Shown piece after piece: positions 1-59,419 of a stretch of 59,419 bases of DNA. Source of the stretch: a virus; IMG/VR virus record IMGVR_UViG_3300030099_002167, positions 1 through 59,419 of that record; one strand, written 5' to 3'. The notes under the pieces were generated by a model, which was given only the letters and a program-made list of their open reading frames with translations, was not told where the DNA came from and ran no database searches. The stretch's first letter is position 1. Each line of letters opens with the position of its first letter. The translations under genes were made by a program, and so were the position numbers.

Positions 1-1927
1 CAAAAGATTTAGGAAATATGTTAGTGTTCTCTATTATAGTATTAAGATGTTTATAGAAATTGTTAAAAGTTTCAGCTTCTTTAAACGAAGTTATCCAATT
101 GTAATTCTTGATAATGTACTCCTTTATAGATAATGCACCCATGTTAGAATAATGTTTAACATGACTGCCTGCTATCTTGTGTATTTGTACACGCTCTCTA
201 CCAATTTGTAACACGTCTCCACGTCTCTCCATTCTACCACCCATATAAGAAAATATATAACTAAACTTATCTAGAATCTCTATTTCGTCTTGTGTCCCAT
301 ATATAATAGTAGTACCAGAATTTATTAATTCTTCTACTGCTACATAGGTAGTACTATGTTTTTTATATGTAATATCAGACTGACTATCTCTATGATAATA
401 TCTTTCATAGTGAGGTATTCTAGCACATACAGCACCTCTAGGTGCTTTTGTTTTAACTCTAGTAGGTACAACTGGTTTATAAGATTCAGGTACAACTATC
501 TTGTCATAGCTTCGTGTGTTATCTTTTATATATTTTAACAACAAAGGTTTGACTATCTTATAGTCTTCTTGTGCGTCTTTATACCAAGTGCTTCTATTCC
601 AATCAGGCTCTTGTTTAGCTTCTACACATACAAAAGTACCAGATTGAATTACCTCATCATGAATATAATTACTCTTCAAGGAACTAAGCTTGTCTGCTTT
701 TCTAAACCAATGATCCAGATCATAGTTAGTAAACAAAGTGTGAGCTTCATTGCCATACTTCTTTAAATTTCTCTGACCGTCTATAATTCTATAAGTCTTT
801 AAAATTAATGATAGCATGTTTTGATCTACAGCAACTCCCCATGGAGCAAACTTAGGACGATCTGCACTTCTCATAGTAAAACTAATATCTATAGTATATT
901 CTCCTACAGGTAGTTTAATTATACTACTATTTCTATGATTACAGTCTATAAAGTATTGTCTAAAATCTGTTACTTTATCCCAGTTAGTCTGGTACATATC
1001 TATAAGCTCTTGTCTAGCTAGTTTATACTTGTCTTTTATTGCTTTGATAGTTCTATCATTATACTCAATGCTTTCACGAGACATAGTTACGTCTATCTCA
1101 CCGATATCAAACTTAAGAGCAATTGTAGTTCTATTCCAATAATTACAATACATACTATCATCTTGAGTATACTCACTTAATTCAGCAAGAGATTTATCTA
1201 GAGGATAACTTACACCGCCAAGACATATAGATAGATTATACTCAGTGTTATTATCAGTAGAGGCAATCCAATGTTTACCTTGAATGACTTTGTAATCACG
1301 ATCTATATCTAGTCCTATATAACGAATGTTACTAAAAAATCTAAGTTGATGTTTACACTCATCCTTAAACTTTTCTTCGTCTCCTGCTCTAACTGGTAGA
1401 ATAACAGTAGTACCATTACGTTCAGTTGATTTCTCTTGCTTTAATAATTTGATTACAGGTACTTCTTCTCCTCTATGTACTACATAGTTGTATGATATAC
1501 CACCATATATGGTGTTAACCTCAAATACATCAGTGTAAGCTAAAGGACTCTTTGCACCTATACCAAATCCACCAATCTCATTATTTGTATCTCTCTTGGT
1601 GGAAGAGAAATACTTGGAATATATATCCTTGATTCTTTCAGGGCTTAGACCAACACCCACATCCTGGAAGCTAATCTTACCGTTCTTTCCTGTCAAAGGA
1701 TCTGCTGGTACCATAGTAATGACAACGTCATCTTTTATGTCAGCTTCTCTATGAGAGTCAAAACAGTTAGAAGTTACCTCACGAACAATAGAACCAATCT
1801 TGTTAGAATATAAGGTGTCAGAGAAACCTCTGAATAATATACCTATATTCTTTTTATCTATTCCAAAGTCTATACTTTTATTCACAGTTCCTACACTCTG
1901 AATATCAGAATTACTTACTATTTTCAT
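1..1927 (-). CDS. RIIA-like GHKL-fold ATPase (3' end cut by window edge)
   Basis: The minus-strand frame opens with ATG at 1927 and stays open to the window edge, giving 642 visible residues; the C-terminus is missing. The N-terminal 130 residues carry the full GHKL (Hsp90/MutL/histidine-kinase) ATP-binding signature: the N box E50-N54-D57 in IVREVTSNCFD, the DxGxG loop at D89-G93, and the glycine-rich lid GGFGIGAKSP at 119-128. Among phage proteins this N-terminal domain with a long C-terminal region fits T4 RIIA (about 725 residues), a membrane-associated protein linked to lysis inhibition and exclusion. The GHKL assignment is clear from sequence; the RIIA identity is inference from size and phage context. 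It is the last visible gene of the leftward replication arm. Confidence 0.8.
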   Translation of the reverse strand, partial: MKIVSNSDIQSVGTVNKSIDFGIDKKNIGILFRGFSDTLYSNKIGSIVREVTSNCFDSHREADIKDDVVITMVPADPLTGKNGKISFQDVGVGLSPERIKDIYSKYFSSTKRDTNNEIGGFGIGAKSPLAYTDVFEVNTIYGGISYNYVVHRGEEVPVIKLLKQEKSTERNGTTVILPVRAGDEEKFKDECKHQLRFFSNIRYIGLDIDRDYKVIQGKHWIASTDNNTEYNLSICLGGVSYPLDKSLAELSEYTQDDSMYCNYWNRTTIALKFDIGEIDVTMSRESIEYNDRTIKAIKDKYKLARQELIDMYQTNWDKVTDFRQYFIDCNHRNSSIIKLPVGEYTIDISFTMRSADRPKFAPWGVAVDQNMLSLILKTYRIIDGQRNLKKYGNEAHTLFTNYDLDHWFRKADKLSSLKSNYIHDEVIQSGTFVCVEAKQEPDWNRSTWYKDAQEDYKIVKPLLLKYIKDNTRSYDKIVVPESYKPVVPTRVKTKAPRGAVCARIPHYERYYHRDSQSDITYKKHSTTYVAVEELINSGTTIIYGTQDEIEILDKFSYIFSYMGGRMERRGDVLQIGRERVQIHKIAGSHVKHYSNMGALSIKEYIIKNYNWITSFKEAETFNNFYKHLNTIIENTNIFPKSF

Positions 1928-1948
1928 AATTGTTTTACTTAAATTGTT

Positions 1949-2191
1949 TTACTTAAATTTTACTGTATTATCTCCTACATGAACAAATTCATGCCCGCAC
2001 TTTTCACAATTGGCTTCATTAGTTTTCCAGTTAAAAACTAGATAACTCTTGTAACAATTAGGACACATTATTGCTGGTGTCTTATTACTAGTCATCATAG
2101 GTTCTTCTGGAACATTCATGCCTGCTTGATCTCTAGCTTCTTGAGCTGCTTGTTCTTGCATTTCAATAAACAGTTGTTTCATTTTACCCAT
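1949..2191 (-). CDS. small zinc-ribbon protein
   Basis: An 80-residue protein. The N-terminal half is a charged helix (many E, Q, A), and the C-terminal half has two CxxC knuckles, CPNC at about 43-46 and CEKC at about 62-65, the second followed by GH: a typical one-zinc ribbon. The start overlaps the stop of the upstream gene by 8 bases, so it is probably translated with it. Zinc ribbons of this size in phage replication operons are often nucleic-acid or polymerase-binding accessory factors; no specific function can be assigned. Confidence 0.75.
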   Translation of the reverse strand: MGKMKQLFIEMQEQAAQEARDQAGMNVPEEPMMTSNKTPAIMCPNCYKSYLVFNWKTNEANCEKCGHEFVHVGDNTVKFK

Positions 2192-2663
2192 TATTTTCTA
2201 TTTTAATGTCATATTTAATTTCTGTTTTGGGGTCTGGTATCTCTATATCTAAACTACCTACCGCCCAGTTTCTTACATTATCTAGATACTTAACAAATTC
2301 GTCCGTAGACAATTGTTTAGTAGACTTTGATAATGTTCCTAATACCTCACCATCACCAGAAACTATATCATCTCTTAGAAAATTAGATCTAAGAAACTGA
2401 TGTACATCGTCTCTAGTCAATGGACTGGTAACACTATGATCATCAATATCAGTACGAGTATAGCCAAGCTCAATGAATCTTTCTCTAATGAGATGTACAA
2501 CTACACCCCAATAGTACCTATTCTGAGGATTGGTACGCTTGTTCGTTTTATTGATGGTTATCTCTACCACTTTCTCATGGTAGGTATTCAGCTCATCGTT
2601 TACTACGAGAGGCTGATCCGGTATAATTCTACCGCTGCTAATCTTCGCTATAAAATTCATCAT
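2184..2663 (-). CDS. NinB-like recombination protein (putative)
   Basis: A 159-residue protein. The central stretch RTNPQNRYYWGVVV followed by a long helix resembles the conserved core of lambda NinB/Orf-type recombination mediators, where an 'xxQNRxxW' segment precedes helices. A later LSTDEFVKYLDNVRNWA segment matches the typical C-terminal helix of that family. NinB-type proteins bind ssDNA and help load recombinases. The start (MM at 2663/2660) overlaps the RusA-like gene by 26 bases, and the NinB-RusA neighbourhood is itself characteristic of phage recombination modules. Assignment is from motif and context; a generic phage hypothetical remains possible. Confidence 0.55.
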   Translation of the reverse strand: MMNFIAKISSGRIIPDQPLVVNDELNTYHEKVVEITINKTNKRTNPQNRYYWGVVVHLIRERFIELGYTRTDIDDHSVTSPLTRDDVHQFLRSNFLRDDIVSGDGEVLGTLSKSTKQLSTDEFVKYLDNVRNWAVGSLDIEIPDPKTEIKYDIKIENNG

Positions 2664-3240
2664 AAAAATTATGTTTTAATACTTCATCACGTTCTTCTGA
2701 CTCTATTATAAATACTAGCTTACGCTGTGATTCATTATCAACAGGCACAAATTCTGGTGCTGCTGACTTTGTAACATATCTAATATCATCATCAGGTATG
2801 ATTCCTTTCTTTACTAATAAATCCTGAAAACACTTGTTATAAAGCCACTGGTTATCTAAATCCCAGTTTGCCTGTCTTATTGTATCATGCATTTTCAATG
2901 ATATTCTTACAGGTAAATTCTCTATAGGTTTTAAATCTTTCATATGTGGTATAAAAGAATCTTTTACAGAGTTTACAACCTTAGATCTTATATGTGGACT
3001 CATTCTTGCATTATATAATGCTTGTCCGTTTATAGTAAGATACTTTGGTTTACCAATAGTTCTTGGATTTGCAACAACAAACTCACCGTTTGCATCTATC
3101 ATTCTACCTCTAGAATCAAAACTATTATTTTTATATTTTTTAGGTATTTTACCACCTCGTTTATAATATTTGATTCTTCTGGCTTTTGATATCATTACCT
3201 TCTTTAAAAATAAAGGTATACTTATTTCTATTTTATCCAT
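2638..3240 (-). CDS. RusA-like Holliday-junction resolvase
   Basis: A 200-residue protein, longer than E. coli RusA (120) because of an extra basic N-terminal region of about 70 residues rich in K, R and Y. The RusA core is visible in the second half: NWDLDNQ (metal-binding aspartates, like DLDN in RusA), a helix ending KKG, then IPDDDIRYV (the third acidic position). RusA enzymes cut four-way junctions symmetrically using these aspartates and divalent metal. In a phage they resolve recombination or replication intermediates before packaging. It overlaps the primase gene by 13 bases and the NinB-like gene by 26 bases. Confidence 0.75.
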   Translation of the reverse strand: MDKIEISIPLFLKKVMISKARRIKYYKRGGKIPKKYKNNSFDSRGRMIDANGEFVVANPRTIGKPKYLTINGQALYNARMSPHIRSKVVNSVKDSFIPHMKDLKPIENLPVRISLKMHDTIRQANWDLDNQWLYNKCFQDLLVKKGIIPDDDIRYVTKSAAPEFVPVDNESQRKLVFIIESEERDEVLKHNFYDEFYSED

Positions 3241-4223
3241 GGAAATCTCTTTTTTGCTTGTGCAACTAAGTTTAATGTAGACTCTAGTCCATGCGTGCGA
3301 TAGTAATCAGATATATCCTTTGCTCTATAGTCTATACTACCAAACCTACCATTTGTTAGAAACATAGGTTGAGCATTGTATTTTCTAAACAACACGTTAG
3401 CCATCTTAATACCAGGTAGATCAAAGTCCATAAAAGAAAACAGATGTTGAAATCTTGTGGATAAGTCTTCAATCTCTTTATCTTCTATTTGTACAACCTC
3501 AGATGCAGGAGCACATGCTATTATACCAAGATTACGAAGACACATAACATCTTTCATAGACTTAGTAATAATCAAATATGATCCTGAAGGAGGAAGTTGA
3601 TCCATACCCTGCCAGCTATTAAAATTAGATATCCATCTAAATGCATTCCGCTGAGGCATATATATTTTATACTTGCCTACACCAAATCTATATGCATAAG
3701 CTAAATCATTTTTAGCTCTAGAATATATGACTTTGGTATTGTAGAATACTATTTCACATGGATACACATTATACATATCTAGTGTACCTCGGTTGATTCC
3801 ATACGATGACCAATACTCTCTATCATGTTGATCCCAATGTCTTACCTTTATTTGTATTACAGACTCTTTGGGTTCTAACTTAATTTTAGAATACTCTTGT
3901 ATCTTACCAACACTTACTACACCTCTACCATTAACAAGATTAAAATCCTCTGCACACCTTTGTAGTGCCTCTTGATAATTAAGACCATACTTATATTGTA
4001 TTATCTTAATCCAATCACCACTAAATCCTTGAGCCCAGTCCTTGAAGTAAATAGTACCATTACCATTTGCCCAAAAACTACAGGAAGGATTATTATCTCT
4101 TCGCAAAGGAGATCTAACACTCTTGTTATTAACACGTATGCCCAAGTAATACTCTAGTATTTGTACTTGGTCTAATCTATCTAGTATAAACTCTTTAGTT
4201 ACAACTGGATTTAAATTATACAT
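3228..4223 (-). CDS. DNA primase with CHC2-like N-terminus and Toprim domain
   Basis: A 331-residue protein. Residues about 24-86 resemble the DnaG zinc-binding (CHC2) domain in overall pattern (SPLRRDNNPSCSFW, then GTIYFKDWA, then a helix with YQEAL), but most zinc cysteines are absent. Residues about 225-300 form a Toprim domain, with LIITKSMKDVMCL as the first motif and SFMDFDLPGIKMA as the DxD motif. In the first motif K stands where DnaG has the catalytic E, a variant I associate with phage Toprim primases. The protein would make RNA primers at the replication fork with the DnaB-type helicase encoded nearby. A terminator-like hairpin lies just upstream, so it may have its own promoter. 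Confidence 0.8.
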   Translation of the reverse strand: MYNLNPVVTKEFILDRLDQVQILEYYLGIRVNNKSVRSPLRRDNNPSCSFWANGNGTIYFKDWAQGFSGDWIKIIQYKYGLNYQEALQRCAEDFNLVNGRGVVSVGKIQEYSKIKLEPKESVIQIKVRHWDQHDREYWSSYGINRGTLDMYNVYPCEIVFYNTKVIYSRAKNDLAYAYRFGVGKYKIYMPQRNAFRWISNFNSWQGMDQLPPSGSYLIITKSMKDVMCLRNLGIIACAPASEVVQIEDKEIEDLSTRFQHLFSFMDFDLPGIKMANVLFRKYNAQPMFLTNGRFGSIDYRAKDISDYYRTHGLESTLNLVAQAKKRFPWIK

Positions 4224-4244
4224 ACTATTATATTTAATAAGAAA

Positions 4245-4264
4245 AGGACACCACTGGGTGCCCT
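4245..4264 (-). terminator. rho-independent terminator (minus strand)
   Basis: Read on the minus strand: AGGGCACC, loop CAGT, GGTGTCCT, then TTTTCTT. The stem has one mismatch and a four-base loop. It lies after the stop of the 207-residue gene (4336) and before the primase start, so it would partly separate the two. Confidence 0.65.
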
Positions 4265-4335
4265 CTTCAATTATAAAACTAAATTAAAAATTTAAACTAA
4301 ACTTATGTCACGAAAACATAAATAAAGATACAAGT

Positions 4336-4959
4336 TTACCAGAGGTCACCTTCAGAACCAGATGATTCTTTAGTTATCTCTGCCTCACTTGTAGGTGCTG
4401 CCGCATTTAAGTTATCTCTAGAAGAAATAGTTAAATTGACATCACTATCTTGAGATAAGATAAAAGGTTGTAGAGGACGCTGAGGGAACTGTAAATACTT
4501 ACCCTGTTTGTCATATACACACTTTATCTTGAACTTCAGACCTTCATATGAGTTACCAACAAGATCTATAACGTTCTTGCCAAGCTCATCCCATGTAGCG
4601 CCTTGTAACATTGCCTTCTCTTTTGGAACAAAAGCACACAATATATGAAATAACGACTCACCTACATTACGTAGTAAGTCTTTGTGTAATTGTTCGGGTG
4701 TAGAAGACCAAGGTCTACCAGAAGATGCAGCGTTCTTAGCTGACTCTTTGAGTCTATCTAAGGATGTAACTTCCATATAAGTCTGTGTAAATTTAGCACC
4801 TTCATCATCTTGGAAGTAAAATCTAATTACATTACCTCCTGTGCCATCTTGTCTTAGAGTGTCGAACGTTACGTCTACTAGACTAACATTCTCATTAATA
4901 CCAGCATTCATTAGTTTGTAGTTGCTAGTATTAGGTTGAGTTTCTACTAATTTGTACAT
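4336..4959 (-). CDS. putative ssDNA-binding protein (acidic-tail protein)
   Basis: A 207-residue protein with no clear named motif. The first 170 residues are a mix of short strands consistent with a beta-rich fold. The last 35 residues are low-complexity (A, S, E, G) and end in SGSEGDLW. A disordered acidic tail ending in a bulky hydrophobic residue is the hallmark of SSB proteins, which use the tail to dock partner enzymes. It sits between the Sak4-like ATPase and the primase, where phages usually keep their SSB. Function is inferred from tail and position only. Confidence 0.5.
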   Translation of the reverse strand: MYKLVETQPNTSNYKLMNAGINENVSLVDVTFDTLRQDGTGGNVIRFYFQDDEGAKFTQTYMEVTSLDRLKESAKNAASSGRPWSSTPEQLHKDLLRNVGESLFHILCAFVPKEKAMLQGATWDELGKNVIDLVGNSYEGLKFKIKCVYDKQGKYLQFPQRPLQPFILSQDSDVNLTISSRDNLNAAAPTSEAEITKESSGSEGDLW

Positions 4960-4986
4960 AAAAATTGATTTAAAATTATATTAAAA

Positions 4987-5005
4987 TTGTATATGCAATA
5001 TACAA
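4987..5005. other. inverted repeat TTGTATA-5-TATACAA
   Basis: A perfect 7-base inverted repeat with a 5-base spacer (TGCAA) sits in the gap between the Sak4-like gene and the 207-residue gene. On the minus strand it is followed by TTTTAATATAATTTT, so it could be a weak terminator/attenuator. Its arms also match the core of a palindrome at 14231-14244, so an operator is the alternative. Confidence 0.4.
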
Positions 5006-5007
5006 AA

Positions 5008-5673
5008 TTAATCTGATTTATATATTCTTTTCCACTCAAAATCAAAGATCTTTCCGGCTAGATGAGGCAGTCTTGTACCTGCTTCAACTTCATCAGAAGA
5101 TTGGAATGAGATAAGCAGTTTGCCTTGTGACTCACTTCTATATACAAATCCAATAGCGTCAGATTTAGCCATAACATAGTTCTTTAATTTTCCTGATAAA
5201 TCTAGAGAGCTAACATTAACTTCTACTGAGTCCGTACCAATGATAGTTTTCTTTCTGTGTCCTATAATAATAACTTGTTCACAGCATTCCATAAGAGCAT
5301 TAATCATATTCATGACTCGTGTTCTTACTTGATTATAACCATCACCAAACGGGATTTTAGCATAGCTTTCTACATTATTTGCAATTGCTACGTCCTTCTC
5401 GAACCATGCAACCACATTATCAATAGTATCAAGAGCAATGTAATCATAATTGTTACCTTCTTTTAGTGCTTTTACTGCTGCTTTTAGTTCAGATGTGCTG
5501 TTAACTTGCAGTTTCATAGCATCTACATACTTCGTGCCCTTTTCTGTATCAATAATTAAACAGTTATCTAATTTAGATAACATCGTTGTCTTCCCTACTT
5601 TTGACTGTCCAAAGATAGTTAACAGTGAGGGGTTTACTGTTTTTGATTTAATAACTTGTGTGGGTAATTCCAT
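5008..5673 (-). CDS. Sak4-like RecA-fold ATPase (recombinase)
   Basis: A 221-residue single-domain P-loop ATPase. Walker A is GQSKVGKT at 22-29, Walker B is YIALDTID at about 78-85, and a third strand ends in IIIGHRKK. This pattern fits the phage Sak4/AAA_24 family of RecA-like single-strand annealing or exchange proteins. These act with a phage SSB, and the next gene downstream is an SSB candidate. The RusA- and NinB-like genes of the same operon complete a recombination pathway. Start codon chosen because it lies shortly after the DnaB-type gene stop (5692). Confidence 0.75.
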   Translation of the reverse strand: MELPTQVIKSKTVNPSLLTIFGQSKVGKTTMLSKLDNCLIIDTEKGTKYVDAMKLQVNSTSELKAAVKALKEGNNYDYIALDTIDNVVAWFEKDVAIANNVESYAKIPFGDGYNQVRTRVMNMINALMECCEQVIIIGHRKKTIIGTDSVEVNVSSLDLSGKLKNYVMAKSDAIGFVYRSESQGKLLISFQSSDEVEAGTRLPHLAGKIFDFEWKRIYKSD

Positions 5674-5691
5674 TTTTTATTTTATTTTAAT

Positions 5692-6654
5692 TTAAAAAAG
5701 TTTCTCTTCGTAGGTGTCAAATCTACCGTGCTGTAGATTATTACGCAATCTTGTCAGTCCTGCTGTGCCTGTTCTATTCTTTAGACAATGCAGAGCTACA
5801 AGATCTGTCGTAGGAAATCTCTTCTTACCATAGTATTCTAAGTTAAGAAGTGCCGGTTGATGCAGTACCATAACTACATCAGCTGAATGATAGATCTGTT
5901 TGCTACCGTGTATATCTGTTTTTGTAGGATAATGCAAAGATGGATTCGTAGGATCCCTACGTTCTTTTGATTCCATCTTGTCATTCATCTGTCCAACCAG
6001 TATATTACAAGTACCAAATTCTTTTCGTACTTGTATAAACATCTTGCCTAGTTCTGCAAGAGATTGTATTTCATTCTCTCCTGCAGTTGGTGTAACTAGT
6101 AAGGTGTGATCTAGAGATACAACTACTTTACTATCTTTGAATTCATTACAGAAGTCATTAATAGTAGCATATATTCTATCCCTAGTAGAGGGGGTCTCAA
6201 CATAATAGACATTATTATTCTTCATCCTAGAGTATGTTTCTCTAATAAGATCAAGCTCTTCCATGCTTAGAGGCTTGTCAGATGATACTAGTTTTCTATA
6301 GTCAACATCATTTAGTTGTGATATCTTTCTAATCATTTCATCTTTGGCGTGCATTTCAAAACTAAAGTGTAATACTTTTATGTCTTGATTACCTAAATAA
6401 TACGATGTAAAGTCTGTGTGCAACATGTTGACAAAGAAAGACTTACCATGACCTGATGCTCCAGCAAGAAAATATGTTTGTCCAAAATGAAAACCACCAA
6501 GTAGCATAGTATTTACTTTCTGCCACCGTGTAGCAAGAAAGGGTCTCTTGTTTAGAGCTCCCTCCTCTAGGAATTTATCGGCTTCCTTTATAGCCTGATC
6601 TGCTGTCTTTATCTGAAGACTAGTAAATCTTTTCGTTTGGAGATTCGAATCCAT
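5692..6654 (-). CDS. replicative DNA helicase, DnaB/SF4 type (C-terminal domain only)
   Basis: A 320-residue hexameric-helicase ATPase domain. Walker A is GASGHGKS at 65-72, followed by LHFSFEM (about 95-101), Walker B VVVSLDH at 177-183, the glutamine sensor VGQMND near 220-225, and GSKQIYHSADVVMVLHQP near 250-267, which parallels the DnaB segment ending in ADVVMFLHR. The DnaB N-terminal dimerisation domain is missing; only about 45 residues precede the core. It unwinds the fork ahead of the family A polymerase and works with the Toprim primase. It overlaps the upstream gene by 35 bases, which may couple helicase and the putative loader. Confidence 0.85.
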   Translation of the reverse strand: MDSNLQTKRFTSLQIKTADQAIKEADKFLEEGALNKRPFLATRWQKVNTMLLGGFHFGQTYFLAGASGHGKSFFVNMLHTDFTSYYLGNQDIKVLHFSFEMHAKDEMIRKISQLNDVDYRKLVSSDKPLSMEELDLIRETYSRMKNNNVYYVETPSTRDRIYATINDFCNEFKDSKVVVSLDHTLLVTPTAGENEIQSLAELGKMFIQVRKEFGTCNILVGQMNDKMESKERRDPTNPSLHYPTKTDIHGSKQIYHSADVVMVLHQPALLNLEYYGKKRFPTTDLVALHCLKNRTGTAGLTRLRNNLQHGRFDTYEEKLF

Positions 6655-7186
6655 CTGTATCTGTTTTCATAAGTTCTAAAATAGTTTTCCATTGCTCTGT
6701 TTCTATCCACTTCTCCATGCCCATAGTAATCAGATGATTATCTTTTGCATAATCTAGACACTTCATGACTTTCATATGCAGAGCTCTTCTTGTAGCAATC
6801 TTTTTCTTATAATAATTACGTGTGCGCATCGTAGCATTACGACCGGGTAATCTCTTACTGTCTACATATATATGTACAGGATATGCTTCAAAGAACTCTT
6901 CATATGCAGCACTTGCGTCTGTATTGTAAAGATCTTTTATAAACTTATCTGTAACTGTATAGTTATCAGCAAGAGATGATTTAGAATTGGGATTATCATC
7001 AATAAGATAACCCCTTTCTACCATATCCTGTAACTCAGATGTAGAGAATCCACCCTCCATATGTACATACTTATATAAGGATGCATAATCATTCTCATAT
7101 ACTATGTACAAAAACAAAAACTGTGATGGACTTAACCCGTGTTTAGTCAGAAAGTCCACGTATTGTGCGGGTGTTTCTAAAATCAT
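6620..7186 (-). CDS. unknown winged-helix-like protein; possible helicase loader/initiator
   Basis: A 188-residue protein that I do not recognise by name. Residues about 18-75 read like a winged-helix domain: LSPSQFLFLYIVYEND, a helix ending FSTSELQDMVERGYLID, then the short strand YTVTDKF. The remainder is helical and basic (RTRNYYKKKIATRRALHMKV). It overlaps the SF2 helicase upstream (ATGA, 4 bases) and the DnaB-type helicase downstream (35 bases). Being translationally locked to the replicative helicase makes a loader or origin-binding role attractive, but this is inference from position. Confidence 0.5.
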   Translation of the reverse strand: MILETPAQYVDFLTKHGLSPSQFLFLYIVYENDYASLYKYVHMEGGFSTSELQDMVERGYLIDDNPNSKSSLADNYTVTDKFIKDLYNTDASAAYEEFFEAYPVHIYVDSKRLPGRNATMRTRNYYKKKIATRRALHMKVMKCLDYAKDNHLITMGMEKWIETEQWKTILELMKTDTDGFESPNEKIY

Positions 7187-8421
7187 TCTTCTACGTTTAA
7201 ATAATTAAGTGACGCTTGTCCTAGATGATGTTTCATATCATCTATGCAACTTACGTTTATAGTATTGACTGTTTTCTTCTGTCTAGCCTTCAACCATTTC
7301 TCGTCTTGCGAGTCACGAATATACAAATTTACAATAAGTCCTGTCTTACCAGGAGCCCATCGTATTGCTCTACCCGTACGTTGAAGATCTTGTCTAGAAG
7401 TAGATGTACCGCTGCATATAATTGCAAGAGTAACATCTTGTATATCAAAGCCCTCATCTAGAGCTCTTGCTGTAGATATAACCTTGATATCTGATCTGTC
7501 ATCGTTGAACTGTTCTATAGCTTTTATCTTAGCATACTTACCCATTTTAGAGTGATATGATATCGCCCATGGATAGCATGCTTTAGTTAGCTCATCAGCA
7601 AACTTGACAGTCTCAGAGAAAGTTATTGTCTTTACATCAAATGTATCAATCAATTCTTTAGCAATCTGTATCTTAGAAGGATGGTTATATAGGAAAGTCT
7701 TCCTTAAACGCATGTTCTTAGACCAATTGACTGCAGCACTCATTATACCTTTAGGATCATATCCTGTTCTAGCAGCGTAGTGCTCTCTGAATTCTTGGCT
7801 TTGTAAGCATTTCATAGCAGTCTGAAAGTTAAAGTCAAACCACTTAAAATACTTATTAAAGCTATCGTGCATAGTTTCATACTTGAATCTCTCTTTATCA
7901 TCAAGTTCAATACCTAAATTAAATATCTTAAAGTCTGATACATAGCCCATAGATAGAGCTTCTTGCATAGAAACAGTATCTATAACAGGACATTGCTGTT
8001 CTATTATATAATGTTTCTTATCATTACGCTCTAGCGTAGCTGTAAGACCAAGAATATATTTGTAGAAGATCTTTGTAAATACATTTCTAAACACATCAGA
8101 TGCGTAGTTATGTATTTCATCCAGAATCAATAGATCTGCTGTTCTAGTGGCTTTTACACCGGTGTTTACTACCATAATAGTAACGTTACAGAGCTCCATT
8201 TCATTAATCCTATTGACCCACTGATCTCTTAGGTATCTTGTAGGCACTATCACTGTTGTACTTGCCTCTGGTTGCTTCTTATTCATTTGTTGTATGATAA
8301 GACAGGCTACATATGTTTTACCGAAGCCTGTTACAGCCTCTAACGTACCCTTATAACCATTAGCTTTCCATATATCTATTGTTTTCTGTTGTCTTATTAA
8401 TCTTGTTTTATCTATTTTCAT
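7183..8421 (-). CDS. superfamily 2 DNA helicase (XPB/UvsW-like)
   Basis: A 412-residue protein with the SF2 motifs in order: Walker A TGFGKT at 31-36, motif Ib-like VPTRYLRDQW near 59-68, DEIH at 101-104, LGLTATLERND at 125-134, then motif IV/V ISTARALDEGFDIQ near 315-328 and motif VI RQDLQRTGRAIR at 343-354. The DEIH box and compact size fit the XPB/RecG-related phage helicases typified by T4 UvsW, which remodel branched DNA and recombination forks. It lacks any visible nuclease or restriction domain. Stop overlaps the next gene start by four bases. Confidence 0.85.
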   Translation of the reverse strand: MKIDKTRLIRQQKTIDIWKANGYKGTLEAVTGFGKTYVACLIIQQMNKKQPEASTTVIVPTRYLRDQWVNRINEMELCNVTIMVVNTGVKATRTADLLILDEIHNYASDVFRNVFTKIFYKYILGLTATLERNDKKHYIIEQQCPVIDTVSMQEALSMGYVSDFKIFNLGIELDDKERFKYETMHDSFNKYFKWFDFNFQTAMKCLQSQEFREHYAARTGYDPKGIMSAAVNWSKNMRLRKTFLYNHPSKIQIAKELIDTFDVKTITFSETVKFADELTKACYPWAISYHSKMGKYAKIKAIEQFNDDRSDIKVISTARALDEGFDIQDVTLAIICSGTSTSRQDLQRTGRAIRWAPGKTGLIVNLYIRDSQDEKWLKARQKKTVNTINVSCIDDMKHHLGQASLNYLNVEE

Positions 8422-8464
8422 CTATATACTTATTTAAGATACGAAATTTTAGTGTCATATCAAA

Positions 8465-8719
8465 TTAAACTATTGGTTCAGGTCTATGTATTAAATATAC
8501 ATATGCAGCTCCTGTATCTTCATCTTCATCTACTAAATATTCAGCTGTAGCTATATAGTCAGGAAAGAAAGAATTAAAAGCATCTAAATCTACCTTATCC
8601 CAATAACCAAACCGTACATACAGAGCTCTATCACTGTGTACACCTATCTCAAAGTCATCTGAACCGTACCATTGTTCTATTTTCTTAAAAACTGTAAAAT
8701 CTATTCTCATTTTTGCCAC
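8465..8719 (-). CDS. small acidic protein of unknown function
   Basis: An 84-residue acidic protein. It reads as alternating strands and helices (FTVFKKIEQWYG, YVRFGYWDKVDLDAF, EDTGAAYVYLIHRP) and has no motif that I know. The start overlaps the DNA polymerase stop by 13 bases, so it is co-translated with the polymerase and may be an accessory factor; that is context only. Confidence 0.6.
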   Translation of the reverse strand: MAKMRIDFTVFKKIEQWYGSDDFEIGVHSDRALYVRFGYWDKVDLDAFNSFFPDYIATAEYLVDEDEDTGAAYVYLIHRPEPIV

Positions 8720-10554
8720 TGTTTAGAAATGTTTGTATCTGATTTCAACAATCCGTTATCAATTATAGTCAGTGCAGCAGATTCCATTGTCTCTCTTAGA
8801 ATATTAGACCATTGCTCAGCAAAGTCCTTGTGACATATTGTGTCTATCTGATCATGCACTGTCATAATTAATTTAACCGGATATTTATTATCGTGAATAA
8901 TATCACGCAACTTATAAAGAGCAAGTTTAGTCATGTCTGCACCTGTACCCTGTATAGGGGTATTCTTGGATGCACGTTCTATGCTACCAAGCACTGCAAA
9001 ATCAGTATCCTTGCCATTCCAGTCCTCAAACCAACGAATACGCTTGTAAGGAGCAAAAGTCCTAATATGACCATTGTCTTTACCATAGTTACCTAGATTA
9101 GTAAGAAACTTTTTAATAGCAGGAAATACAGTAAAGTATTTCTTGATCATAGTTTTAGCCTCTTTTACAGGTATACTGAGTGTATCTGCAAGTTTGAACT
9201 CACTCATACCATAAGCTAGACCGAAGTTGATAGACTTTACAGCTGTACGTAATCTCTTACGTTCAACTGGATTGCCTTCAGCGTCTTTCCATTTCTTATC
9301 AAATATGAGTTCTGCACATATAGAGTGAAGATCCGCTCCTTGTTCTAATGCTTTCAACCATACAGGATCACCAGATCCGTACGCAATAATACATAACTCC
9401 TGTGATGAAAAGTCAGAAGATACAAATACATCGTCCTTATTTTTAGGAACAAATGCATTTCTATATGTATTACTGCTAGGAATCTGTTGCATGTTTGGTT
9501 TTCTTGAAGACACTCTACCAGTATTTAGTATCTGTTGAAAAGATGTATGTACTTTACCATCTTTATGTAGATACTTGTAGAAGTCTTGACCATACGCATT
9601 ATATAATTTACTCTGCTCTTTGAAATGTATATACTTTTCTATTATCGCATGTGTATTCTTGTATGTAGCGATAAGTTTAGCATTTACACTGTCAAGTTCA
9701 GGTATTATTACCTTAAATAGTTTGAGTACTTGTGAGGGTGAGGACCATAGAATATCTGTTTGTCTAAGATCACTCGAAGGAGTAAACATATCAGTCTGTA
9801 GTTCTTTTATTCTAAAGTTATCAAACTGATCCTCTTGTGCAATAAATTTGTCGAGCTCTAGTTCTGTTTTCTCAAGCTCAACACCAACGGCAATAGTATT
9901 CTTGCTCCATTTGTCTTTGTCAAGATATATACCGTTGTATTCCATGTCAGCAAACGCTAGACATGCTTTGTTCTCAAGTTCGAGAACATTTAATAAATCA
10001 AGATCAGACAACATTACAAGCTGTTTCTGTCTAAGTTCTATTAGATACTGTGTATCATCCATAGCATAGACAAGTTGTATTTTTGTAAAATTACCTTTAT
10101 GATTTATAAAAGAAGCTCGTGCCTCTTTGCTTAGCGTAATATCTAGATGTCTGTCTATTACAAGATCTAGAGAATACTTTATACTTGCTTTACCACAGTG
10201 TATAAGTTGATCAGCAAGCATTGTATCATGTATATTTTCACATCTTATACCGTTTGCTAACAAAAACTTGTAGTCAAACTTTGCGTTGTGAAATATTTTT
10301 ATAACCTTCTTACTACTAAACATAGGAGCAAGAGGTGTAATGTCTACATTTCTGCAGTCTATAATGTAATTATGCTCTTCTGAAGATATTTGTAACAACA
10401 GTAACTTATCATCATACCAATGAAAGCCTGTAGTCTCAGTGTCAACAGCCACTACATCACACTGTTTAAGGTGTGATATAGCTTCGTTGATATTGATTAT
10501 TCCAAACCCTTCATAAGCACTTTGTGACTTACTATTAGTTATCAAATAATTCAT
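8707..10554 (-). CDS. family A DNA polymerase with 3'-5' proofreading exonuclease
   Basis: A 615-residue protein. The exonuclease domain comes first: Exo I VDTETTG (D38, E40), Exo II FHNAKFD (D94), Exo III YAMDD (D166/D167). The polymerase domain follows: motif A SSDFSSQE (D381), motif B R436-x3-K440-x3-F444-G-x2-Y448 and motif C VHDQ (H567, D568, Q569). No 5'-3' exonuclease domain is present, as in T7-type enzymes. The position equivalent to E. coli Pol I 762 is Phe. Motif C carries Q in place of the usual E of VHDE. It is the replicative polymerase of the phage, placed upstream of both helicases in the operon. Confidence 0.95.
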   Translation of the reverse strand: MNYLITNSKSQSAYEGFGIININEAISHLKQCDVVAVDTETTGFHWYDDKLLLLQISSEEHNYIIDCRNVDITPLAPMFSSKKVIKIFHNAKFDYKFLLANGIRCENIHDTMLADQLIHCGKASIKYSLDLVIDRHLDITLSKEARASFINHKGNFTKIQLVYAMDDTQYLIELRQKQLVMLSDLDLLNVLELENKACLAFADMEYNGIYLDKDKWSKNTIAVGVELEKTELELDKFIAQEDQFDNFRIKELQTDMFTPSSDLRQTDILWSSPSQVLKLFKVIIPELDSVNAKLIATYKNTHAIIEKYIHFKEQSKLYNAYGQDFYKYLHKDGKVHTSFQQILNTGRVSSRKPNMQQIPSSNTYRNAFVPKNKDDVFVSSDFSSQELCIIAYGSGDPVWLKALEQGADLHSICAELIFDKKWKDAEGNPVERKRLRTAVKSINFGLAYGMSEFKLADTLSIPVKEAKTMIKKYFTVFPAIKKFLTNLGNYGKDNGHIRTFAPYKRIRWFEDWNGKDTDFAVLGSIERASKNTPIQGTGADMTKLALYKLRDIIHDNKYPVKLIMTVHDQIDTICHKDFAEQWSNILRETMESAALTIIDNGLLKSDTNISKQWQK

Positions 10555-10557
10555 AAT

Positions 10558-10623
10558 TTACTCATTTTTAAGTAGTAGGTATAATGCTATTAGATACACA
10601 ATACCTGTTATTAACGCTAACAT
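10558..10623 (-). CDS. 21-residue single-TM micropeptide (candidate)
   Basis: A 22-codon frame exactly fills the gap between the upstream gene and the polymerase. ATG at 10623 overlaps the upstream stop (ATGTTAG) and TAA ends four bases before the polymerase ATG. The product begins MLALITGIVYLIALYL and ends KNE: one uninterrupted hydrophobic helix with a charged C-terminal end. The tight packing supports real translation; the short length means chance is still possible. Confidence 0.4.
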   Translation of the reverse strand: MLALITGIVYLIALYLLLKNE

Positions 10624-11267
10624 ATCTCAAATCCTCCAGATTGATAGCAGAAGTTAGCAAATTCTCTGACATTTTCAACAGAAAAAGGATAAGAATCTGA
10701 CCAGTCTTTCTCTGCTTGCAGTTTATCCCACATTTCTTTCTCTTTTTTAGGATAATCCATAGGAGCTATAAACTCCTCTCTTTTATCCTCTAGTTCTTGA
10801 CCAGAATAACCAAGTTTAATATACTTTTGTTGATTCTTTTCTATAACTATCTGTTTTATAATCTCACATTTGTCTTCTATCTCCTTATTATGTTTCTTAG
10901 CTGCTTTAGCTTTAACATCTAACATTTCTTCATGTTCTTTAGCATGCTTAGAGTCTATTAGTTCATGTAACTTAGTAGCTATTCTTATAGAGGTTTCTCC
11001 ATCTATTTGATAAGCACTGTTATGATGTCCAGACTTCCAGTCTTTTTCACTTAGACAATTAGTATAAGTATAAATGTAGTCCCATAAGGGTCTCCACCAC
11101 CACACATTGTTTCTGAAATAATGACCAGGAACTTGTGATTCATAATAATCTATTGACTTAAAATAGATATCTTTTTCTTCCTCAGTATGCTGCTTAGACC
11201 AATCAATTGTTGGTTTAACAAGCTTTTTAGGATTGTGAGGATTCAATCCATATATATCAAAACCCAT
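10617..11267 (-). CDS. conserved-looking phage protein (MGFDIYGLNP type), unknown function
   Basis: A 216-residue soluble protein. It begins MGFDIYGLNP and has a Trp-rich block near 55-65 (FRNNVWWWRPLWDYI), then a long charged helix rich in K and E (about 105-150), then a C-terminal region ending near GGFEIC. I recall similar N-termini and the 'YFRNNVWWWRPLW' block in hypothetical proteins of several unrelated phages, but no function is attached to them. It lies just upstream of the DNA polymerase in the same transcript. Confidence 0.7.
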   Translation of the reverse strand: MGFDIYGLNPHNPKKLVKPTIDWSKQHTEEEKDIYFKSIDYYESQVPGHYFRNNVWWWRPLWDYIYTYTNCLSEKDWKSGHHNSAYQIDGETSIRIATKLHELIDSKHAKEHEEMLDVKAKAAKKHNKEIEDKCEIIKQIVIEKNQQKYIKLGYSGQELEDKREEFIAPMDYPKKEKEMWDKLQAEKDWSDSYPFSVENVREFANFCYQSGGFEIC

Positions 11268-11295
11268 AATTTATTTAATTTAGTTTTAGTGAAAC

Positions 11296-11454
11296 TTAAC
11301 AGCGTGTGAACTTTTGCTTTTTAGCATTCCAACACTTCTGTGATTTATAATACTTCTTCTTAGATTTACACATTCTCTGTGAAGCACAGGATGACACTAG
11401 GAAGAGCCCTGTTAATAACGTAGCTATTAACGTTAATTTACTTATCCTTCTCAT
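11296..11454 (-). CDS. small lipoprotein (52 aa), basic after the lipobox
   Basis: The frame runs from ATG at 11454 to TAA. The N-terminus is a type II signal: MRRISKL, a hydrophobic stretch, then the lipobox LVSSC with Cys23. The mature part of 30 residues is Lys/Tyr-rich with three further cysteines. It starts inside the 3' end of the coiled-coil ORF (17-base overlap), which itself overlaps the DUF4846 gene: a three-gene coupled set. A small lipoprotein next to a membrane-anchored protein recalls o-spanins, but spanins usually sit beside the endolysin, and here the set is in the replication arm. Confidence 0.7.
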   Translation of the reverse strand: MRRISKLTLIATLLTGLFLVSSCASQRMCKSKKKYYKSQKCWNAKKQKFTRC

Positions 11455-11581
11455 AATTCTTTACTTTTTTATTTAACTTATTTATCTCTTTATTCTTTTC
11501 ATCTATAACAGAGTTGAGGCGAGTGATTTCTGTTTCCATCGCCTCTATTCTGTCTAGATGGTATTTACTATTATCTACCAT
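11438..11581 (-). CDS. small coiled-coil protein (47 aa)
   Basis: The frame starts with ATG at 11581, overlapping the DUF4846 stop (ATGGTAG), and ends at 11438 inside the lipoprotein gene. The sequence is a single heptad-type helix: hydrophobic L, I, M, V positions alternate with E, K, N through most of its length, ending KNYEKDK. No signal peptide or membrane segment. Overlaps on both sides argue that it is real. It could bridge or regulate the two exported neighbours; that is inference. Confidence 0.6.
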   Translation of the reverse strand: MVDNSKYHLDRIEAMETEITRLNSVIDEKNKEINKLNKKVKNYEKDK

Positions 11582-12462
11582 TTGAATCGTCTTAAATTTT
11601 GTGAATTAAACGTCCATGTGTATGTATATATTGGTCCTTCTTCTTTCATATCAAACCATACATCACCGTCTTGAGGATCAATAAGTATATGCTGTTCTTG
11701 TGCAGGCATATACGATTGAGCTAACATAAATACTTTATGTCCTGTCTCATTATGTATAGCTACATCTACTACGGTAACTGCATGCCCAGGAAAACCTCCT
11801 TGAACAAATACGTCACCCGGTTGCATATCAGTTATTGGAATAGTATCTGTTTCCAAATTTTCCAATGACCATGTGCCAGCATATATCCACATATGTTCCA
11901 TATATCTGAAGAATGTATTGTAATCAGATATAGTTATATTATTATCTCGAAGCCAACCCCAGTAACTGACATAAGTTCCATCTGTATAATGAAATCCTAT
12001 CTCTGATTCTCTGTTAGACTCCCATAAATAATATGCTCTTAACCAAAATGCTGCGTCAGCACATTGATGTAAGTCTTTGTTACCTATCTCGTAAGTAAAT
12101 GTTGCAGCATATGTTCTGCCTTTGCCTTTTACAATACCACCATTGTGATATCTAGCATAACCTGTATGTATAGGTAGATTGTATAACCATAATGAATACT
12201 CATCATAGTTCTTTCGTTTGTAATCCTGTGGAGTATCAAACTCATCTAATATTGTTGTATACTTATTCTCATAGTTGTATTGTTGAGCGTATGAACACTG
12301 AGTTGCAACAGCTATAAGTAAGAATGTTATTATTAATCCAACTATAGATACAAATGTAAACTTATATTGTTCTCTAAGTTTTCTTTTACTACGACCTTGT
12401 CTATACTTTATGTCGTTAGTATCTGTAACTTGTAGAGTACCTATTTTTCTTTTTCTTTGCAT
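11575..12462 (-). CDS. exported DUF4846-family protein (putative cysteine-peptidase-like, cell-wall related)
   Basis: A 295-residue protein with a 34-residue basic N-terminal tail, a membrane/signal segment at about 35-57 and a probable cleavage site SYA-Q near 59. The exported part matches what I know of DUF4846, a family common in Bacteroidetes: DLHQCADAAFWLRAYYL (C134), GDVFVQGGFPGHAVTVVD (H227) and the hallmark AQSYMPAQEQHIL (248-260). The Cys and the later GHA motif look like an NlpC/CHAP-type thiol hydrolase arrangement, so a peptidoglycan or envelope role is plausible. It is in the leftward replication arm, not the late arm, and is probably host-derived. Confidence 0.75.
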   Translation of the reverse strand: MQRKRKIGTLQVTDTNDIKYRQGRSKRKLREQYKFTFVSIVGLIITFLLIAVATQCSYAQQYNYENKYTTILDEFDTPQDYKRKNYDEYSLWLYNLPIHTGYARYHNGGIVKGKGRTYAATFTYEIGNKDLHQCADAAFWLRAYYLWESNRESEIGFHYTDGTYVSYWGWLRDNNITISDYNTFFRYMEHMWIYAGTWSLENLETDTIPITDMQPGDVFVQGGFPGHAVTVVDVAIHNETGHKVFMLAQSYMPAQEQHILIDPQDGDVWFDMKEEGPIYTYTWTFNSQNLRRFKW

Positions 12463-12494
12463 GTCAAAAAATTTATATGGTTATAAAATAGAGG

Positions 12495-12533
12495 AAGGCA
12501 CCGGAATAAATCTTACTTAAAGACCAGTGCCTT
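12495..12533 (-). terminator. hairpin, probable minus-strand terminator
   Basis: AAGGCACCGG at 12495-12504 pairs with CCAGTGCCTT at 12524-12533 (10 bases, one G-U or mismatch) around a 19-base loop. On the minus strand it is followed by CCTCTATTTTAT. It lies between the 169-residue gene and the DUF4846 gene and may end the upstream transcript or reduce read-through. Confidence 0.5.
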
Positions 12534-12563
12534 ACACTCTATCTCTCGCACACCAAACTAATA

Positions 12564-13073
12564 TTATTCAGCGAACGAATCTTCATTAACTTGCTCCTCT
12601 ACAGAAACCTTAGCTGCTTCCTCGATTTCTTGGTGCTCAGCGGCAACATTGAAATCTTTTGCAGAGTTACCAGCCAATTCTTGACCAGCGTCTCTTATCA
12701 TCTGATTAACAGCAGACTGAAAATTAGCATCAGATTCTAAAGCAGGAACAAAACCAGTATATGTATTTACTGTTCTAGTCTCACCATTGTCGTCAGTGAT
12801 ATCATAATCAGCGACTTGTGCAGTGTAAATAGTACCTGCAACAGCTTGACCTTCCTTAGCATTATACATATAGTGTTTAGTACCGTCTAGATAAGACTCT
12901 TCCCAGACACATTTCTTAGTTGTCTTTGGAGCAGCCATAGCTAGTACAGACTCACCTGTAGCAGGGTCAACGACCTCTCTAAACCCAGGTGTTTCAAACG
13001 TAATAACTTTGTAGTTATTACCGTTACGATCCGCAATCGGATCACTGATAGATTGAATTCTAACAATACTCAT
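12564..13073 (-). CDS. unknown acidic protein, possible OB-like fold
   Basis: A 169-residue protein. The first 110 residues alternate predicted strands (VRIQSISDPIADRNGNNYKV, then TTKKCVWEESYLDGTKHYM), which would suit an OB or similar beta-barrel. The last 50 are helical and strongly acidic, ending NEDSFAE. No motif identifies it. The strand-rich body plus acidic tail leaves a second DNA-binding or SSB-like protein possible. It is flanked by small unknown genes upstream and a hairpin downstream. Confidence 0.6.
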   Translation of the reverse strand: MSIVRIQSISDPIADRNGNNYKVITFETPGFREVVDPATGESVLAMAAPKTTKKCVWEESYLDGTKHYMYNAKEGQAVAGTIYTAQVADYDITDDNGETRTVNTYTGFVPALESDANFQSAVNQMIRDAGQELAGNSAKDFNVAAEHQEIEEAAKVSVEEQVNEDSFAE

Positions 13074-13091
13074 AATTAATAATAATTAAAA

Positions 13092-13322
13092 TTAATTGGC
13101 TACTTTGAAAGAGGTAGTAACCGTTGACCTCATAAAATAATCTTGTAACTGTGATATCATATGCTCATCACGAAACAAAAATGCTTCTTTGATTTGATTA
13201 TGCCACTCGTTTGGATATGACTTCAGTAGTTTATTATATATTTCGTCTTCTATTTTAGCAACATGAAACTGTCCAGTCTCTATGTTACGAAGCATAGATG
13301 CTTCATCGTGCGAATAAAACAT
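13092..13322 (-). CDS. small helical protein, unknown function
   Basis: A 76-residue, mostly helical protein with no recognisable motif and no membrane segment. It is spaced 18 bases from the downstream gene and 24 bases from the upstream one, with A/T-only leader sequence in front of its ATG. It is one of a run of six small genes at the start of the leftward transcript, the position where phages usually place host-takeover genes; that role is inference. Confidence 0.55.
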   Translation of the reverse strand: MFYSHDEASMLRNIETGQFHVAKIEDEIYNKLLKSYPNEWHNQIKEAFLFRDEHMISQLQDYFMRSTVTTSFKVAN

Positions 13323-13346
13323 GATTTATTGGTTTAAAAAATTGAT

Positions 13347-13589
13347 TTAATTAATCTCCTCTGTACCATATGTTGGTATAGGAGAACCGTTATCATCAAA
13401 GTCTAAGTCGACTAAGATTTCTTTACACAAGATAATCTGCTCATTGGACACAAAGTCCCCTTGGTAGTTATACTTGTAGTTATCTATGTCCCGTTGAGAG
13501 AGCTTGCGACTAGCTCTCATTGGGAATTTGCGTGTACCATGTTCAGTTTGAACAGTCGCCTGATACCAGATTCGTTCGTTATATGCCAT
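13347..13589 (-). CDS. small unknown protein (80 aa)
   Basis: An 80-residue protein with a basic first half (YNERIWYQATVQTEHGTRKF, SRKLSQRDIDNYKYNY) and an acidic second half containing ILVDLDFDDNGSPIP. The start overlaps the upstream membrane-protein gene by 11 bases. No family recognised. Confidence 0.55.
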   Translation of the reverse strand: MAYNERIWYQATVQTEHGTRKFPMRASRKLSQRDIDNYKYNYQGDFVSNEQIILCKEILVDLDFDDNGSPIPTYGTEEIN

Positions 13590-13833
13590 GAGTCATATAG
13601 AACCAGATTAGAAATAAGATAAAACCTCCGAAGATAAATACCCGGCTCAAAAATTCTTTGACCTTTGACCACCAGACATTATGTTTATATACTTCTACAT
13701 ATAAGTTGGGATATTTATACAAAAAGTCCTCCCAAGATCTAAACGTTTCTATTTCTATTGTCGTCTTGAGCTTGAAGTGAACGCATATTACACCCGTAGG
13801 CAACGCCTTGATATCTGTTATATGCTTTTTCAT
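13579..13833 (-). CDS. small membrane protein (84 aa)
   Basis: The start is placed at ATG 13833, not at the farther upstream ATG, because this ATG forms an ATGA overlap with the stop of the preceding gene and is followed by a compact reading frame. The product has a soluble N-terminal two thirds and one C-terminal membrane helix (VFIFGGFILFLIWFYM). The stop lies inside the next gene (11-base overlap). Function unknown; probably works with the coupled small membrane protein upstream. Confidence 0.6.
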   Translation of the reverse strand: MKKHITDIKALPTGVICVHFKLKTTIEIETFRSWEDFLYKYPNLYVEVYKHNVWWSKVKEFLSRVFIFGGFILFLIWFYMTHGI

Positions 13834-14039
13834 AATAGTGTATTGATTAAGATGTCTACTATGAACACACGATATATGCCAAATGATATACCGGTTAAGG
13901 CTAACGTAATAAGACAACATACCCATACATTAACAGTAATAGATAGATACTTATTAGGTATTGTACTGTTTATATCTTGTATTATTTGTAGATAACACAG
14001 TTTATAAATGTAATAAATAGATTTAAATATTGATTTCAT
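13830..14039 (-). CDS. small membrane protein (69 aa)
   Basis: Start chosen at the ATG at 14039, preceded by the A/T-rich leader TTATAACAATTATTACA; an upstream in-frame ATG at 14081 is possible. It has a basic, aromatic N-terminus (MKSIFKSIYYIYKLCY) and a hydrophobic membrane stretch near residues 35-55 (VWVCCLITLALTGISFGIY). The TGA overlaps the next ATG by four bases, so the two membrane proteins are translationally coupled. No family recognised. Confidence 0.5.
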   Translation of the reverse strand: MKSIFKSIYYIYKLCYLQIIQDINSTIPNKYLSITVNVWVCCLITLALTGISFGIYRVFIVDILINTLL

Positions 14040-14260
14040 TGTAATAATTGTTATAAAGTTTGATGTAATTTGTAAGCACATATTGTAGACTAGCTTACAA
14101 TTTAGTCTATATAATATAATAGTATGATTGTAGATTGGGTCGGATGATAGGTAGAAACCTAGACGATAGACCTAGTCTATACACAAACAACCACCGTTTG
14201 TTGTTGGAGGTTATGTAGGTAATACAATTAGATTGTATACAATCATATACTAAAACCTAA
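14040..14260. repeat. gene-free stretch with clustered inverted repeats
   Basis: No credible ORF on either strand. Several inverted repeats are visible: TAGACTA/TAGTCTA (14086-14092 and 14103-14109), the near-palindrome TAGACCTAGTCTA (14167-14179), ACAAAC/GTTTGT (14183-14188 and 14196-14201), the perfect palindrome GATTGTATACAATC (14231-14244), and the long-range pair TATGATTGTA/TACAATCATA (14123-14132 and 14238-14247). The TAGAC/GTCTA arms recur, which suggests protein-binding sites or a structured leader of the leftward transcript. An origin of replication is an alternative. Confidence 0.5.
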
Positions 14261-14287
14261 ACACCTGCTACTATTCTTCACAGGTGT
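14261..14287 (-). terminator. hairpin after the first leftward gene
   Basis: ACACCTG (14261-14267) pairs perfectly with CAGGTGT (14281-14287) around 13 bases, with CCT/AGG able to extend it past a bulge. On the minus strand it follows the stop of the 89-residue gene and is trailed by TTTAGGTTTTAG. A modest terminator or attenuator that would regulate entry of transcription into the replication arm. Confidence 0.45.
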
Positions 14288-14299
14288 AGGTGTGATGAC

Positions 14300-14569
14300 T
14301 TAGACAGCCAACTCTTCCCTTGTGCTATACAAGTTCACAGTCGCAATCGCTATCATCTCATCAGGATTTTCTTTGTCCTGAACCTCGAGCACATTGAACT
14401 CATCTAGTTTCCCGTCCTTCGACTTGTTACCAATGGGTAGTGTATGCCAATCATCTTCACTACCTTCATCGAAAGTAGATGTAGTAAAACTGACAAATGC
14501 ACCAGCAGGTCCGTCAACTATTCTGACAAACTTGCCACCCTGTGCTCTTACATAATCAAGTAATTTCAT
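14300..14569 (-). CDS. first leftward gene, unknown 89-aa acidic protein
   Basis: An 89-residue, strand-rich acidic protein (KFVRIVDGPAGAFVSFTTST, then LDEFNVLEVQD, then MIAIATVNLYS). No recognised domain. It is the promoter-proximal gene of the left arm, has a hairpin after its stop and is separated from the next gene by 260 bases, so it appears to be a small transcription unit by itself. First genes of phage arms are often anti-host or regulatory proteins, but nothing in this sequence shows which. Confidence 0.6.
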   Translation of the reverse strand: MKLLDYVRAQGGKFVRIVDGPAGAFVSFTTSTFDEGSEDDWHTLPIGNKSKDGKLDEFNVLEVQDKENPDEMIAIATVNLYSTREELAV

Positions 14570-14610
14570 TATATGTAAGATTTATTTAATAATATGTACC
14601 AATTCTTATA

Positions 14611-14710
14611 GGGGGGTACTTAACCCGCAAGATTTACTGGGGGAGGTTTACAGTAGGTGGTCTCTGTAAACATACCTAGGGGGGTTTTATATATAGGAAT
14701 GCACCCCCAG
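14611..14710. promoter_or_regulatory. G-rich structured element between the divergent arms
   Basis: This block contrasts sharply with its AT-rich surroundings. TAGGGGGGT occurs twice (14609 and 14677). CTGGGGG (14637-14643) can pair perfectly with CCCCCAG (14704-14710). Inside that stem is GTTTACAG-10-CTGTAAAC (14646-14653 with 14664-14671), extendable through AGGT/ACCT. It lies between the start of the leftward arm (14569) and the first rightward ORF (14735). It could be a two-strand operator, an RNA leader structure or part of an origin. Confidence 0.5.
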
Positions 14711-14734
14711 GGAAACTTTTATTTTATTTTGTAA

Positions 14735-14869
14735 ATGCGCGTGAGTAAGTATAACATTGGGTGCAACGAAAAGTTTAAAGGATATGCTGCTTTTTCTCAG
14801 ACGACTTGCTTTGCACGATCCAACAAGGGTGGTTACTTGAAGTTTAGCAGCTTACAGATCTGCGACTGA
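14735..14869 (+). CDS. small ORF (44 aa) in the switch region
   Basis: The frame begins ATG CGC GTG after the A/T leader ATTTTATTTTGTAA and ends with TGA. The product starts MRVSKYNIGCNEKF, has three cysteines and several aromatic residues, and is mildly basic. Nothing in it is recognised. The same bases can form RNA pairs (GTGCAA/TTGCAC, GCTGC/GCAGC, TTTCTCAG/CTGAGGAAA), so a non-coding RNA is a competing explanation. Confidence 0.4.
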   Translation: MRVSKYNIGCNEKFKGYAAFSQTTCFARSNKGGYLKFSSLQICD

Positions 14870-14949
14870 GGAAACAAAGATTATAAATAAATTTGACTTT
14901 ACAAAAGGACCATGTCTTACATTATATAGAGACTTTATTTTATTTTTAC

Positions 14950-14957
14950 TATATTTG
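14950..14957 (+). promoter_or_regulatory. possible Bacteroidetes-type -7 promoter element
   Basis: TATATTTG matches the TAnnTTTG consensus of Bacteroidetes sigma factor -7 elements and ends 20 bases before the ATG at 14978. No convincing TTG element is seen at the expected upstream distance, and such an octamer is not rare in AT-rich DNA. Confidence 0.3.
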
Positions 14958-14977
14958 ATATATAAAATAGATATATT

Positions 14978-15109
14978 ATGTATGAAACAAATGCATTTGA
15001 GAGTGAGATATTTGATTATTGCAGGAAGTTAAATAAAGAAATACAAGAAGCAGTGGTGTTATTAAAGACCCATGGATATGTGGTCTATGAAAAGGGTAAA
15101 AAGAAATAA
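14978..15109 (+). CDS. small acidic-helical ORF (43 aa)
   Basis: Begins at ATG after an A/T-only leader and encodes a helical peptide (SEIFDYCRKLNKEIQEAVVL) with a basic C-terminus GKKK. Its 3' end overlaps the next gene, which continues in another frame. The next ORF may be expressed by coupling to it. No family recognised. Confidence 0.5.
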   Translation: MYETNAFESEIFDYCRKLNKEIQEAVVLLKTHGYVVYEKGKKK

Positions 15110-15320
15110 CAAAATTTTTAAAACGACCTCTATAATTGATAGAGCTCAGGAGCAAGTTGATGCAATGAATCTCCTGATAGCTCAGGGATACACTATCCTT
15201 GATTTAGAGGGAAATTTTTTGAACAAAGAGACACTTGATATGCCACAAGAAAGCTATCATGGGTCTAGACCTAGGTATGATTATGTTAATATATACCAGA
15301 GAAAGAAAAAGTCTCTATAA
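15072..15320 (+). CDS. small basic protein, unknown function
   Basis: An 82-residue protein if translated from the first ATG; M6 (15087) is an equally good start and shortens the overlap with the preceding ORF. It has a basic N-terminus (MKRVKRNNKIFK), a helix (DRAQEQVDAMNLLIAQ) and a C-terminal YDYVNIYQRKKK. Likely a nucleic-acid binder by composition; not recognised. Confidence 0.55.
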   Translation: MDMWSMKRVKRNNKIFKTTSIIDRAQEQVDAMNLLIAQGYTILDLEGNFLNKETLDMPQESYHGSRPRYDYVNIYQRKKKSL

Positions 15321-15348
15321 ATAGACTCACCTATAAGAACTTTTTTAT

Positions 15349-15696
15349 TTGATATATATTATTAATACATTTGAGTGTAAAGTAACAATAAATCAAATGG
15401 ACATAGTTAAACCAGGAGTAGAGTATAAAGCAACCGACTTCGCAGACAACAAAAAATTTCAAACAATTAAATTTACCGAAAAGCTAGATGGAAAGTTCCA
15501 GCCAGGAACTACCAATGAAGAGATAATTAATATCTTAATAGATAGATTTTATAGTTTACAAAAGAAAAATTTTTCAGCGGAGAACCAATGTATTATACTT
15601 CTCCTTAAAAATGTAAGGCAGTTAGTTGCAAAACGTCTGTCTAGAAAAATAGAAAAAGTTATAAAGTATAATGAAAGTACAGATACCAACAAGTAG
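15349..15696 (+). CDS. unknown early-right protein (99-115 aa), start uncertain
   Basis: The open frame has a TTG at 15349 and a first ATG at 15397. I keep the longer form because the extra residues (INTFECKVTINQ) look like a beta strand that continues into MDIVKPGVEYKATDF, but the ATG start giving 99 residues is a fair alternative. The C-terminal third is a basic helix (NVRQLVAKRLSRKIEKV). The 3' end overlaps the winged-helix gene by 26 bases. Confidence 0.5.
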   Translation: MIYIINTFECKVTINQMDIVKPGVEYKATDFADNKKFQTIKFTEKLDGKFQPGTTNEEIINILIDRFYSLQKKNFSAENQCIILLLKNVRQLVAKRLSRKIEKVIKYNESTDTNK

Positions 15697-16021
15697 TGAA
15701 AGATTCCTTCAGGATTATTTATATACTGTAAATGGAATTTTAAAACTGACCAAGACGGAAATTAAAGTTTGTATGGAGCTCGTTAAAACAAATATAAACG
15801 ATCCTTGTTCTATATCTAATAGAAAGCAAGTAGCAAAAAATTTGAAATGGGGCAGAGCTATACTTAACAACTCTATCAAAAGTTTAAAAGACAAGAAGGT
15901 CTTAGTTTATAATAAAGACAGTAAACCTAAGTACACCTTTCATCCTATAGTTTATAATTATAAAAATGCCGATTCGGTTAATTTTGAATTTATAATGCAG
16001 GATGGTGAAATACTTTATTGA
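15671..16021 (+). CDS. winged-helix DNA-binding protein (candidate late regulator)
   Basis: A 116-residue protein with a winged-helix pattern: LTKTEIKVCMELVKT (first helix), SNRKQVAKNLKWGRAILNNS (turn and recognition helix), LKDKKVLVY (third helix running into a strand), then KYTFHPIVYN (wing). This is the arrangement of replication-initiator or MarR-like wHTH proteins. It sits near the switch region at the head of the rightward arm, so transcriptional control of the late genes or of the divergent region is a reasonable inference. Overlaps both neighbours. Confidence 0.6.
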   Translation: MKVQIPTSSERFLQDYLYTVNGILKLTKTEIKVCMELVKTNINDPCSISNRKQVAKNLKWGRAILNNSIKSLKDKKVLVYNKDSKPKYTFHPIVYNYKNADSVNFEFIMQDGEILY

Positions 16022-16208
16022 TGTCAGGGTTGTTGGGTTAGAAAATGTATATGCATTTATTTCTATGCAAGAAGTACAGTTTCATGCGAGAGAAGTATCT
16101 TTTGAGTATGATTTACTAATGCCGTCTGATGAGTTTGATACATATATTGTTAGATGTTGGATTAATCCAGCAGATATTGTAAATTTAGGTTTAGAAGATG
16201 GCTCGTAA
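16002..16208 (+). CDS. small unknown protein (68 aa)
   Basis: A 68-residue strand-rich protein (FIDVRVVGLENVYAFISM, FDTYIVRCWINPADIV) overlapping the winged-helix gene by 20 bases and the next small basic gene by 11 bases. No family recognised; the overlaps on both sides support it. Confidence 0.55.
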   Translation: MVKYFIDVRVVGLENVYAFISMQEVQFHAREVSFEYDLLMPSDEFDTYIVRCWINPADIVNLGLEDGS

Positions 16209-16335
16209 AGTAGTAAATAATTATTATAAAAAAGTTAGAAAAAAAAGACCAGGTGTTCATTCTAAGAACAGGTTTACCAAACAAAAAGGAGGTAAATATT
16301 ATGATGGACCTAGGTACAGAGGACAAGGAAGATAA
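16198..16335 (+). CDS. very basic 45-aa protein
   Basis: Starts with ATG at 16198 inside the previous gene and ends TAA at 16335. More than a third of its residues are K or R, with NNYYKKVRKKRPGVHSKN in the N-terminal half and YYDGPRYRGQGR at the end. Its size and composition resemble the tiny basic genes at 57403-58832, and the 'PGVHSKN' and 'YRGQGR' segments feel familiar from phage hypothetical proteins. A DNA-binding or virion-packaged polycation is likely. Confidence 0.65.
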   Translation: MARKVVNNYYKKVRKKRPGVHSKNRFTKQKGGKYYDGPRYRGQGR

Positions 16336-16343
16336 TAAACAGT

Positions 16344-16586
16344 ATGGCAAAGAATAAATTAAAACAAGAAATATATAAAGAAATAAAGGAGGAGATGGGT
16401 GGAAACATAGAAGAGATTGAGAGTATATGTGAATCTCAGTTTCAGTTTCTAGCATATACGATGAGCAAAGGAGAGTTTGACGGTGTAAGATTATCGTACT
16501 TTGGTAGGTTCCATGTAAATCCAAATAGACTTAAAAATTTAAATCATGAGGCTTTTCAAAGAAGACAACTTCAACATAGTGATTGA
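16344..16586 (+). CDS. HU/IHF-like small protein
   Basis: An 80-residue protein. An acidic helical N-terminus is followed by SQFQFLAYTMSKGEFDGVRLSYFGRFHVNP, broken here as a helix (SQFQFLAYTM) and a strand-turn (VRLSYFGRFHV) that parallels the HU/IHF body (helix, then 'V.L.GFG.F'). The DNA-binding arms are much reduced. Phages with this type of packaging module often encode such a protein next to the terminase. Assignment is by pattern, not by a strong motif. Confidence 0.45.
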   Translation: MAKNKLKQEIYKEIKEEMGGNIEEIESICESQFQFLAYTMSKGEFDGVRLSYFGRFHVNPNRLKNLNHEAFQRRQLQHSD

Positions 16587-17118
16587 TCCGGAAGCTAAAA
16601 TCATTCCAGAATTTAAAAAAATAATAACAAGTGACAAAGACAGAAAAAAACGTAACGCACACAGAGAACTATCCTATATTTACTTCATGTGCGACTATAG
16701 ATCTCCCTACTCAATATATCCTAAAGAAGAGAGAAAACAAAGACTCATCAAAGACTTACAATTTAACGAAGACACTCCAGTCACCAAACTCGTACAGATG
16801 GGCATGGACAAGTACAATGAACTTCAGCGTACACCAACAATCACCAGCCTCAAAGCAATCAAAGAAGGACTCTTAACTTCTGCTAGAGTTATAAATGCAT
16901 TACGATCACAAATAGAAAACTCTCTAGATCTTGTAGATGGAGAGGAAGATAAAGACATTGGTAACATAATGAAAGATGTTACTAAACTACTAGAGGTGTC
17001 TGAGAAATTACCTAAAGCAATAGATACAATAAATGCTTTAGAAGAAAAAGTTAAAAAAGAACAAGCTAATGAATCTAAGATTCGTGGCGGTGGAACTAAA
17101 GGAATGTTTGAAGACTAA
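16546..17118 (+). CDS. putative small terminase-region protein
   Basis: A 190-residue charged, mostly helical protein that starts inside the preceding gene (41-base overlap) and abuts the zinc-ribbon gene. The N-terminal 60 residues contain a basic helix (SDKDRKKRNAHRELSYIYFM), and the C-terminal part is a coiled coil (LEVSEKLPKAIDTINALEEK) with a glycine-rich end (GGGTKGMFED). It is two genes upstream of TerL, the usual location of the small terminase. No helix-turn-helix can be called with confidence, so the role is inferred from size, coiled coil and position. Confidence 0.45.
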   Translation: MRLFKEDNFNIVIDPEAKIIPEFKKIITSDKDRKKRNAHRELSYIYFMCDYRSPYSIYPKEERKQRLIKDLQFNEDTPVTKLVQMGMDKYNELQRTPTITSLKAIKEGLLTSARVINALRSQIENSLDLVDGEEDKDIGNIMKDVTKLLEVSEKLPKAIDTINALEEKVKKEQANESKIRGGGTKGMFED

Positions 17119-17492
17119 TGGCAAAAATTAAATTTAATACTAATTCTAAACTTAAATGTATCTGTGGACACAAGTTACGTATCACAGATGTAGGTGAGGA
17201 TGGTATAAAGTTTGAGAAATTTTGCCCACAGTGTGGACGTACAACCCATGTAGATGATAAAGGAAACGAATCTGGATCAGAGTTTGTACCATACGGAGCT
17301 GCACATTTTATATATGATAAAGACATAACCAAAAACTTTAGCGGTACAATAGAAAGAGAAAATGATCTAAAAGGATTACAGGGTTATTGTCATCATCAAT
17401 ATGAAAATGGAGAAAGCTTTTATCTAGTAATATCTAGAATAAAAGAAGACGGCAGCGTAGAAACTATAAAAAAGGACTACACAAAAAAATAA
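17118..17492 (+). CDS. zinc-ribbon protein upstream of TerL
   Basis: A 124-residue protein. The N-terminal third is a zinc ribbon, with CICGHK near 14-19 and CPQCGR near 36-41. The rest is strand-rich (HHQYENGESFYLVISRIKE). It shares the last base of its stop with the TerL ATG region and the first base of its ATG with the previous stop, so it is part of the packaging operon. It might be a DNA-recognition partner of the terminase; unknown. Confidence 0.6.
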   Translation: MAKIKFNTNSKLKCICGHKLRITDVGEDGIKFEKFCPQCGRTTHVDDKGNESGSEFVPYGAAHFIYDKDITKNFSGTIERENDLKGLQGYCHHQYENGESFYLVISRIKEDGSVETIKKDYTKK

Positions 17493-19450
17493 TGTTTGTA
17501 AATACACGGGAGTTTAGCAGAGAAGCACAAAAGTTTGTAAGATTAGGCTATTATTGCCAAGATCCACCAGGTAGTGCACCTTTTTATGAGTATTGGACAG
17601 AGCAACTTAGACGATGTAAAGAAGGATATACAGTAGGAGACACTAGAATTACAGGACATCACTACTTTTATCTAAATTTTTGCAGAATAAAACTAACAGA
17701 ACAGATAGGAGAACGCAAAGCTGGACTAAAAACTGTATCATTCCCTAATTTTTGGGACGGAGACTACCATTATTTTAATGCATTAGAGGATGCTGCGTCT
17801 AAAGGACTGCATCTTATAGTAGCAAAAGCTAGACGTAAGGGATTTAGCTACAAAAATGCTGCCATATCTGCTAATTTGTACAATACAACTAAAAATTCTT
17901 ACACATTGTTGTGTGCTCACGACAAAAAGTACCTATATCCTAAAGGTATTATGACAATGGTCACTGATTACATGAATTTTGTAAACGAACACACCGGATG
18001 GCAAAAAAGGAGACAAGTTGTAGACAAGATAAACCATAAGAGAGCAAGTTATTTACAGTATATCAATAAACAAGCCATAGAAAAAGGATATAAATCAGAG
18101 GTAGAAGCGATTACTTTCAAAGATAATCCAGATGCTGCAAGAGGTAAGGATGCATCACTAGTTATATTTGAAGAGTGTGGTGCATTTAATAATTTAAAAG
18201 CATCGTATTTAGCAACACGTCCCTGTGTTGAGGATGGTGGTGTAGTAACTGGACAGATTGTTTTATTTGGTACAGGTGGTGATATGGAAGGTGGTACAAT
18301 TGACTTTGAGTCTATGTTTTACAATCCAGAAGCATATGATCTGTATCCTTTTGATAATGTATGGGATGAAGGAGGAGAAGGTAGCACATGTGGTTTTTTC
18401 TTTCCATCGTTTCAAAACAAAATAGGTTACATGGATGAGAATGGAAACTCTTTAGTCAAAGCTGCTAAGCAAATAGAAGAGGCTAAAAGAGAACAACTCA
18501 AAAAGGAAGCCAAAGATGCAAATACCTTAGATAAATATGTTACAGAATATCCTTGGATGCCTAGAGAGGCTTTCTTACAACAAAGAGGTAACATGTTTCC
18601 TGGAGGAGCACTAGTAGCATGGCGTAATGAATTGATGCGTACAGGATTACATACTAAAATGGCAGTAAATGGTATGTTAGTAGAGACAGATAAAGGAATA
18701 ATCTTTAGACCTAGTGATAAAGTTAGACCTGTTATGAAGTTTCCACATAATAAAACTGATAATATCTCTGGATGTGTTGTAGTATATCAATCTCCTGATG
18801 GATCTGGATCAGATATACCAGATGATCTATACTTTATAGTACATGACCCGTATGCAAGTGATGGATTCGGAGCTTCATTAGGTGCAGCTTATGTTATTAA
18901 ACGAATCAATCCACATTCTAAACCAGATGATATGATTGTAGCATCTTATGTAGGTAGACCAGATACTCAGGATGAATATAACTATAATCTATTTCTGTTA
19001 GCTAAATATTTTAACGCAAGGATTGGATTTGAAAATGATAGAGGTGAAGTTATACCCTATGCAAAAAGACATAAGCTACTAAATTATCTTATGCCAGAAG
19101 CAGAAATATTTGATAAAACAGACGGAGTAAAAATACGTAAACTAAACAGAACTTATGGTACATCTATGGGATCACAACATAGAAAAAACCAAGCAGAAAT
19201 ATATTTAAGAGACTGGTTAAAATCACAAAGAGGTAGACAGGAAGATGGCTTACCTAAACTAAACTTGCATTACATATATGATATTGCATTGATAGATGAG
19301 CTAATAAAATATGGAAAAAAAGGCAACTTTGACCGTGTTTCTGCTTTATTAGTTGGTATGTTTCACATGAAAGATCTCTATAATAAGGAGCTAGAGGAGT
19401 CTTATGAAGAATCTGACGATTCCTTTTTCAATAGAAGATTTTTTCAGTAA
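17492..19450 (+). CDS. terminase large subunit (TerL)
   Basis: A 652-residue packaging motor. The ATPase domain has a deviant Walker A, AKARRKGFSYK (111-121), and Walker B LVIFEECG (223-230) with catalytic glutamate, followed by coupling-motif-like LFGTGGD (258-264). The C-terminal nuclease has acidic residues at VHDPYASDGFG (D452), IGFENDRG (E514, D516) and further downstream. The ARRKGFS form of Walker A is what I remember from terminases of Bacteroidetes phages. It translocates DNA into the prohead through the portal, which is encoded next. Confidence 0.9.
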   Translation: MFVNTREFSREAQKFVRLGYYCQDPPGSAPFYEYWTEQLRRCKEGYTVGDTRITGHHYFYLNFCRIKLTEQIGERKAGLKTVSFPNFWDGDYHYFNALEDAASKGLHLIVAKARRKGFSYKNAAISANLYNTTKNSYTLLCAHDKKYLYPKGIMTMVTDYMNFVNEHTGWQKRRQVVDKINHKRASYLQYINKQAIEKGYKSEVEAITFKDNPDAARGKDASLVIFEECGAFNNLKASYLATRPCVEDGGVVTGQIVLFGTGGDMEGGTIDFESMFYNPEAYDLYPFDNVWDEGGEGSTCGFFFPSFQNKIGYMDENGNSLVKAAKQIEEAKREQLKKEAKDANTLDKYVTEYPWMPREAFLQQRGNMFPGGALVAWRNELMRTGLHTKMAVNGMLVETDKGIIFRPSDKVRPVMKFPHNKTDNISGCVVVYQSPDGSGSDIPDDLYFIVHDPYASDGFGASLGAAYVIKRINPHSKPDDMIVASYVGRPDTQDEYNYNLFLLAKYFNARIGFENDRGEVIPYAKRHKLLNYLMPEAEIFDKTDGVKIRKLNRTYGTSMGSQHRKNQAEIYLRDWLKSQRGRQEDGLPKLNLHYIYDIALIDELIKYGKKGNFDRVSALLVGMFHMKDLYNKELEESYEESDDSFFNRRFFQ

Positions 19451-19462
19451 TTTGTAAATGAT

Positions 19463-21715
19463 ATGAGTAGCATTCCTAAGCAAAAGCTTCCACGTAGTCG
19501 GAAGACTAGGGAGTGGGGGAAAAATTCGATGAACGCCTATATTGATAGAAGTAGATTTTCTAATCAACATAAATCTGCTATGCATAAATTCTACGATGCA
19601 TACAATGGCAACCTAAATGAGAATGACTACAACTATGTCATCAATCCATACAACTCAGAAAAGCACAAAACAAAAGGATTTCCTGCAAGATTACGTAATT
19701 ACAATATTATAAAACCTGTAGTAGATCTATTATTAGGTGAAAAAGCAAAAAGACCTTTTAATCACCAAGTAGTTGTACGTAATTCTGATATGCAATCTAT
19801 GCAACAAGTAGTTGTAAAGGATGAACTAAAAAAATATCTAGAACAAAAGTTTATTAATGATTTAAATGAATTAGGAGTAGAAACAGGTATGCCTACTGAA
19901 GAATTACCTGAATTAGGAGAGCTAGAACAAGAAATATACGCTAATTACAAAGATATTAGAGCTATTATGGGTCAAGAATCTCTTGATTACCTAATTGATA
20001 GACTCGAATTACCAGATCAATTTCAAACTGCATTCTTTGATTGGTTAGTTGCAGGAGAATGTTATACATATAAAGATGTATGTATGAATGACTGTGATTA
20101 TGAAATTGTATCTCCTCTAGATGTAGATTATGAAAAATCTCCTGATATTCAGTTTATAGAAGACGGAGATTGGTGTGTAAGAAAGAAAATAATGAGCGTA
20201 AATGCTATTGTAGATAACTTTTACGATGTTCTTAAACCGGCAGATATAGATAGATTGGAGAAACCTTCTCAAAAAAAGAGCATGGGGTTCATATCTCCTT
20301 TCAGCGGAAACTACTCATCGCAAGATGCAGAAAGGTTTGCGGAAGTATTACATGTTGTGTGGAAATCCTTCGCACGTGTGGGAATACTAACATATTTTGA
20401 TGAATTAGGTCAAGAACAGTCGGTTGTTGTTGACGAAACGTACAAAGTAAATCCAGATAATAACGAAAGTATAGAATACTTTTGGGTTAATCAGGTTTGG
20501 GAAGGGTACCGAATAGACGGTGATATATTTGTAAATATTAGACCACATCAGGTACAAAGAAATGAAATGTCAAATCTTTCCATATGTAAACTCCCCTACA
20601 ACGGAAGAATCTACTCAAATAGACATTCAGATCAAGTATCTGTAGTATCTATGGGCGTACCCTACCAAATCCTATATAATATATTTCACTATAGATTAGA
20701 ATTATCTATTGCTAAAAATAAAGATAAGATCATGTTAATGGAAATGAACACTATTCCAAAGAGACATGGTTGGGATGAAGAGAAGTTTATGTACTACGCA
20801 GATGCAATGGGCTTTGCTTTCATAGATTCTACAGCAGAAGGTAAACGTGGTGAAAGAGTGTCGTTCAATCAATTCCAGGTATTAGACATGAGTTTAGGTC
20901 AATACATAGCTTCTCAATTCCAACTACTACAAGCTATAAAAGCAGAGTGGGAAGAGTTAATAGGAATATCTAGACAACGTAAAGGACAGGTGCAAGCATC
21001 TGATGGTATTGGTGCTACTGAAAGAGCAGTATTCCAATCATCTGTAGTAACTGAAGAAATGTTTAGACGATTTGATAAGTTAGTTGAAAGAGAGTTTAAC
21101 GGATTATTAGATGTAGCTAAAGTTGCATGGAAAGATGGACTTAAGACTCAATATATAACAAGTGACTTTAGACAAGCAGTATTAGATATAGATCCTGGAA
21201 TGTTCCAAGAAGCTGAATTTGGAGTATTTGTTAAGAACAACTCAATAGAAGCAGACAAACTAAGAGCATTAAAACAACTAACATTATCATTTGCACAGAA
21301 TGGTAGTAGTCCAGTTACTATAGCAGAAATATTAGAAGGTAATAACTTTAGTAAGATTAAAGAAAAACTAGCAGAGGTAGATGCTAAAGAAAAAGAGCTA
21401 CAAGCAGCACAAGCACAACAGCAACAACAGATGGCTCAAATGCAACAACAAGCACAGTTAGCTGATAAACAAGCAGATAGACAGTTTACAGCTGAACAAA
21501 ATCAACTAGACAGAGATGCAAAAATGGACATTGAAGAAATGAAAGTAGCATCTAAAGTTGTAGATCAAGATATGAACAACAACGGAATTAATGACGCAGT
21601 TGATTTAGAACGTGTGCGATTAGAAAGAGAAAAGCTTGATTTAAAAAGAAAAGAGCTAAATGATAAAAAAGAAATTGCTAATAAACAAATAGAAGCCCAA
21701 AAGGGTAAAAAATAA
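19463..21715 (+). CDS. portal protein
   Basis: A 750-residue protein, directly after TerL. The body (1-620) has typical portal features: an early segment with RNYNIIKPVVDLLLGEKAKR, and later QVSVVSMGVPYQILYNIFHY and a helix with EELIGISRQRKGQVQASDGI, then SVVTEEMFRRFDKLV. The last 110 residues are a Gln-rich coiled coil (AAQAQQQQQMAQMQQQAQL) and a basic end. Twelve copies form the DNA entrance of the capsid. The length of about 750 matches crAss-like and P22-type portals. Followed by a long hairpin (21723-21750). Confidence 0.85.
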   Translation: MSSIPKQKLPRSRKTREWGKNSMNAYIDRSRFSNQHKSAMHKFYDAYNGNLNENDYNYVINPYNSEKHKTKGFPARLRNYNIIKPVVDLLLGEKAKRPFNHQVVVRNSDMQSMQQVVVKDELKKYLEQKFINDLNELGVETGMPTEELPELGELEQEIYANYKDIRAIMGQESLDYLIDRLELPDQFQTAFFDWLVAGECYTYKDVCMNDCDYEIVSPLDVDYEKSPDIQFIEDGDWCVRKKIMSVNAIVDNFYDVLKPADIDRLEKPSQKKSMGFISPFSGNYSSQDAERFAEVLHVVWKSFARVGILTYFDELGQEQSVVVDETYKVNPDNNESIEYFWVNQVWEGYRIDGDIFVNIRPHQVQRNEMSNLSICKLPYNGRIYSNRHSDQVSVVSMGVPYQILYNIFHYRLELSIAKNKDKIMLMEMNTIPKRHGWDEEKFMYYADAMGFAFIDSTAEGKRGERVSFNQFQVLDMSLGQYIASQFQLLQAIKAEWEELIGISRQRKGQVQASDGIGATERAVFQSSVVTEEMFRRFDKLVEREFNGLLDVAKVAWKDGLKTQYITSDFRQAVLDIDPGMFQEAEFGVFVKNNSIEADKLRALKQLTLSFAQNGSSPVTIAEILEGNNFSKIKEKLAEVDAKEKELQAAQAQQQQQMAQMQQQAQLADKQADRQFTAEQNQLDRDAKMDIEEMKVASKVVDQDMNNNGINDAVDLERVRLEREKLDLKRKELNDKKEIANKQIEAQKGKK

Positions 21716-21722
21716 TAAAAAA

Positions 21723-21750
21723 TGTCTATATAAAGGTGTTTATGTAGACA
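21723..21750. other. 12-bp hairpin with tetraloop between portal and scaffold genes
   Basis: TGTCTATATAAA pairs with TTTATGTAGACA (one G-U pair) around loop GGTG. There is no T tract on the plus strand after it, so it is not a standard terminator for the late transcript. It could stabilise or separate messages of the portal and capsid genes. Confidence 0.6.
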
Positions 21751-21795
21751 AAGATAAACATAAAAAACTAGTATAATTTAATTAATTTTGTAACA

Positions 21796-22920
21796 ATGAG
21801 TAAAGAAGAAAACTTAGATTTATCTAAGGTGACTGTAAGTCAACTATTAGATGATCAACAAATTCCGGAGTCTACAGATCCGAAACAAGAAGAAAAACCT
21901 GTAGAAAACACTACTGAAGAGGTAGTAGAAGAGACTCAAGAGGAGTCGGTTCCTGAACAAGAAACTACAGATGAAGAAACTGTGGAGGAAGTAAAGGAAG
22001 AACAAACAGAAGAAGCGGAACAACCCGTGGCTGAGAACACTGAGTCTGATGAGACAGATTCAGAGCCTTCAATAGTATCAACCTTAATAGAAAGATTAGG
22101 GTATGATATACAAGGAGAGTTTAGTGATGATTACGATGGTATTGTCGGAGTTACTAAGGAAGCAGCTACAAAGATGGCAGAAGAACAGTTTCAACAAGTA
22201 TTTTCAGCATTCCCAGATATACAAGAATACCTTAATTATAGAGTGTCAGGAGGAGATCCTGATAAATACTTTGAGGTAGCAGCAAAAGAGATTGATTTCT
22301 CTAAGCTGGAAGTCAATGAAAAGGATGTCGGAATGCAAAGAAAGATCTTAGAAACGTTTCTAACTTCTCAAGGATATGAACCAGAAGAAGTAACAGATAC
22401 AATTCAAGATTATGAAGATGCTAAGATTCTGTATAAGAATGCTGGTAGAGCAGTAAAGAAACTAGCAGTTGCACAAGCAAATGCAAAAGAAACTTTACTA
22501 AAACAGCAGCAAGAAGAAGCAAAAGTTGTAGCTCAGCAAACCAAAGAAACTTGGAATAATATTAACCAAATTGTTAATAGAGGAAAGTTGAAAGACTTTA
22601 CTATTCCAGAGGCAGACAAGAAGAAGTTCTATAATTGGATGTCGGTCCCAGTTGATCAACAAGGAAGAAGTCAACGAATTATAGACAGAGAGAAGCTAGA
22701 TCAAGAGTCCATACTTGCTATGGAATACCTTATGTATAAGGGACTTGATTTGTCGAAGTTAATCAACACCAAAGCAACTACAAGGCAGGCAGTGAATTTA
22801 AAAGCAAAATTAAAAGCTAATTCACAAACTGCATCCAGAAGAATGAAGGGTAACAAAGGAGGGTATAATAAAACTAGTAAAAGACCGAATATCCCATCTT
22901 TAGATAAGTTATTAGGATAA
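21796..22920 (+). CDS. scaffold-like capsid assembly protein
   Basis: A 374-residue protein between portal and capsid genes, the normal scaffold position. Residues about 20-95 are extremely acidic (Glu/Thr/Pro-rich, for example EEVVEETQEESVPEQETTDE). The middle is helical with a Gln/Lys coiled coil (LAVAQANAKETLLKQQQEE). The C-terminus is basic (SRRMKGNKGGYNKTSKR) and ends DKLLG. Acidic N-terminus, helical centre and basic C-terminal capsid-binding end are the architecture of scaffolding proteins. No protease motif was seen, so scaffold removal must use another route. Confidence 0.7.
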   Translation: MSKEENLDLSKVTVSQLLDDQQIPESTDPKQEEKPVENTTEEVVEETQEESVPEQETTDEETVEEVKEEQTEEAEQPVAENTESDETDSEPSIVSTLIERLGYDIQGEFSDDYDGIVGVTKEAATKMAEEQFQQVFSAFPDIQEYLNYRVSGGDPDKYFEVAAKEIDFSKLEVNEKDVGMQRKILETFLTSQGYEPEEVTDTIQDYEDAKILYKNAGRAVKKLAVAQANAKETLLKQQQEEAKVVAQQTKETWNNINQIVNRGKLKDFTIPEADKKKFYNWMSVPVDQQGRSQRIIDREKLDQESILAMEYLMYKGLDLSKLINTKATTRQAVNLKAKLKANSQTASRRMKGNKGGYNKTSKRPNIPSLDKLLG

Positions 22921-22954
22921 GTTTAATTTTTAATTTTAATTTAATTTTTTTATC

Positions 22955-24391
22955 ATGGCAGCAGATAATTTAAAAAAGCTTCGTTTATACGAAGACATTT
23001 TCAACGCTGAGGGTATGACTGATGAGAACTCATTAGCGAACGCCCTTTTAACTCAGCCTGATGTACTGTCACCGGTAATAACTCATCTAGCAGGAAGAGA
23101 AGATAAGAGATTTCCTCTATCTTTCCTAACTGAAGGACAGGGAGCTATCAAGTACATCAACGACATTGAGTATGATTATCCAGTAATGGGTAGAATTAAC
23201 AAAACTGTAGAATCAAGCTCATTAGTGAGTGGTTCTGGAGTTAACTTCACTAGATTCAAAGTAAAGTTCAATGAAAAATGGTTCATTAAGCAATACATTA
23301 TTGAAAGTGAAGAAGGAATCCAAGCAAGAGTAATGACTGATCCTGTCGAATCAGACGGAGGTTGGGTATATACTTTACAATTAGTTACTGCAGATGCAGC
23401 TGACTCTGTTAGCAGCGGAAACTGTGCAGGAAAGAAATGGGTACAATTATTTGCACCTACTGCAATTTCTGGATCAGTTGGTAACGAAAGTAATTGGGTT
23501 GCTCCATCTAAAATGAGAAACCAAATCTCTTTAATCAGAAAATCTTACCGATATGAAGGTAATATGCCTGACAAAGTGGTTAACTTCGAGTTTAATGTAG
23601 ATGGCAGAAAAACAAATCTATGGTATGACTTTGAAGAGTATCAGCACATGCTGAGATGGAAAGAAGAAACAGAGTATGCTCTGTGGTATTCTAAGTACAA
23701 CAGATCTTCAGATGGTACTATTAATTTGAAGGATGACAATAACAAGCCTATTCCAATCGGAGCAGGAGTTATTGAGCAAATTCCTAACGTTGATACGTAT
23801 TCTTCATTAACAACTAACAAGATCAAGTCTGTAGTAAGAGACGCATTATATGGTGCTTCTGATGCTCAGCAAATGAACATTGTGTTGTTTACAGGAATCG
23901 GTGGTATGGAAGAATTTGATAACGCTATGAAGAGCGAGATCAGTTCTGGTACTTACATCAAAAACACAGATCCATCTAACTTTATTTCTGGTAGTGGTTC
24001 TAACCTACAATTAGGAGGTTATTTCACTTCTTACCAGCATATTGATGGTCACGTGATTACAGTAAGACACTTACCATTATTCGACCACGGTGCGAGATCA
24101 CTAAACAGTCCAAAACATCCTGTTTCTGGTTTACCACTAGAATCTTATAGAATGTTATTCCTTGATATGTCTACATATGATGGAGAAACTAACGTTCAAA
24201 TGGTTTCTAGAAAAGGTAGAGAACTAGTAAGATGGGCAGTAGCTGGTGCTTCTGTTCCTCCAGGATTTAGCGGTGGTAACTCACTAAGAGCAAACGATGT
24301 AGACGGTGCATCAGTTCACTTCATGAAAGAAACTGGTATTGCAATCAGAAGAGCTACAAATTGTTTACACTTAGAGTGTGTGAAATCATAA
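22955..24391 (+). CDS. major capsid protein
   Basis: A 478-residue protein following the scaffold-like gene and ended by a strong terminator, as expected for the most abundant virion protein. It begins with helices (NLKKLRLYEDIFNAEGMT) then VLSPVITHLAGREDKRFPLS and FLTEGQGAIKYINDIEYDY; I associate the 'THLAGR' and 'FLTEGQG' segments with capsid proteins of crAss-like phages. The remainder is consistent with an HK97-type fold (long beta strands, then a helix-rich A-domain near 285-330). The leader is A/T only. Confidence 0.8.
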   Translation: MAADNLKKLRLYEDIFNAEGMTDENSLANALLTQPDVLSPVITHLAGREDKRFPLSFLTEGQGAIKYINDIEYDYPVMGRINKTVESSSLVSGSGVNFTRFKVKFNEKWFIKQYIIESEEGIQARVMTDPVESDGGWVYTLQLVTADAADSVSSGNCAGKKWVQLFAPTAISGSVGNESNWVAPSKMRNQISLIRKSYRYEGNMPDKVVNFEFNVDGRKTNLWYDFEEYQHMLRWKEETEYALWYSKYNRSSDGTINLKDDNNKPIPIGAGVIEQIPNVDTYSSLTTNKIKSVVRDALYGASDAQQMNIVLFTGIGGMEEFDNAMKSEISSGTYIKNTDPSNFISGSGSNLQLGGYFTSYQHIDGHVITVRHLPLFDHGARSLNSPKHPVSGLPLESYRMLFLDMSTYDGETNVQMVSRKGRELVRWAVAGASVPPGFSGGNSLRANDVDGASVHFMKETGIAIRRATNCLHLECVKS

Positions 24392-24409
24392 ATTTCTTTT
24401 CAGAAGAGA

Positions 24410-24430
24410 GGGGACCAACGTCCCCTTTTC
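24410..24430 (+). terminator. strong rho-independent terminator after the capsid gene
   Basis: GGGGAC (24410-24415), loop CAAC, GTCCCC (24420-24425), then TTTTC. An outer TTCAGAA/TTCTGAA pair can extend the stem. It lies directly after the capsid stop and would make the capsid message end here for most transcripts. Confidence 0.85.
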
Positions 24431-24460
24431 TTTCTGAATTTAACCTTTAATAATTTTAAC

Positions 24461-25267
24461 ATGAAACAAGTAATAATTAAACGTAGACCTAATGCTACTA
24501 ACTTACCTGATGAAATATACAGTGAAGCAAAGAGAAAAATAGGTTCTACATTTTCTATGAATGGAGATACCAATACAGGGTTATCATTCGGAGAACAAAA
24601 AAAATACCTACCAGGTGTCATAGGGATAGATCCTTCTGACGTTAACTTTCAAAGAGAAGTTAAAAAGTATTTTCAAGATATGTCAATAACAATTGAGAAT
24701 ACGGGTACTAAATTAGAAGTGGGTATAGATTCTAACGGAGATCCAGTTAATTTACTAGACTTTATTAGATATAAGTTTGCTTTAGCACATCCATATGTAG
24801 CAAAAGATGAACAAGAGTTATATTCTAATAAAAAGTATAAGTATTTTATCTACGACACTGCAATTGAAAAAGCTAAACAAGCTGCAGGAGTTAAAAGTAG
24901 AAAAGATGCATATAAAGAGTTTATTAAATTATCTGCAGATTCTGCTAAAGTTAATCAAATGTTGTTAGTCTATGGATATAATCCTAAATCTATGGATGAA
25001 ACACAAAAAGAGATTACTTTAGAAGGAGAGTTAGACTCAAACCCATCTGAATTTTTAATGTATGCCCAAGATAAGAATATTGAATACCAGGCGTTTATCG
25101 AAGAGTGTTTAACAAACGATGTATTACGTAGGGTAGGCAATAGTTATTTGAATGGTGACGAAGTGATTGGAGATAGTCTAGAAGCAGCAGTTTTATATCT
25201 AAAAGATAAAAAGAACTCTGAAGTATATACTACTTTAAAAGCTCGTCTAAAAACATTTAGTGAATGA
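24461..25267 (+). CDS. virion protein next to the capsid gene, unknown role
   Basis: A 268-residue protein between the capsid terminator and the ring-protein gene, with which it overlaps by four bases (ATGA). It starts MKQVIIKRRPNATNLPDEIY and contains GVIGIDPSDVNFQREVKKYF, NLLDFIRYKFALAHPYVAKD and a helical C-terminal half. I recall the 'GIDPSDVNF...KYF' pattern next to capsid genes in crAss-like genomes, where the product is a head-associated protein. Head completion or capsid accessory function is the best guess. Confidence 0.6.
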   Translation: MKQVIIKRRPNATNLPDEIYSEAKRKIGSTFSMNGDTNTGLSFGEQKKYLPGVIGIDPSDVNFQREVKKYFQDMSITIENTGTKLEVGIDSNGDPVNLLDFIRYKFALAHPYVAKDEQELYSNKKYKYFIYDTAIEKAKQAAGVKSRKDAYKEFIKLSADSAKVNQMLLVYGYNPKSMDETQKEITLEGELDSNPSEFLMYAQDKNIEYQAFIEECLTNDVLRRVGNSYLNGDEVIGDSLEAAVLYLKDKKNSEVYTTLKARLKTFSE

Positions 25268-26424
25268 CAGTATTAGAAATGCATCATGCGGTAGAACAGG
25301 GTCTGCAAAAAGTAGCCTCTAACTCATTCGACACATTTTTGCCGGAGGAGATAGATTTTGCTTTGAATAAAATGCAAGAAAGATTTGTAAAACAAAGATT
25401 CTTTTTTGCATCAGATCCTAAAAGACAGGGTCTTCATGGATCTCAAAAAAGAGTAGATGATTTAAGAATTCTTACAGAACTAGATTATTTAGATACTGTA
25501 ATAACTCCAAATCCTGCTACAGATCATGAGGACTTTGATCTACCTACTGATTATATGTTTCTAATTAATAGCAGAGTAAATATACTTTATGATGACTGTA
25601 AAGTAGATCCTGAACTTGTATCTAATGGCAATTTTGATACTAATTCTAATTGGATATTAGGAGATGGAACAGATGATAGATGGACAATAAGTAACGGACT
25701 TCTATCACATGCATCTGGATCAGACGCTAGTTACCAAGAAGCAGCTACCCAAGTATTAGAAGAAGTAAGAAGAGGTGAAACTTATCTTGTAACTTTTCTT
25801 TTACAAAGACCTGGTGTTCCTGCTGGTTATGCTGGTAGTTTTACAGTTTCTATTGGAGATCCTGTAACAGGAGGCATGAATACATCACTTACATTCCAGT
25901 ATGATGCTTCTGCGGTTGCAGCTGGAAATGCTACTATCTATCAAAGTACATCTGAAGATAGTTCTGGTAATAATACCATTGAAAAACAATTAGAGTTACA
26001 AGCATTAAGTGATCAAGCAGCAATAACTTTTACTCCTAGTCAAGATTTTACTGGAGTAATAGATAAAGTATCTGTAAAGAGGATAAAAGAGATTCCACTT
26101 AGAATAGTAGAACCTGATGATGCTTACAATATTTTAGGTAACCCTTTTGCTACAGCTACAGACCAAAGTGCATTTGGTATTATAAATGGCACATCAATTA
26201 AGGTCTTTAGAAATACAAAAAACAACAAAAGTTATCTATTAAAAAGCTTGAGAGCAGATTACATTAGGATTCCTGTAGAAATCTCTCTATCTTCGAATGT
26301 AGATTGTGAACTAGCAGATCATACTCATCAAGAAATAGTAGACCTTACGGTCAAACACTTACTAGAAGCCACAGAGTCACAGAGATACCAAACGAACACA
26401 GTAGAGAGTTCACAAACTGAATAA
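25264..26424 (+). CDS. ring/head-tail connector protein with an inserted carbohydrate-binding-like domain
   Basis: A 386-residue protein. Residues 1-110 (TVLEMHHAVEQGLQKVASNS, PEEIDFALNKMQERFVKQRF, LPTDYMFLINSRV) and 275-386 (LRIVEPDDAYNILGNPF, ending with DLTVKHLLEATE) look like one connector protein. Between them, about 115-274, is a beta-sandwich stretch beginning LVSNGNFDTNSNWILGDG and ending GVIDKVSVKRI, which has the layout of a CBM-type jelly roll (start 'NGNFxxxxxW', end with 'xIDxVxV'). The split fits insertion of a glycan-binding module into a ring protein. Overlaps the preceding gene by four bases. Confidence 0.65.
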   Translation: MTVLEMHHAVEQGLQKVASNSFDTFLPEEIDFALNKMQERFVKQRFFFASDPKRQGLHGSQKRVDDLRILTELDYLDTVITPNPATDHEDFDLPTDYMFLINSRVNILYDDCKVDPELVSNGNFDTNSNWILGDGTDDRWTISNGLLSHASGSDASYQEAATQVLEEVRRGETYLVTFLLQRPGVPAGYAGSFTVSIGDPVTGGMNTSLTFQYDASAVAAGNATIYQSTSEDSSGNNTIEKQLELQALSDQAAITFTPSQDFTGVIDKVSVKRIKEIPLRIVEPDDAYNILGNPFATATDQSAFGIINGTSIKVFRNTKNNKSYLLKSLRADYIRIPVEISLSSNVDCELADHTHQEIVDLTVKHLLEATESQRYQTNTVESSQTE

Positions 26425-26453
26425 TTAATTTTTTAATTTCTAAATTTAATATT

Positions 26454-27302
26454 ATGGCAAATCTTAAAAAAGAAGTGTTGATCGTAAACAGCGATACTGC
26501 TGCATCATCTGCATTTGAAGCTGCTAAGTTCGGCTTTGTAGAAAACGGATCATCTTTCTCTGCTTTAGATAGTGGAGCAATTGATCTATCAGGCGGTGAA
26601 GAAGATGTATCATTATTTTTCGGTTCAAAACTTGTAGGTCCTATTAGTGAAGGGGACGTAAAAAAGACAACAGTAATAGCATATTCTGCTGGTACTGCAC
26701 AAGTGTCTAAAGCACTAGTTGCGTTAGAGAGTGACAACTCTGCTTACGTAAAAATTATTAATACAACTAAAGGTACAATGAACCTTCCAGTTATGACTTT
26801 TGAAGCAGTAGGTGCAGCAAGTGCTGAAGCAGCTGCAGACGCTATCAAAGCTCTAATGGATGTCGAATTTGCTAAGCCTCACTCTCCATTCTTTGGATTC
26901 AGTGCAGCGGATGTAGGATCTGACGCAGGAATTAACATTACTGCTCCAGTAGATTCTCATTTTAGATTAGCAATGAATGACGCAGGTACTATTACTTACA
27001 CAACTGCAGCAGTTCCATCATTTGGTACTGAAGCTAAAGTAAAAGTTTCTGAAGAAGAAGGATTTGTTGCTGATGGTGTATATGGATTAGCTGGATCAGC
27101 TGCTACACTTAAGAAGCCTGCTTCTGTTGTTTCTGGTAACTATGATTTATTAGTTATTGAAGGAACAAAAGAATATGCTTCTAAAGCTGTAGGTAATGCA
27201 AAAGCATACGAAGACTTTTGTATTTATGTCTGGGTGAAAGATGGTAATTCAACTATCACGCCTGCCGCTATCCAAACAGAAGTAGATAAGCTTAAGGCTT
27301 AA
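26454..27302 (+). CDS. abundant virion protein (decoration or tail component), unknown family
   Basis: A 282-residue protein rich in A, S, V and G with low Cys, typical of structural proteins. It begins ANLKKEVLIVNSDTAASSAF, is predicted to be strand-rich to residue 120, then has an Ala-rich helix (GAASAEAAADAIKALMDV). It has an A/T-only leader like the capsid gene and is followed by a strong terminator, so high expression from a short message is likely. A decoration, head-fibre or tail-tube protein are all possible; no motif decides. Confidence 0.5.
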   Translation: MANLKKEVLIVNSDTAASSAFEAAKFGFVENGSSFSALDSGAIDLSGGEEDVSLFFGSKLVGPISEGDVKKTTVIAYSAGTAQVSKALVALESDNSAYVKIINTTKGTMNLPVMTFEAVGAASAEAAADAIKALMDVEFAKPHSPFFGFSAADVGSDAGINITAPVDSHFRLAMNDAGTITYTTAAVPSFGTEAKVKVSEEEGFVADGVYGLAGSAATLKKPASVVSGNYDLLVIEGTKEYASKAVGNAKAYEDFCIYVWVKDGNSTITPAAIQTEVDKLKA

Positions 27303-27337
27303 TCAAACATTTTATTTTGTTTTAGTTTGTTGAAAAG

Positions 27338-27365
27338 AGGCGGTCTTAGTCACCGCCTTTTTTTA
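27338..27365 (+). terminator. strong rho-independent terminator
   Basis: AGGCGGT (27338-27344), loop CTTAGTC, ACCGCCT (27352-27358), then an uninterrupted run of T. It closes the transcript that carries the 282-residue virion protein and separates head from tail genes. Confidence 0.9.
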
Positions 27366-27411
27366 ATTAAATTAAAAGATGTAAATTTATATGAACTAAA
27401 CTAACCATAAA

Positions 27412-28623
27412 GTGGGCTTAGAAGATTTAATAAGGGAAACCTTAATGCGGTTCCCAAATGAATCTTATAGTAAAACAGCGGACAGAATACTAAAGAAGAG
27501 CGATGCATTTTCGCATCGAACGATAAGAAGAAAAGTTGCAGAAGTAACAAAACAGTTAAAAAGAGATTCATACGGTGTACCTACAGTGTACAATTATAAA
27601 GGTGAAAAACCTATTACATCGCTTGAAGAAGCGATAACGTTCTTTGATATTGATGTCAATGAGTATGAAGTCACAGGCTATTCTTGTAATGCTTGGGATG
27701 TTTCAACTAAGACGGGTAAAAAAACTAACTATCAAGTCAAGCTCTCCTTAAAACCGAGAGAAGAAGAAATAGACTATCAAACTATCAAGCAGGAACTTGA
27801 TAAGGCGATATCTATTGTTAATGTAAAAAAGACTCCTGGAAAAAAGACTGGAGTCTTATGTCTGGCAGATTTACATATTGGTGCTGATATTAGAAATTTA
27901 CAACGTACGCCTGATTTTAATTATAAAACAGTAATTAAATATTTAAGATCAATTGCTGATCAGGTTAATAGTAGAAACTATGAAAGTCTAGAAGTAATAT
28001 TTCTGGGTGATTTTATAGAGTCATTTACAGGACTAAACCACATAAACTCTTGGAAGTCTATGGGTAAAGGAATGTACGGACATCACGTTGTGATTTTAGC
28101 ATTTGAGATACTAAGAGAGTTTCTATCTAATATAAACAATCTTACATCGGTTTACATGGTTTCAGGAAATCATGATAGATCAACCTCGGATGCTAAACAT
28201 GACAACGAAGGAGATATAGCTGGGTTATTATCTTACATGTTAAGAAATGCAATAACAGGTGTTAAAATTGAGTTTAGTCCTTTAGTAATAGGGAGTAAGA
28301 TTGATAATATATATTATATCATGACTCATAATCACCACGGCTTATCAAAAAGAGACTTTGGTAAGGTCATATGGGAATATGGCAAACAAGGTTTATATAA
28401 TGTTTTACTAGGAGGTCATTGGCACAGTAGAAAAACAAAAAAAGTTTATCATACGCTAAATGAGACTTATGTAGATCAAGCAAATTATAGGGCTATAGAT
28501 GTTGCTCCATTGTTTACCGGCAATTTCTACAGCGAATCAAACGGGTGGACTAGCTCAGCTGGATATACCTTAATAGAAAACAATGGAACAGGTAAACCTA
28601 ACGTATTTGATTATTCTTTATAA
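27412..28623 (+). CDS. calcineurin-like metallophosphoesterase with N-terminal HTH-like region
   Basis: A 403-residue protein. GTG at 27412 is the only start that keeps the N-terminal helices. The metal-binding motifs are complete: LADLHIG (D153, H155), FLGDF (D200), SGNHD (N253, H254), MTHNHHG (H306 region) and GGHWHS (H336, H338). Residues 1-50 read like a helix-turn-helix (TLMRFPNESYSKTADRILKK, then HRTIRRKVAEVTKQLKR), so it may act on DNA. Related phage enzymes include Mre11/SbcD-like nucleases. Here it stands among virion genes, which hints at a packaged or DNA-processing role. Confidence 0.8.
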   Translation: MGLEDLIRETLMRFPNESYSKTADRILKKSDAFSHRTIRRKVAEVTKQLKRDSYGVPTVYNYKGEKPITSLEEAITFFDIDVNEYEVTGYSCNAWDVSTKTGKKTNYQVKLSLKPREEEIDYQTIKQELDKAISIVNVKKTPGKKTGVLCLADLHIGADIRNLQRTPDFNYKTVIKYLRSIADQVNSRNYESLEVIFLGDFIESFTGLNHINSWKSMGKGMYGHHVVILAFEILREFLSNINNLTSVYMVSGNHDRSTSDAKHDNEGDIAGLLSYMLRNAITGVKIEFSPLVIGSKIDNIYYIMTHNHHGLSKRDFGKVIWEYGKQGLYNVLLGGHWHSRKTKKVYHTLNETYVDQANYRAIDVAPLFTGNFYSESNGWTSSAGYTLIENNGTGKPNVFDYSL

Positions 28624-28967
28624 TGGGAGCAGGGTCACATAATTTTAAAATAGAACAAGGAGCAACCTTTGGAAATACAATTAAATACGAAGACGCTTCT
28701 GGTACTCCGATAAATTTATCTGGTGCTAATATTAGTTTAAAAGCTAAAGATAATAGGAGTGATCAGAATTTTGTTTTAAATTTGTCTAATGGAAATGGTA
28801 TAACTCTTAGTAATCCTTCCGGTGGAGAGTTCACCATAAACCTTACTGCAAATCAAACAAAGTTATTAAAGTTCAACAGAGCAGATTATGATTTAGATAT
28901 AAACATATCTGGAACTGTTACAAGGTTGTTAACAGGACAGATTCAAATTATAAAAGGAGTTGGATAA
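28623..28967 (+). CDS. small beta-sandwich tail protein (BppU-like N-terminal type)
   Basis: A 114-residue protein with the pattern KIEQGATFGNTIKYEDASGT, then PINLSGANISLKAKDN and strands up to LLTGQIQIIKG. This Ig-like pattern (EQGATF...G.P.NL.G) is common in small phage proteins beside tail-fibre genes and resembles N-domains of baseplate upper proteins, which connect receptor-binding proteins to the tail. Starts in the TAATG overlap of the phosphoesterase stop. Confidence 0.55.
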   Translation: MGAGSHNFKIEQGATFGNTIKYEDASGTPINLSGANISLKAKDNRSDQNFVLNLSNGNGITLSNPSGGEFTINLTANQTKLLKFNRADYDLDINISGTVTRLLTGQIQIIKGVG

Positions 28968-29323
28968 TGTCACAAAATAAGGTACAAATAACAACCCCAG
29001 CGGGTAACATTGTAAGACTATCAGATAGTACAAACAATAAAGTTACAACTTCTGGTAATATTGTTAAAATAGTAGCTGTAGGTACGCAAGGACCTGCAGG
29101 AGCAGGCGATCTTAATTTTGTACATACACAAAGTACAGCGGGCGCAATATGGCAAGTCACGCATAATTTAGGAAAGTACCCATCAGTTAGCGTAGTAGAT
29201 ACATCGGAAACTGAAGTAGTTGGTAAAGTGATATATAAAGACTGGGATACCGGTAATACTAGCACTACCAAGTTACAAATTTTATTTACCGCAGCATTTG
29301 CAGGTAAAGCTTTTTTAAATTAA
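28967..29323 (+). CDS. short tail fibre/tip protein with GPAG segment
   Basis: A 118-residue protein: N-terminal strands, a collagen-like GTQGPAGAG, then a C-terminal domain HTQSTAGAIWQVTHNLGKYP to LQILFTAAFAGKAFLN. That C-terminal domain (THNLGKYPSV...GKAFLN) is one that I recall at the end of many phage fibre proteins. It probably forms a trimeric tip on the virion. First base overlaps the previous stop. Confidence 0.6.
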   Translation: MSQNKVQITTPAGNIVRLSDSTNNKVTTSGNIVKIVAVGTQGPAGAGDLNFVHTQSTAGAIWQVTHNLGKYPSVSVVDTSETEVVGKVIYKDWDTGNTSTTKLQILFTAAFAGKAFLN

Positions 29324-29337
29324 TAAAATAAAATACT

Positions 29338-31794
29338 ATGAGCATAAAATATTTAAACCATATAAATCTAGGAGGAAATAGGCTAGAACAGGCTGCTTTA
29401 GAACCTTTACCATCTGCTCCTAGTAATAACTTACAAATAGGTAGAGTCTATTATGATACTTCAGCTGGAATAGGAAGTGAAGGCGACTACGAACTAAAAA
29501 TATATGATGGTACTGGTTTTGTATCCATCTCAGGAGATGTCAAAGGTGTAGCAAATACAACCACAGGACAACTTACTATAACAAATCCAAATGGTCCAGT
29601 ACCAAGCTTTGCTATTTTAACTGGAGCCGTATCTGAAAACGGATCTAAGTTAGCTACACAAGCACAAATTAAAGCTTACGTAGACGCACAGGTAGATACT
29701 CACGATACATTAGCTGAACTTACAGATACTAACATAACGTCTCCTGGAGATGGTGCTATGCTTCTATATGATAGTGATACATCTAAATGGATTGATAATC
29801 AAATGTCCGGAGATGCTACACTAGCAGATAGTGGAGCTCTTACTCTAGCTACAGTTAACTCTAATACAGGACCTTTTGGATCTGCTACTGCAATACCAAC
29901 TTTTACAGTAAATGCGAAAGGATTGATTACAGCAGCTGGTAGTGTAGCAATATCTACAACATTAACTGTAGATGCTGACAGCACAACAGAAGACGTTGCA
30001 TTAGCTACAGACGATCTAAGAATTCTTGGTACAACTAACGAAATTGAAACTGAAGCTTCCAAATCTGGTACAGATGTAACTCTTAGAGTAGGTTTACCAA
30101 ATGATGTAACTATTGGTCAAGATTTAAGTGTTAGTAGAAATCTTAGTGTAACAGGAAAACAAGTTTTAGGTTCAGGAGGAACAGCAAATTTATATTTAGG
30201 AAATGAAATTTCTTCAAATTCAAATGATAAAGGAGCTAGATTCCATTCTAATAATAGTGACTTCTTTTTAGATTTTCAAGGTGATGCTACTCAAAATTGG
30301 TTTTTAAGAGATTACGATGGAAGTGGTGGAATACATACAAGATTTACATTTGATTTCATAAATGGTAACTTTACAGCTACCGGAGATCTTATTGCTAATG
30401 ATGATCTAATTGTTTCTGATGATGCTACTATAAATGGTAAACTTACTGTTGGTACAGCTTCTAGCACAGACGCACCAATTATTAAATCTATATCTAATTC
30501 TACTGCAGAAAATATAATGTTAGAAGGTAGAGAGACTTCTGCTGCTTCTGCTCCTGATTTAGTTCTTTATAGAAACGCAGGGACTCCTGCAGATAATGAT
30601 ACATTAGGTGTTGTTGAATTTAGAGGTAGAAATGTTATTGGTGGTGGTGGAGCAAATACAGCTGATATAAGTTATGCTGGTATTTATGCTAGAATAACAG
30701 ATGCAAGTGACCAAGAATCAGTAGTATCAATTGCTACAAATAAAGGTAATGGTAGTGGTGCATTTGATACCGCTGTAAATATAATGTCTATTGGTGCTAA
30801 CAACTCAATGAGTGGTGCTATATTAATTAATCCAGCAACTGCCATGTCTGTACCTACACATAACTTAGATGTTAATGGTACTGGACACTTTAGTGGAGCT
30901 GTAACTATTCAAGGTGATCTGATTGTATCAGGAAACCAGACAACTAAAAATTCTGAAGTTGTATTAATTGAAGATAATATAATTACTCTTAATAGTAATG
31001 AAACTGGTACTCCTAGTCAAGATGGTGGTATTGAAATAGAAAGAGGAACATCAACTAATGCTATTTTATATTGGGATGAAAATGTCGGTAGATGGTCGCA
31101 AAGACTAGCCGGAGGAACAGAATACAAACTACATACAGAACAACATGATGTAGTATTAGGTACTCATACTTCTGGTAACTATGTAGCTTCTATTAGTGCA
31201 GGTACTAATATATCTATTACGAACGCAGGCGCGGGCGAGGGTACTACACATCAAATTAGTGTTACAGGTCTTGATAACTATGACTACTGGAACCTAAAAG
31301 TTAATAATACTTCTGTAGATAATATAAGTAGTACAGAATCTGTTGACTTTGTAGAAGGCGGTGCTATTGATATAGTTTTTGAAAATGGAGAAGATATTAA
31401 AATATCACACCAAGATACATCATCACAAGCATCAGTAAACAATTCAGGTAATGCAGTTATACAAGATGTTACATTAGATACATATGGTCACGTTACAGGA
31501 TTAACTTCTAAAACAATAGAAGTACCTACAGATAGAATGTTCTCTGGAACTATAGGTAATGGATCTGCTGTATCATTTAATATTGATAATAGTGGTGCTA
31601 GTTCACCTCATATAAATCATGGATTAGGCACAGACTCTAGCCAGTTTATGGTACAATTAATAGAAGTTTCAACAGGAGAAACAGTACATGCAGATGTCGC
31701 TAGAAAAACTGGAGGTAGAGTACAAGTTGTATTTGCAAATGGATCTGCTCCTGCAACAAATAATATTAGAGTACTTATCAATAAGATAGGATAA
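29338..31794 (+). CDS. tail fibre protein (818 aa)
   Basis: A fibre-like protein of G, T, S, N and D-rich repeats. The N-terminus SIKYLNHINLGGNRLEQAAL with LQIGRVYYDTSAG and YELKIYDGTGFVSISGD is a typical attachment region. The middle contains repeated beta-strand units, including SNNDFLLD-like and NGTGHFSGAVTIQGDLIVSG. The C-terminus SSQFMVQLIEVSTGETVHAD to NNIRVLINKIG looks like a beta-structured tip. No S74 chaperone is present, unlike the next gene. Presumably part of the adsorption apparatus. Confidence 0.75.
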   Translation: MSIKYLNHINLGGNRLEQAALEPLPSAPSNNLQIGRVYYDTSAGIGSEGDYELKIYDGTGFVSISGDVKGVANTTTGQLTITNPNGPVPSFAILTGAVSENGSKLATQAQIKAYVDAQVDTHDTLAELTDTNITSPGDGAMLLYDSDTSKWIDNQMSGDATLADSGALTLATVNSNTGPFGSATAIPTFTVNAKGLITAAGSVAISTTLTVDADSTTEDVALATDDLRILGTTNEIETEASKSGTDVTLRVGLPNDVTIGQDLSVSRNLSVTGKQVLGSGGTANLYLGNEISSNSNDKGARFHSNNSDFFLDFQGDATQNWFLRDYDGSGGIHTRFTFDFINGNFTATGDLIANDDLIVSDDATINGKLTVGTASSTDAPIIKSISNSTAENIMLEGRETSAASAPDLVLYRNAGTPADNDTLGVVEFRGRNVIGGGGANTADISYAGIYARITDASDQESVVSIATNKGNGSGAFDTAVNIMSIGANNSMSGAILINPATAMSVPTHNLDVNGTGHFSGAVTIQGDLIVSGNQTTKNSEVVLIEDNIITLNSNETGTPSQDGGIEIERGTSTNAILYWDENVGRWSQRLAGGTEYKLHTEQHDVVLGTHTSGNYVASISAGTNISITNAGAGEGTTHQISVTGLDNYDYWNLKVNNTSVDNISSTESVDFVEGGAIDIVFENGEDIKISHQDTSSQASVNNSGNAVIQDVTLDTYGHVTGLTSKTIEVPTDRMFSGTIGNGSAVSFNIDNSGASSPHINHGLGTDSSQFMVQLIEVSTGETVHADVARKTGGRVQVVFANGSAPATNNIRVLINKIG

Positions 31795-31816
31795 GAAAAT
31801 ATTAAAATAAATAAGT

Positions 31817-34800
31817 ATGGCTAGGAAGTTCTTTACAGGTGCTACTCTTTCAGGTGATGTTATTATAACACATGCTAACCAACCCACTTTACAAATTATT
31901 GATACTACTAATGATGTAGATTTTAGGCTTAGAGCTGCTAATAATTATGTTACTTTTGAGGCTGATAGAGACGATGATGCTGCTAGTACTAGAATGCAGT
32001 TTAAAGTAGATAATGTTTTACAATATGAAATATTACCTAATAGCACGCAAACATTTGCTAATAGTACTAGTTTTATTAGAAAAGATGTAACTGGTACTGC
32101 AAGTTTTGGATTTAATATAACTACAAGAAAACAAAGTGGTGATACATACGTAGCTGGTGATGATATAGGTAGATTAAACTTTAGAGCTAGAGATGATGTT
32201 CAAACTAGTGATATTTCAATGGTTTCTCTAATAGCAGAAGCTGATAATACATTTACATCTACAAATAAAAAAGGAAGAGCCAAGTTTCAAGTATTTACTG
32301 GTACACAACTAGAAAATGTTTTAGAGATGAAATCCAACAGAAATGTTGAGATTAGTGGTGGGACTTTAATGCTAGGTGATGATGTAACTATATTTAGAGA
32401 CGGTGCTAATATATTAAGAACAGATGACGCTTTACATGCTAATGGGCATTTACATGTTGGTGGTGTATCTGGAGGGGGTTCTATATATAACAGAGCAGAC
32501 ACTACTAACAATATTACTTTTTCTTCATCAGGTGTTGCTATTTCTAAAAATGTAACAGTTCCTGCATTAATAGCAACAGCAGATATTTACCTCAATGATG
32601 GTTATTCTACTTCTAACAGATACTTACATTTACGTAAAAATACCGCTAATGATGGTGGTATAGTTATGAGTTCAAAGTCAGGCTCTAATAACCCTACAAA
32701 TGACTGGCAAATAGTAAATCAAGGATCAGCTCGTGATTTACATTTTTATGCTTATGGTTTAGGTGCTAATGCACTTGTTTTAGATAGAGAAGATGGCAAT
32801 GCGACTTTTGCAGGAACAATATCATCTAAAGAAATATCTATAAAACAACAAGATGATAGCGGGTTTGATGCTGGCTTAACTATTGAAAGAAGTGCAAACA
32901 CACAGAAAGTTCATATTGGAATGGATGGTGGTGCTGTTAATTTTAACAGCCCAGATGGTTTAAGTTATAAATTTAGAAATAATGGTGCAGTAAGATTTAC
33001 TATAAATGGTAATGGTAATATAAGCCCAACTGGTGTTGCTATTTTTAATGATGGAAACGGAATAAACTTTGGAAATAGTAATGCTAAGATTTATGGTTCA
33101 AGTGCTAATGGAATACAATTTAATGGTGGTGGTTCTGAAAAAATGCGACTTACTCAATCAGGTTTACTTGGAATTGGCGTTGCTGCACCTGCAAGCGTAC
33201 TTGAAGTTTACGGAGGTAGTACTGGTACTAATGATGTTGATAGATATGTAAGGTTTAAAGCTTCTAATGGTGAAAAAAGATTTGATTTTTATATCGGAGG
33301 CACTGGTAATGCATCTCGACTTTCAATGTTTGATCATGATGGAACTACAGAGGGCGCAAGAATATCATCATCAGGTAATAGTTTTTTACCTAGCACTTTA
33401 ACAGTCGGAGGTGATATTACCGCGTCTGGATTGATTGATAGAGAAGATACTAATTATTATTTAGATCCAGCGGGTACAGGCACATCATTAAAAGCTGCAG
33501 GTAGTTTAGATGTGGATGGGACATCATCAGATATTTCAATTGTTGGTGGTTCTCTGAATTTTAAAGATTCAAATAACTATCCAAGAATAACAAAAAATAG
33601 TGCTAGTGCTCAATTAGGATTATTTAGAGGAGCTAATAATGTTGGGGGTATGTACATAGGTGGAGCTAGTGATGGTTTCCGTATATGGACAGAAAGTTTT
33701 TCTGCAAAGCTTCATTTAGATCAAAGTGGTAATCTAGATATTGCAGGTAGTCTTAGTGCTAACGGAGCTAGTCTTACAGATCATTTAATATTAGCTAGCG
33801 GTAAATATTTAGAGTTTTCTGCAATGGGTAAACTTATAAATATGGATGTTTCTGCTTGGAGTAATGCATCAGAACACAACATATTATACTCTGGTTGGAC
33901 TAGTTCTACATCAGATTATTTATCAATTAAAGTTGCTGGTAACTCGACTACAAATCACGGTAACTTAATTATAGCTGACAACTTATTATCTTATGGTAGA
34001 ATGGACGCTACTAATAGTGCTCAAGCAACAGATAGTGCTACTAATCCACATGGTGATGATCAAGGTTCTGCTTTTTTAGTAACAAATTTAGGTGCTGCAA
34101 CTTTTGCAGGATCAGTACAAACTACTAATTTAAAAACTCCAACTATTACCTCAGTTAATGCGAATCAAAATTTATTTTTATATGCTAATGGAAGTGGTCA
34201 TATATATCTTGGTGACTCAGGTAATGGTGCTAATCTTTACCACTACAGCGCAGCTAATGACGGTAAGTATACAACTTATGATTTTAATGGAAGCTATTAT
34301 AGAATTTCAACAACAGCCACTGCAGGTGTTTGGGTAGCTGATGATCTGAGAGTAAGTACAGACTTAAACATTGGTGGTACATTCCATCCTTTATCTTTAA
34401 AATCAAAAAAATACACTTCAAGCAATACTAGTTCAAGTGTAACTGCTGGTACAAGTTTAGACGATGAGTATATGTTGTTAGAATTTGGAGAAAATACATC
34501 ACCAGTTTATTTAAACATAAAAACAGCAGCTCATAACTCTGCATCTTTTGTAATTACAAGAGGTTATCATGGCTCTAACAGGGCTTCAATTCAATGTACT
34601 GGTATGACTTATACCGCTAATGGTGGTTATCCAAATATTAAAGGTTTAAAGGTAATTAAAAGTGGCACTGCTTATAAAGTAGTAGTTAGATTATTTAGGA
34701 GTGGTTCACATACTAGTTTTGAGCTACATGCTAGAGCATGGGGTGGTCATGAAACTGGGGATATTGCTTTTGAAACAACATTAACAGATACATTTACTGA

Positions 34801-37800
34801 AACAGCTGTATTAGCTGAACTACCAGATTTATCAGCAGGCGCTAGTTCTAAATCACTAAGTGCTGCATACGCAAATGATACTATGTGGTCAGATGGTGCT
34901 ACAGCTAGGTTCGGAAATGCAAGCGACCTACAAATATATCATGATGGTAGTAATTCTTATATAAGTGAAACAAATGCAAATTCAGATTTATTAATACGTT
35001 CAAATCATATTATATTACAAGCGCCAAGTGGTGAAAATATGATACACTGTGATGAAGATGGGGCTGTACAACTATATCACAATAACAGTAGTAAACTACA
35101 AACTACAAGCAGTGGAGCTAATGTAACAGGAACTTTAGATTTAGACAATCTTACGATTAATGGAGCACAAGGTTCTGACGGTCAGGTATTAACATCAACA
35201 GGCAGTGGTATAGCTTGGGAAGATGCAAATGGTGGTGGTGCAGATAACTTAGGTAATCATACAGCTACTACTAATCTAAATATGGGTGGCAATAGTATTA
35301 ATAGTATTGCTTTAATTTCTTCAACACATTTATCAACTGCTGCCAATATTAATTCTACTGGTGATGGTGGAGCTACTGTGGGTGGTGGTAGATTAGGGTT
35401 TGATCAATCTGGTACTAGAAGCTGGACAATGAAAGCCAGTGGTGGAAACTTAAATGTATTTTCTGGTGATGGAAATGGAAACTTTAGTGCTGGTACAAAA
35501 GGCATGGTTGCATCTAAGTATTTTGACGGAAATGATACAACTTATTATTTAGATCCAGCTTCAAACAGCATATTAAACCAAGTTTCATTTGGTGTACCAG
35601 GTAATGGCACTAATAATAAATCTAGATTTTTCTCAATAGAAGGTAACGCAGATGGATCTGGTGAAGGTTCAAGTAGAATATTCTTCACAGAACATAATTC
35701 AACTACTGCTGCTATGTCTAAATACGGTATGTCTCTAGGTTACAGAGGTGGTAACACTAGTATAACTGGAACAGATGGTAATTCATGGACAGGTTTACAA
35801 CTTATTAGTAATGGACAGTGGGGTATGTGGGGTCATAATAATAGTGCTCAAGGTGCTCTTATTATGTATGGAGATAGAGCAGGTACTTTCATAAAATTTG
35901 ATGGTAATAACTTACAGGAGATTGGCACTGCTCATGGTTCAACTTCTAATTTTTCTGGTTACCAATTGAACGGAACATTTGTAATGGATTCTAGTAGAAA
36001 TTTAGTTAATATTGGAACTATAAATTCTGGAAACATACTTGCTCCTTTTACATTTGTATCAGAACATAGTGTTAATAATACAGCTGTTGGTTGGTACACT
36101 ATAGCAACTAACACTGGTGATAGAGCTCAAGGTAGATTTAGAATAATAGATCAAGCAAGTAGTAGACATCAAGTAGTAGAGTTTTCAGCAGCTCATCATT
36201 TTGGCACTGATAATTCTAACTCAATTACAGTTTTAGACAATAGTTTTTTTGGAACTAGTGTATTTAGATATATAAGAATAAAAGATGGTGGCACATATGA
36301 TGGTGCTGTTTTACAAGTTTATATTGATAACGGTACAAATGCTTTAACAGCAGTATTAGAAGACCAAGCAAAAACTGGTAGTGGTTGGGTTCTAAAAGAT
36401 TGGATTCCTGATGCTACAGACCCAGGAGATGTTAGTAGTTATAGTAGTATGGCTGAAAGGTCTAGAGTAGATGTTGACAATATAGCTGTTTTAGGTGGTA
36501 TTGCATCATCAGGTAAAGCTCACTTTGTAAACTCTATAACATCAGCAGGTTCTATGTACTCACCTATCTACTATGATAATAATGATACTAACTATTATGT
36601 AGATCCTAATGGTCAATCAAGAATGGCAACTTTAAACTTAGGCAATTCTCCAGGATCTGGTGTTGCAAGTGGTTATAAGATGCAATTTAGAGGCGGGGGT
36701 GTAAAAATGACTAATAATCCAATTGATTATGTCAGCCAATTACACTTCAACTCCAATGTAAGATTCCAGCAAGATAGTAATGATAATCATTTAATTTTTA
36801 AATTTGGTGATGCTAATTCTGGTGGTATTAAAATGGTTGATGGTGCTGGTAACCTACATGGATATTTTTATGCTGATGGAGATGATAGTATTGGTATACT
36901 AGATGCAGATGGTAATTGGGCTGTTCAAGTTGATACAGATGTTTTAACTGGATTAAAAGTAAATGATACTTATAGACTTAAAGCAGATACAGATGGTGTT
37001 ATATTAGGAGCTACAGCAACCACAGATAAAATAAGATTATCAGGAAACTTAGGGTTAGGAGATCTCACGCATCCAAAAATAGCATATCCAGGAAAAGAAG
37101 CTTCGTTTGATGCTAGTGGAACTAGTACAGGTCAGATTGTAATTGATTTACCAGGAGACTTAAGCAATTACGATATGGTGTTTATGGAAATAGACATCTA
37201 CGAGTATTCTAGTGTTGGAGCAACTAAACTTATTTTTGGTGGTCATAACTGGAATAGTGGTGGTAATAGTAATACTAGCACTACAATGTGGTATAATACA
37301 AATGTCCAGGTTATAGGAGCCATGGATAAACCAGTTTATGTTGGTAGAAGAAATGATGGTACTACTGAAAGAAGATGTATTGCTATTGGTGAAACAACAT
37401 CAACTTGGAGTTATGTAACAGTTCATGTATCTAAAGTACATGGTGCTTGTTATTATGTTGATACTATAGATTATTTAGGTAATTGGAATGTAGCACAAAC
37501 CACAAATACATCTTACTTTACTAAAAACCCTACTACAAACTATAATGCTAATGATTCAATAACCCTAGAGACTAACGGTATAGGAGAAGCTAATCATTGG
37601 TTTGGATCAACTTCTGTAAGATCTCCAATATTCTTTGATTTAAATAATACAACTTATTATACAGATCCAGCATCAAGAAGTTCTATTAGACAGTTAGATC
37701 TAAACGATGGTACAGTTTGGCATGAAACTACACAAGGTACAGGAAAAGGATCCATACATATAGATCCTAATGTAAGTACAGATCATGGTGGAGGTGCAAT

Positions 37801-40800
37801 AACATTTGGTGCTTCTGATAGTGGTTCTGGAACTACAGCACAGGGAGGAATATATGTAAGAACAGACGGTAGTTATGGTACTAAAATGTATTTATCTACT
37901 ACAAACTCATATGCATCTGGTTCAAAAACATCTATGAAAATAGATCATAGTGGTCATGTTTATGTTACTAGAGGTGATTTCTATGCTTCAAAGTTTATTG
38001 ATAATGCTAATACTAATTATTATTTAGATCCTCTTAGTGGTTCTGTTTTAGGAGGCACTGTTACAATACATGCAGATTCTGATAGCTCACTTTCTGTACA
38101 AAATGCTGGAACAAATGCAATAGCTATTTACGCTCATGCAGGTGATGAACTATACCTAGGTTCTAATAATTCTAATAATATAAGATTAATTTCTGGTGGA
38201 GATATTGACGTTGTGGGTAATGTATTAGAAAAAGGTAAAAAACATTGCACAGCTTCTATTGGTAACTCTTATGTTAGAGTATTTGCGGTATCAACTGAGA
38301 GTAGTCAGTTAGCTAGTGTAGTAAGAGTTACAGGTACAGCACATGGTAGTAGTCATGTTGGTGCTTTTACAGCTGATATTATTTGTAATCATCATCAAGA
38401 TGTACATATAAAATCACAATGTGGTAACTACACTGATGGAGTTATAAAAGTAGAAAGTGATAATAATGGTCAATATACCATGTCTTATAAATCTGGTAGT
38501 TCTAATGCTGCTACTTATTACTTTACTATTGAGGCTCTTTCTAGTGAGATGACCATTACTACAAACCCCTCTAGTACATCATCAACTGCTACAACTCACG
38601 AACATAAATTAATATTTGGTACATCTATGTCTGGAGAAGGTGGTAGTGAACCACACCTCTGTTTTGCTAGTAATGATGGAGATACTAATGTTAAATTAGA
38701 AAGAAGTGGTGATGGACTACAAGTTAGAACTGGTAACAGCGGACAGTTCACACATGAGTTTCATCAAAATGGTTTTTTATATACTAAAGGTCTTTATGAT
38801 ATAGATAATACAGATTTCTTTTTAGATCCAGATTCAAGTGGATCAAAAATGGTAAATTTAAATTTAATATCTGATGGTACGCACAACACTAATGATGCTG
38901 CTTTATATGTACAAAGAACTGGGAATGAAGATTGGGGTGTTGCTGTAAAAGGAAATAGTAACGCTACAGAATATGGTATAAAAGTAGATTTAGCTGGATC
39001 TAGTGCTACTATGGGGTATGCTTATTATTCTGCAGGTACTTTAAAATATTTAGTAGGTCACAGTAGTGCAATACACCATGGAGATATGCGATCTCCAAAA
39101 TTCTTTGATTCAAATGATACAAACTATTATTTAGACCCTGCTAGTACTAGTGTTTTAAACAACTTAACTCTTAACGACCTAACCGTTAATGGTACTCTTA
39201 CTTATAGTACAGTTAACGCAGGTGTTTTAGAAATAGATGGTAAAAAAGTACTAGATATGCCTAGTAATTCTACAGAGAGAGGTCCTTGGAATCCAATAGC
39301 AACATTTATTAGGGGTGCGGGAACAGCTCTTTATGGTGATGAAGATTTTGCTTCAGGTGTAAATAATATTACCGTTTACAATAACTCGGGAGGCAACGTT
39401 GTAACCCATACAAGAGAAGATGCAACAACTAACTCTGGAGGAGCAGCACCTAACTCTAGCGGAAAGGTTATTAGAATAAATCACAATGGAGGTACATCAA
39501 GCCCAGGACTTGGAGGATTTAGGCAACCTATACCTTCTGCAGATAATCAAACTTTTGTTCAAGTATTTCAAGCTAAATTAAGAGTAGGTAGTAGTTTAGT
39601 AATTGCAGAAAATGCTCAAGGATCTAATAATACATCTTATTTCTTAACTGATACTGCAGGTACAGGTAAATGGGAATGGTATGTAAGAGTATCACATTGC
39701 GGTGTAAGTGGTAACTTCCATGGAGGTGGTCATATATATGTAACAGGAGGATCAGGTAACTTTAACTGGTATTTAGCTAGTTGTGAAACATATAAGGTAA
39801 CAGACGGAAGAAACAAAAGAGCAAGTGATTTTATAGCTACCCAAACTATAACTACTCCTGAAGTCTTTGTTGATAATCATGTCTATCATAATGGGGATAC
39901 AGACACACATTTATCTTTTGATACAAACCAAGTTAAATTAACAGCAGCTAATGGTAAAAGTAGATTTAGAGTTTTAGAAACAGAAATAGAAGCTGGTCAA
40001 GATGTAGGTAGTAATACCCAAAACTACAGCACCAAACTTAGACTTAAAGGTAAAAATAACTATAGTGATGGTACTAACTGGTATGGTAACTATGGTCAAT
40101 TATTGTTCCATAGTAATACTAATATGACTGGTAGTTCTAGAAGATATTTATTTACAAATGGTTATCAAAACAATCAGTTTGCAATTGTTCAAAGTGTTGA
40201 TGCATCAACAGACCCATCAGTAAATGATTCTGCTAGTGGTGTAAACTCAGGTGGTTTAGTTATGACGTGGAATAATTCAAGAGAAGTGACTATGCATGAA
40301 AATATGTATGCACCTCGCTACTATGATAGCGTCAGCACAACTAGATATTTAGACCCAGGAGGCGTATCTTCAATAGGGGGAATTAATACAAATGGTGGTG
40401 GAATAAACTTGTCAAATGGTAATATTAGTAATGCAAACAAACTAACCTTTAATGATGCAGGAGCAGGAGAAGGTGTACAATGGAATGGCGGTAATATATG
40501 GCAGATATATGAATCACCAAATAACCAAACAAATGCTTCTGGTAACTTACAATTTACTTCTGGCTCGGGTAATGGAACTATTAGAATGACATTAGACACG
40601 AGCGGTAATTTAACTGTTTCAGCTGATGTTGTAGCTTTTTCAGATGAAAGACTTAAAACAAATATAGAAACGTTAGACGGATCTAAAGTTTATGAAATGA
40701 GAGGAGTAAGCTATATTAAAGATGATAAACAAGGTAGTGGAGTAATAGCGCAAGAACTAGAAAAAGTTGCTCCAGAATTAGTTAATAACGATAGTGAATA

Positions 40801-40897
40801 CAAATCTGTAGCATATGGTAATATAACAGGGTATTTAATTGAAGCTATTAAAGATTTAAAAGCTGAAATAGAAGAACTTAAAAAACAAATAAAATAA
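31817..40897 (+). CDS. giant tail fibre with C-terminal S74 intramolecular chaperone (3026 aa)
   Basis: This 9-kb gene encodes a repetitive fibre of G, S, N, T and D-rich beta units. Eight copies of an approximately D-x4-TxYYLDPxS repeat punctuate it from 33447 to 40359. The last 85 residues form a Peptidase_S74 domain: FSDERLKTNI with the Ser2942 and Lys2946 positions, then GVSYIKDDKQGSGVIAQELE and a terminal coiled coil LIEAIKDLKAEIEELKKQIK. In phage endosialidases and T5/K1-type fibres this domain trimerises the fibre, then cuts itself off in an ATP-independent reaction. Function: receptor binding, probably on surface polysaccharide. A/T-only leader. Confidence 0.85.
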   Translation: MARKFFTGATLSGDVIITHANQPTLQIIDTTNDVDFRLRAANNYVTFEADRDDDAASTRMQFKVDNVLQYEILPNSTQTFANSTSFIRKDVTGTASFGFNITTRKQSGDTYVAGDDIGRLNFRARDDVQTSDISMVSLIAEADNTFTSTNKKGRAKFQVFTGTQLENVLEMKSNRNVEISGGTLMLGDDVTIFRDGANILRTDDALHANGHLHVGGVSGGGSIYNRADTTNNITFSSSGVAISKNVTVPALIATADIYLNDGYSTSNRYLHLRKNTANDGGIVMSSKSGSNNPTNDWQIVNQGSARDLHFYAYGLGANALVLDREDGNATFAGTISSKEISIKQQDDSGFDAGLTIERSANTQKVHIGMDGGAVNFNSPDGLSYKFRNNGAVRFTINGNGNISPTGVAIFNDGNGINFGNSNAKIYGSSANGIQFNGGGSEKMRLTQSGLLGIGVAAPASVLEVYGGSTGTNDVDRYVRFKASNGEKRFDFYIGGTGNASRLSMFDHDGTTEGARISSSGNSFLPSTLTVGGDITASGLIDREDTNYYLDPAGTGTSLKAAGSLDVDGTSSDISIVGGSLNFKDSNNYPRITKNSASAQLGLFRGANNVGGMYIGGASDGFRIWTESFSAKLHLDQSGNLDIAGSLSANGASLTDHLILASGKYLEFSAMGKLINMDVSAWSNASEHNILYSGWTSSTSDYLSIKVAGNSTTNHGNLIIADNLLSYGRMDATNSAQATDSATNPHGDDQGSAFLVTNLGAATFAGSVQTTNLKTPTITSVNANQNLFLYANGSGHIYLGDSGNGANLYHYSAANDGKYTTYDFNGSYYRISTTATAGVWVADDLRVSTDLNIGGTFHPLSLKSKKYTSSNTSSSVTAGTSLDDEYMLLEFGENTSPVYLNIKTAAHNSASFVITRGYHGSNRASIQCTGMTYTANGGYPNIKGLKVIKSGTAYKVVVRLFRSGSHTSFELHARAWGGHETGDIAFETTLTDTFTETAVLAELPDLSAGASSKSLSAAYANDTMWSDGATARFGNASDLQIYHDGSNSYISETNANSDLLIRSNHIILQAPSGENMIHCDEDGAVQLYHNNSSKLQTTSSGANVTGTLDLDNLTINGAQGSDGQVLTSTGSGIAWEDANGGGADNLGNHTATTNLNMGGNSINSIALISSTHLSTAANINSTGDGGATVGGGRLGFDQSGTRSWTMKASGGNLNVFSGDGNGNFSAGTKGMVASKYFDGNDTTYYLDPASNSILNQVSFGVPGNGTNNKSRFFSIEGNADGSGEGSSRIFFTEHNSTTAAMSKYGMSLGYRGGNTSITGTDGNSWTGLQLISNGQWGMWGHNNSAQGALIMYGDRAGTFIKFDGNNLQEIGTAHGSTSNFSGYQLNGTFVMDSSRNLVNIGTINSGNILAPFTFVSEHSVNNTAVGWYTIATNTGDRAQGRFRIIDQASSRHQVVEFSAAHHFGTDNSNSITVLDNSFFGTSVFRYIRIKDGGTYDGAVLQVYIDNGTNALTAVLEDQAKTGSGWVLKDWIPDATDPGDVSSYSSMAERSRVDVDNIAVLGGIASSGKAHFVNSITSAGSMYSPIYYDNNDTNYYVDPNGQSRMATLNLGNSPGSGVASGYKMQFRGGGVKMTNNPIDYVSQLHFNSNVRFQQDSNDNHLIFKFGDANSGGIKMVDGAGNLHGYFYADGDDSIGILDADGNWAVQVDTDVLTGLKVNDTYRLKADTDGVILGATATTDKIRLSGNLGLGDLTHPKIAYPGKEASFDASGTSTGQIVIDLPGDLSNYDMVFMEIDIYEYSSVGATKLIFGGHNWNSGGNSNTSTTMWYNTNVQVIGAMDKPVYVGRRNDGTTERRCIAIGETTSTWSYVTVHVSKVHGACYYVDTIDYLGNWNVAQTTNTSYFTKNPTTNYNANDSITLETNGIGEANHWFGSTSVRSPIFFDLNNTTYYTDPASRSSIRQLDLNDGTVWHETTQGTGKGSIHIDPNVSTDHGGGAITFGASDSGSGTTAQGGIYVRTDGSYGTKMYLSTTNSYASGSKTSMKIDHSGHVYVTRGDFYASKFIDNANTNYYLDPLSGSVLGGTVTIHADSDSSLSVQNAGTNAIAIYAHAGDELYLGSNNSNNIRLISGGDIDVVGNVLEKGKKHCTASIGNSYVRVFAVSTESSQLASVVRVTGTAHGSSHVGAFTADIICNHHQDVHIKSQCGNYTDGVIKVESDNNGQYTMSYKSGSSNAATYYFTIEALSSEMTITTNPSSTSSTATTHEHKLIFGTSMSGEGGSEPHLCFASNDGDTNVKLERSGDGLQVRTGNSGQFTHEFHQNGFLYTKGLYDIDNTDFFLDPDSSGSKMVNLNLISDGTHNTNDAALYVQRTGNEDWGVAVKGNSNATEYGIKVDLAGSSATMGYAYYSAGTLKYLVGHSSAIHHGDMRSPKFFDSNDTNYYLDPASTSVLNNLTLNDLTVNGTLTYSTVNAGVLEIDGKKVLDMPSNSTERGPWNPIATFIRGAGTALYGDEDFASGVNNITVYNNSGGNVVTHTREDATTNSGGAAPNSSGKVIRINHNGGTSSPGLGGFRQPIPSADNQTFVQVFQAKLRVGSSLVIAENAQGSNNTSYFLTDTAGTGKWEWYVRVSHCGVSGNFHGGGHIYVTGGSGNFNWYLASCETYKVTDGRNKRASDFIATQTITTPEVFVDNHVYHNGDTDTHLSFDTNQVKLTAANGKSRFRVLETEIEAGQDVGSNTQNYSTKLRLKGKNNYSDGTNWYGNYGQLLFHSNTNMTGSSRRYLFTNGYQNNQFAIVQSVDASTDPSVNDSASGVNSGGLVMTWNNSREVTMHENMYAPRYYDSVSTTRYLDPGGVSSIGGINTNGGGINLSNGNISNANKLTFNDAGAGEGVQWNGGNIWQIYESPNNQTNASGNLQFTSGSGNGTIRMTLDTSGNLTVSADVVAFSDERLKTNIETLDGSKVYEMRGVSYIKDDKQGSGVIAQELEKVAPELVNNDSEYKSVAYGNITGYLIEAIKDLKAEIEELKKQIK
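33447..40359 (+). repeat. eight degenerate DxxxTxYYLDPxS repeats within the giant fibre gene
   Basis: Copies begin at about 33435, 35519, 36571, 37631, 37990, 38799, 39100 and 40318. The shared core is D-(S/N)-x-(D/N)-T-x-Y-Y-(L/V/T)-D-P, often followed by A-S/G-S. Spacing varies from a few hundred bases to 2 kb, so they separate modules of unequal size. Such repeats could mark fold boundaries or sites of recombination between modules. Confidence 0.8.
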
Positions 40898-42768
40898 TGG
40901 CAGTCCCAGGCTCAGGGCAGTTAAGCCTATTAAAAATCTTTTCTGAAAAAAACGAGAGTGATTACACCGCTAATAATGCAGATGGTGAATCAGGCTTTAG
41001 TTTAAGAGGGTTAAGTGATGATGGGAATAGTGATTCTAGTGGTGGAAATATAAATCTAAACGTTCATAGTCCCAATCTACCAGACAGTAATGCTGCACAT
41101 GCTATGTCTGAATTTTATTCTTATGACCATGACTTTGTACCTATTGCATGTAACTTAGCTATGGATGTAGTATTTCTAATTGATTATACTGGGTCAATGG
41201 ATGATGATATGACAACTTTAAAATCTAACGTGTCCACTATAACTAATAAAATTGTTTCAAGATCTGGTGGAGATTATAGATTAGCAGCTGTTTTGATTGA
41301 TCAAACTTCTAGTCAGCCAAGTTATTGGGGAAACGGAACTGTAGTAGCTAACCTAAATTCTTCTTTTAGATATAATTCTGGAACCATATGGCTTGCAGCT
41401 ATGGTACCATTTGCACATTCAAATAAGTCTGACTTTGATACAAAAATAGGATTTTTGGATGGGGGTAGTAATAGTGCTACTAGTATGGAATTAGGTAATG
41501 GTGTAGGATTACCAGAGCCAAATGACACAGCTATAGATAGAGTTATTAACCATAACTTTGCTGGTGCTTTTAGATCTGGTGTTAATAAAATGATAATACT
41601 ACTTACAGATAATGCGCCTGATGGCGATGGTGATGATTCTTTTGATGGTACTGAAGAATATGATAAAATGGGTACTTTATCAAATAATGCGGTTGCAAAT
41701 AATATTACAATTATGATATGTGGCTCTATAAGCGATAGTGGTACATTCCCTAAGTCTATTCATGGTATATATCAAGGTTACGCAGATAACACTGGTGGAA
41801 GTTTTAACAGTAGTCATGATCCAAGTAATATTACAAGTTTTATAGATAGTATATGTAATGATATAGAAAACCTTTTTCCTTCAGCTATTACTAATGCAGA
41901 AACTAATGTAACAAATGCTAGTTTTCAAATGAATGGCGATGTATCTAATGATAGCACAAACATAACAGCCAAAGGATTTGTAAGAGCAACAACTAGTGTA
42001 AATTTGAGAAAAGGGGTTAGTGGTGTTACAGACACTGGTTCTTTAGGAACTGGTACTGCTGCTTTTAGTAGCAATGTGACTGGTCTTACAAGTGGTTCAA
42101 CACATTTTTATAGGGCGTACGCTACAACTAGTGATGGTGGTGGATTAACTTCATATGGTGATATTGAGAGTGTAACTACCAATAGTGCATCAGCTCCAGG
42201 TATTGTTACGCTTGCTCCTACTAACATTACTCATAATTCAATGAGACTTAATGGTAACTTAACTAGTACTGGAGGAGCAACAGTTACAGCTAAAGGATGG
42301 GTAATATCTAGTTTTTCTTCAACCCCTGTGCTGGGTGGTTTTGGTGTTACTAATGTTACAGCTTTAGATCCTAATACTACAGGAGCATATAATAGAACTG
42401 CGAGTGGATTGTCATCTAATACTACACATTATATAAGAGCATACGCAACGAATAGCGTAGGTACTGCTTATGGTGTTGTTAGAACAGGTCAAACCACAAG
42501 CAATTTTGTAATTAGATATATAGCAGGACCTTTTAACAAAAGTTTCTTTGCATGTTTCCAAACTATGAATTTGGTAGTCAGATTTACTGGAACATTTGGT
42601 AATGGAACACAAGTATATGATAGTAGTTTAAACTTAATGAATAGCTCTAACGGAGGTAACAAATGGTATGCAGGTCCACCAGCTAGTAGCAGTGGAGCAA
42701 CAAGTGCAGGATTTTTCTTTGTTAATTCTAGTGGAGTCGTGTCTAATTTCTCACCTTTAGGATGTTAA
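40897..42768 (+). CDS. virion protein with vWA domain and two fibronectin-III-like repeats
   Basis: A 623-residue protein. The N-terminus MAVPGSGQLSLLKIFSEKN and HAMSEFYSYDHDF form a leader that I recall from phage tail proteins. Residues about 88-330 are a von Willebrand A domain with MIDAS motif DYTGS (96-100) and later the metal-site-like LLTDNAPDGDGDD. Next come two tandem fibronectin-III-like modules (each with xFYRAYATT or HYIRAYATN, a strand common to FN3). The C-terminal 90 residues are strand-rich. It likely binds a protein or glycan on the cell through the metal ion. Starts in a TAATG overlap. Confidence 0.75.
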   Translation: MAVPGSGQLSLLKIFSEKNESDYTANNADGESGFSLRGLSDDGNSDSSGGNINLNVHSPNLPDSNAAHAMSEFYSYDHDFVPIACNLAMDVVFLIDYTGSMDDDMTTLKSNVSTITNKIVSRSGGDYRLAAVLIDQTSSQPSYWGNGTVVANLNSSFRYNSGTIWLAAMVPFAHSNKSDFDTKIGFLDGGSNSATSMELGNGVGLPEPNDTAIDRVINHNFAGAFRSGVNKMIILLTDNAPDGDGDDSFDGTEEYDKMGTLSNNAVANNITIMICGSISDSGTFPKSIHGIYQGYADNTGGSFNSSHDPSNITSFIDSICNDIENLFPSAITNAETNVTNASFQMNGDVSNDSTNITAKGFVRATTSVNLRKGVSGVTDTGSLGTGTAAFSSNVTGLTSGSTHFYRAYATTSDGGGLTSYGDIESVTTNSASAPGIVTLAPTNITHNSMRLNGNLTSTGGATVTAKGWVISSFSSTPVLGGFGVTNVTALDPNTTGAYNRTASGLSSNTTHYIRAYATNSVGTAYGVVRTGQTTSNFVIRYIAGPFNKSFFACFQTMNLVVRFTGTFGNGTQVYDSSLNLMNSSNGGNKWYAGPPASSSGATSAGFFFVNSSGVVSNFSPLGC

Positions 42769-42769
42769 T

Positions 42770-43291
42770 ATGAAAATACAAGAAAACAAAATACAAGAAC
42801 ACACTGGCACTTCTTTTAGTGTAGTAAAGATTGATGGAGTAAGTGTATTAAAATTTAATGATGAATCTACAATAGATAATGTAGAATATTATTCAACTAT
42901 AATGTTAGGTGATTGTACAAACTGTGAAAAGATAAAAGAACTATATAAGGATTTTACATATGATAAAGTACTAGTACTAGGTCTTGGTTTAGGTTTAGTA
43001 CCTGAAACTTTAAAAATAGAAAAGGAATGTAGCGTTGTAGATGTAGTAGATAATAATCAAGAATTAATTGACTATGTAGATTTTATAGACGAGTCTATAA
43101 ATATAATCAAAGATGATGCATATACTTATACACCTAATAAAAAATATGATCTTATACTTGTAGATTTGTGGTGGGGACATGAAGATATAACTGATGAAAT
43201 AGTAACTAATATTGAAAATAATTACAAAAATTACTTAGAAGAAAACGGTAAAATAATAATACCAATATTATTTAAGAGCTTTACTCCTTAA
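42770..43291 (+). CDS. SAM-dependent methyltransferase-like protein (spermidine-synthase fold)
   Basis: A 173-residue protein with a Rossmann-type SAM-binding region: motif I VLVLGLGLGLVP (67-78), acidic motif DVVDNNQE (91-98), a KDDAY segment at 114-118 and YDLILVDLWWG (126-136). This order fits the spermidine synthase/class I methyltransferase fold, but the first 60 residues are shorter than in aminopropyltransferases. Substrate cannot be read from the sequence. It starts 1 base after the vWA-protein stop inside a virion operon, so modification of a virion or cell-surface component is an inference from context. Confidence 0.6.
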   Translation: MKIQENKIQEHTGTSFSVVKIDGVSVLKFNDESTIDNVEYYSTIMLGDCTNCEKIKELYKDFTYDKVLVLGLGLGLVPETLKIEKECSVVDVVDNNQELIDYVDFIDESINIIKDDAYTYTPNKKYDLILVDLWWGHEDITDEIVTNIENNYKNYLEENGKIIIPILFKSFTP

Positions 43292-43310
43292 TATATTAAG
43301 AAATTTTTAT

Positions 43311-43318
43311 TAACTTTG
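43311..43318 (+). promoter_or_regulatory. possible -7 promoter element (TAACTTTG)
   Basis: Matches the Bacteroidetes TAnnTTTG -7 pattern, 33 bases upstream of the ATG at 43351, in one of the few intergenic gaps of this arm. No clear upstream TTG element was found at the usual spacing. Confidence 0.3.
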
Positions 43319-43350
43319 ATAGAATTAGTTTAATAAATAAATTTATAAAA

Positions 43351-43719
43351 ATGGCTATAACATACGAATGGAAAATCACGGCTTTAAAAAAAGCACCATC
43401 ACTAGACGGTTTGTCAGATGTGGTTACTAATATTAATTTTGAATATAAAGGAACGGATGAGGACGGTAATGAAGCAGTATTTAATGGGGCGTGCCCAGTA
43501 GGTTCTCCTGATAAGGATAACTTTACACCTCTTGCAGATCTTAAAGAATCTGATGTAATTGAATGGGCAAAAGCTAATCATCCTACTGATCATATGGATG
43601 ATATAATAGAAGCAAAGATAGCTGATATTGTTACTCCTAAAAACGTTGAGGTAGATGCTATGCCTTGGGCACCAGCAGAACCAGATCCGGAAAAAACTGA
43701 AGAAGAATCAGAAGAATAA
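43351..43719 (+). CDS. small conserved-type phage protein (122 aa)
   Basis: Pattern W-K-I-T-A-L-K-K near the start, then TNINFEYKGTDEDGNEAVFN, FTPLADLKESDVIEWAKANH and a Glu/Pro-rich end. I recall this architecture (strand hairpin, 'FtpfxdLxexxVixWv' helix) as common in unrelated phages near tail-fibre genes (DUF7936 type). Function unknown; candidates are tail-fibre assembly or virion accessory protein. Confidence 0.5.
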   Translation: MAITYEWKITALKKAPSLDGLSDVVTNINFEYKGTDEDGNEAVFNGACPVGSPDKDNFTPLADLKESDVIEWAKANHPTDHMDDIIEAKIADIVTPKNVEVDAMPWAPAEPDPEKTEEESEE

Positions 43720-43748
43720 GATATTTTTAATTTTTAAATTTTAAAACA

Positions 43749-44063
43749 ATGGCAGAAAAAGTAGATACAAAAATGGAAGACATTGCAGTTAATGAAGAAA
43801 AAAAATTAACTGGTGATGAATTAAAAGAAGTTCAACAATATGATCAAAAGTTTCAACAAATACAATTTGCATTTGGAGAACTTCAAATCATGAAAATGAA
43901 CTTAGAAAAAAGAGAGGTAAGCTTGAAGGAACAGTTTGATAAAACTGTAGAGGATCAAAACGAAATGAGAAAATCTCTACAAGAAAAATATGGTGAAGTA
44001 TCTGTAGATAAAAATACAGGTGTTATTACTGAAGCTCCTCCTGCTCCTCAGCAAGAAGGATAA
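43749..44063 (+). CDS. coiled-coil protein (104 aa)
   Basis: One long heptad-type helix (KKLTGDELKEVQQYDQKFQQ, then LQIMKMNLEKREVSLKEQFD) followed by a Pro-rich tail. Such proteins occur in many phage genomes next to structural genes without known function. It has an A/T-only leader of 29 bases and its stop overlaps the endolysin candidate by 1 base. Confidence 0.6.
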   Translation: MAEKVDTKMEDIAVNEEKKLTGDELKEVQQYDQKFQQIQFAFGELQIMKMNLEKREVSLKEQFDKTVEDQNEMRKSLQEKYGEVSVDKNTGVITEAPPAPQQEG

Positions 44064-44689
44064 TGAAATATAATAATTCTATACTAGAACAGACAGTAAA
44101 AAGTAAAGGCTATAAATGGTTTAGTAATGGAGACTACAATTTAAATATTGTAGGTATTAGAAACTCTGACACTAAAAATAAAGTAACTAATACTTTTGAC
44201 GATACGCTTACAGTTTCTTACAAAGTAGGAGGAAAATGGAAGTATTGTGAGTATGATTGTACAACAGATCCTGGTACGCATTGGGTAGAAAATATACTTA
44301 AGGCATCAGGAGTAGCAATACTTAAACCTGGTCAATATAGAGGATCTCATAAAATAGGGCTGCATCAAGGAAAATATGAAGCACTTAGACAGATGAAACC
44401 GATGCATGTCTATAGAGATAAGAATAAAGATGGTGTATATGATAAGAATGAAGACAATGTAGAAATTGGATTATTCGGAATAAATATACACAGAGCAACT
44501 AAACATGCAGGTAAAAAGTCTAAACAAGTAGACAAGTGGTCTGCAGGTTGTCAAGTAATAGCAGCTGCAGATGACTTTAAAAACCTTATGGAGTTAGCTA
44601 ATACAGCTAGAAATGTGTGGAGTAATAGTTTTACTTACACACTAATAGAATCAAAAGATATTAAAGTAAATAAAAAAAAGAGTGCATGA
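44063..44689 (+). CDS. endolysin candidate with L,D-transpeptidase-like HxnSxGC motif and EF-hand-like loop
   Basis: A 208-residue protein. The catalytic-looking part is GLFGINIHRA (H143) and, 17 residues on, WSAGCQVIA (S160, C163), the H-x(n)-S-x-G-C arrangement of YkuD-type L,D-transpeptidases and related peptidoglycan enzymes. Just before it a DKNKDGVYDKNED stretch (119-131) fits an EF-hand/dockerin calcium loop. No signal peptide, so it would need the holin encoded near the window's right end. The fold assignment is by motif only. The last residues are lysine-rich (KVNKKKSA). Confidence 0.6.
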   Translation: MKYNNSILEQTVKSKGYKWFSNGDYNLNIVGIRNSDTKNKVTNTFDDTLTVSYKVGGKWKYCEYDCTTDPGTHWVENILKASGVAILKPGQYRGSHKIGLHQGKYEALRQMKPMHVYRDKNKDGVYDKNEDNVEIGLFGINIHRATKHAGKKSKQVDKWSAGCQVIAAADDFKNLMELANTARNVWSNSFTYTLIESKDIKVNKKKSA

Positions 44690-44710
44690 AATAATTTAAA
44701 ACGATAAACA

Positions 44711-45739
44711 ATGACTTTAAACGAAATCGCATATAATATAGCTGATGCTTCTGGCAGAGGTACTAATGCGGCATACATAGAACGTTTGAAGTTTCAAATA
44801 AAGTATTATCGTGCACTGCTAATCCGAAGAGATCAAGAAAGAAATACTTATCTTCCTGACGCATTTATACAAACTATAGAAGTTCCAATATCTGCTGTAA
44901 CACTTACACCTGCAAATGCTACCGCATTAACAGGAGGAGATATAGATCCTACTACTTCTATTAATAATCAAGCTTTACATAAATCAGACTCTCAGTTACC
45001 AGAACCAGTAAGATTAAAAAGAGGAGTGCCTTTTTTTGAGGTAGCTTACTTTCAAAATAATTATACTGGTGCATTGTCTACAACTGCAGACGAGTTACTA
45101 GGATCTATTACTACAAATACAACAGATGCTACTGATGGTGTATATGGAAATGTCGGTACTGTTCCTCTTACTACAACTAGTGGATCAGGAACAGGTGCTA
45201 CAGCAACTGTAACAGTTAGTGGCAATGCAGTAACTGCTATTACTATAACTAATGGAGGGTCAGGCTACGCAGCATTAGATACTTTAACAATACCAAAAGC
45301 CACTATCGGTGGTACTGTAGATGTTATAATTACTATAAGACCTACTGGAGATATTGATGCAAGTCAAAAAACTGTAGATAAAATACCATTAATTCCTATA
45401 ACTCCTGGTAATCAAAACTATTCTTCGTTTACTAAGTATACAGCAAATGCTCCTAAATACTTTCATCAAAATAATAGAATATATACATTAAATATACCAA
45501 CCTCAGATTCTATTTTAGGATCTAGTTATGTATTGCCTAAGCTTTTTGTTAGAGCAATATTTGAAGACGTAGACTCTCTAAGAGGATTTACGTATCTAGG
45601 AGAACCATGTTATAATGATGATATGGAGTTTCCTTGTACTATGGATATGGTACAACAGATAACTCAATCTATATTATCTGGTGAATATAGAGTAGAAAAC
45701 CCGGTAAATGATAACGAAGAAGTACAACCAGATGAATAG
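44711..45739 (+). CDS. ring/tail connector protein with inserted Gly-rich domain
   Basis: A 342-residue protein. The ends (YIERLKFQIKYYRALLIRRD, then SSYVLPKLFVRAIFEDVDSL and FPCTMDMVQQITQSIL) resemble ring proteins of crAss-like phages. Residues about 115-215 are a foreign-looking Gly/Thr-rich strand block (SGTGATATVTVSGNAVTAIT, ITNGGSGYAALDTLTIP) which is a repeat type common in phage structural proteins. Its removal would leave a compact head-to-tail protein. Followed by a gene that starts inside its stop. Confidence 0.6.
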   Translation: MTLNEIAYNIADASGRGTNAAYIERLKFQIKYYRALLIRRDQERNTYLPDAFIQTIEVPISAVTLTPANATALTGGDIDPTTSINNQALHKSDSQLPEPVRLKRGVPFFEVAYFQNNYTGALSTTADELLGSITTNTTDATDGVYGNVGTVPLTTTSGSGTGATATVTVSGNAVTAITITNGGSGYAALDTLTIPKATIGGTVDVIITIRPTGDIDASQKTVDKIPLIPITPGNQNYSSFTKYTANAPKYFHQNNRIYTLNIPTSDSILGSSYVLPKLFVRAIFEDVDSLRGFTYLGEPCYNDDMEFPCTMDMVQQITQSILSGEYRVENPVNDNEEVQPDE

Positions 45740-46169
45740 ATACGGAGCAAAAGACATGTATAAGTTCTTTGTAAAAAAGAACCCAGATACAGATGTAACA
45801 TATACTCTATTTAAGTATATAATATCAAAGTTTAACAAAAAGATTGTTAACAAAGTATTAGATGGTAAAGAGTTTTATATGGGACATAGATTAGGTACAA
45901 TAAGTATACGTAGAATAGAAAGAAACTTTGATAAGAAAAGTGTAAATTACTTTGAGACTAAAAAACTCAAAGAACAAGGAATAGATAAAGTAGTGTATTA
46001 TACTGACGAACATTGGTTTCGCTGGTATTGGACTAAAGCAAAATGTCAAGTACCTAATAAAAGTGTGTATAAGTTTTCTCCTACTAGTGGACCTAATGGG
46101 ATAAAACGTGCACTGTCAAATAAGTTAAACCAGGATGAATTTGCATTCTTAAACTATGTAAAAAAATGA
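45732..46169 (+). CDS. conserved phage protein with Trp-rich WFRWYW motif, unknown function
   Basis: Start chosen at ATG 45732, which overlaps the previous stop (ATGAATAG) and gives 145 residues; an upstream ATG at 45708 would add 8. Key segments are FYMGHRLGTISIRRIERNFD, DEHWFRWYWTKAKCQVPNKS and PTSGPNGIKRALSNKL. I remember similar proteins in the tail module of Bacteroidetes phages, always without a known function. It overlaps the next ring-protein gene by four bases (ATGA). Confidence 0.65.
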   Translation: MNRYGAKDMYKFFVKKNPDTDVTYTLFKYIISKFNKKIVNKVLDGKEFYMGHRLGTISIRRIERNFDKKSVNYFETKKLKEQGIDKVVYYTDEHWFRWYWTKAKCQVPNKSVYKFSPTSGPNGIKRALSNKLNQDEFAFLNYVKK

Positions 46170-46960
46170 ATTATAAACACACAAGTGCAAAACATGTTAT
46201 CTCTAAAATATTTAGAGACCTAAGAATCAATGATGAAGGCTGGGTTCTAGATGCTATGGAGTGGATTGGAGAAGCTTTGGAGTTTATAGGACATGTATCT
46301 ACTACAGAAAGAAAAGCAACAGAACTAACAATAAGTAGTCATAAAGCTATATTACCTAATGATTTATTATGGATAAATCAAGTTGAATATAATGGATCTG
46401 CCTTAGCTTATGGTGGAGATACAGCTGGATATGATTTACCAAATGCACCAAGAACAACAAACATGACACCTAATGGTACAGACAGCTCTACCTTTACTTC
46501 TGCTTATACAACAGATGTAAACAATACAAGTAATAATCAAAGCGGTCTGACATTACGTAAAACACAAAATAGTCCTTATGGAGGAGATTATTATCTTATA
46601 AACAACGGGGCTATACAAACAAACTTTCCGGATGGTAAGCTAAAAATACATTACAGTGCCTATCCTACAGATAAAGAAGGATATCCTATGGTTCCTGATA
46701 ATGTATATGTTAAACAAGCATTAGAGTGGTATGTTCTTAGACAAATGCTGATGGGTGGATATAAACATCCTCAGTTTGACTGGGCTTTTGCTGATGCTAA
46801 ATGGGGTCAATACTGTGTCAGTGCTGGTAATGATCTTGCTTATCCATCAGTAGACAAAGTAGAAGCATTTAAAAATATGTGGTGCAGGTTAATACCTAAT
46901 ATTAATCATCATAGAGATTTCTTTATGGCAACACAAACTCAAGAACAAATACTTAAATAA
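46166..46960 (+). CDS. ring/tail tubular-type protein
   Basis: A 264-residue protein. An N-terminal DEGWVLDAMEWIGEALEFIG helix, then ILPNDLLWINQVEYNG, then LKIHYSAYPTDKEGYPMVPD, YVKQALEWYVLRQMLMGG and WAFADAKWGQYCVSAGND. This helix-strand-helix plan parallels head-completion proteins of the P22 gp4/T7 gp11 type as seen in crAss-like phages. It is immediately upstream of the 2484-residue muzzle-like protein in a TAATG overlap. Confidence 0.6.
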   Translation: MNYKHTSAKHVISKIFRDLRINDEGWVLDAMEWIGEALEFIGHVSTTERKATELTISSHKAILPNDLLWINQVEYNGSALAYGGDTAGYDLPNAPRTTNMTPNGTDSSTFTSAYTTDVNNTSNNQSGLTLRKTQNSPYGGDYYLINNGAIQTNFPDGKLKIHYSAYPTDKEGYPMVPDNVYVKQALEWYVLRQMLMGGYKHPQFDWAFADAKWGQYCVSAGNDLAYPSVDKVEAFKNMWCRLIPNINHHRDFFMATQTQEQILK

Positions 46961-49900
46961 TGAAACTAAGTAAAGGGCTTTATAAAGATACTGATCCTAT
47001 AGATCAGCTGTTGGGTACATATCCAAACGCTAGGAATATGATCATTAACAAAGTACAAGGAGCTCTTGTAAATGAACTGGGTTTTGACAAAGTGCATGAT
47101 TTAAATAAAAAGATAGTAGGATCTATTCCTATTATTAATGATGAAATCATACTATTTTCTAGAGATGATGATGATGCTACACAAACAACTAGTACTGCTT
47201 TAGCTAAAGTAACAATAACTTTTCCTAATACTATGTCGGGTACTCTTACTGTTGCATATATAAATAGTAATGGTACAGCACAGGAACAAGTAATAAATAT
47301 GCAAGAGACAATAGCTGAGGACTCTACTATTGCAAGTCATGATGTTACTATAAACGGAGGCTCGTTCATTCAATATAGTACTAATGCTGACTTAACTTTT
47401 ACTTTTAGTATTCCGCCTTCTACTGATAGTGATAATGTTGCATCTAATCTTACAATAACTCCTATACAACAAAGCACTGTAACTACTATAGCATATGAGT
47501 CAGAAATAGGAAGACTGTCAAAAGATGGAGTATATACTACTATATTAAAATCAGATTCACTTAAGTTTAGATCTGATTCTTTTATGAAAGGTATTTATGT
47601 TTTAAATTTTAATAAAGAAATTATAATTGCTTTTACAGATGATAAAACACAACCTAAAATACTTAATATAGATAAACTACCTTTTTCAGTTGATGCTAAT
47701 AAAAAAATAATAGATGAAAAGGAAATAGTATTAATGTACATATTCCCTGAGTATAAAAGACCTGTAGTTGTATATAAAGAAGTAGTAGATAACGGAGGAG
47801 CTTTAAAAACAGGTGCTTATTTTCTGTCTTTTGCTTATGAATTAGAAGATGGTAGTAGAACTAATTTTACTCCTTTAGATGGTCCTATAATAGTTACTAA
47901 TTCTACTTTAGAGTTAACAGGATCATACAGAAAAGATATGCAAAATAACTTTGAGTTAGTATCAATGTATGATGGAGCAGAACCAAATACTACAAGCTCT
48001 AAGTCTATACGATTTAAAGTAACTAATGTTGACTTAAGATATAAGTATTTACTTTTTGCAGTTTATAAAAAAATAGGAGGTAATACAACAAGTGAGTTAG
48101 TACAAAAAATAGAAATAGCTTCTGTATTAAACCTTTTAGATGGATCAGATGATGATATACCATCTAGTGGAGCTACTACTGTAAATACACCTGACTCTGA
48201 AGATACAGATGAAGGACTTACTATTACATATTCTGGAAGAGAAACAAGTATAGATCTTCTTCTAGAGGATATAAGTATAGGTAATGATACTTACTCTACT
48301 GCTAAAACAATTACATACTTTGACAGTAAACTATTTTTAGGTAACCTAACATCTCACGAAGATTTTAACTATCAACCTTTTGCCATGAATATACAATCAA
48401 CATGGACAAGAGATTATATAGATGTTAACTCTGTAAGAGGATCTTACAAAGATGAGTTAATGGTATATAATAAACGTGGGTTTAGACCTGATGAAGTTTA
48501 TGCTTTTTACATTGCATTCTTATATAATGATGGTACTTGGTCTGGTGCATACCACATACCGGGTAGAGATAAAGAAAAGGTTACAGTGTCGTTAGAAGAT
48601 GCTAATGGTAATTATTTATCACCTGTTACTGTAGATGAAGATATTAAACTAAAAGATATTGTACTAGGAGATGTAACAGAAGGGACAATTACAAGCACTG
48701 ATAGAATACAATATCAAGATATATTTCAACATGATTTAGGTATTAGCAAAAATATAAAATGGTTTCATACAAGAGAAACTGCTAGGATAGATGGTAAAAT
48801 GGGTTACTGGTCTAATGCAACAGAGTTATATCCTGGAGATCCTACCACTTTTGGATCTAGTGCAGGTACTCCTGTTAGACATCATAAGTTTCCTGGATAC
48901 GAAACAATGAATGGATTGAATACAACTTTTATTCAACAAGATGCTGATGGTAATAGTATACCTCCAGGTGGAACAGGAGTTGGACATTTAGTTGTTATTG
49001 CATACATGGATAGTTGTATGATGGATCTTAGACCTTCTATTGTAGGTGACGAAGAAGAATACATGAGTCAAGGAAGTAATGACTTAAGTAAAAGTACTGC
49101 TCACAATCACTTATATAATAGACAAAGAGTTTATCATCACTTGTATTTATATATTGCTTCTGGTAATGGACAAGCTGCTCCGGGATATTACTTCCTAGCT
49201 CAGTCTCTAGATCCTAGAGATTTTACAGATACAGGAGGAGCATTCTCTCATTATCTTACCGATCCTGTAATAGAAATATCAGGAGATCAAAGAAGGGGAG
49301 ACTGGCAACATAGTAATATACCTCCTCAAAATATTGTTGATGGTACTAATGCTATAAAAGATTTGTATCCTAACATGTTAACTCCTAGAAATACTGATAG
49401 ATTAGCAGATGGACTTGATTATGAGTATGAAGGAACTAAAATGAATAAAGATGGATGTGGATTCGAAAGAGATATCTTTGAACTCCCAATGAGAACAGAG
49501 CAGTCTTATGAATATATAAATGGAGGGGATGCTCAGTATTACGCATCTAATGTTTTTATGGGTCATTGGTATCACAAACACTGTAGAAATGGTAAGCTAT
49601 GTGGTCCAGGAACACCAAAAACACAAGCGTACGCACGTAGATGGGGAGAAGGAAAAAATGCAAAGTGCCCTAGAGCAAGAGGACCTTATAATTATTATGA
49701 ATGGAATCTACAACATTTAGATATAATACAAGGATCAGGTGATACAGGTGTAGGTAATTTTACAGTTATACCTAACTGGTGGTCTAGTACTAGTAATCAA
49801 GTAAGTGATTCTACTCTTAATGGTAATGGTATAAAAACAATTAGAAAAGACGTTGAGTATAACTTTTCTGCTTCTTTAGGTAATTATACACAGCCTAGTT

Positions 49901-52900
49901 TTATAACATCTCAACCTTATGGAGCTGTAGGTAACGGACAAGTAAAACAAACTAATTTTGCTAACGCAACTACTTCTGTTTCTACTAGTACTCTTGCTCC
50001 AGTAACTTTTGAGTCTTTTCACACAGGTCCTTCTGGTTTGGCTAATGCGGTTGCTCAGGCTCCGTTAACTGGTAATTCTCAATTTCCTACAACTAAAACA
50101 GGTAATACTCCTGATGGATTCTTTAGTAATAATAATTATACTTATACTGCAGTAGGTCCTCATACCTTATATATCAGTGGTAAGTTTGGATGTTTAGTAG
50201 AAAGCTCGTACACATCTGGAGACGAAAAGAAACCAAGACAGATTGTAATATCAGGTATAAGAAAACTTAGAAGAGGGGATCCTGACGATGAAACAACATG
50301 GGAAAGAACAGACGTATTTAAAAATACAGAGACGAACCAAGGAACACTAAAAGCATCTGGAGATAAAGTAGCTACTTCTACACTAGGAGGAAACTTTTTA
50401 TCAGAAGATGTAGAAAATGTATTTAGACCTGATGTCTTTGTTGCTATTACTTTAAATACAGGTGATATACTACAGTTTTATCATGAGACTACAGTTACAG
50501 GACTTGGTTCTGTATCTCATACTAATTCTACAACACCTACTAGAATAGCTTATGAATATGATTTACAGTTCTTAACTTATAAATATACATTCCCAGAACC
50601 TACATATAGTCCGTACTCTATGTATACAGCTGTACTAGGTATTAGATTTAATAATATAGAAATACCTAGAGAGTTAGCAAAAGATATACAAGGGTATCAA
50701 TTCTTCTATGCAGAAAGAGATGCAAAAAATACACAAACGTTTGATCAGTCAATTGCATTTCATGGAGCTCCTCATGCTTTATTCCCAGATGAAGAAGGAT
50801 CATACGCAGGTCACTTGATACCTATGGGCAATCTAAGATTAACAAGTACTAATGAATATGGAGATACAGGGTCTGGGTATACATCTTCAGACTGGAGTCA
50901 AGAGGGTCTTACAATGGATGGTAATGACTTTAGTAAACAACATAAAATAAATCCGTCATCATTTAGATTTCATGGATTTAATGTGTTAAACTTTAAACCA
51001 AATGTACAAGGAGCTTATATAAAAAGAGTAGCTGAGTTAGGATCTTGTGAGTATACGGATGTTAGATTAAATACTATTACAAACGCTAATCAATTAGATG
51101 CAGGTAAAGATACTGCTGATACAGCAACAGCAGCAGGTGGAGGTGATCCATTCTTTTTGAATTCTACAACTACAGGAAAAAATAATACTGTAGATACTAT
51201 ACTACAAGCAGGATATAATCAAATATGGAATAGATATGGTACTTCTACAACAGCACAAAGAAACCCAAGTTTTAGTTTAGCATCTAATCATTACTATAAA
51301 TTAAGACAGCTGCAAGATATAGGGTATGTTCCTGGAGATACAGTTGTTACTAAAAAGAGTGTTACTGTAAACAATACTTTTTCTGAAGAGTGTTTACATG
51401 CAACAATTGTACATTATGATAATGAAAATAACTGGAGTGAAATAAATCATCATACAGGATTCTTAAGTAGTAGTGTTGATAGTAATACTAATATTACTAC
51501 ATACACTGAACCTATGGGGTGGAGAAAAATAAAATCTAACTTTGAAACAGAAACTGGTAGTCAAATAGTAGACCAAATACAAGGACCTAAATATAACCTA
51601 GTTGATTTAAAATCATATAAGACTAATTTATATAATAGCTTTTATGATCAAAAGTTTATAGCAACTAAAAACTACTTTAAACTTACAGATAATCAAAAAT
51701 TAGAAATAGAAATAAATCAAAGTATAACCTTAGATACTGGACCTATATACGGTGGAGATACATTTACAGGAATGTACGGTGTAAGACTAACAGGACCTGC
51801 ATACTACTCTAAAGGTAAAGATGCAGAAATATGGTCTTCTTCTAATAAACTACACGGAGTTAAAAATATATTCTTCTTCCCTGTATATACTGCAGCTAAC
51901 GTAGCCTTACGACATGCTGCAACTGAAGTTTTTAAAGATAGTTATTATCCTAGATGTGGTGTAGGATCTTTAACAAATTCGGGAGAAACTACTACAATAA
52001 ATAGTAGACTAGATCAAAAGAAACAAGCACTCCATAACTATAGAGGAAGAAGTACAGATATAGATAATACAAATAGTATTACATATAATCAAGATTATAG
52101 TTCATTAAATAATTATAATGTATTAACTGCTTATGATAACAGAGACTTATTTTTAGGTAAGTTTCCTTATAGAATTATAAGAAGTCAGCCTTTTGCTCAA
52201 GAAGATAAAACAATGAGCTTAAAAGAGTTTAGATCAAATGACTTTTATGAAATGGTAAAAAACCGTGGTCACCTAGTTAACTTAGAAGGAATAGGAAAAG
52301 AGTTAATTATACATCACGAACATTCTATATTTAAAACTACAACTAAAGATGTTATAGCTACTAACACAGCTCAAGCAACTTTAGGTACTGGAGATATATT
52401 TCAGTTTGCTCCTACAGAGCTTATAACATCAGAAAACGGATATGCAGGTACACAGCATCTTTCTTCTATTCTTATAAGCAAGGCTGGATATAGCTTTGTG
52501 GATGAAGAACAAGGCAAAGTATTTTTAGTAAATAATAAATTACAAGAAATATCTTCTACTGGGTTAAGACAGTGGTTTAGAGATAATCTATCTTTCCAAA
52601 ACACTACAACTCCTAGTACAGACACTCCTTTTAATTTAGGAGGCTCTGGATATGTTACTGCATTTGACGAATTAAATAATAGAATATTACTAACTAAAAA
52701 AGATCTAAAACTAAATGTACCACTAGTAACTGATGTACAGGTTCCTACAACCTTCTTAGCAGTAGATCCTGCTTGTCAGTTAGACAGTGATGGTAATCCA
52801 ACTGGTTTTGTAATTTACCAAAACTTACAAGTATTAGATCAATACGGAGAGCTAATAGAAACTGTTCCTAACGTTAGCACTCATGAAGGCTATGTAGCTC

Positions 52901-54414
52901 CAAGCTTAGATCCTGTGTTGTGTCCTAGTAAGCCTACACTTTATCTAGAGTGGGTTGGTAGAAAAGGATCTAGAGTTAATAAGTTTGAAGGTGAAAAGGT
53001 TGTCTTAAAAGCAGTTGTTAGCGAACCACAAGACGGAGATCTAACAGTTACTGTTGCATACTCTGGTACTTATGATCAAGCAGGAATACCTGGAACTACA
53101 ATTGTTATACCTACAGGAGCAATAGAGGCTGAAATAGAAGGAGCAACTTTAACTATTGATCAAGTTATTGAACTTACACCGGATGAAACAATTATAGCTA
53201 CTGCTACTGCAGTTACTAAAGATGGAGGATTAGATGATAATAATAATCAAATAACAATACAAAATGCAGCTGATATTATAGGATCTGCTGTTACAGTAAA
53301 AGTATTAGATTGTCCTGTATTAGCTAATGATAGTGCTGCAGGTATTACTAATGGTGGTAGTACAGATATAGTATTATCTAACAATGATAGCTATGGATCT
53401 ATTGTCTCAGGAGTTGATGAGATATACAAGATAACAGGATTACCAGTAGATAGCAGTAATAATATAATAGGAACACTTACTGATAATAATAACAACAATG
53501 CTTCTTTAGTCGTAGGTAGTACTCTTACTAAGTCAACTTCTGGTACTAATGGACAAAGTCAACCAGGAACATACTCTGTTAAGTTTACACACAACAGTAC
53601 TGCAGCAACAACTGGATCATTTTCATATAGCGTATCTAAAGCTTCTTGTAGCACTACTGCAACTGTAGACTTAGGAGTTTTATCAGTAGATGAAAATACT
53701 TACATAGATATTTTCTTTGATGATTCAGGATCCATGGGTACTACAGAAGATGATTTAAATGCTATGAAGAATGCTCCTTATAGTAATCAACACGGACTTA
53801 GAAAACTATTACAAGACTTTTATGCTACAGGTCAAACAGAAGCTCAAGGAAATACAAATACAACAACTAATGGAAAAGATGCATATGATTCTAAAGTAAG
53901 AATAAGAGACTATTCAGATTTAAGTACTAACCCTGTAGAAAGAACTTGGCACTGTTTAAATAATGGAGGTGCAGGCTTTGGTACAGGAGCTAGTGATCCG
54001 TATCCATCTGCTTCAAAAGTAATTATGTTTGCATTTCAAGATGAAGCAAATGGTGTTTATCATCCGGCTTCAAACTTTAATACTACTTCTACTACTAGTC
54101 AGCATGACACAGATATCGGCAATCTAAAAACAACTATAACAAACTTAAATTCAAGCGATGCCGCTTTCTATAGAGCTAACGTATTCCAAGTAGCTACTTC
54201 TACAACTGGAGAAAACTTAGCATTTAAGCAGTATTTAACAGCAGTAAAAGATGGAACAGGAGTATACAATGCTGGAGGACTAAGCGGTGTAAGTAATGTA
54301 GGATTTACATTTGATGTAGTTCCTAATAATGATGGAGGTTCAGGTGCACCTAATACAGGATATTATAAAAACTTAATAAAAACCGCGATGGAAAATCTCG
54401 GATTTACATTTTAA
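46960..54414 (+). CDS. giant muzzle/tail-hub-like protein with C-terminal vWA domain (2484 aa)
   Basis: The protein starts KLSKGLYKDTDPIDQLLGTY without a signal peptide. Segments such as VYAFYIAFLYNDGTWSGAYH and GKFPYRIIRSQPFAQEDKTM resemble the muzzle proteins that form the tail end of crAss-like virions. After about residue 1990 come Calx-beta-like or Ig-like modules (VVLKAVVSEPQDGDLTVTVA). The last 240 residues hold a second vWA-type domain with MIDAS DDSGS starting at D2254 and a later SKVIMFAFQDE. The very large size and multi-domain tail suggest it forms the tail tip and contacts the cell. Homology to muzzle proteins is from memory. Confidence 0.7.
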   Translation: MKLSKGLYKDTDPIDQLLGTYPNARNMIINKVQGALVNELGFDKVHDLNKKIVGSIPIINDEIILFSRDDDDATQTTSTALAKVTITFPNTMSGTLTVAYINSNGTAQEQVINMQETIAEDSTIASHDVTINGGSFIQYSTNADLTFTFSIPPSTDSDNVASNLTITPIQQSTVTTIAYESEIGRLSKDGVYTTILKSDSLKFRSDSFMKGIYVLNFNKEIIIAFTDDKTQPKILNIDKLPFSVDANKKIIDEKEIVLMYIFPEYKRPVVVYKEVVDNGGALKTGAYFLSFAYELEDGSRTNFTPLDGPIIVTNSTLELTGSYRKDMQNNFELVSMYDGAEPNTTSSKSIRFKVTNVDLRYKYLLFAVYKKIGGNTTSELVQKIEIASVLNLLDGSDDDIPSSGATTVNTPDSEDTDEGLTITYSGRETSIDLLLEDISIGNDTYSTAKTITYFDSKLFLGNLTSHEDFNYQPFAMNIQSTWTRDYIDVNSVRGSYKDELMVYNKRGFRPDEVYAFYIAFLYNDGTWSGAYHIPGRDKEKVTVSLEDANGNYLSPVTVDEDIKLKDIVLGDVTEGTITSTDRIQYQDIFQHDLGISKNIKWFHTRETARIDGKMGYWSNATELYPGDPTTFGSSAGTPVRHHKFPGYETMNGLNTTFIQQDADGNSIPPGGTGVGHLVVIAYMDSCMMDLRPSIVGDEEEYMSQGSNDLSKSTAHNHLYNRQRVYHHLYLYIASGNGQAAPGYYFLAQSLDPRDFTDTGGAFSHYLTDPVIEISGDQRRGDWQHSNIPPQNIVDGTNAIKDLYPNMLTPRNTDRLADGLDYEYEGTKMNKDGCGFERDIFELPMRTEQSYEYINGGDAQYYASNVFMGHWYHKHCRNGKLCGPGTPKTQAYARRWGEGKNAKCPRARGPYNYYEWNLQHLDIIQGSGDTGVGNFTVIPNWWSSTSNQVSDSTLNGNGIKTIRKDVEYNFSASLGNYTQPSFITSQPYGAVGNGQVKQTNFANATTSVSTSTLAPVTFESFHTGPSGLANAVAQAPLTGNSQFPTTKTGNTPDGFFSNNNYTYTAVGPHTLYISGKFGCLVESSYTSGDEKKPRQIVISGIRKLRRGDPDDETTWERTDVFKNTETNQGTLKASGDKVATSTLGGNFLSEDVENVFRPDVFVAITLNTGDILQFYHETTVTGLGSVSHTNSTTPTRIAYEYDLQFLTYKYTFPEPTYSPYSMYTAVLGIRFNNIEIPRELAKDIQGYQFFYAERDAKNTQTFDQSIAFHGAPHALFPDEEGSYAGHLIPMGNLRLTSTNEYGDTGSGYTSSDWSQEGLTMDGNDFSKQHKINPSSFRFHGFNVLNFKPNVQGAYIKRVAELGSCEYTDVRLNTITNANQLDAGKDTADTATAAGGGDPFFLNSTTTGKNNTVDTILQAGYNQIWNRYGTSTTAQRNPSFSLASNHYYKLRQLQDIGYVPGDTVVTKKSVTVNNTFSEECLHATIVHYDNENNWSEINHHTGFLSSSVDSNTNITTYTEPMGWRKIKSNFETETGSQIVDQIQGPKYNLVDLKSYKTNLYNSFYDQKFIATKNYFKLTDNQKLEIEINQSITLDTGPIYGGDTFTGMYGVRLTGPAYYSKGKDAEIWSSSNKLHGVKNIFFFPVYTAANVALRHAATEVFKDSYYPRCGVGSLTNSGETTTINSRLDQKKQALHNYRGRSTDIDNTNSITYNQDYSSLNNYNVLTAYDNRDLFLGKFPYRIIRSQPFAQEDKTMSLKEFRSNDFYEMVKNRGHLVNLEGIGKELIIHHEHSIFKTTTKDVIATNTAQATLGTGDIFQFAPTELITSENGYAGTQHLSSILISKAGYSFVDEEQGKVFLVNNKLQEISSTGLRQWFRDNLSFQNTTTPSTDTPFNLGGSGYVTAFDELNNRILLTKKDLKLNVPLVTDVQVPTTFLAVDPACQLDSDGNPTGFVIYQNLQVLDQYGELIETVPNVSTHEGYVAPSLDPVLCPSKPTLYLEWVGRKGSRVNKFEGEKVVLKAVVSEPQDGDLTVTVAYSGTYDQAGIPGTTIVIPTGAIEAEIEGATLTIDQVIELTPDETIIATATAVTKDGGLDDNNNQITIQNAADIIGSAVTVKVLDCPVLANDSAAGITNGGSTDIVLSNNDSYGSIVSGVDEIYKITGLPVDSSNNIIGTLTDNNNNNASLVVGSTLTKSTSGTNGQSQPGTYSVKFTHNSTAATTGSFSYSVSKASCSTTATVDLGVLSVDENTYIDIFFDDSGSMGTTEDDLNAMKNAPYSNQHGLRKLLQDFYATGQTEAQGNTNTTTNGKDAYDSKVRIRDYSDLSTNPVERTWHCLNNGGAGFGTGASDPYPSASKVIMFAFQDEANGVYHPASNFNTTSTTSQHDTDIGNLKTTITNLNSSDAAFYRANVFQVATSTTGENLAFKQYLTAVKDGTGVYNAGGLSGVSNVGFTFDVVPNNDGGSGAPNTGYYKNLIKTAMENLGFTF

Positions 54415-54416
54415 TT

Positions 54417-55202
54417 ATGCCAACTAATATAAATACATTATCAGACGGTCAACTAGTTCTTAATCAAGGACAGTACTATGTTGTTGCAACAGTTAATGGT
54501 AAAAAAGTACTACAGCTTATAACTGCAGCACAGCTAGCTACCTTTTTTACAGATAATAGTTGGACATTATCTTTTTCGTTAGATACACAAGCTTGGATTT
54601 CTTATCATGATTACACCCCTTATCTAATGACTAACACTCGTAATGTATTATATTCAATGAATTACGATGAAATATATAAACACAATATACCTACTAAATA
54701 TGCAAGGTTTTATGAAGTAGGAGGTACACAACAAACATATGCAAGTTTTGTAGATGCAGTATTTAATGAACAGCCGGATCGTAGTAAAATGTATGCAACG
54801 GTCAACTGGATATCTAAGACTACAGCATCAAACGGAGCACACTTATATAATAGTACTATTACTGATTTACTAATATATAACTCGTATCAGTGTTCTGGTA
54901 ATCTTGATTTAGTGAGGAAAACCTCAACAAACCAAGAAGATATACGTAATTTTAATATGTTTAATACAGAAGGCACTTGGTCTGTTAATAAGTTCCGAGA
55001 TATTGTTATTAATCCTGACAATCCCTTCATAGACAGTAATTTAGAACTAATAACTAGTAACTTAAATGTTAATAAAGACTGGTTTACTAAAAAGAGGTTT
55101 GTAGATAAGTTCATAATTTCTCGTTTTTCATTTGACAATGTAAGCCAAAATAGTTTATATTTGTATGATGTTAGTGCGAATATGAGATTATCTGCCAGAT
55201 AA
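54417..55202 (+). CDS. muzzle-associated protein (261 aa), possible split C-terminal part
   Basis: A 261-residue protein starting 2 bases after the giant gene. Segments NSWTLSFSLDTQAWISYHDY, TPYLMTNTRNVLYSMNYDE and KRFVDKFIISRFSFDN look like the C-terminal region of muzzle proteins in related phages, where I remember 'W.lSyS....WiSfHSY.P....' at the end of one long protein. Here it is a separate gene, and the preceding protein ends instead in a vWA domain. A split or domain swap is therefore possible. Confidence 0.55.
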   Translation: MPTNINTLSDGQLVLNQGQYYVVATVNGKKVLQLITAAQLATFFTDNSWTLSFSLDTQAWISYHDYTPYLMTNTRNVLYSMNYDEIYKHNIPTKYARFYEVGGTQQTYASFVDAVFNEQPDRSKMYATVNWISKTTASNGAHLYNSTITDLLIYNSYQCSGNLDLVRKTSTNQEDIRNFNMFNTEGTWSVNKFRDIVINPDNPFIDSNLELITSNLNVNKDWFTKKRFVDKFIISRFSFDNVSQNSLYLYDVSANMRLSAR

Positions 55203-55225
55203 TATTAATTTTAGATATCAAAGAT

Positions 55226-55308
55226 AGTCAGCGTAGTAATAAAGTTCCAAAGAATACCAAAATTTAGTATAGAATCTCCAATTATATAGTAACAGCAGCT
55301 CGCTGACT
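55226..55308. other. 8-bp inverted repeat bounding an intergenic leader
   Basis: AGTCAGCG (55226-55233) and CGCTGACT (55301-55308) are perfect complements around 67 bases. They sit in the only intergenic gap of note between 54417 and 56601 and just before the ATG of the outer-membrane-like protein. Could be an RNA structure or a recombination remnant. Confidence 0.4.
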
Positions 55309-55335
55309 CTCTCTGATAATAAACACTAAATAAAA

Positions 55336-56601
55336 ATGAGAGATTCTTATACTTATAAAAGAGGTACTTACATCTTTACCTTAATATTCTTATTATGTTC
55401 TTTTGTAACCTACGGTCAAGTAGAAAAAGAAAAGAAGAACATTTTCAAATCTATATACGAACAGATCTTTAAATACGGAACTATTTACGTAGCTGGAGAT
55501 ATTAACAATGCTCAAGTAGAGCAAGAGTCTTTTTTTGTTAGACCTCCAGAAGGTGGAAGTTTATATGATGTACCAGAAGTAATAGATGTAACTATCAAAC
55601 ATCCTTTTGATTATAGATATGGATTTGGAATCCGTAAGCTTGGTCGTTTTGGATACGAGAGAAAGCCGGATAACTTCTGGACTGGTAATGTAAAAAGAGA
55701 AAAACAAAATGCATTATCTGCTCCTACTTCTGCAGTTGACGGTTTAGAATACTTACTACACTATGAAAAGGAAAGACATAGAGGAATGGTTTGGAACAAC
55801 TCTAGATTCTTTATTAGACACACTGGTAAATATCATATTGCTAAGCTAGAGCAAAGAAATATAGGATCAAGAGACTTCGAATATAAATCAGCAGAGCTTA
55901 GATTTAGACTACCACTAGGTAGCAAAGCTTCTATTTCAGCTGGCGCAATCTACCGTACTCATCAACGTGGTTATGGATTTAATCCAATAGAGCTTTGGTT
56001 AAACCAAATGGAAACAGATGAGTTTGGTAATCAATACCCTGCAAATCCTTGGTACAGTCTTGGATATCAATACGGATACGAAGACGTATACTACTCATCT
56101 GTTGTCTACAATAATGATGGTACAGTTGAACAAATGGGAGACTGGTTATGGAGAGATGATCAGGGAAACATAGTTGCATATACAGATTTACAGTTTAGAA
56201 ATACTGTATTTAGAAAACTCATGAATAGATATAACAGAGAGTTTTGGGAAACTGTAGAACCTTATCATGTTGTATCACCTATTGTAGGTATGGATTTCTA
56301 TCATTATAAGTCTAGTTTCTGGATACATGCATACGCTAGTGTACTACTTCCTTATCATAAATATATATTTAATGATAGAGAGTGGGATGAACTAAACTAT
56401 GGATATAGAAATGGATGGAAGTACGATCCTGTAACAGGAGATGAAAACGAATTTGAACAATGGTTAGACTACCAAGGGGGTCTAAACATGGGATGGAAAA
56501 TTAGTAAGACGCTTGGGGTATTTGTAGAAGGAGAATATACTAAAATGTGGGATACTGAATTTTTTAACTCAACCTTTGGAATTAATTATACATTTAGATA
56601 A
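55336..56601 (+). CDS. phage-encoded secreted protein, probable outer-membrane beta-barrel
   Basis: A 421-residue protein with a signal peptide (MRDSYTYKRGTYIFTLIFLL, then CSFVTYG-Q, cleavage near residue 28). The mature part has many short alternating strands rich in Y, F, W and G (RYGFGIRKLGRFGYERKP, SFWIHAYASVLLPYHKYIF, GLNMGWKISKTLGVFVEGEY) and ends in FGINYTFR, a terminal pattern like those of outer-membrane barrels. Size fits a 14-16-strand barrel. Phage proteins of this kind could alter the surface, for example by blocking the phage's receptor; that is inference. Confidence 0.65.
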   Translation: MRDSYTYKRGTYIFTLIFLLCSFVTYGQVEKEKKNIFKSIYEQIFKYGTIYVAGDINNAQVEQESFFVRPPEGGSLYDVPEVIDVTIKHPFDYRYGFGIRKLGRFGYERKPDNFWTGNVKREKQNALSAPTSAVDGLEYLLHYEKERHRGMVWNNSRFFIRHTGKYHIAKLEQRNIGSRDFEYKSAELRFRLPLGSKASISAGAIYRTHQRGYGFNPIELWLNQMETDEFGNQYPANPWYSLGYQYGYEDVYYSSVVYNNDGTVEQMGDWLWRDDQGNIVAYTDLQFRNTVFRKLMNRYNREFWETVEPYHVVSPIVGMDFYHYKSSFWIHAYASVLLPYHKYIFNDREWDELNYGYRNGWKYDPVTGDENEFEQWLDYQGGLNMGWKISKTLGVFVEGEYTKMWDTEFFNSTFGINYTFR

Positions 56602-56602
56602 T

Positions 56603-56659
56603 ATGAAAACAAATTTTATATGTCCGTTCTGCATAGGCTGTGGTTTATGTGGTGATTAA
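56603..56659 (+). CDS. 18-residue Cys-rich micro-ORF (candidate)
   Basis: ATG at 56603, TAA at 56657-56659. The predicted peptide MKTNFICPFCIGCGLCGD has four cysteines as CPFC and CGLC, an arrangement that could bind zinc or iron. It lies between two genes with one base to the preceding stop. Very short, so coding status is uncertain. Confidence 0.3.
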   Translation: MKTNFICPFCIGCGLCGD

Positions 56660-56670
56660 ATGAGAAAGTT

Positions 56671-56991
56671 ATGGCACGACAATTAGACGAAAATACATCT
56701 ATGGGTATAGATATAGATGGAGATGGTAAATCAGATTTTGCTATATCACTTAAAACAATAGGAGGCTTAATAGCTGGTATTGTGGCATTAGCTGGTATGT
56801 GGTTTACACTACAGGCAGATATAGCTGAAGCTAAAGAGTTGCCTAAACCAGAAATATCTAGAACTGAGTATGATTTAAAAGACGAATTAATTAGATCTAC
56901 AATATTAGATACACAAGATGATGTTGAAGATATAAAAGAAAAATTAGATAAGATAGACGAAAGGCTATACGAAATACAGAAACAAAGATGA
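56671..56991 (+). CDS. membrane protein with one TM and coiled coil, holin/spanin-like
   Basis: A 106-residue protein: an acidic DIDGDGKSDFAIS N-terminus, one hydrophobic helix near 27-48 (TIGGLIAGIVALAGMWFTL), then a long coiled coil (DTQDDVEDIKEKLDKIDERL). One TM plus a periplasmic or cytoplasmic coiled coil suits an inner-membrane spanin subunit or an accessory holin. Its stop overlaps the next gene by four bases (ATGA), a secreted thioredoxin-fold protein. Confidence 0.5.
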   Translation: MARQLDENTSMGIDIDGDGKSDFAISLKTIGGLIAGIVALAGMWFTLQADIAEAKELPKPEISRTEYDLKDELIRSTILDTQDDVEDIKEKLDKIDERLYEIQKQR

Positions 56992-57398
56992 AACACATAA
57001 TACTATTACTAATAAGCTTCTATACCTTTGCACAAAGCGATGTACCAGAAGAGTATTGGATTGATGATAGCAACTTTGAAGAAACAATAAATCAAAGATC
57101 CGCATTTGGAGATGATAACCTACAACCTATAGTAGTAGAGTTCTGGGCAGAATTTAATAAAGAAAACTGCTTTGCAGAATGGGATAAAGTAGAAAATGCT
57201 TTATACTATAGAATAGATATATCAAAAGCACCTAATGCGAAAAAGAAATACAAGGTGCGTATGGCACCTACCGTTATTATATTTTATGACGGTATAAAAG
57301 AAACAGCTTTCAAGGCAGGTTTAGATCTACTGCTACCTGCAGATTTAGCTGATATACAAGAAGCAGTAGACCAAGCCGCACAAGCGGGACAATTTTAA
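56988..57398 (+). CDS. secreted thioredoxin-fold protein lacking the CXXC motif
   Basis: A 136-residue protein with signal peptide MKHIILLLISFYTFA-Q. The core VVEFWAEFNKENCFAEWDKV at 49-68 is the thioredoxin 'vvvefWaxWCxxC' region with only one cysteine (C61). A proline near MAPTVIIFYDG is at the cis-proline position. Alanine-rich C-terminal helix. Loss of the dithiol active site means a reductase is unlikely; a chaperone- or adaptor-type role is possible. It is expected to be periplasmic. Confidence 0.65.
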   Translation: MKHIILLLISFYTFAQSDVPEEYWIDDSNFEETINQRSAFGDDNLQPIVVEFWAEFNKENCFAEWDKVENALYYRIDISKAPNAKKKYKVRMAPTVIIFYDGIKETAFKAGLDLLLPADLADIQEAVDQAAQAGQF

Positions 57399-57402
57399 AG
57401 AT

Positions 57403-57621
57403 ATGAATATATTAAAAAGATGGTGGACTAAGTTATGGAGCAAAACCACAGTTGACGAGAAAGCCATAGCAACAGTAAAAGAAGTTAAAAGACGTGCTAA
57501 AAATGTAGGTCAAGAACTATCTGATGTAGGTAGTGCTATGAAAGAAGTTGGTAATCAACTTGGTGATGTAGGAGCAGCAGTAAAAGGTAAAAAAAGAAAA
57601 GGAAGAAAAAGAAAAAAATAA
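57403..57621 (+). CDS. small amphipathic helical protein with lysine-rich tail (72 aa)
   Basis: MNILKRWWTKLW start, a long amphipathic helix with repeats of the form 'DVGxAxKEVGxQLGDVG', and a tail of K and R (KGKKRKGRKRKK). Could bind DNA through the tail and membrane or protein through the helix. Opens the run of very small basic genes. Confidence 0.65.
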   Translation: MNILKRWWTKLWSKTTVDEKAIATVKEVKRRAKNVGQELSDVGSAMKEVGNQLGDVGAAVKGKKRKGRKRKK

Positions 57622-57785
57622 TGAATTTATTTAGTTTAATTCATATTCGTCTTCTAGGAGACGGTGCTTTATTAGGATTTACTTATTTTAGTAAAGATGA
57701 TAGAATACCTGAGTATGCAGACGAAGATTGGTATGAACTAAATATTTATTTTATTATAATTGCAATAACACTTAGATGGCATTAA
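57621..57785 (+). CDS. small membrane-type ORF (54 aa)
   Basis: Starts in a TAATG overlap with the basic gene, encodes an N-terminal MNLFSLIHIRLLGDGALLGF segment, an acidic middle, and a hydrophobic ending (NIYFIIIAITLRWH). Likely a small membrane protein; not recognised. Confidence 0.5.
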   Translation: MNLFSLIHIRLLGDGALLGFTYFSKDDRIPEYADEDWYELNIYFIIIAITLRWH

Positions 57786-57786
57786 T

Positions 57787-57960
57787 ATGAAAGTAAAAGG
57801 CGTAAACGTAGATAGTCTAAATAAAAGACAACAGAATGCTCTTAAAAGGCATTCTAAACATCATACAGTAAAGCATATAAGAAGTATGGTTACTGCTATG
57901 AAAAAAGGCGCAACGTTCGGTAAATCGCATAAAATGGCGATGAAGAAAGTTGGTAAATAA
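57787..57960 (+). CDS. very basic small protein (57 aa)
   Basis: Starts 1 base after the previous stop. About a third of its residues are K or R, with several His (LKRHSKHHTVKHIRSM). Predicted helical; ends MAMKKVGK. Resembles a small DNA-condensing protein. Confidence 0.65.
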   Translation: MKVKGVNVDSLNKRQQNALKRHSKHHTVKHIRSMVTAMKKGATFGKSHKMAMKKVGK

Positions 57961-57986
57961 TTGTGTAACTATATAATATTTTCAAA

Positions 57987-58139
57987 ATGGGAAATAAAAA
58001 AATGAAATATGGAGGCGGTGGTAAAATGAGACCAGCAAATCCAGGCATGTATGCAATAGGTGGCATGTTAGATAAAAAAATAAGTAAGATGGGTGGCGGA
58101 ATGTTAGCTGCTATGAACATCAAAAAAAGAAAAGTATAA
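57987..58139 (+). CDS. small Gly/Met/Lys-rich protein (50 aa)
   Basis: Starts after TATATAATATTTTCAAA. Contains KYGGGGKM, YAIGGML and SKMGGGMLAAM, recurrent Gly-Gly-Met motifs, and a basic end (NIKKRKV). The 'Y-x-x-GGM' motif recurs in the next gene. Confidence 0.6.
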   Translation: MGNKKMKYGGGGKMRPANPGMYAIGGMLDKKISKMGGGMLAAMNIKKRKV

Positions 58140-58141
58140 CC

Positions 58142-58267
58142 ATGGGATGTGGATGCATGAAAAAAGGTGGATCTACAAAACGTAAGAGAAAGAGAAAAAC
58201 TTATTCTTACGCATATGGTGGTATGTTAAGTTTAAAAAAATTCCGTAAGGACGGATGTAAAATGTAA
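58142..58267 (+). CDS. small basic Cys protein with YGGM motif (41 aa)
   Basis: Starts 2 bases after the preceding stop. MGCGCMKKGG start, then KRKRKRKTYSYAYGGML and a basic Cys end (RKDGCKM). Shares the YxxGGML motif with its neighbour. Highly basic. Confidence 0.6.
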   Translation: MGCGCMKKGGSTKRKRKRKTYSYAYGGMLSLKKFRKDGCKM

Positions 58268-58272
58268 TTATT

Positions 58273-58440
58273 ATGGCAAAAAAAAAGAAAAAAGGATTAT
58301 ACGCAAATATCCACGCTAAAAGAAGACGTATCAAAGCAGGCTCTGGTGAGAAAATGAGAAAGCCAGGATCTAAAGGAGCTCCTACAGCTGCAAACTTTAG
58401 GAGAGCTAAGAAGACTGCTAAGAAACGTAAAAAGAAATAA
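58273..58440 (+). CDS. small Lys-rich protein with NIHAKRRRIKAGSGE motif (55 aa)
   Basis: About 45 percent K or R. The central LYANIHAKRRRIKAGSGEKM and PGSKGAPTAANF segments are ones that I recall from hypothetical proteins of marine phages of several types, close to structural genes. No function known; the pattern suggests a conserved nucleic-acid-binding virion component. Confidence 0.7.
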   Translation: MAKKKKKGLYANIHAKRRRIKAGSGEKMRKPGSKGAPTAANFRRAKKTAKKRKKK

Positions 58441-58442
58441 TT

Positions 58443-58727
58443 ATGGCAAAGGCGATTAGACGTACTACAGGCAAAGGCGGTAACTACCGTAAAACTAAGT
58501 CTGGAGCAGGCATGACTCGTAAAGGAGTTAGAGCTTACAGGCGTGCTAACCCTGGATCTAAACTTAAGACAGCTGTTACCGGTAAAGTTAAAAAAGGTAG
58601 CAAAGCTGCTAAAAGACGAAAGTCATACTGTGCTAGAAGCTTAGGACAACTTAAGAGGTCTAGTGCAAAAACTAGAAATAATCCGAACTCTAGAATAAGA
58701 CAAGCTAGACGTAGGTGGAAATGTTAA
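58443..58727 (+). CDS. DUF6321-like basic protein (94 aa)
   Basis: Contains GNYRKTKSGAGMTRKGVRAY, RANPGSKLKTAVTGKVKKGS and NPNSRIRQARRRWKC, which match my memory of DUF6321, a protein family seen widely in marine phages and often linked to the virion. Strongly basic. Last of the longer basic genes; only two bases separate it from the previous stop. Confidence 0.75.
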   Translation: MAKAIRRTTGKGGNYRKTKSGAGMTRKGVRAYRRANPGSKLKTAVTGKVKKGSKAAKRRKSYCARSLGQLKRSSAKTRNNPNSRIRQARRRWKC

Positions 58728-58745
58728 ACACTTAAATAAATAATT

Positions 58746-58832
58746 ATGCCTAAAGGTAAAGGAACATACGGGTCTAAAATGGGAAGACCTCCTAAAAAAA
58801 AGAAAAAAACCACTAAGAAAAAAAAGAAATAA
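58746..58832 (+). CDS. 28-residue Lys-rich micro-protein
   Basis: MPKGKGTYGSKMGRPPKKKK start and an all-Lys/Thr tail. The 'GKGTYGSKMGRPPKK' segment looks like other phage micro-proteins that I recall. It stops just before the holin gene. Coding is supported by its position and the same composition as its neighbours. Confidence 0.55.
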   Translation: MPKGKGTYGSKMGRPPKKKKKTTKKKKK

Positions 58833-58835
58833 ATT

Positions 58836-59267
58836 ATGGGAAAACCAAAAAAGAAGTTTTCTGAAACTAAGGTAGGAGCATTCTTATCTAAGGCTGCTCC
58901 TAGTATATTAGGTATAGCAGGAGATGTAATACCTGATGCAGGTGTATTAGGTTTAGTAAAAAATCTTATATCAAAAGATAAAACTATGCCTGCTGAAGAT
59001 AAAGAAAAAGCAATGAAGTTGTTAGAAATTGATATGATAGAGATGCAAGAAGTGTCTAAAAGATGGACTGCTGATATGGCTAGTACAAGCTGGCTTAGCA
59101 AAAATGTGCGTCCTATAACTTTAATTTTCTTTTCAGTATCCTATATAGTAGGTTGGTATTTAGGTTATCAACTAGATAGTGTAGCAGGAGTTCTTTCATT
59201 AATTGTAGGAGCATACTTCGGTTCTAGAGGGATTGAAAAGGTAATGGGTAATAACAGACATAAGTAA
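58836..59267 (+). CDS. holin of the 3-TM family
   Basis: A 143-residue protein. After a basic N-terminus and an amphipathic helix, the second half reads SKRWTADMASTSWLSKNVRP, then hydrophobic TLIFFSVSYIVGWYLGYQL and VAGVLSLIVGAYFGSRGIEK. The SWLSKNxRPxTLIF...YFGxRGIEK pattern is that of phage holins of the 3-TM (GTA-type holin) family. It would open the inner membrane for the endolysin candidate at 44063. The stop shares its last A with the next ATG. Confidence 0.85.
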   Translation: MGKPKKKFSETKVGAFLSKAAPSILGIAGDVIPDAGVLGLVKNLISKDKTMPAEDKEKAMKLLEIDMIEMQEVSKRWTADMASTSWLSKNVRPITLIFFSVSYIVGWYLGYQLDSVAGVLSLIVGAYFGSRGIEKVMGNNRHK

Positions 59268-59419
59268 TGAAAATAAGAAAAGAATATACATATAATCCGA
59301 AAAAGTATCAAAATGGAGCGCAGTTACCTCCTATGATGCCAACTCCACCTACCCCTGCTACTATCTCACAAGCTCCTGGCTTTTTAGATAACTTGGTTAG
59401 TGATGTTCGTTCTATTGTT
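59267..59419 (+). CDS. partial ORF cut by the window end
   Basis: ATG in the TAATG overlap with the holin gene, open for 51 codons to the window edge. It begins MKIRKEYTYNPKKYQNGAQL, followed by a Pro/Thr-rich segment and VSDVRSIV. The N-terminal 'YQNGAQL' resembles the YxxGGxL motif of the small basic proteins upstream. Too short to assign. Confidence 0.55.
   Translation, partial: MKIRKEYTYNPKKYQNGAQLPPMMPTPPTPATISQAPGFLDNLVSDVRSIV

Follow-up and report, generated by a model that had tools for sequence, protein, structure and literature searches.

Many marine phage contigs carry a fixed cassette of three genes whose products may work together on the outer membrane of the host at the end of infection. 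In the window, the whole 59,419-nt viral stretch analysed here, these are OMB, o106 and trx. Predicted structure and conservation support OMB as an outer-membrane beta-barrel, and the gene is a single-copy part of the cassette rather than a stray moron. That the three proteins form a spanin-like outer-membrane disruption complex, in which the barrel replaces the o-spanin lipoprotein, is in our judgement an evenly balanced proposition, with the function read from gene linkage and topology.

The window phage and its late genes

The window covers part of the genome of a crAss-like phage, as indicated by its capsid, tail ring and muzzle-like tail proteins, the last two kinds encoded upstream of OMB. 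The crAss major capsid protein lies at 22955..24391 (+; PF23898, E 5.2e-90) and crAss tail ring protein 1, which marks the phage as crAss-like, at 46166..46960 (+; PF24228, E 2.7e-50). A large muzzle-like tail protein follows at 46960..54414 (+; phrog_15100, E 4.6e-35) and, directly upstream of OMB, a muzzle-like virion protein at 54417..55202 (+; phrog_15100, E 1.8e-16; PF25729 at E 0.013, below cut-off). OMB itself (55336..56601, +) starts with ATG and encodes 421 aa. It is adjoined by o106 (56671..56991, +; 106 aa), which overlaps trx (56988..57398, +; 136 aa; PF00085, E 1.5e-5) by 4 nt. Further on are o72 (57403..57621, +), which encodes a small basic protein that 24/72 type-A representatives also have near the cassette, and a holin-family gene (58836..59267, +; PHROG 3427, E 5.4e-12). 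The earlier note had placed the barrel gene between tail genes and lysis-type genes, and this order agrees with it.

A related contig of 67 kb continues beyond the window at both ends; where the two align well they are about 98% identical. Among the genes scanned in the window phage and in a stretch of this twin contig, none was recognised as an endolysin. The late strand of the window yielded no lipobox protein; one lipobox ORF of 52 aa without a C-terminal TM lies on the opposite strand (11296-11454, -). Between trx and the holin gene (57621-58832) there is a run of short, strongly basic ORFs of 28-94 aa that are KKRK/GGG-rich, one of them a DUF6321 protein. A long stem can form in the 133-nt gap before OMB (55203-55335; AGUCAGCG/CGCUGACU, z -2.5), which may be a leader or have a regulatory role. 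Sigma-70-like sites were no more numerous than the shuffled expectation.

A predicted outer-membrane barrel

The N-terminus of OMB, MRDSYTYKRGTYIFTLIFLLCSFVTYGQ, has the hydrophobic core of a signal peptide spanning approximately residues 1-27/28. At the end of this core, Q28 is at least 90% conserved across the family alignment. Cleavage sites of the form ...A/G-Q are typical of Bacteroidota. The signal peptide named in the earlier note is thus borne out, and from sequence and conservation OMB is predicted to be exported by it. The C-terminal NYTFR end likewise recurs: nearly every type-A relative ends in N(Y/F)T(F/L/I)(R/K).

An AlphaFold2 model built on a 127-sequence alignment that included the divergent subfamily reached a mean pLDDT of 82.5 and a pTM of 0.72; it replaced a first model from 20 sequences, which was too poor (pLDDT 61.5). 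The model is a membrane beta-barrel, as the earlier note had suspected, with about 12 long strands and a loop hairpin. Counted on the model, the strands are 49-57, 92-101, 136-148, 151-163, 167-176, 181-194, 198-209, 310-325, 328-337, 378-388, 393-404 and 407-418; the predicted barrel may have 14 strands rather than 12. An insert of about 100 residues (210-309) containing an extra hairpin faces outward in the model. Taken together, the export signal, the antiparallel barrel of the predicted structure and the C-terminal beta-signal are those of an outer-membrane beta-barrel.

The structure matches listed from the PDB (Foldseek, VIA-align 2) were overwhelmingly outer-membrane barrels, including transporters such as CymA and FadL. 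The best Z among them was 11.3 (TamA, 185 residues at 3.7 A); Foldseek TM-scores were low, and with 4-11% identity the likeness is at the level of the fold. Assignment to a known barrel family was rejected, as Z values of approximately 9-11 reflect the shared barrel fold only. Searches of Pfam, PHROGs, NCBIfam and PDB sequences gave no match to OMB above threshold. A clear homologue of the barrel is the unnamed viral protein A0A516LKJ4 in BFVD (342 aa; Foldseek E 5.8e-28, TM 0.65, 23% identity), a relative that tblastn did not recover in the phage collection. In type A, the long outward loops are slightly more variable than the strands (1.2-1.5 vs 0.4-1.2 bits), and because the difference is so slight, an arms-race role at the cell surface is disfavoured.

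The partner proteins

The o106 protein has one TM helix near its N-terminus, followed by a helix with regular hydrophobic a/d heptad spacing. Its C-terminus would lie in the periplasm; the sole basis for this orientation is a weak bias in mean K/R before versus after the TM (1.99 vs 1.09 in type A, 1.72 vs 1.03 in type B). A match to the PHROG 'Rz-like spanin' at E 0.3 was left unused. Some o106 proteins, including the window copy (56671-56760), bear an N-terminal DIDGDGKSD motif resembling a calcium loop, which others lack and which sits on the predicted cytoplasmic side. Some cassettes contain two o106 paralogues, of which the second has diverged and shows a conserved FRIKWPRGEMGALPDDAKQDLRI segment (L045:1353-1658, L047:9185-9499 and L209:6090-6422).

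The trx protein has a thioredoxin fold behind a signal peptide with an invariant Q16. An FN..N motif replaces CxxC, and none of 136 trx proteins has a CxxC after residue 20, so they lack the mark of a catalytic thioredoxin. Neither OMB nor trx has a lipobox; the N-termini of both are SPI-type, with a conserved Q where cleavage would occur.

Linkage of the three genes

In the 72 type-A loci that are non-redundant at 85%, both o106 and trx were present wherever enough flank was visible; the only loci without them are those in which the contig stops 178-309 bp past OMB. Independent scans also recovered the trio, in 69/80 loci when starting from trx and in 72/80 when starting from o106, the misses of the trx scan being truncations at contig edges. 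Coupling of o106 to trx is tight (median gap -1 and -4; within -40..+20 in 67/69 and 66/67 loci). Of 52 type-B loci whose downstream flank spans 4 kb or more, 49 kept both partners, and three with about 5 kb downstream had neither; the cassette is usually followed by genes for an M15 peptidase and a PHROG-3427-type holin. Three loci (L028, L105, L090) retain the linkage in the alternative order o106-trx-OMB. Gene-tree distances correlated within the trio with rho 0.25-0.53, compared with 0.14 between OMB and its upstream gene, a modest congruence. Four loci (L210, L222, L228, L264), one of them in a record of 106 kb, have o106 and no detectable OMB in the record. In L228 and L264 the trx that accompanies the barrel-less o106 is shortened, and a holin-like gene is found further along; L228 also has an M15 peptidase by Pfam.

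Type-B loci may also encode a secreted, acidic, Cys-rich and repeat-bearing protein of 150-255 aa between the barrel and o106 or the holin (L310:5975-6742, L343:6668-7363, L291:5975-6553, L282:5975-6655). It matches the LDL-receptor-A domain weakly and belongs to no known family; a T9SS C-terminal domain suspected by eye had no NCBIfam match and was dropped.

Lysis genes near the cassette

Genes for M15_3 peptidase, Amidase_2 and holins were found in representative cassette loci with Pfam and PHROGs. Counting cluster members by their similarity to tested representatives, an endolysin-type gene is nearby in 46/72 type-A loci, and an endolysin or holin-like gene in 58/72. One cluster of 83-aa proteins without a family match is holin-like only by its two hydrophobic stretches. 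Where virus records contain M15_3, it lies within 2.5 kb of OMB in 10/12, against an expected 0.98 (P 7e-10, an optimistic value that assumes random placement and independence of records that are in fact related). Several crAss-like and large-phage loci have no endolysin near the cassette. A lipobox ORF is nearby in 28/72 cassettes, and thus cassette phages may also possess conventional spanins; u-spanin-like ORFs lie near only 2/72.

Distribution, copy number and hosts

Relatives of OMB were found in at least 569 IMG/VR stretches, redundancy included, a lower bound since only stretches matching the search pattern were counted. A further 103 stretches carry the divergent type B, which is 27-34% identical; the type-A profile matches 80/80 kept type-B members (E <= 2.5e-42). 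The copy number is exactly one in 36/36 phage records checked. With more than 600 homologous viral stretches and this single copy, the ORF is no chance frame. A crAss capsid was found in only 8/39 cassette records (one below cut-off), and the gene therefore seems to be spread over different phage lineages, with records of 164-181 kb among its carriers.

Among 395 genomes of the phylum and 88 of the family of a Bacteroidetes MAG, there was no OMB homologue except on one phage contig in the query MAG, and four matches in genome_contigs are all on MAG contigs, at least two of which (L028, L029) have phage-type neighbours. Close host homologues outside phage regions, as expected for a host-derived moron, were thus absent from the sampled genomes. 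With at least 569 viral relatives and a single copy in a fixed phage cassette, this speaks against the recent host-acquired moron that the earlier note had offered as an option. Its remark that barrels are unusual in phage genomes needs qualification: BFVD contains phage-borne barrels of other kinds, and the OMB family is common in marine phage contigs. A different phage-encoded membrane protein with an OmpA domain, phi14:2 gp002, lies near the start of its record (L359:283-1278). A tblastn search of cultured phages with both OMB types, o106 and the short and long trx found no homologue of the cassette, its matches being ordinary thioredoxins only.

Discussion

If the spanin-like reading is correct, OMB would be the outer anchor, inserted in the outer membrane in line with its predicted fold, and o106 would be anchored in the inner membrane by its one helix and send its coiled coil into the periplasm in the manner of an i-spanin, as its TM and heptads suggest. 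The exported trx, which has no redox motif, would serve as the adaptor between the two. Once the holin and the endolysin had done their part, the bridge would draw together, fuse or rupture the outer membrane, by analogy with Rz/Rz1. The trio would then be a trans-envelope complex, held together by contacts we infer between the proteins, for the last lysis step in phages of marine Bacteroidota-type hosts.

Several features of this arrangement resemble the two-component spanins Rz/Rz1 of lambda (PMC6139136, PMC5295617). The inner-membrane protein with its N-terminal TM and putative periplasmic coiled coil would be matched by o106. There is a predicted outer-membrane partner, and the genes are adjacent or overlapping in a lysis-module position, as seen in the o106-trx gaps and the proximity of endolysin and holin genes. 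Unlike Rz/Rz1, the cassette has a beta-barrel instead of a lipobox lipoprotein as the outer partner and adds a third, exported protein of thioredoxin fold; no sequence relation was found. Neither OMB nor trx is an outer-membrane lipoprotein with a lipobox, as an o-spanin is. With unimolecular spanins such as T1 gp11 only the proposed role is shared, since the cassette consists of three genes and none of OMB, o106 and trx combines a lipobox with a C-terminal TM. For want of the lipobox and of homology to spanins the cassette is not classed with them: we propose that it works like a spanin, in interaction, topology and function, and not that it is one. By its own account the main survey of spanins leaves other anchors out of its criteria, and it names an outer-membrane protein as a possible o-spanin (PMC6139136). 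For known Bacteroidetes phages only unimolecular spanins have been reported (PMC12596118), and the text on cultured North Sea flavophages names a spanin for only a few (PMC8776804).

In favour of the spanin-like complex count the linkage of the trio, the nearby lysis genes, loops that are not hypervariable and a late strand of the window on which no lipobox protein was found. Against it stand the o106 loci without OMB, the type-B loci without o106 and trx, the lack of a recognised endolysin among the scanned genes of the window phage, the modest tree congruence, the weak K/R basis for o106 topology and the lipobox ORFs nearby. Linkage to lysis genes would also suit a helper of lysis or release that needs no spanin-type fusion. 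Here OMB would act as an 'outer holin' that forms a pore in the outer membrane or weakens it, and o106 and trx would serve its control or assembly. Its predicted barrel fold suits a pore, and the few records with o106-trx and no OMB suggest that the barrel may be a separable module. Such a helper nevertheless seems unlikely to us, as a fixed membrane-anchored coiled-coil protein and an exported adaptor exceed what a pore needs, and the large insert (210-309) and L5 may close the barrel.

Exported phage envelope proteins commonly exclude superinfection or mask receptors, and a trio that remodels the envelope could block adsorption or injection by other phages, a role that the large outward loops of the OMB model would fit. 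The variability of these loops, only slightly above that of the strands, the single copy with fixed partners across unrelated phages and the position beside endolysin and holin genes leave this reading a small chance. Among the functions proposed in the earlier note, release agrees best with the findings, since the barrel gene is linked to o106, trx and the genes for endolysins and holins. Nothing here speaks positively for receptor change or for exclusion, though neither is refuted. A porin or transporter that serves host fitness as an auxiliary gene, altering uptake during infection, would agree with barrel matches such as CymA and FadL. We consider it very improbable, given that these matches are at fold level only, that no host homologue occurs in the sampled genomes and that the gene is tightly linked to o106, trx and lysis genes. 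Hardly any weight falls on a virion or genome-delivery component, packaged or forming a conduit at infection: the tail genes upstream of OMB hint at one, but OMB and trx have signal peptides, and of the phages that carry the cassette some have a crAss capsid and others do not.

Returning to the spanin-like complex, we put forward its broadest form more hesitantly, as somewhat likelier to be wrong than right: the outer membrane would be disrupted by a widespread class of lysis machine in which a catalytically dead thioredoxin links a phage barrel anchor to a coiled coil in the inner membrane. Such machines would share no homology with any known spanin and would be common in those phages of marine Bacteroidota that are thought to be spanin-less. 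For phages of ocean bacteria the cassette offers a candidate that is concrete, testable and abundant, and profiles of OMB, o106 and trx may permit annotation of the outer-membrane disruption step in uncultured phages.

The cassette itself was sought and rejected in Cellulophaga phi14:2 and Croceibacter P2559Y and P2559S, where the OMB, o106 and trx profiles had no match; P2559S and P2559Y are listed as spanin-less. Members of the phrog_25644 family (Cellulophaga phi14:2 gp073, Croceibacter P2559Y gp23) lie beside the endolysin in marine Bacteroidota phages. The family was not found in the window phage and gave only marginal matches (E 7e-4 to 7e-3) in three type-B records. Unlike the cassette, it is a single protein, judged by eye to have a TM at its N-terminus and, towards the C-terminus, amphipathic strands that end in an aromatic residue. 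As a lead, it may be a one-protein bridge from the inner membrane to an outer-membrane barrel. Proteins of this build beside the endolysin are at L360:19230-19808 (-) in phi14:2, L357:22998-23621 (+) in P2559Y and, split, L358:27300-28065 (+) in P2559S.
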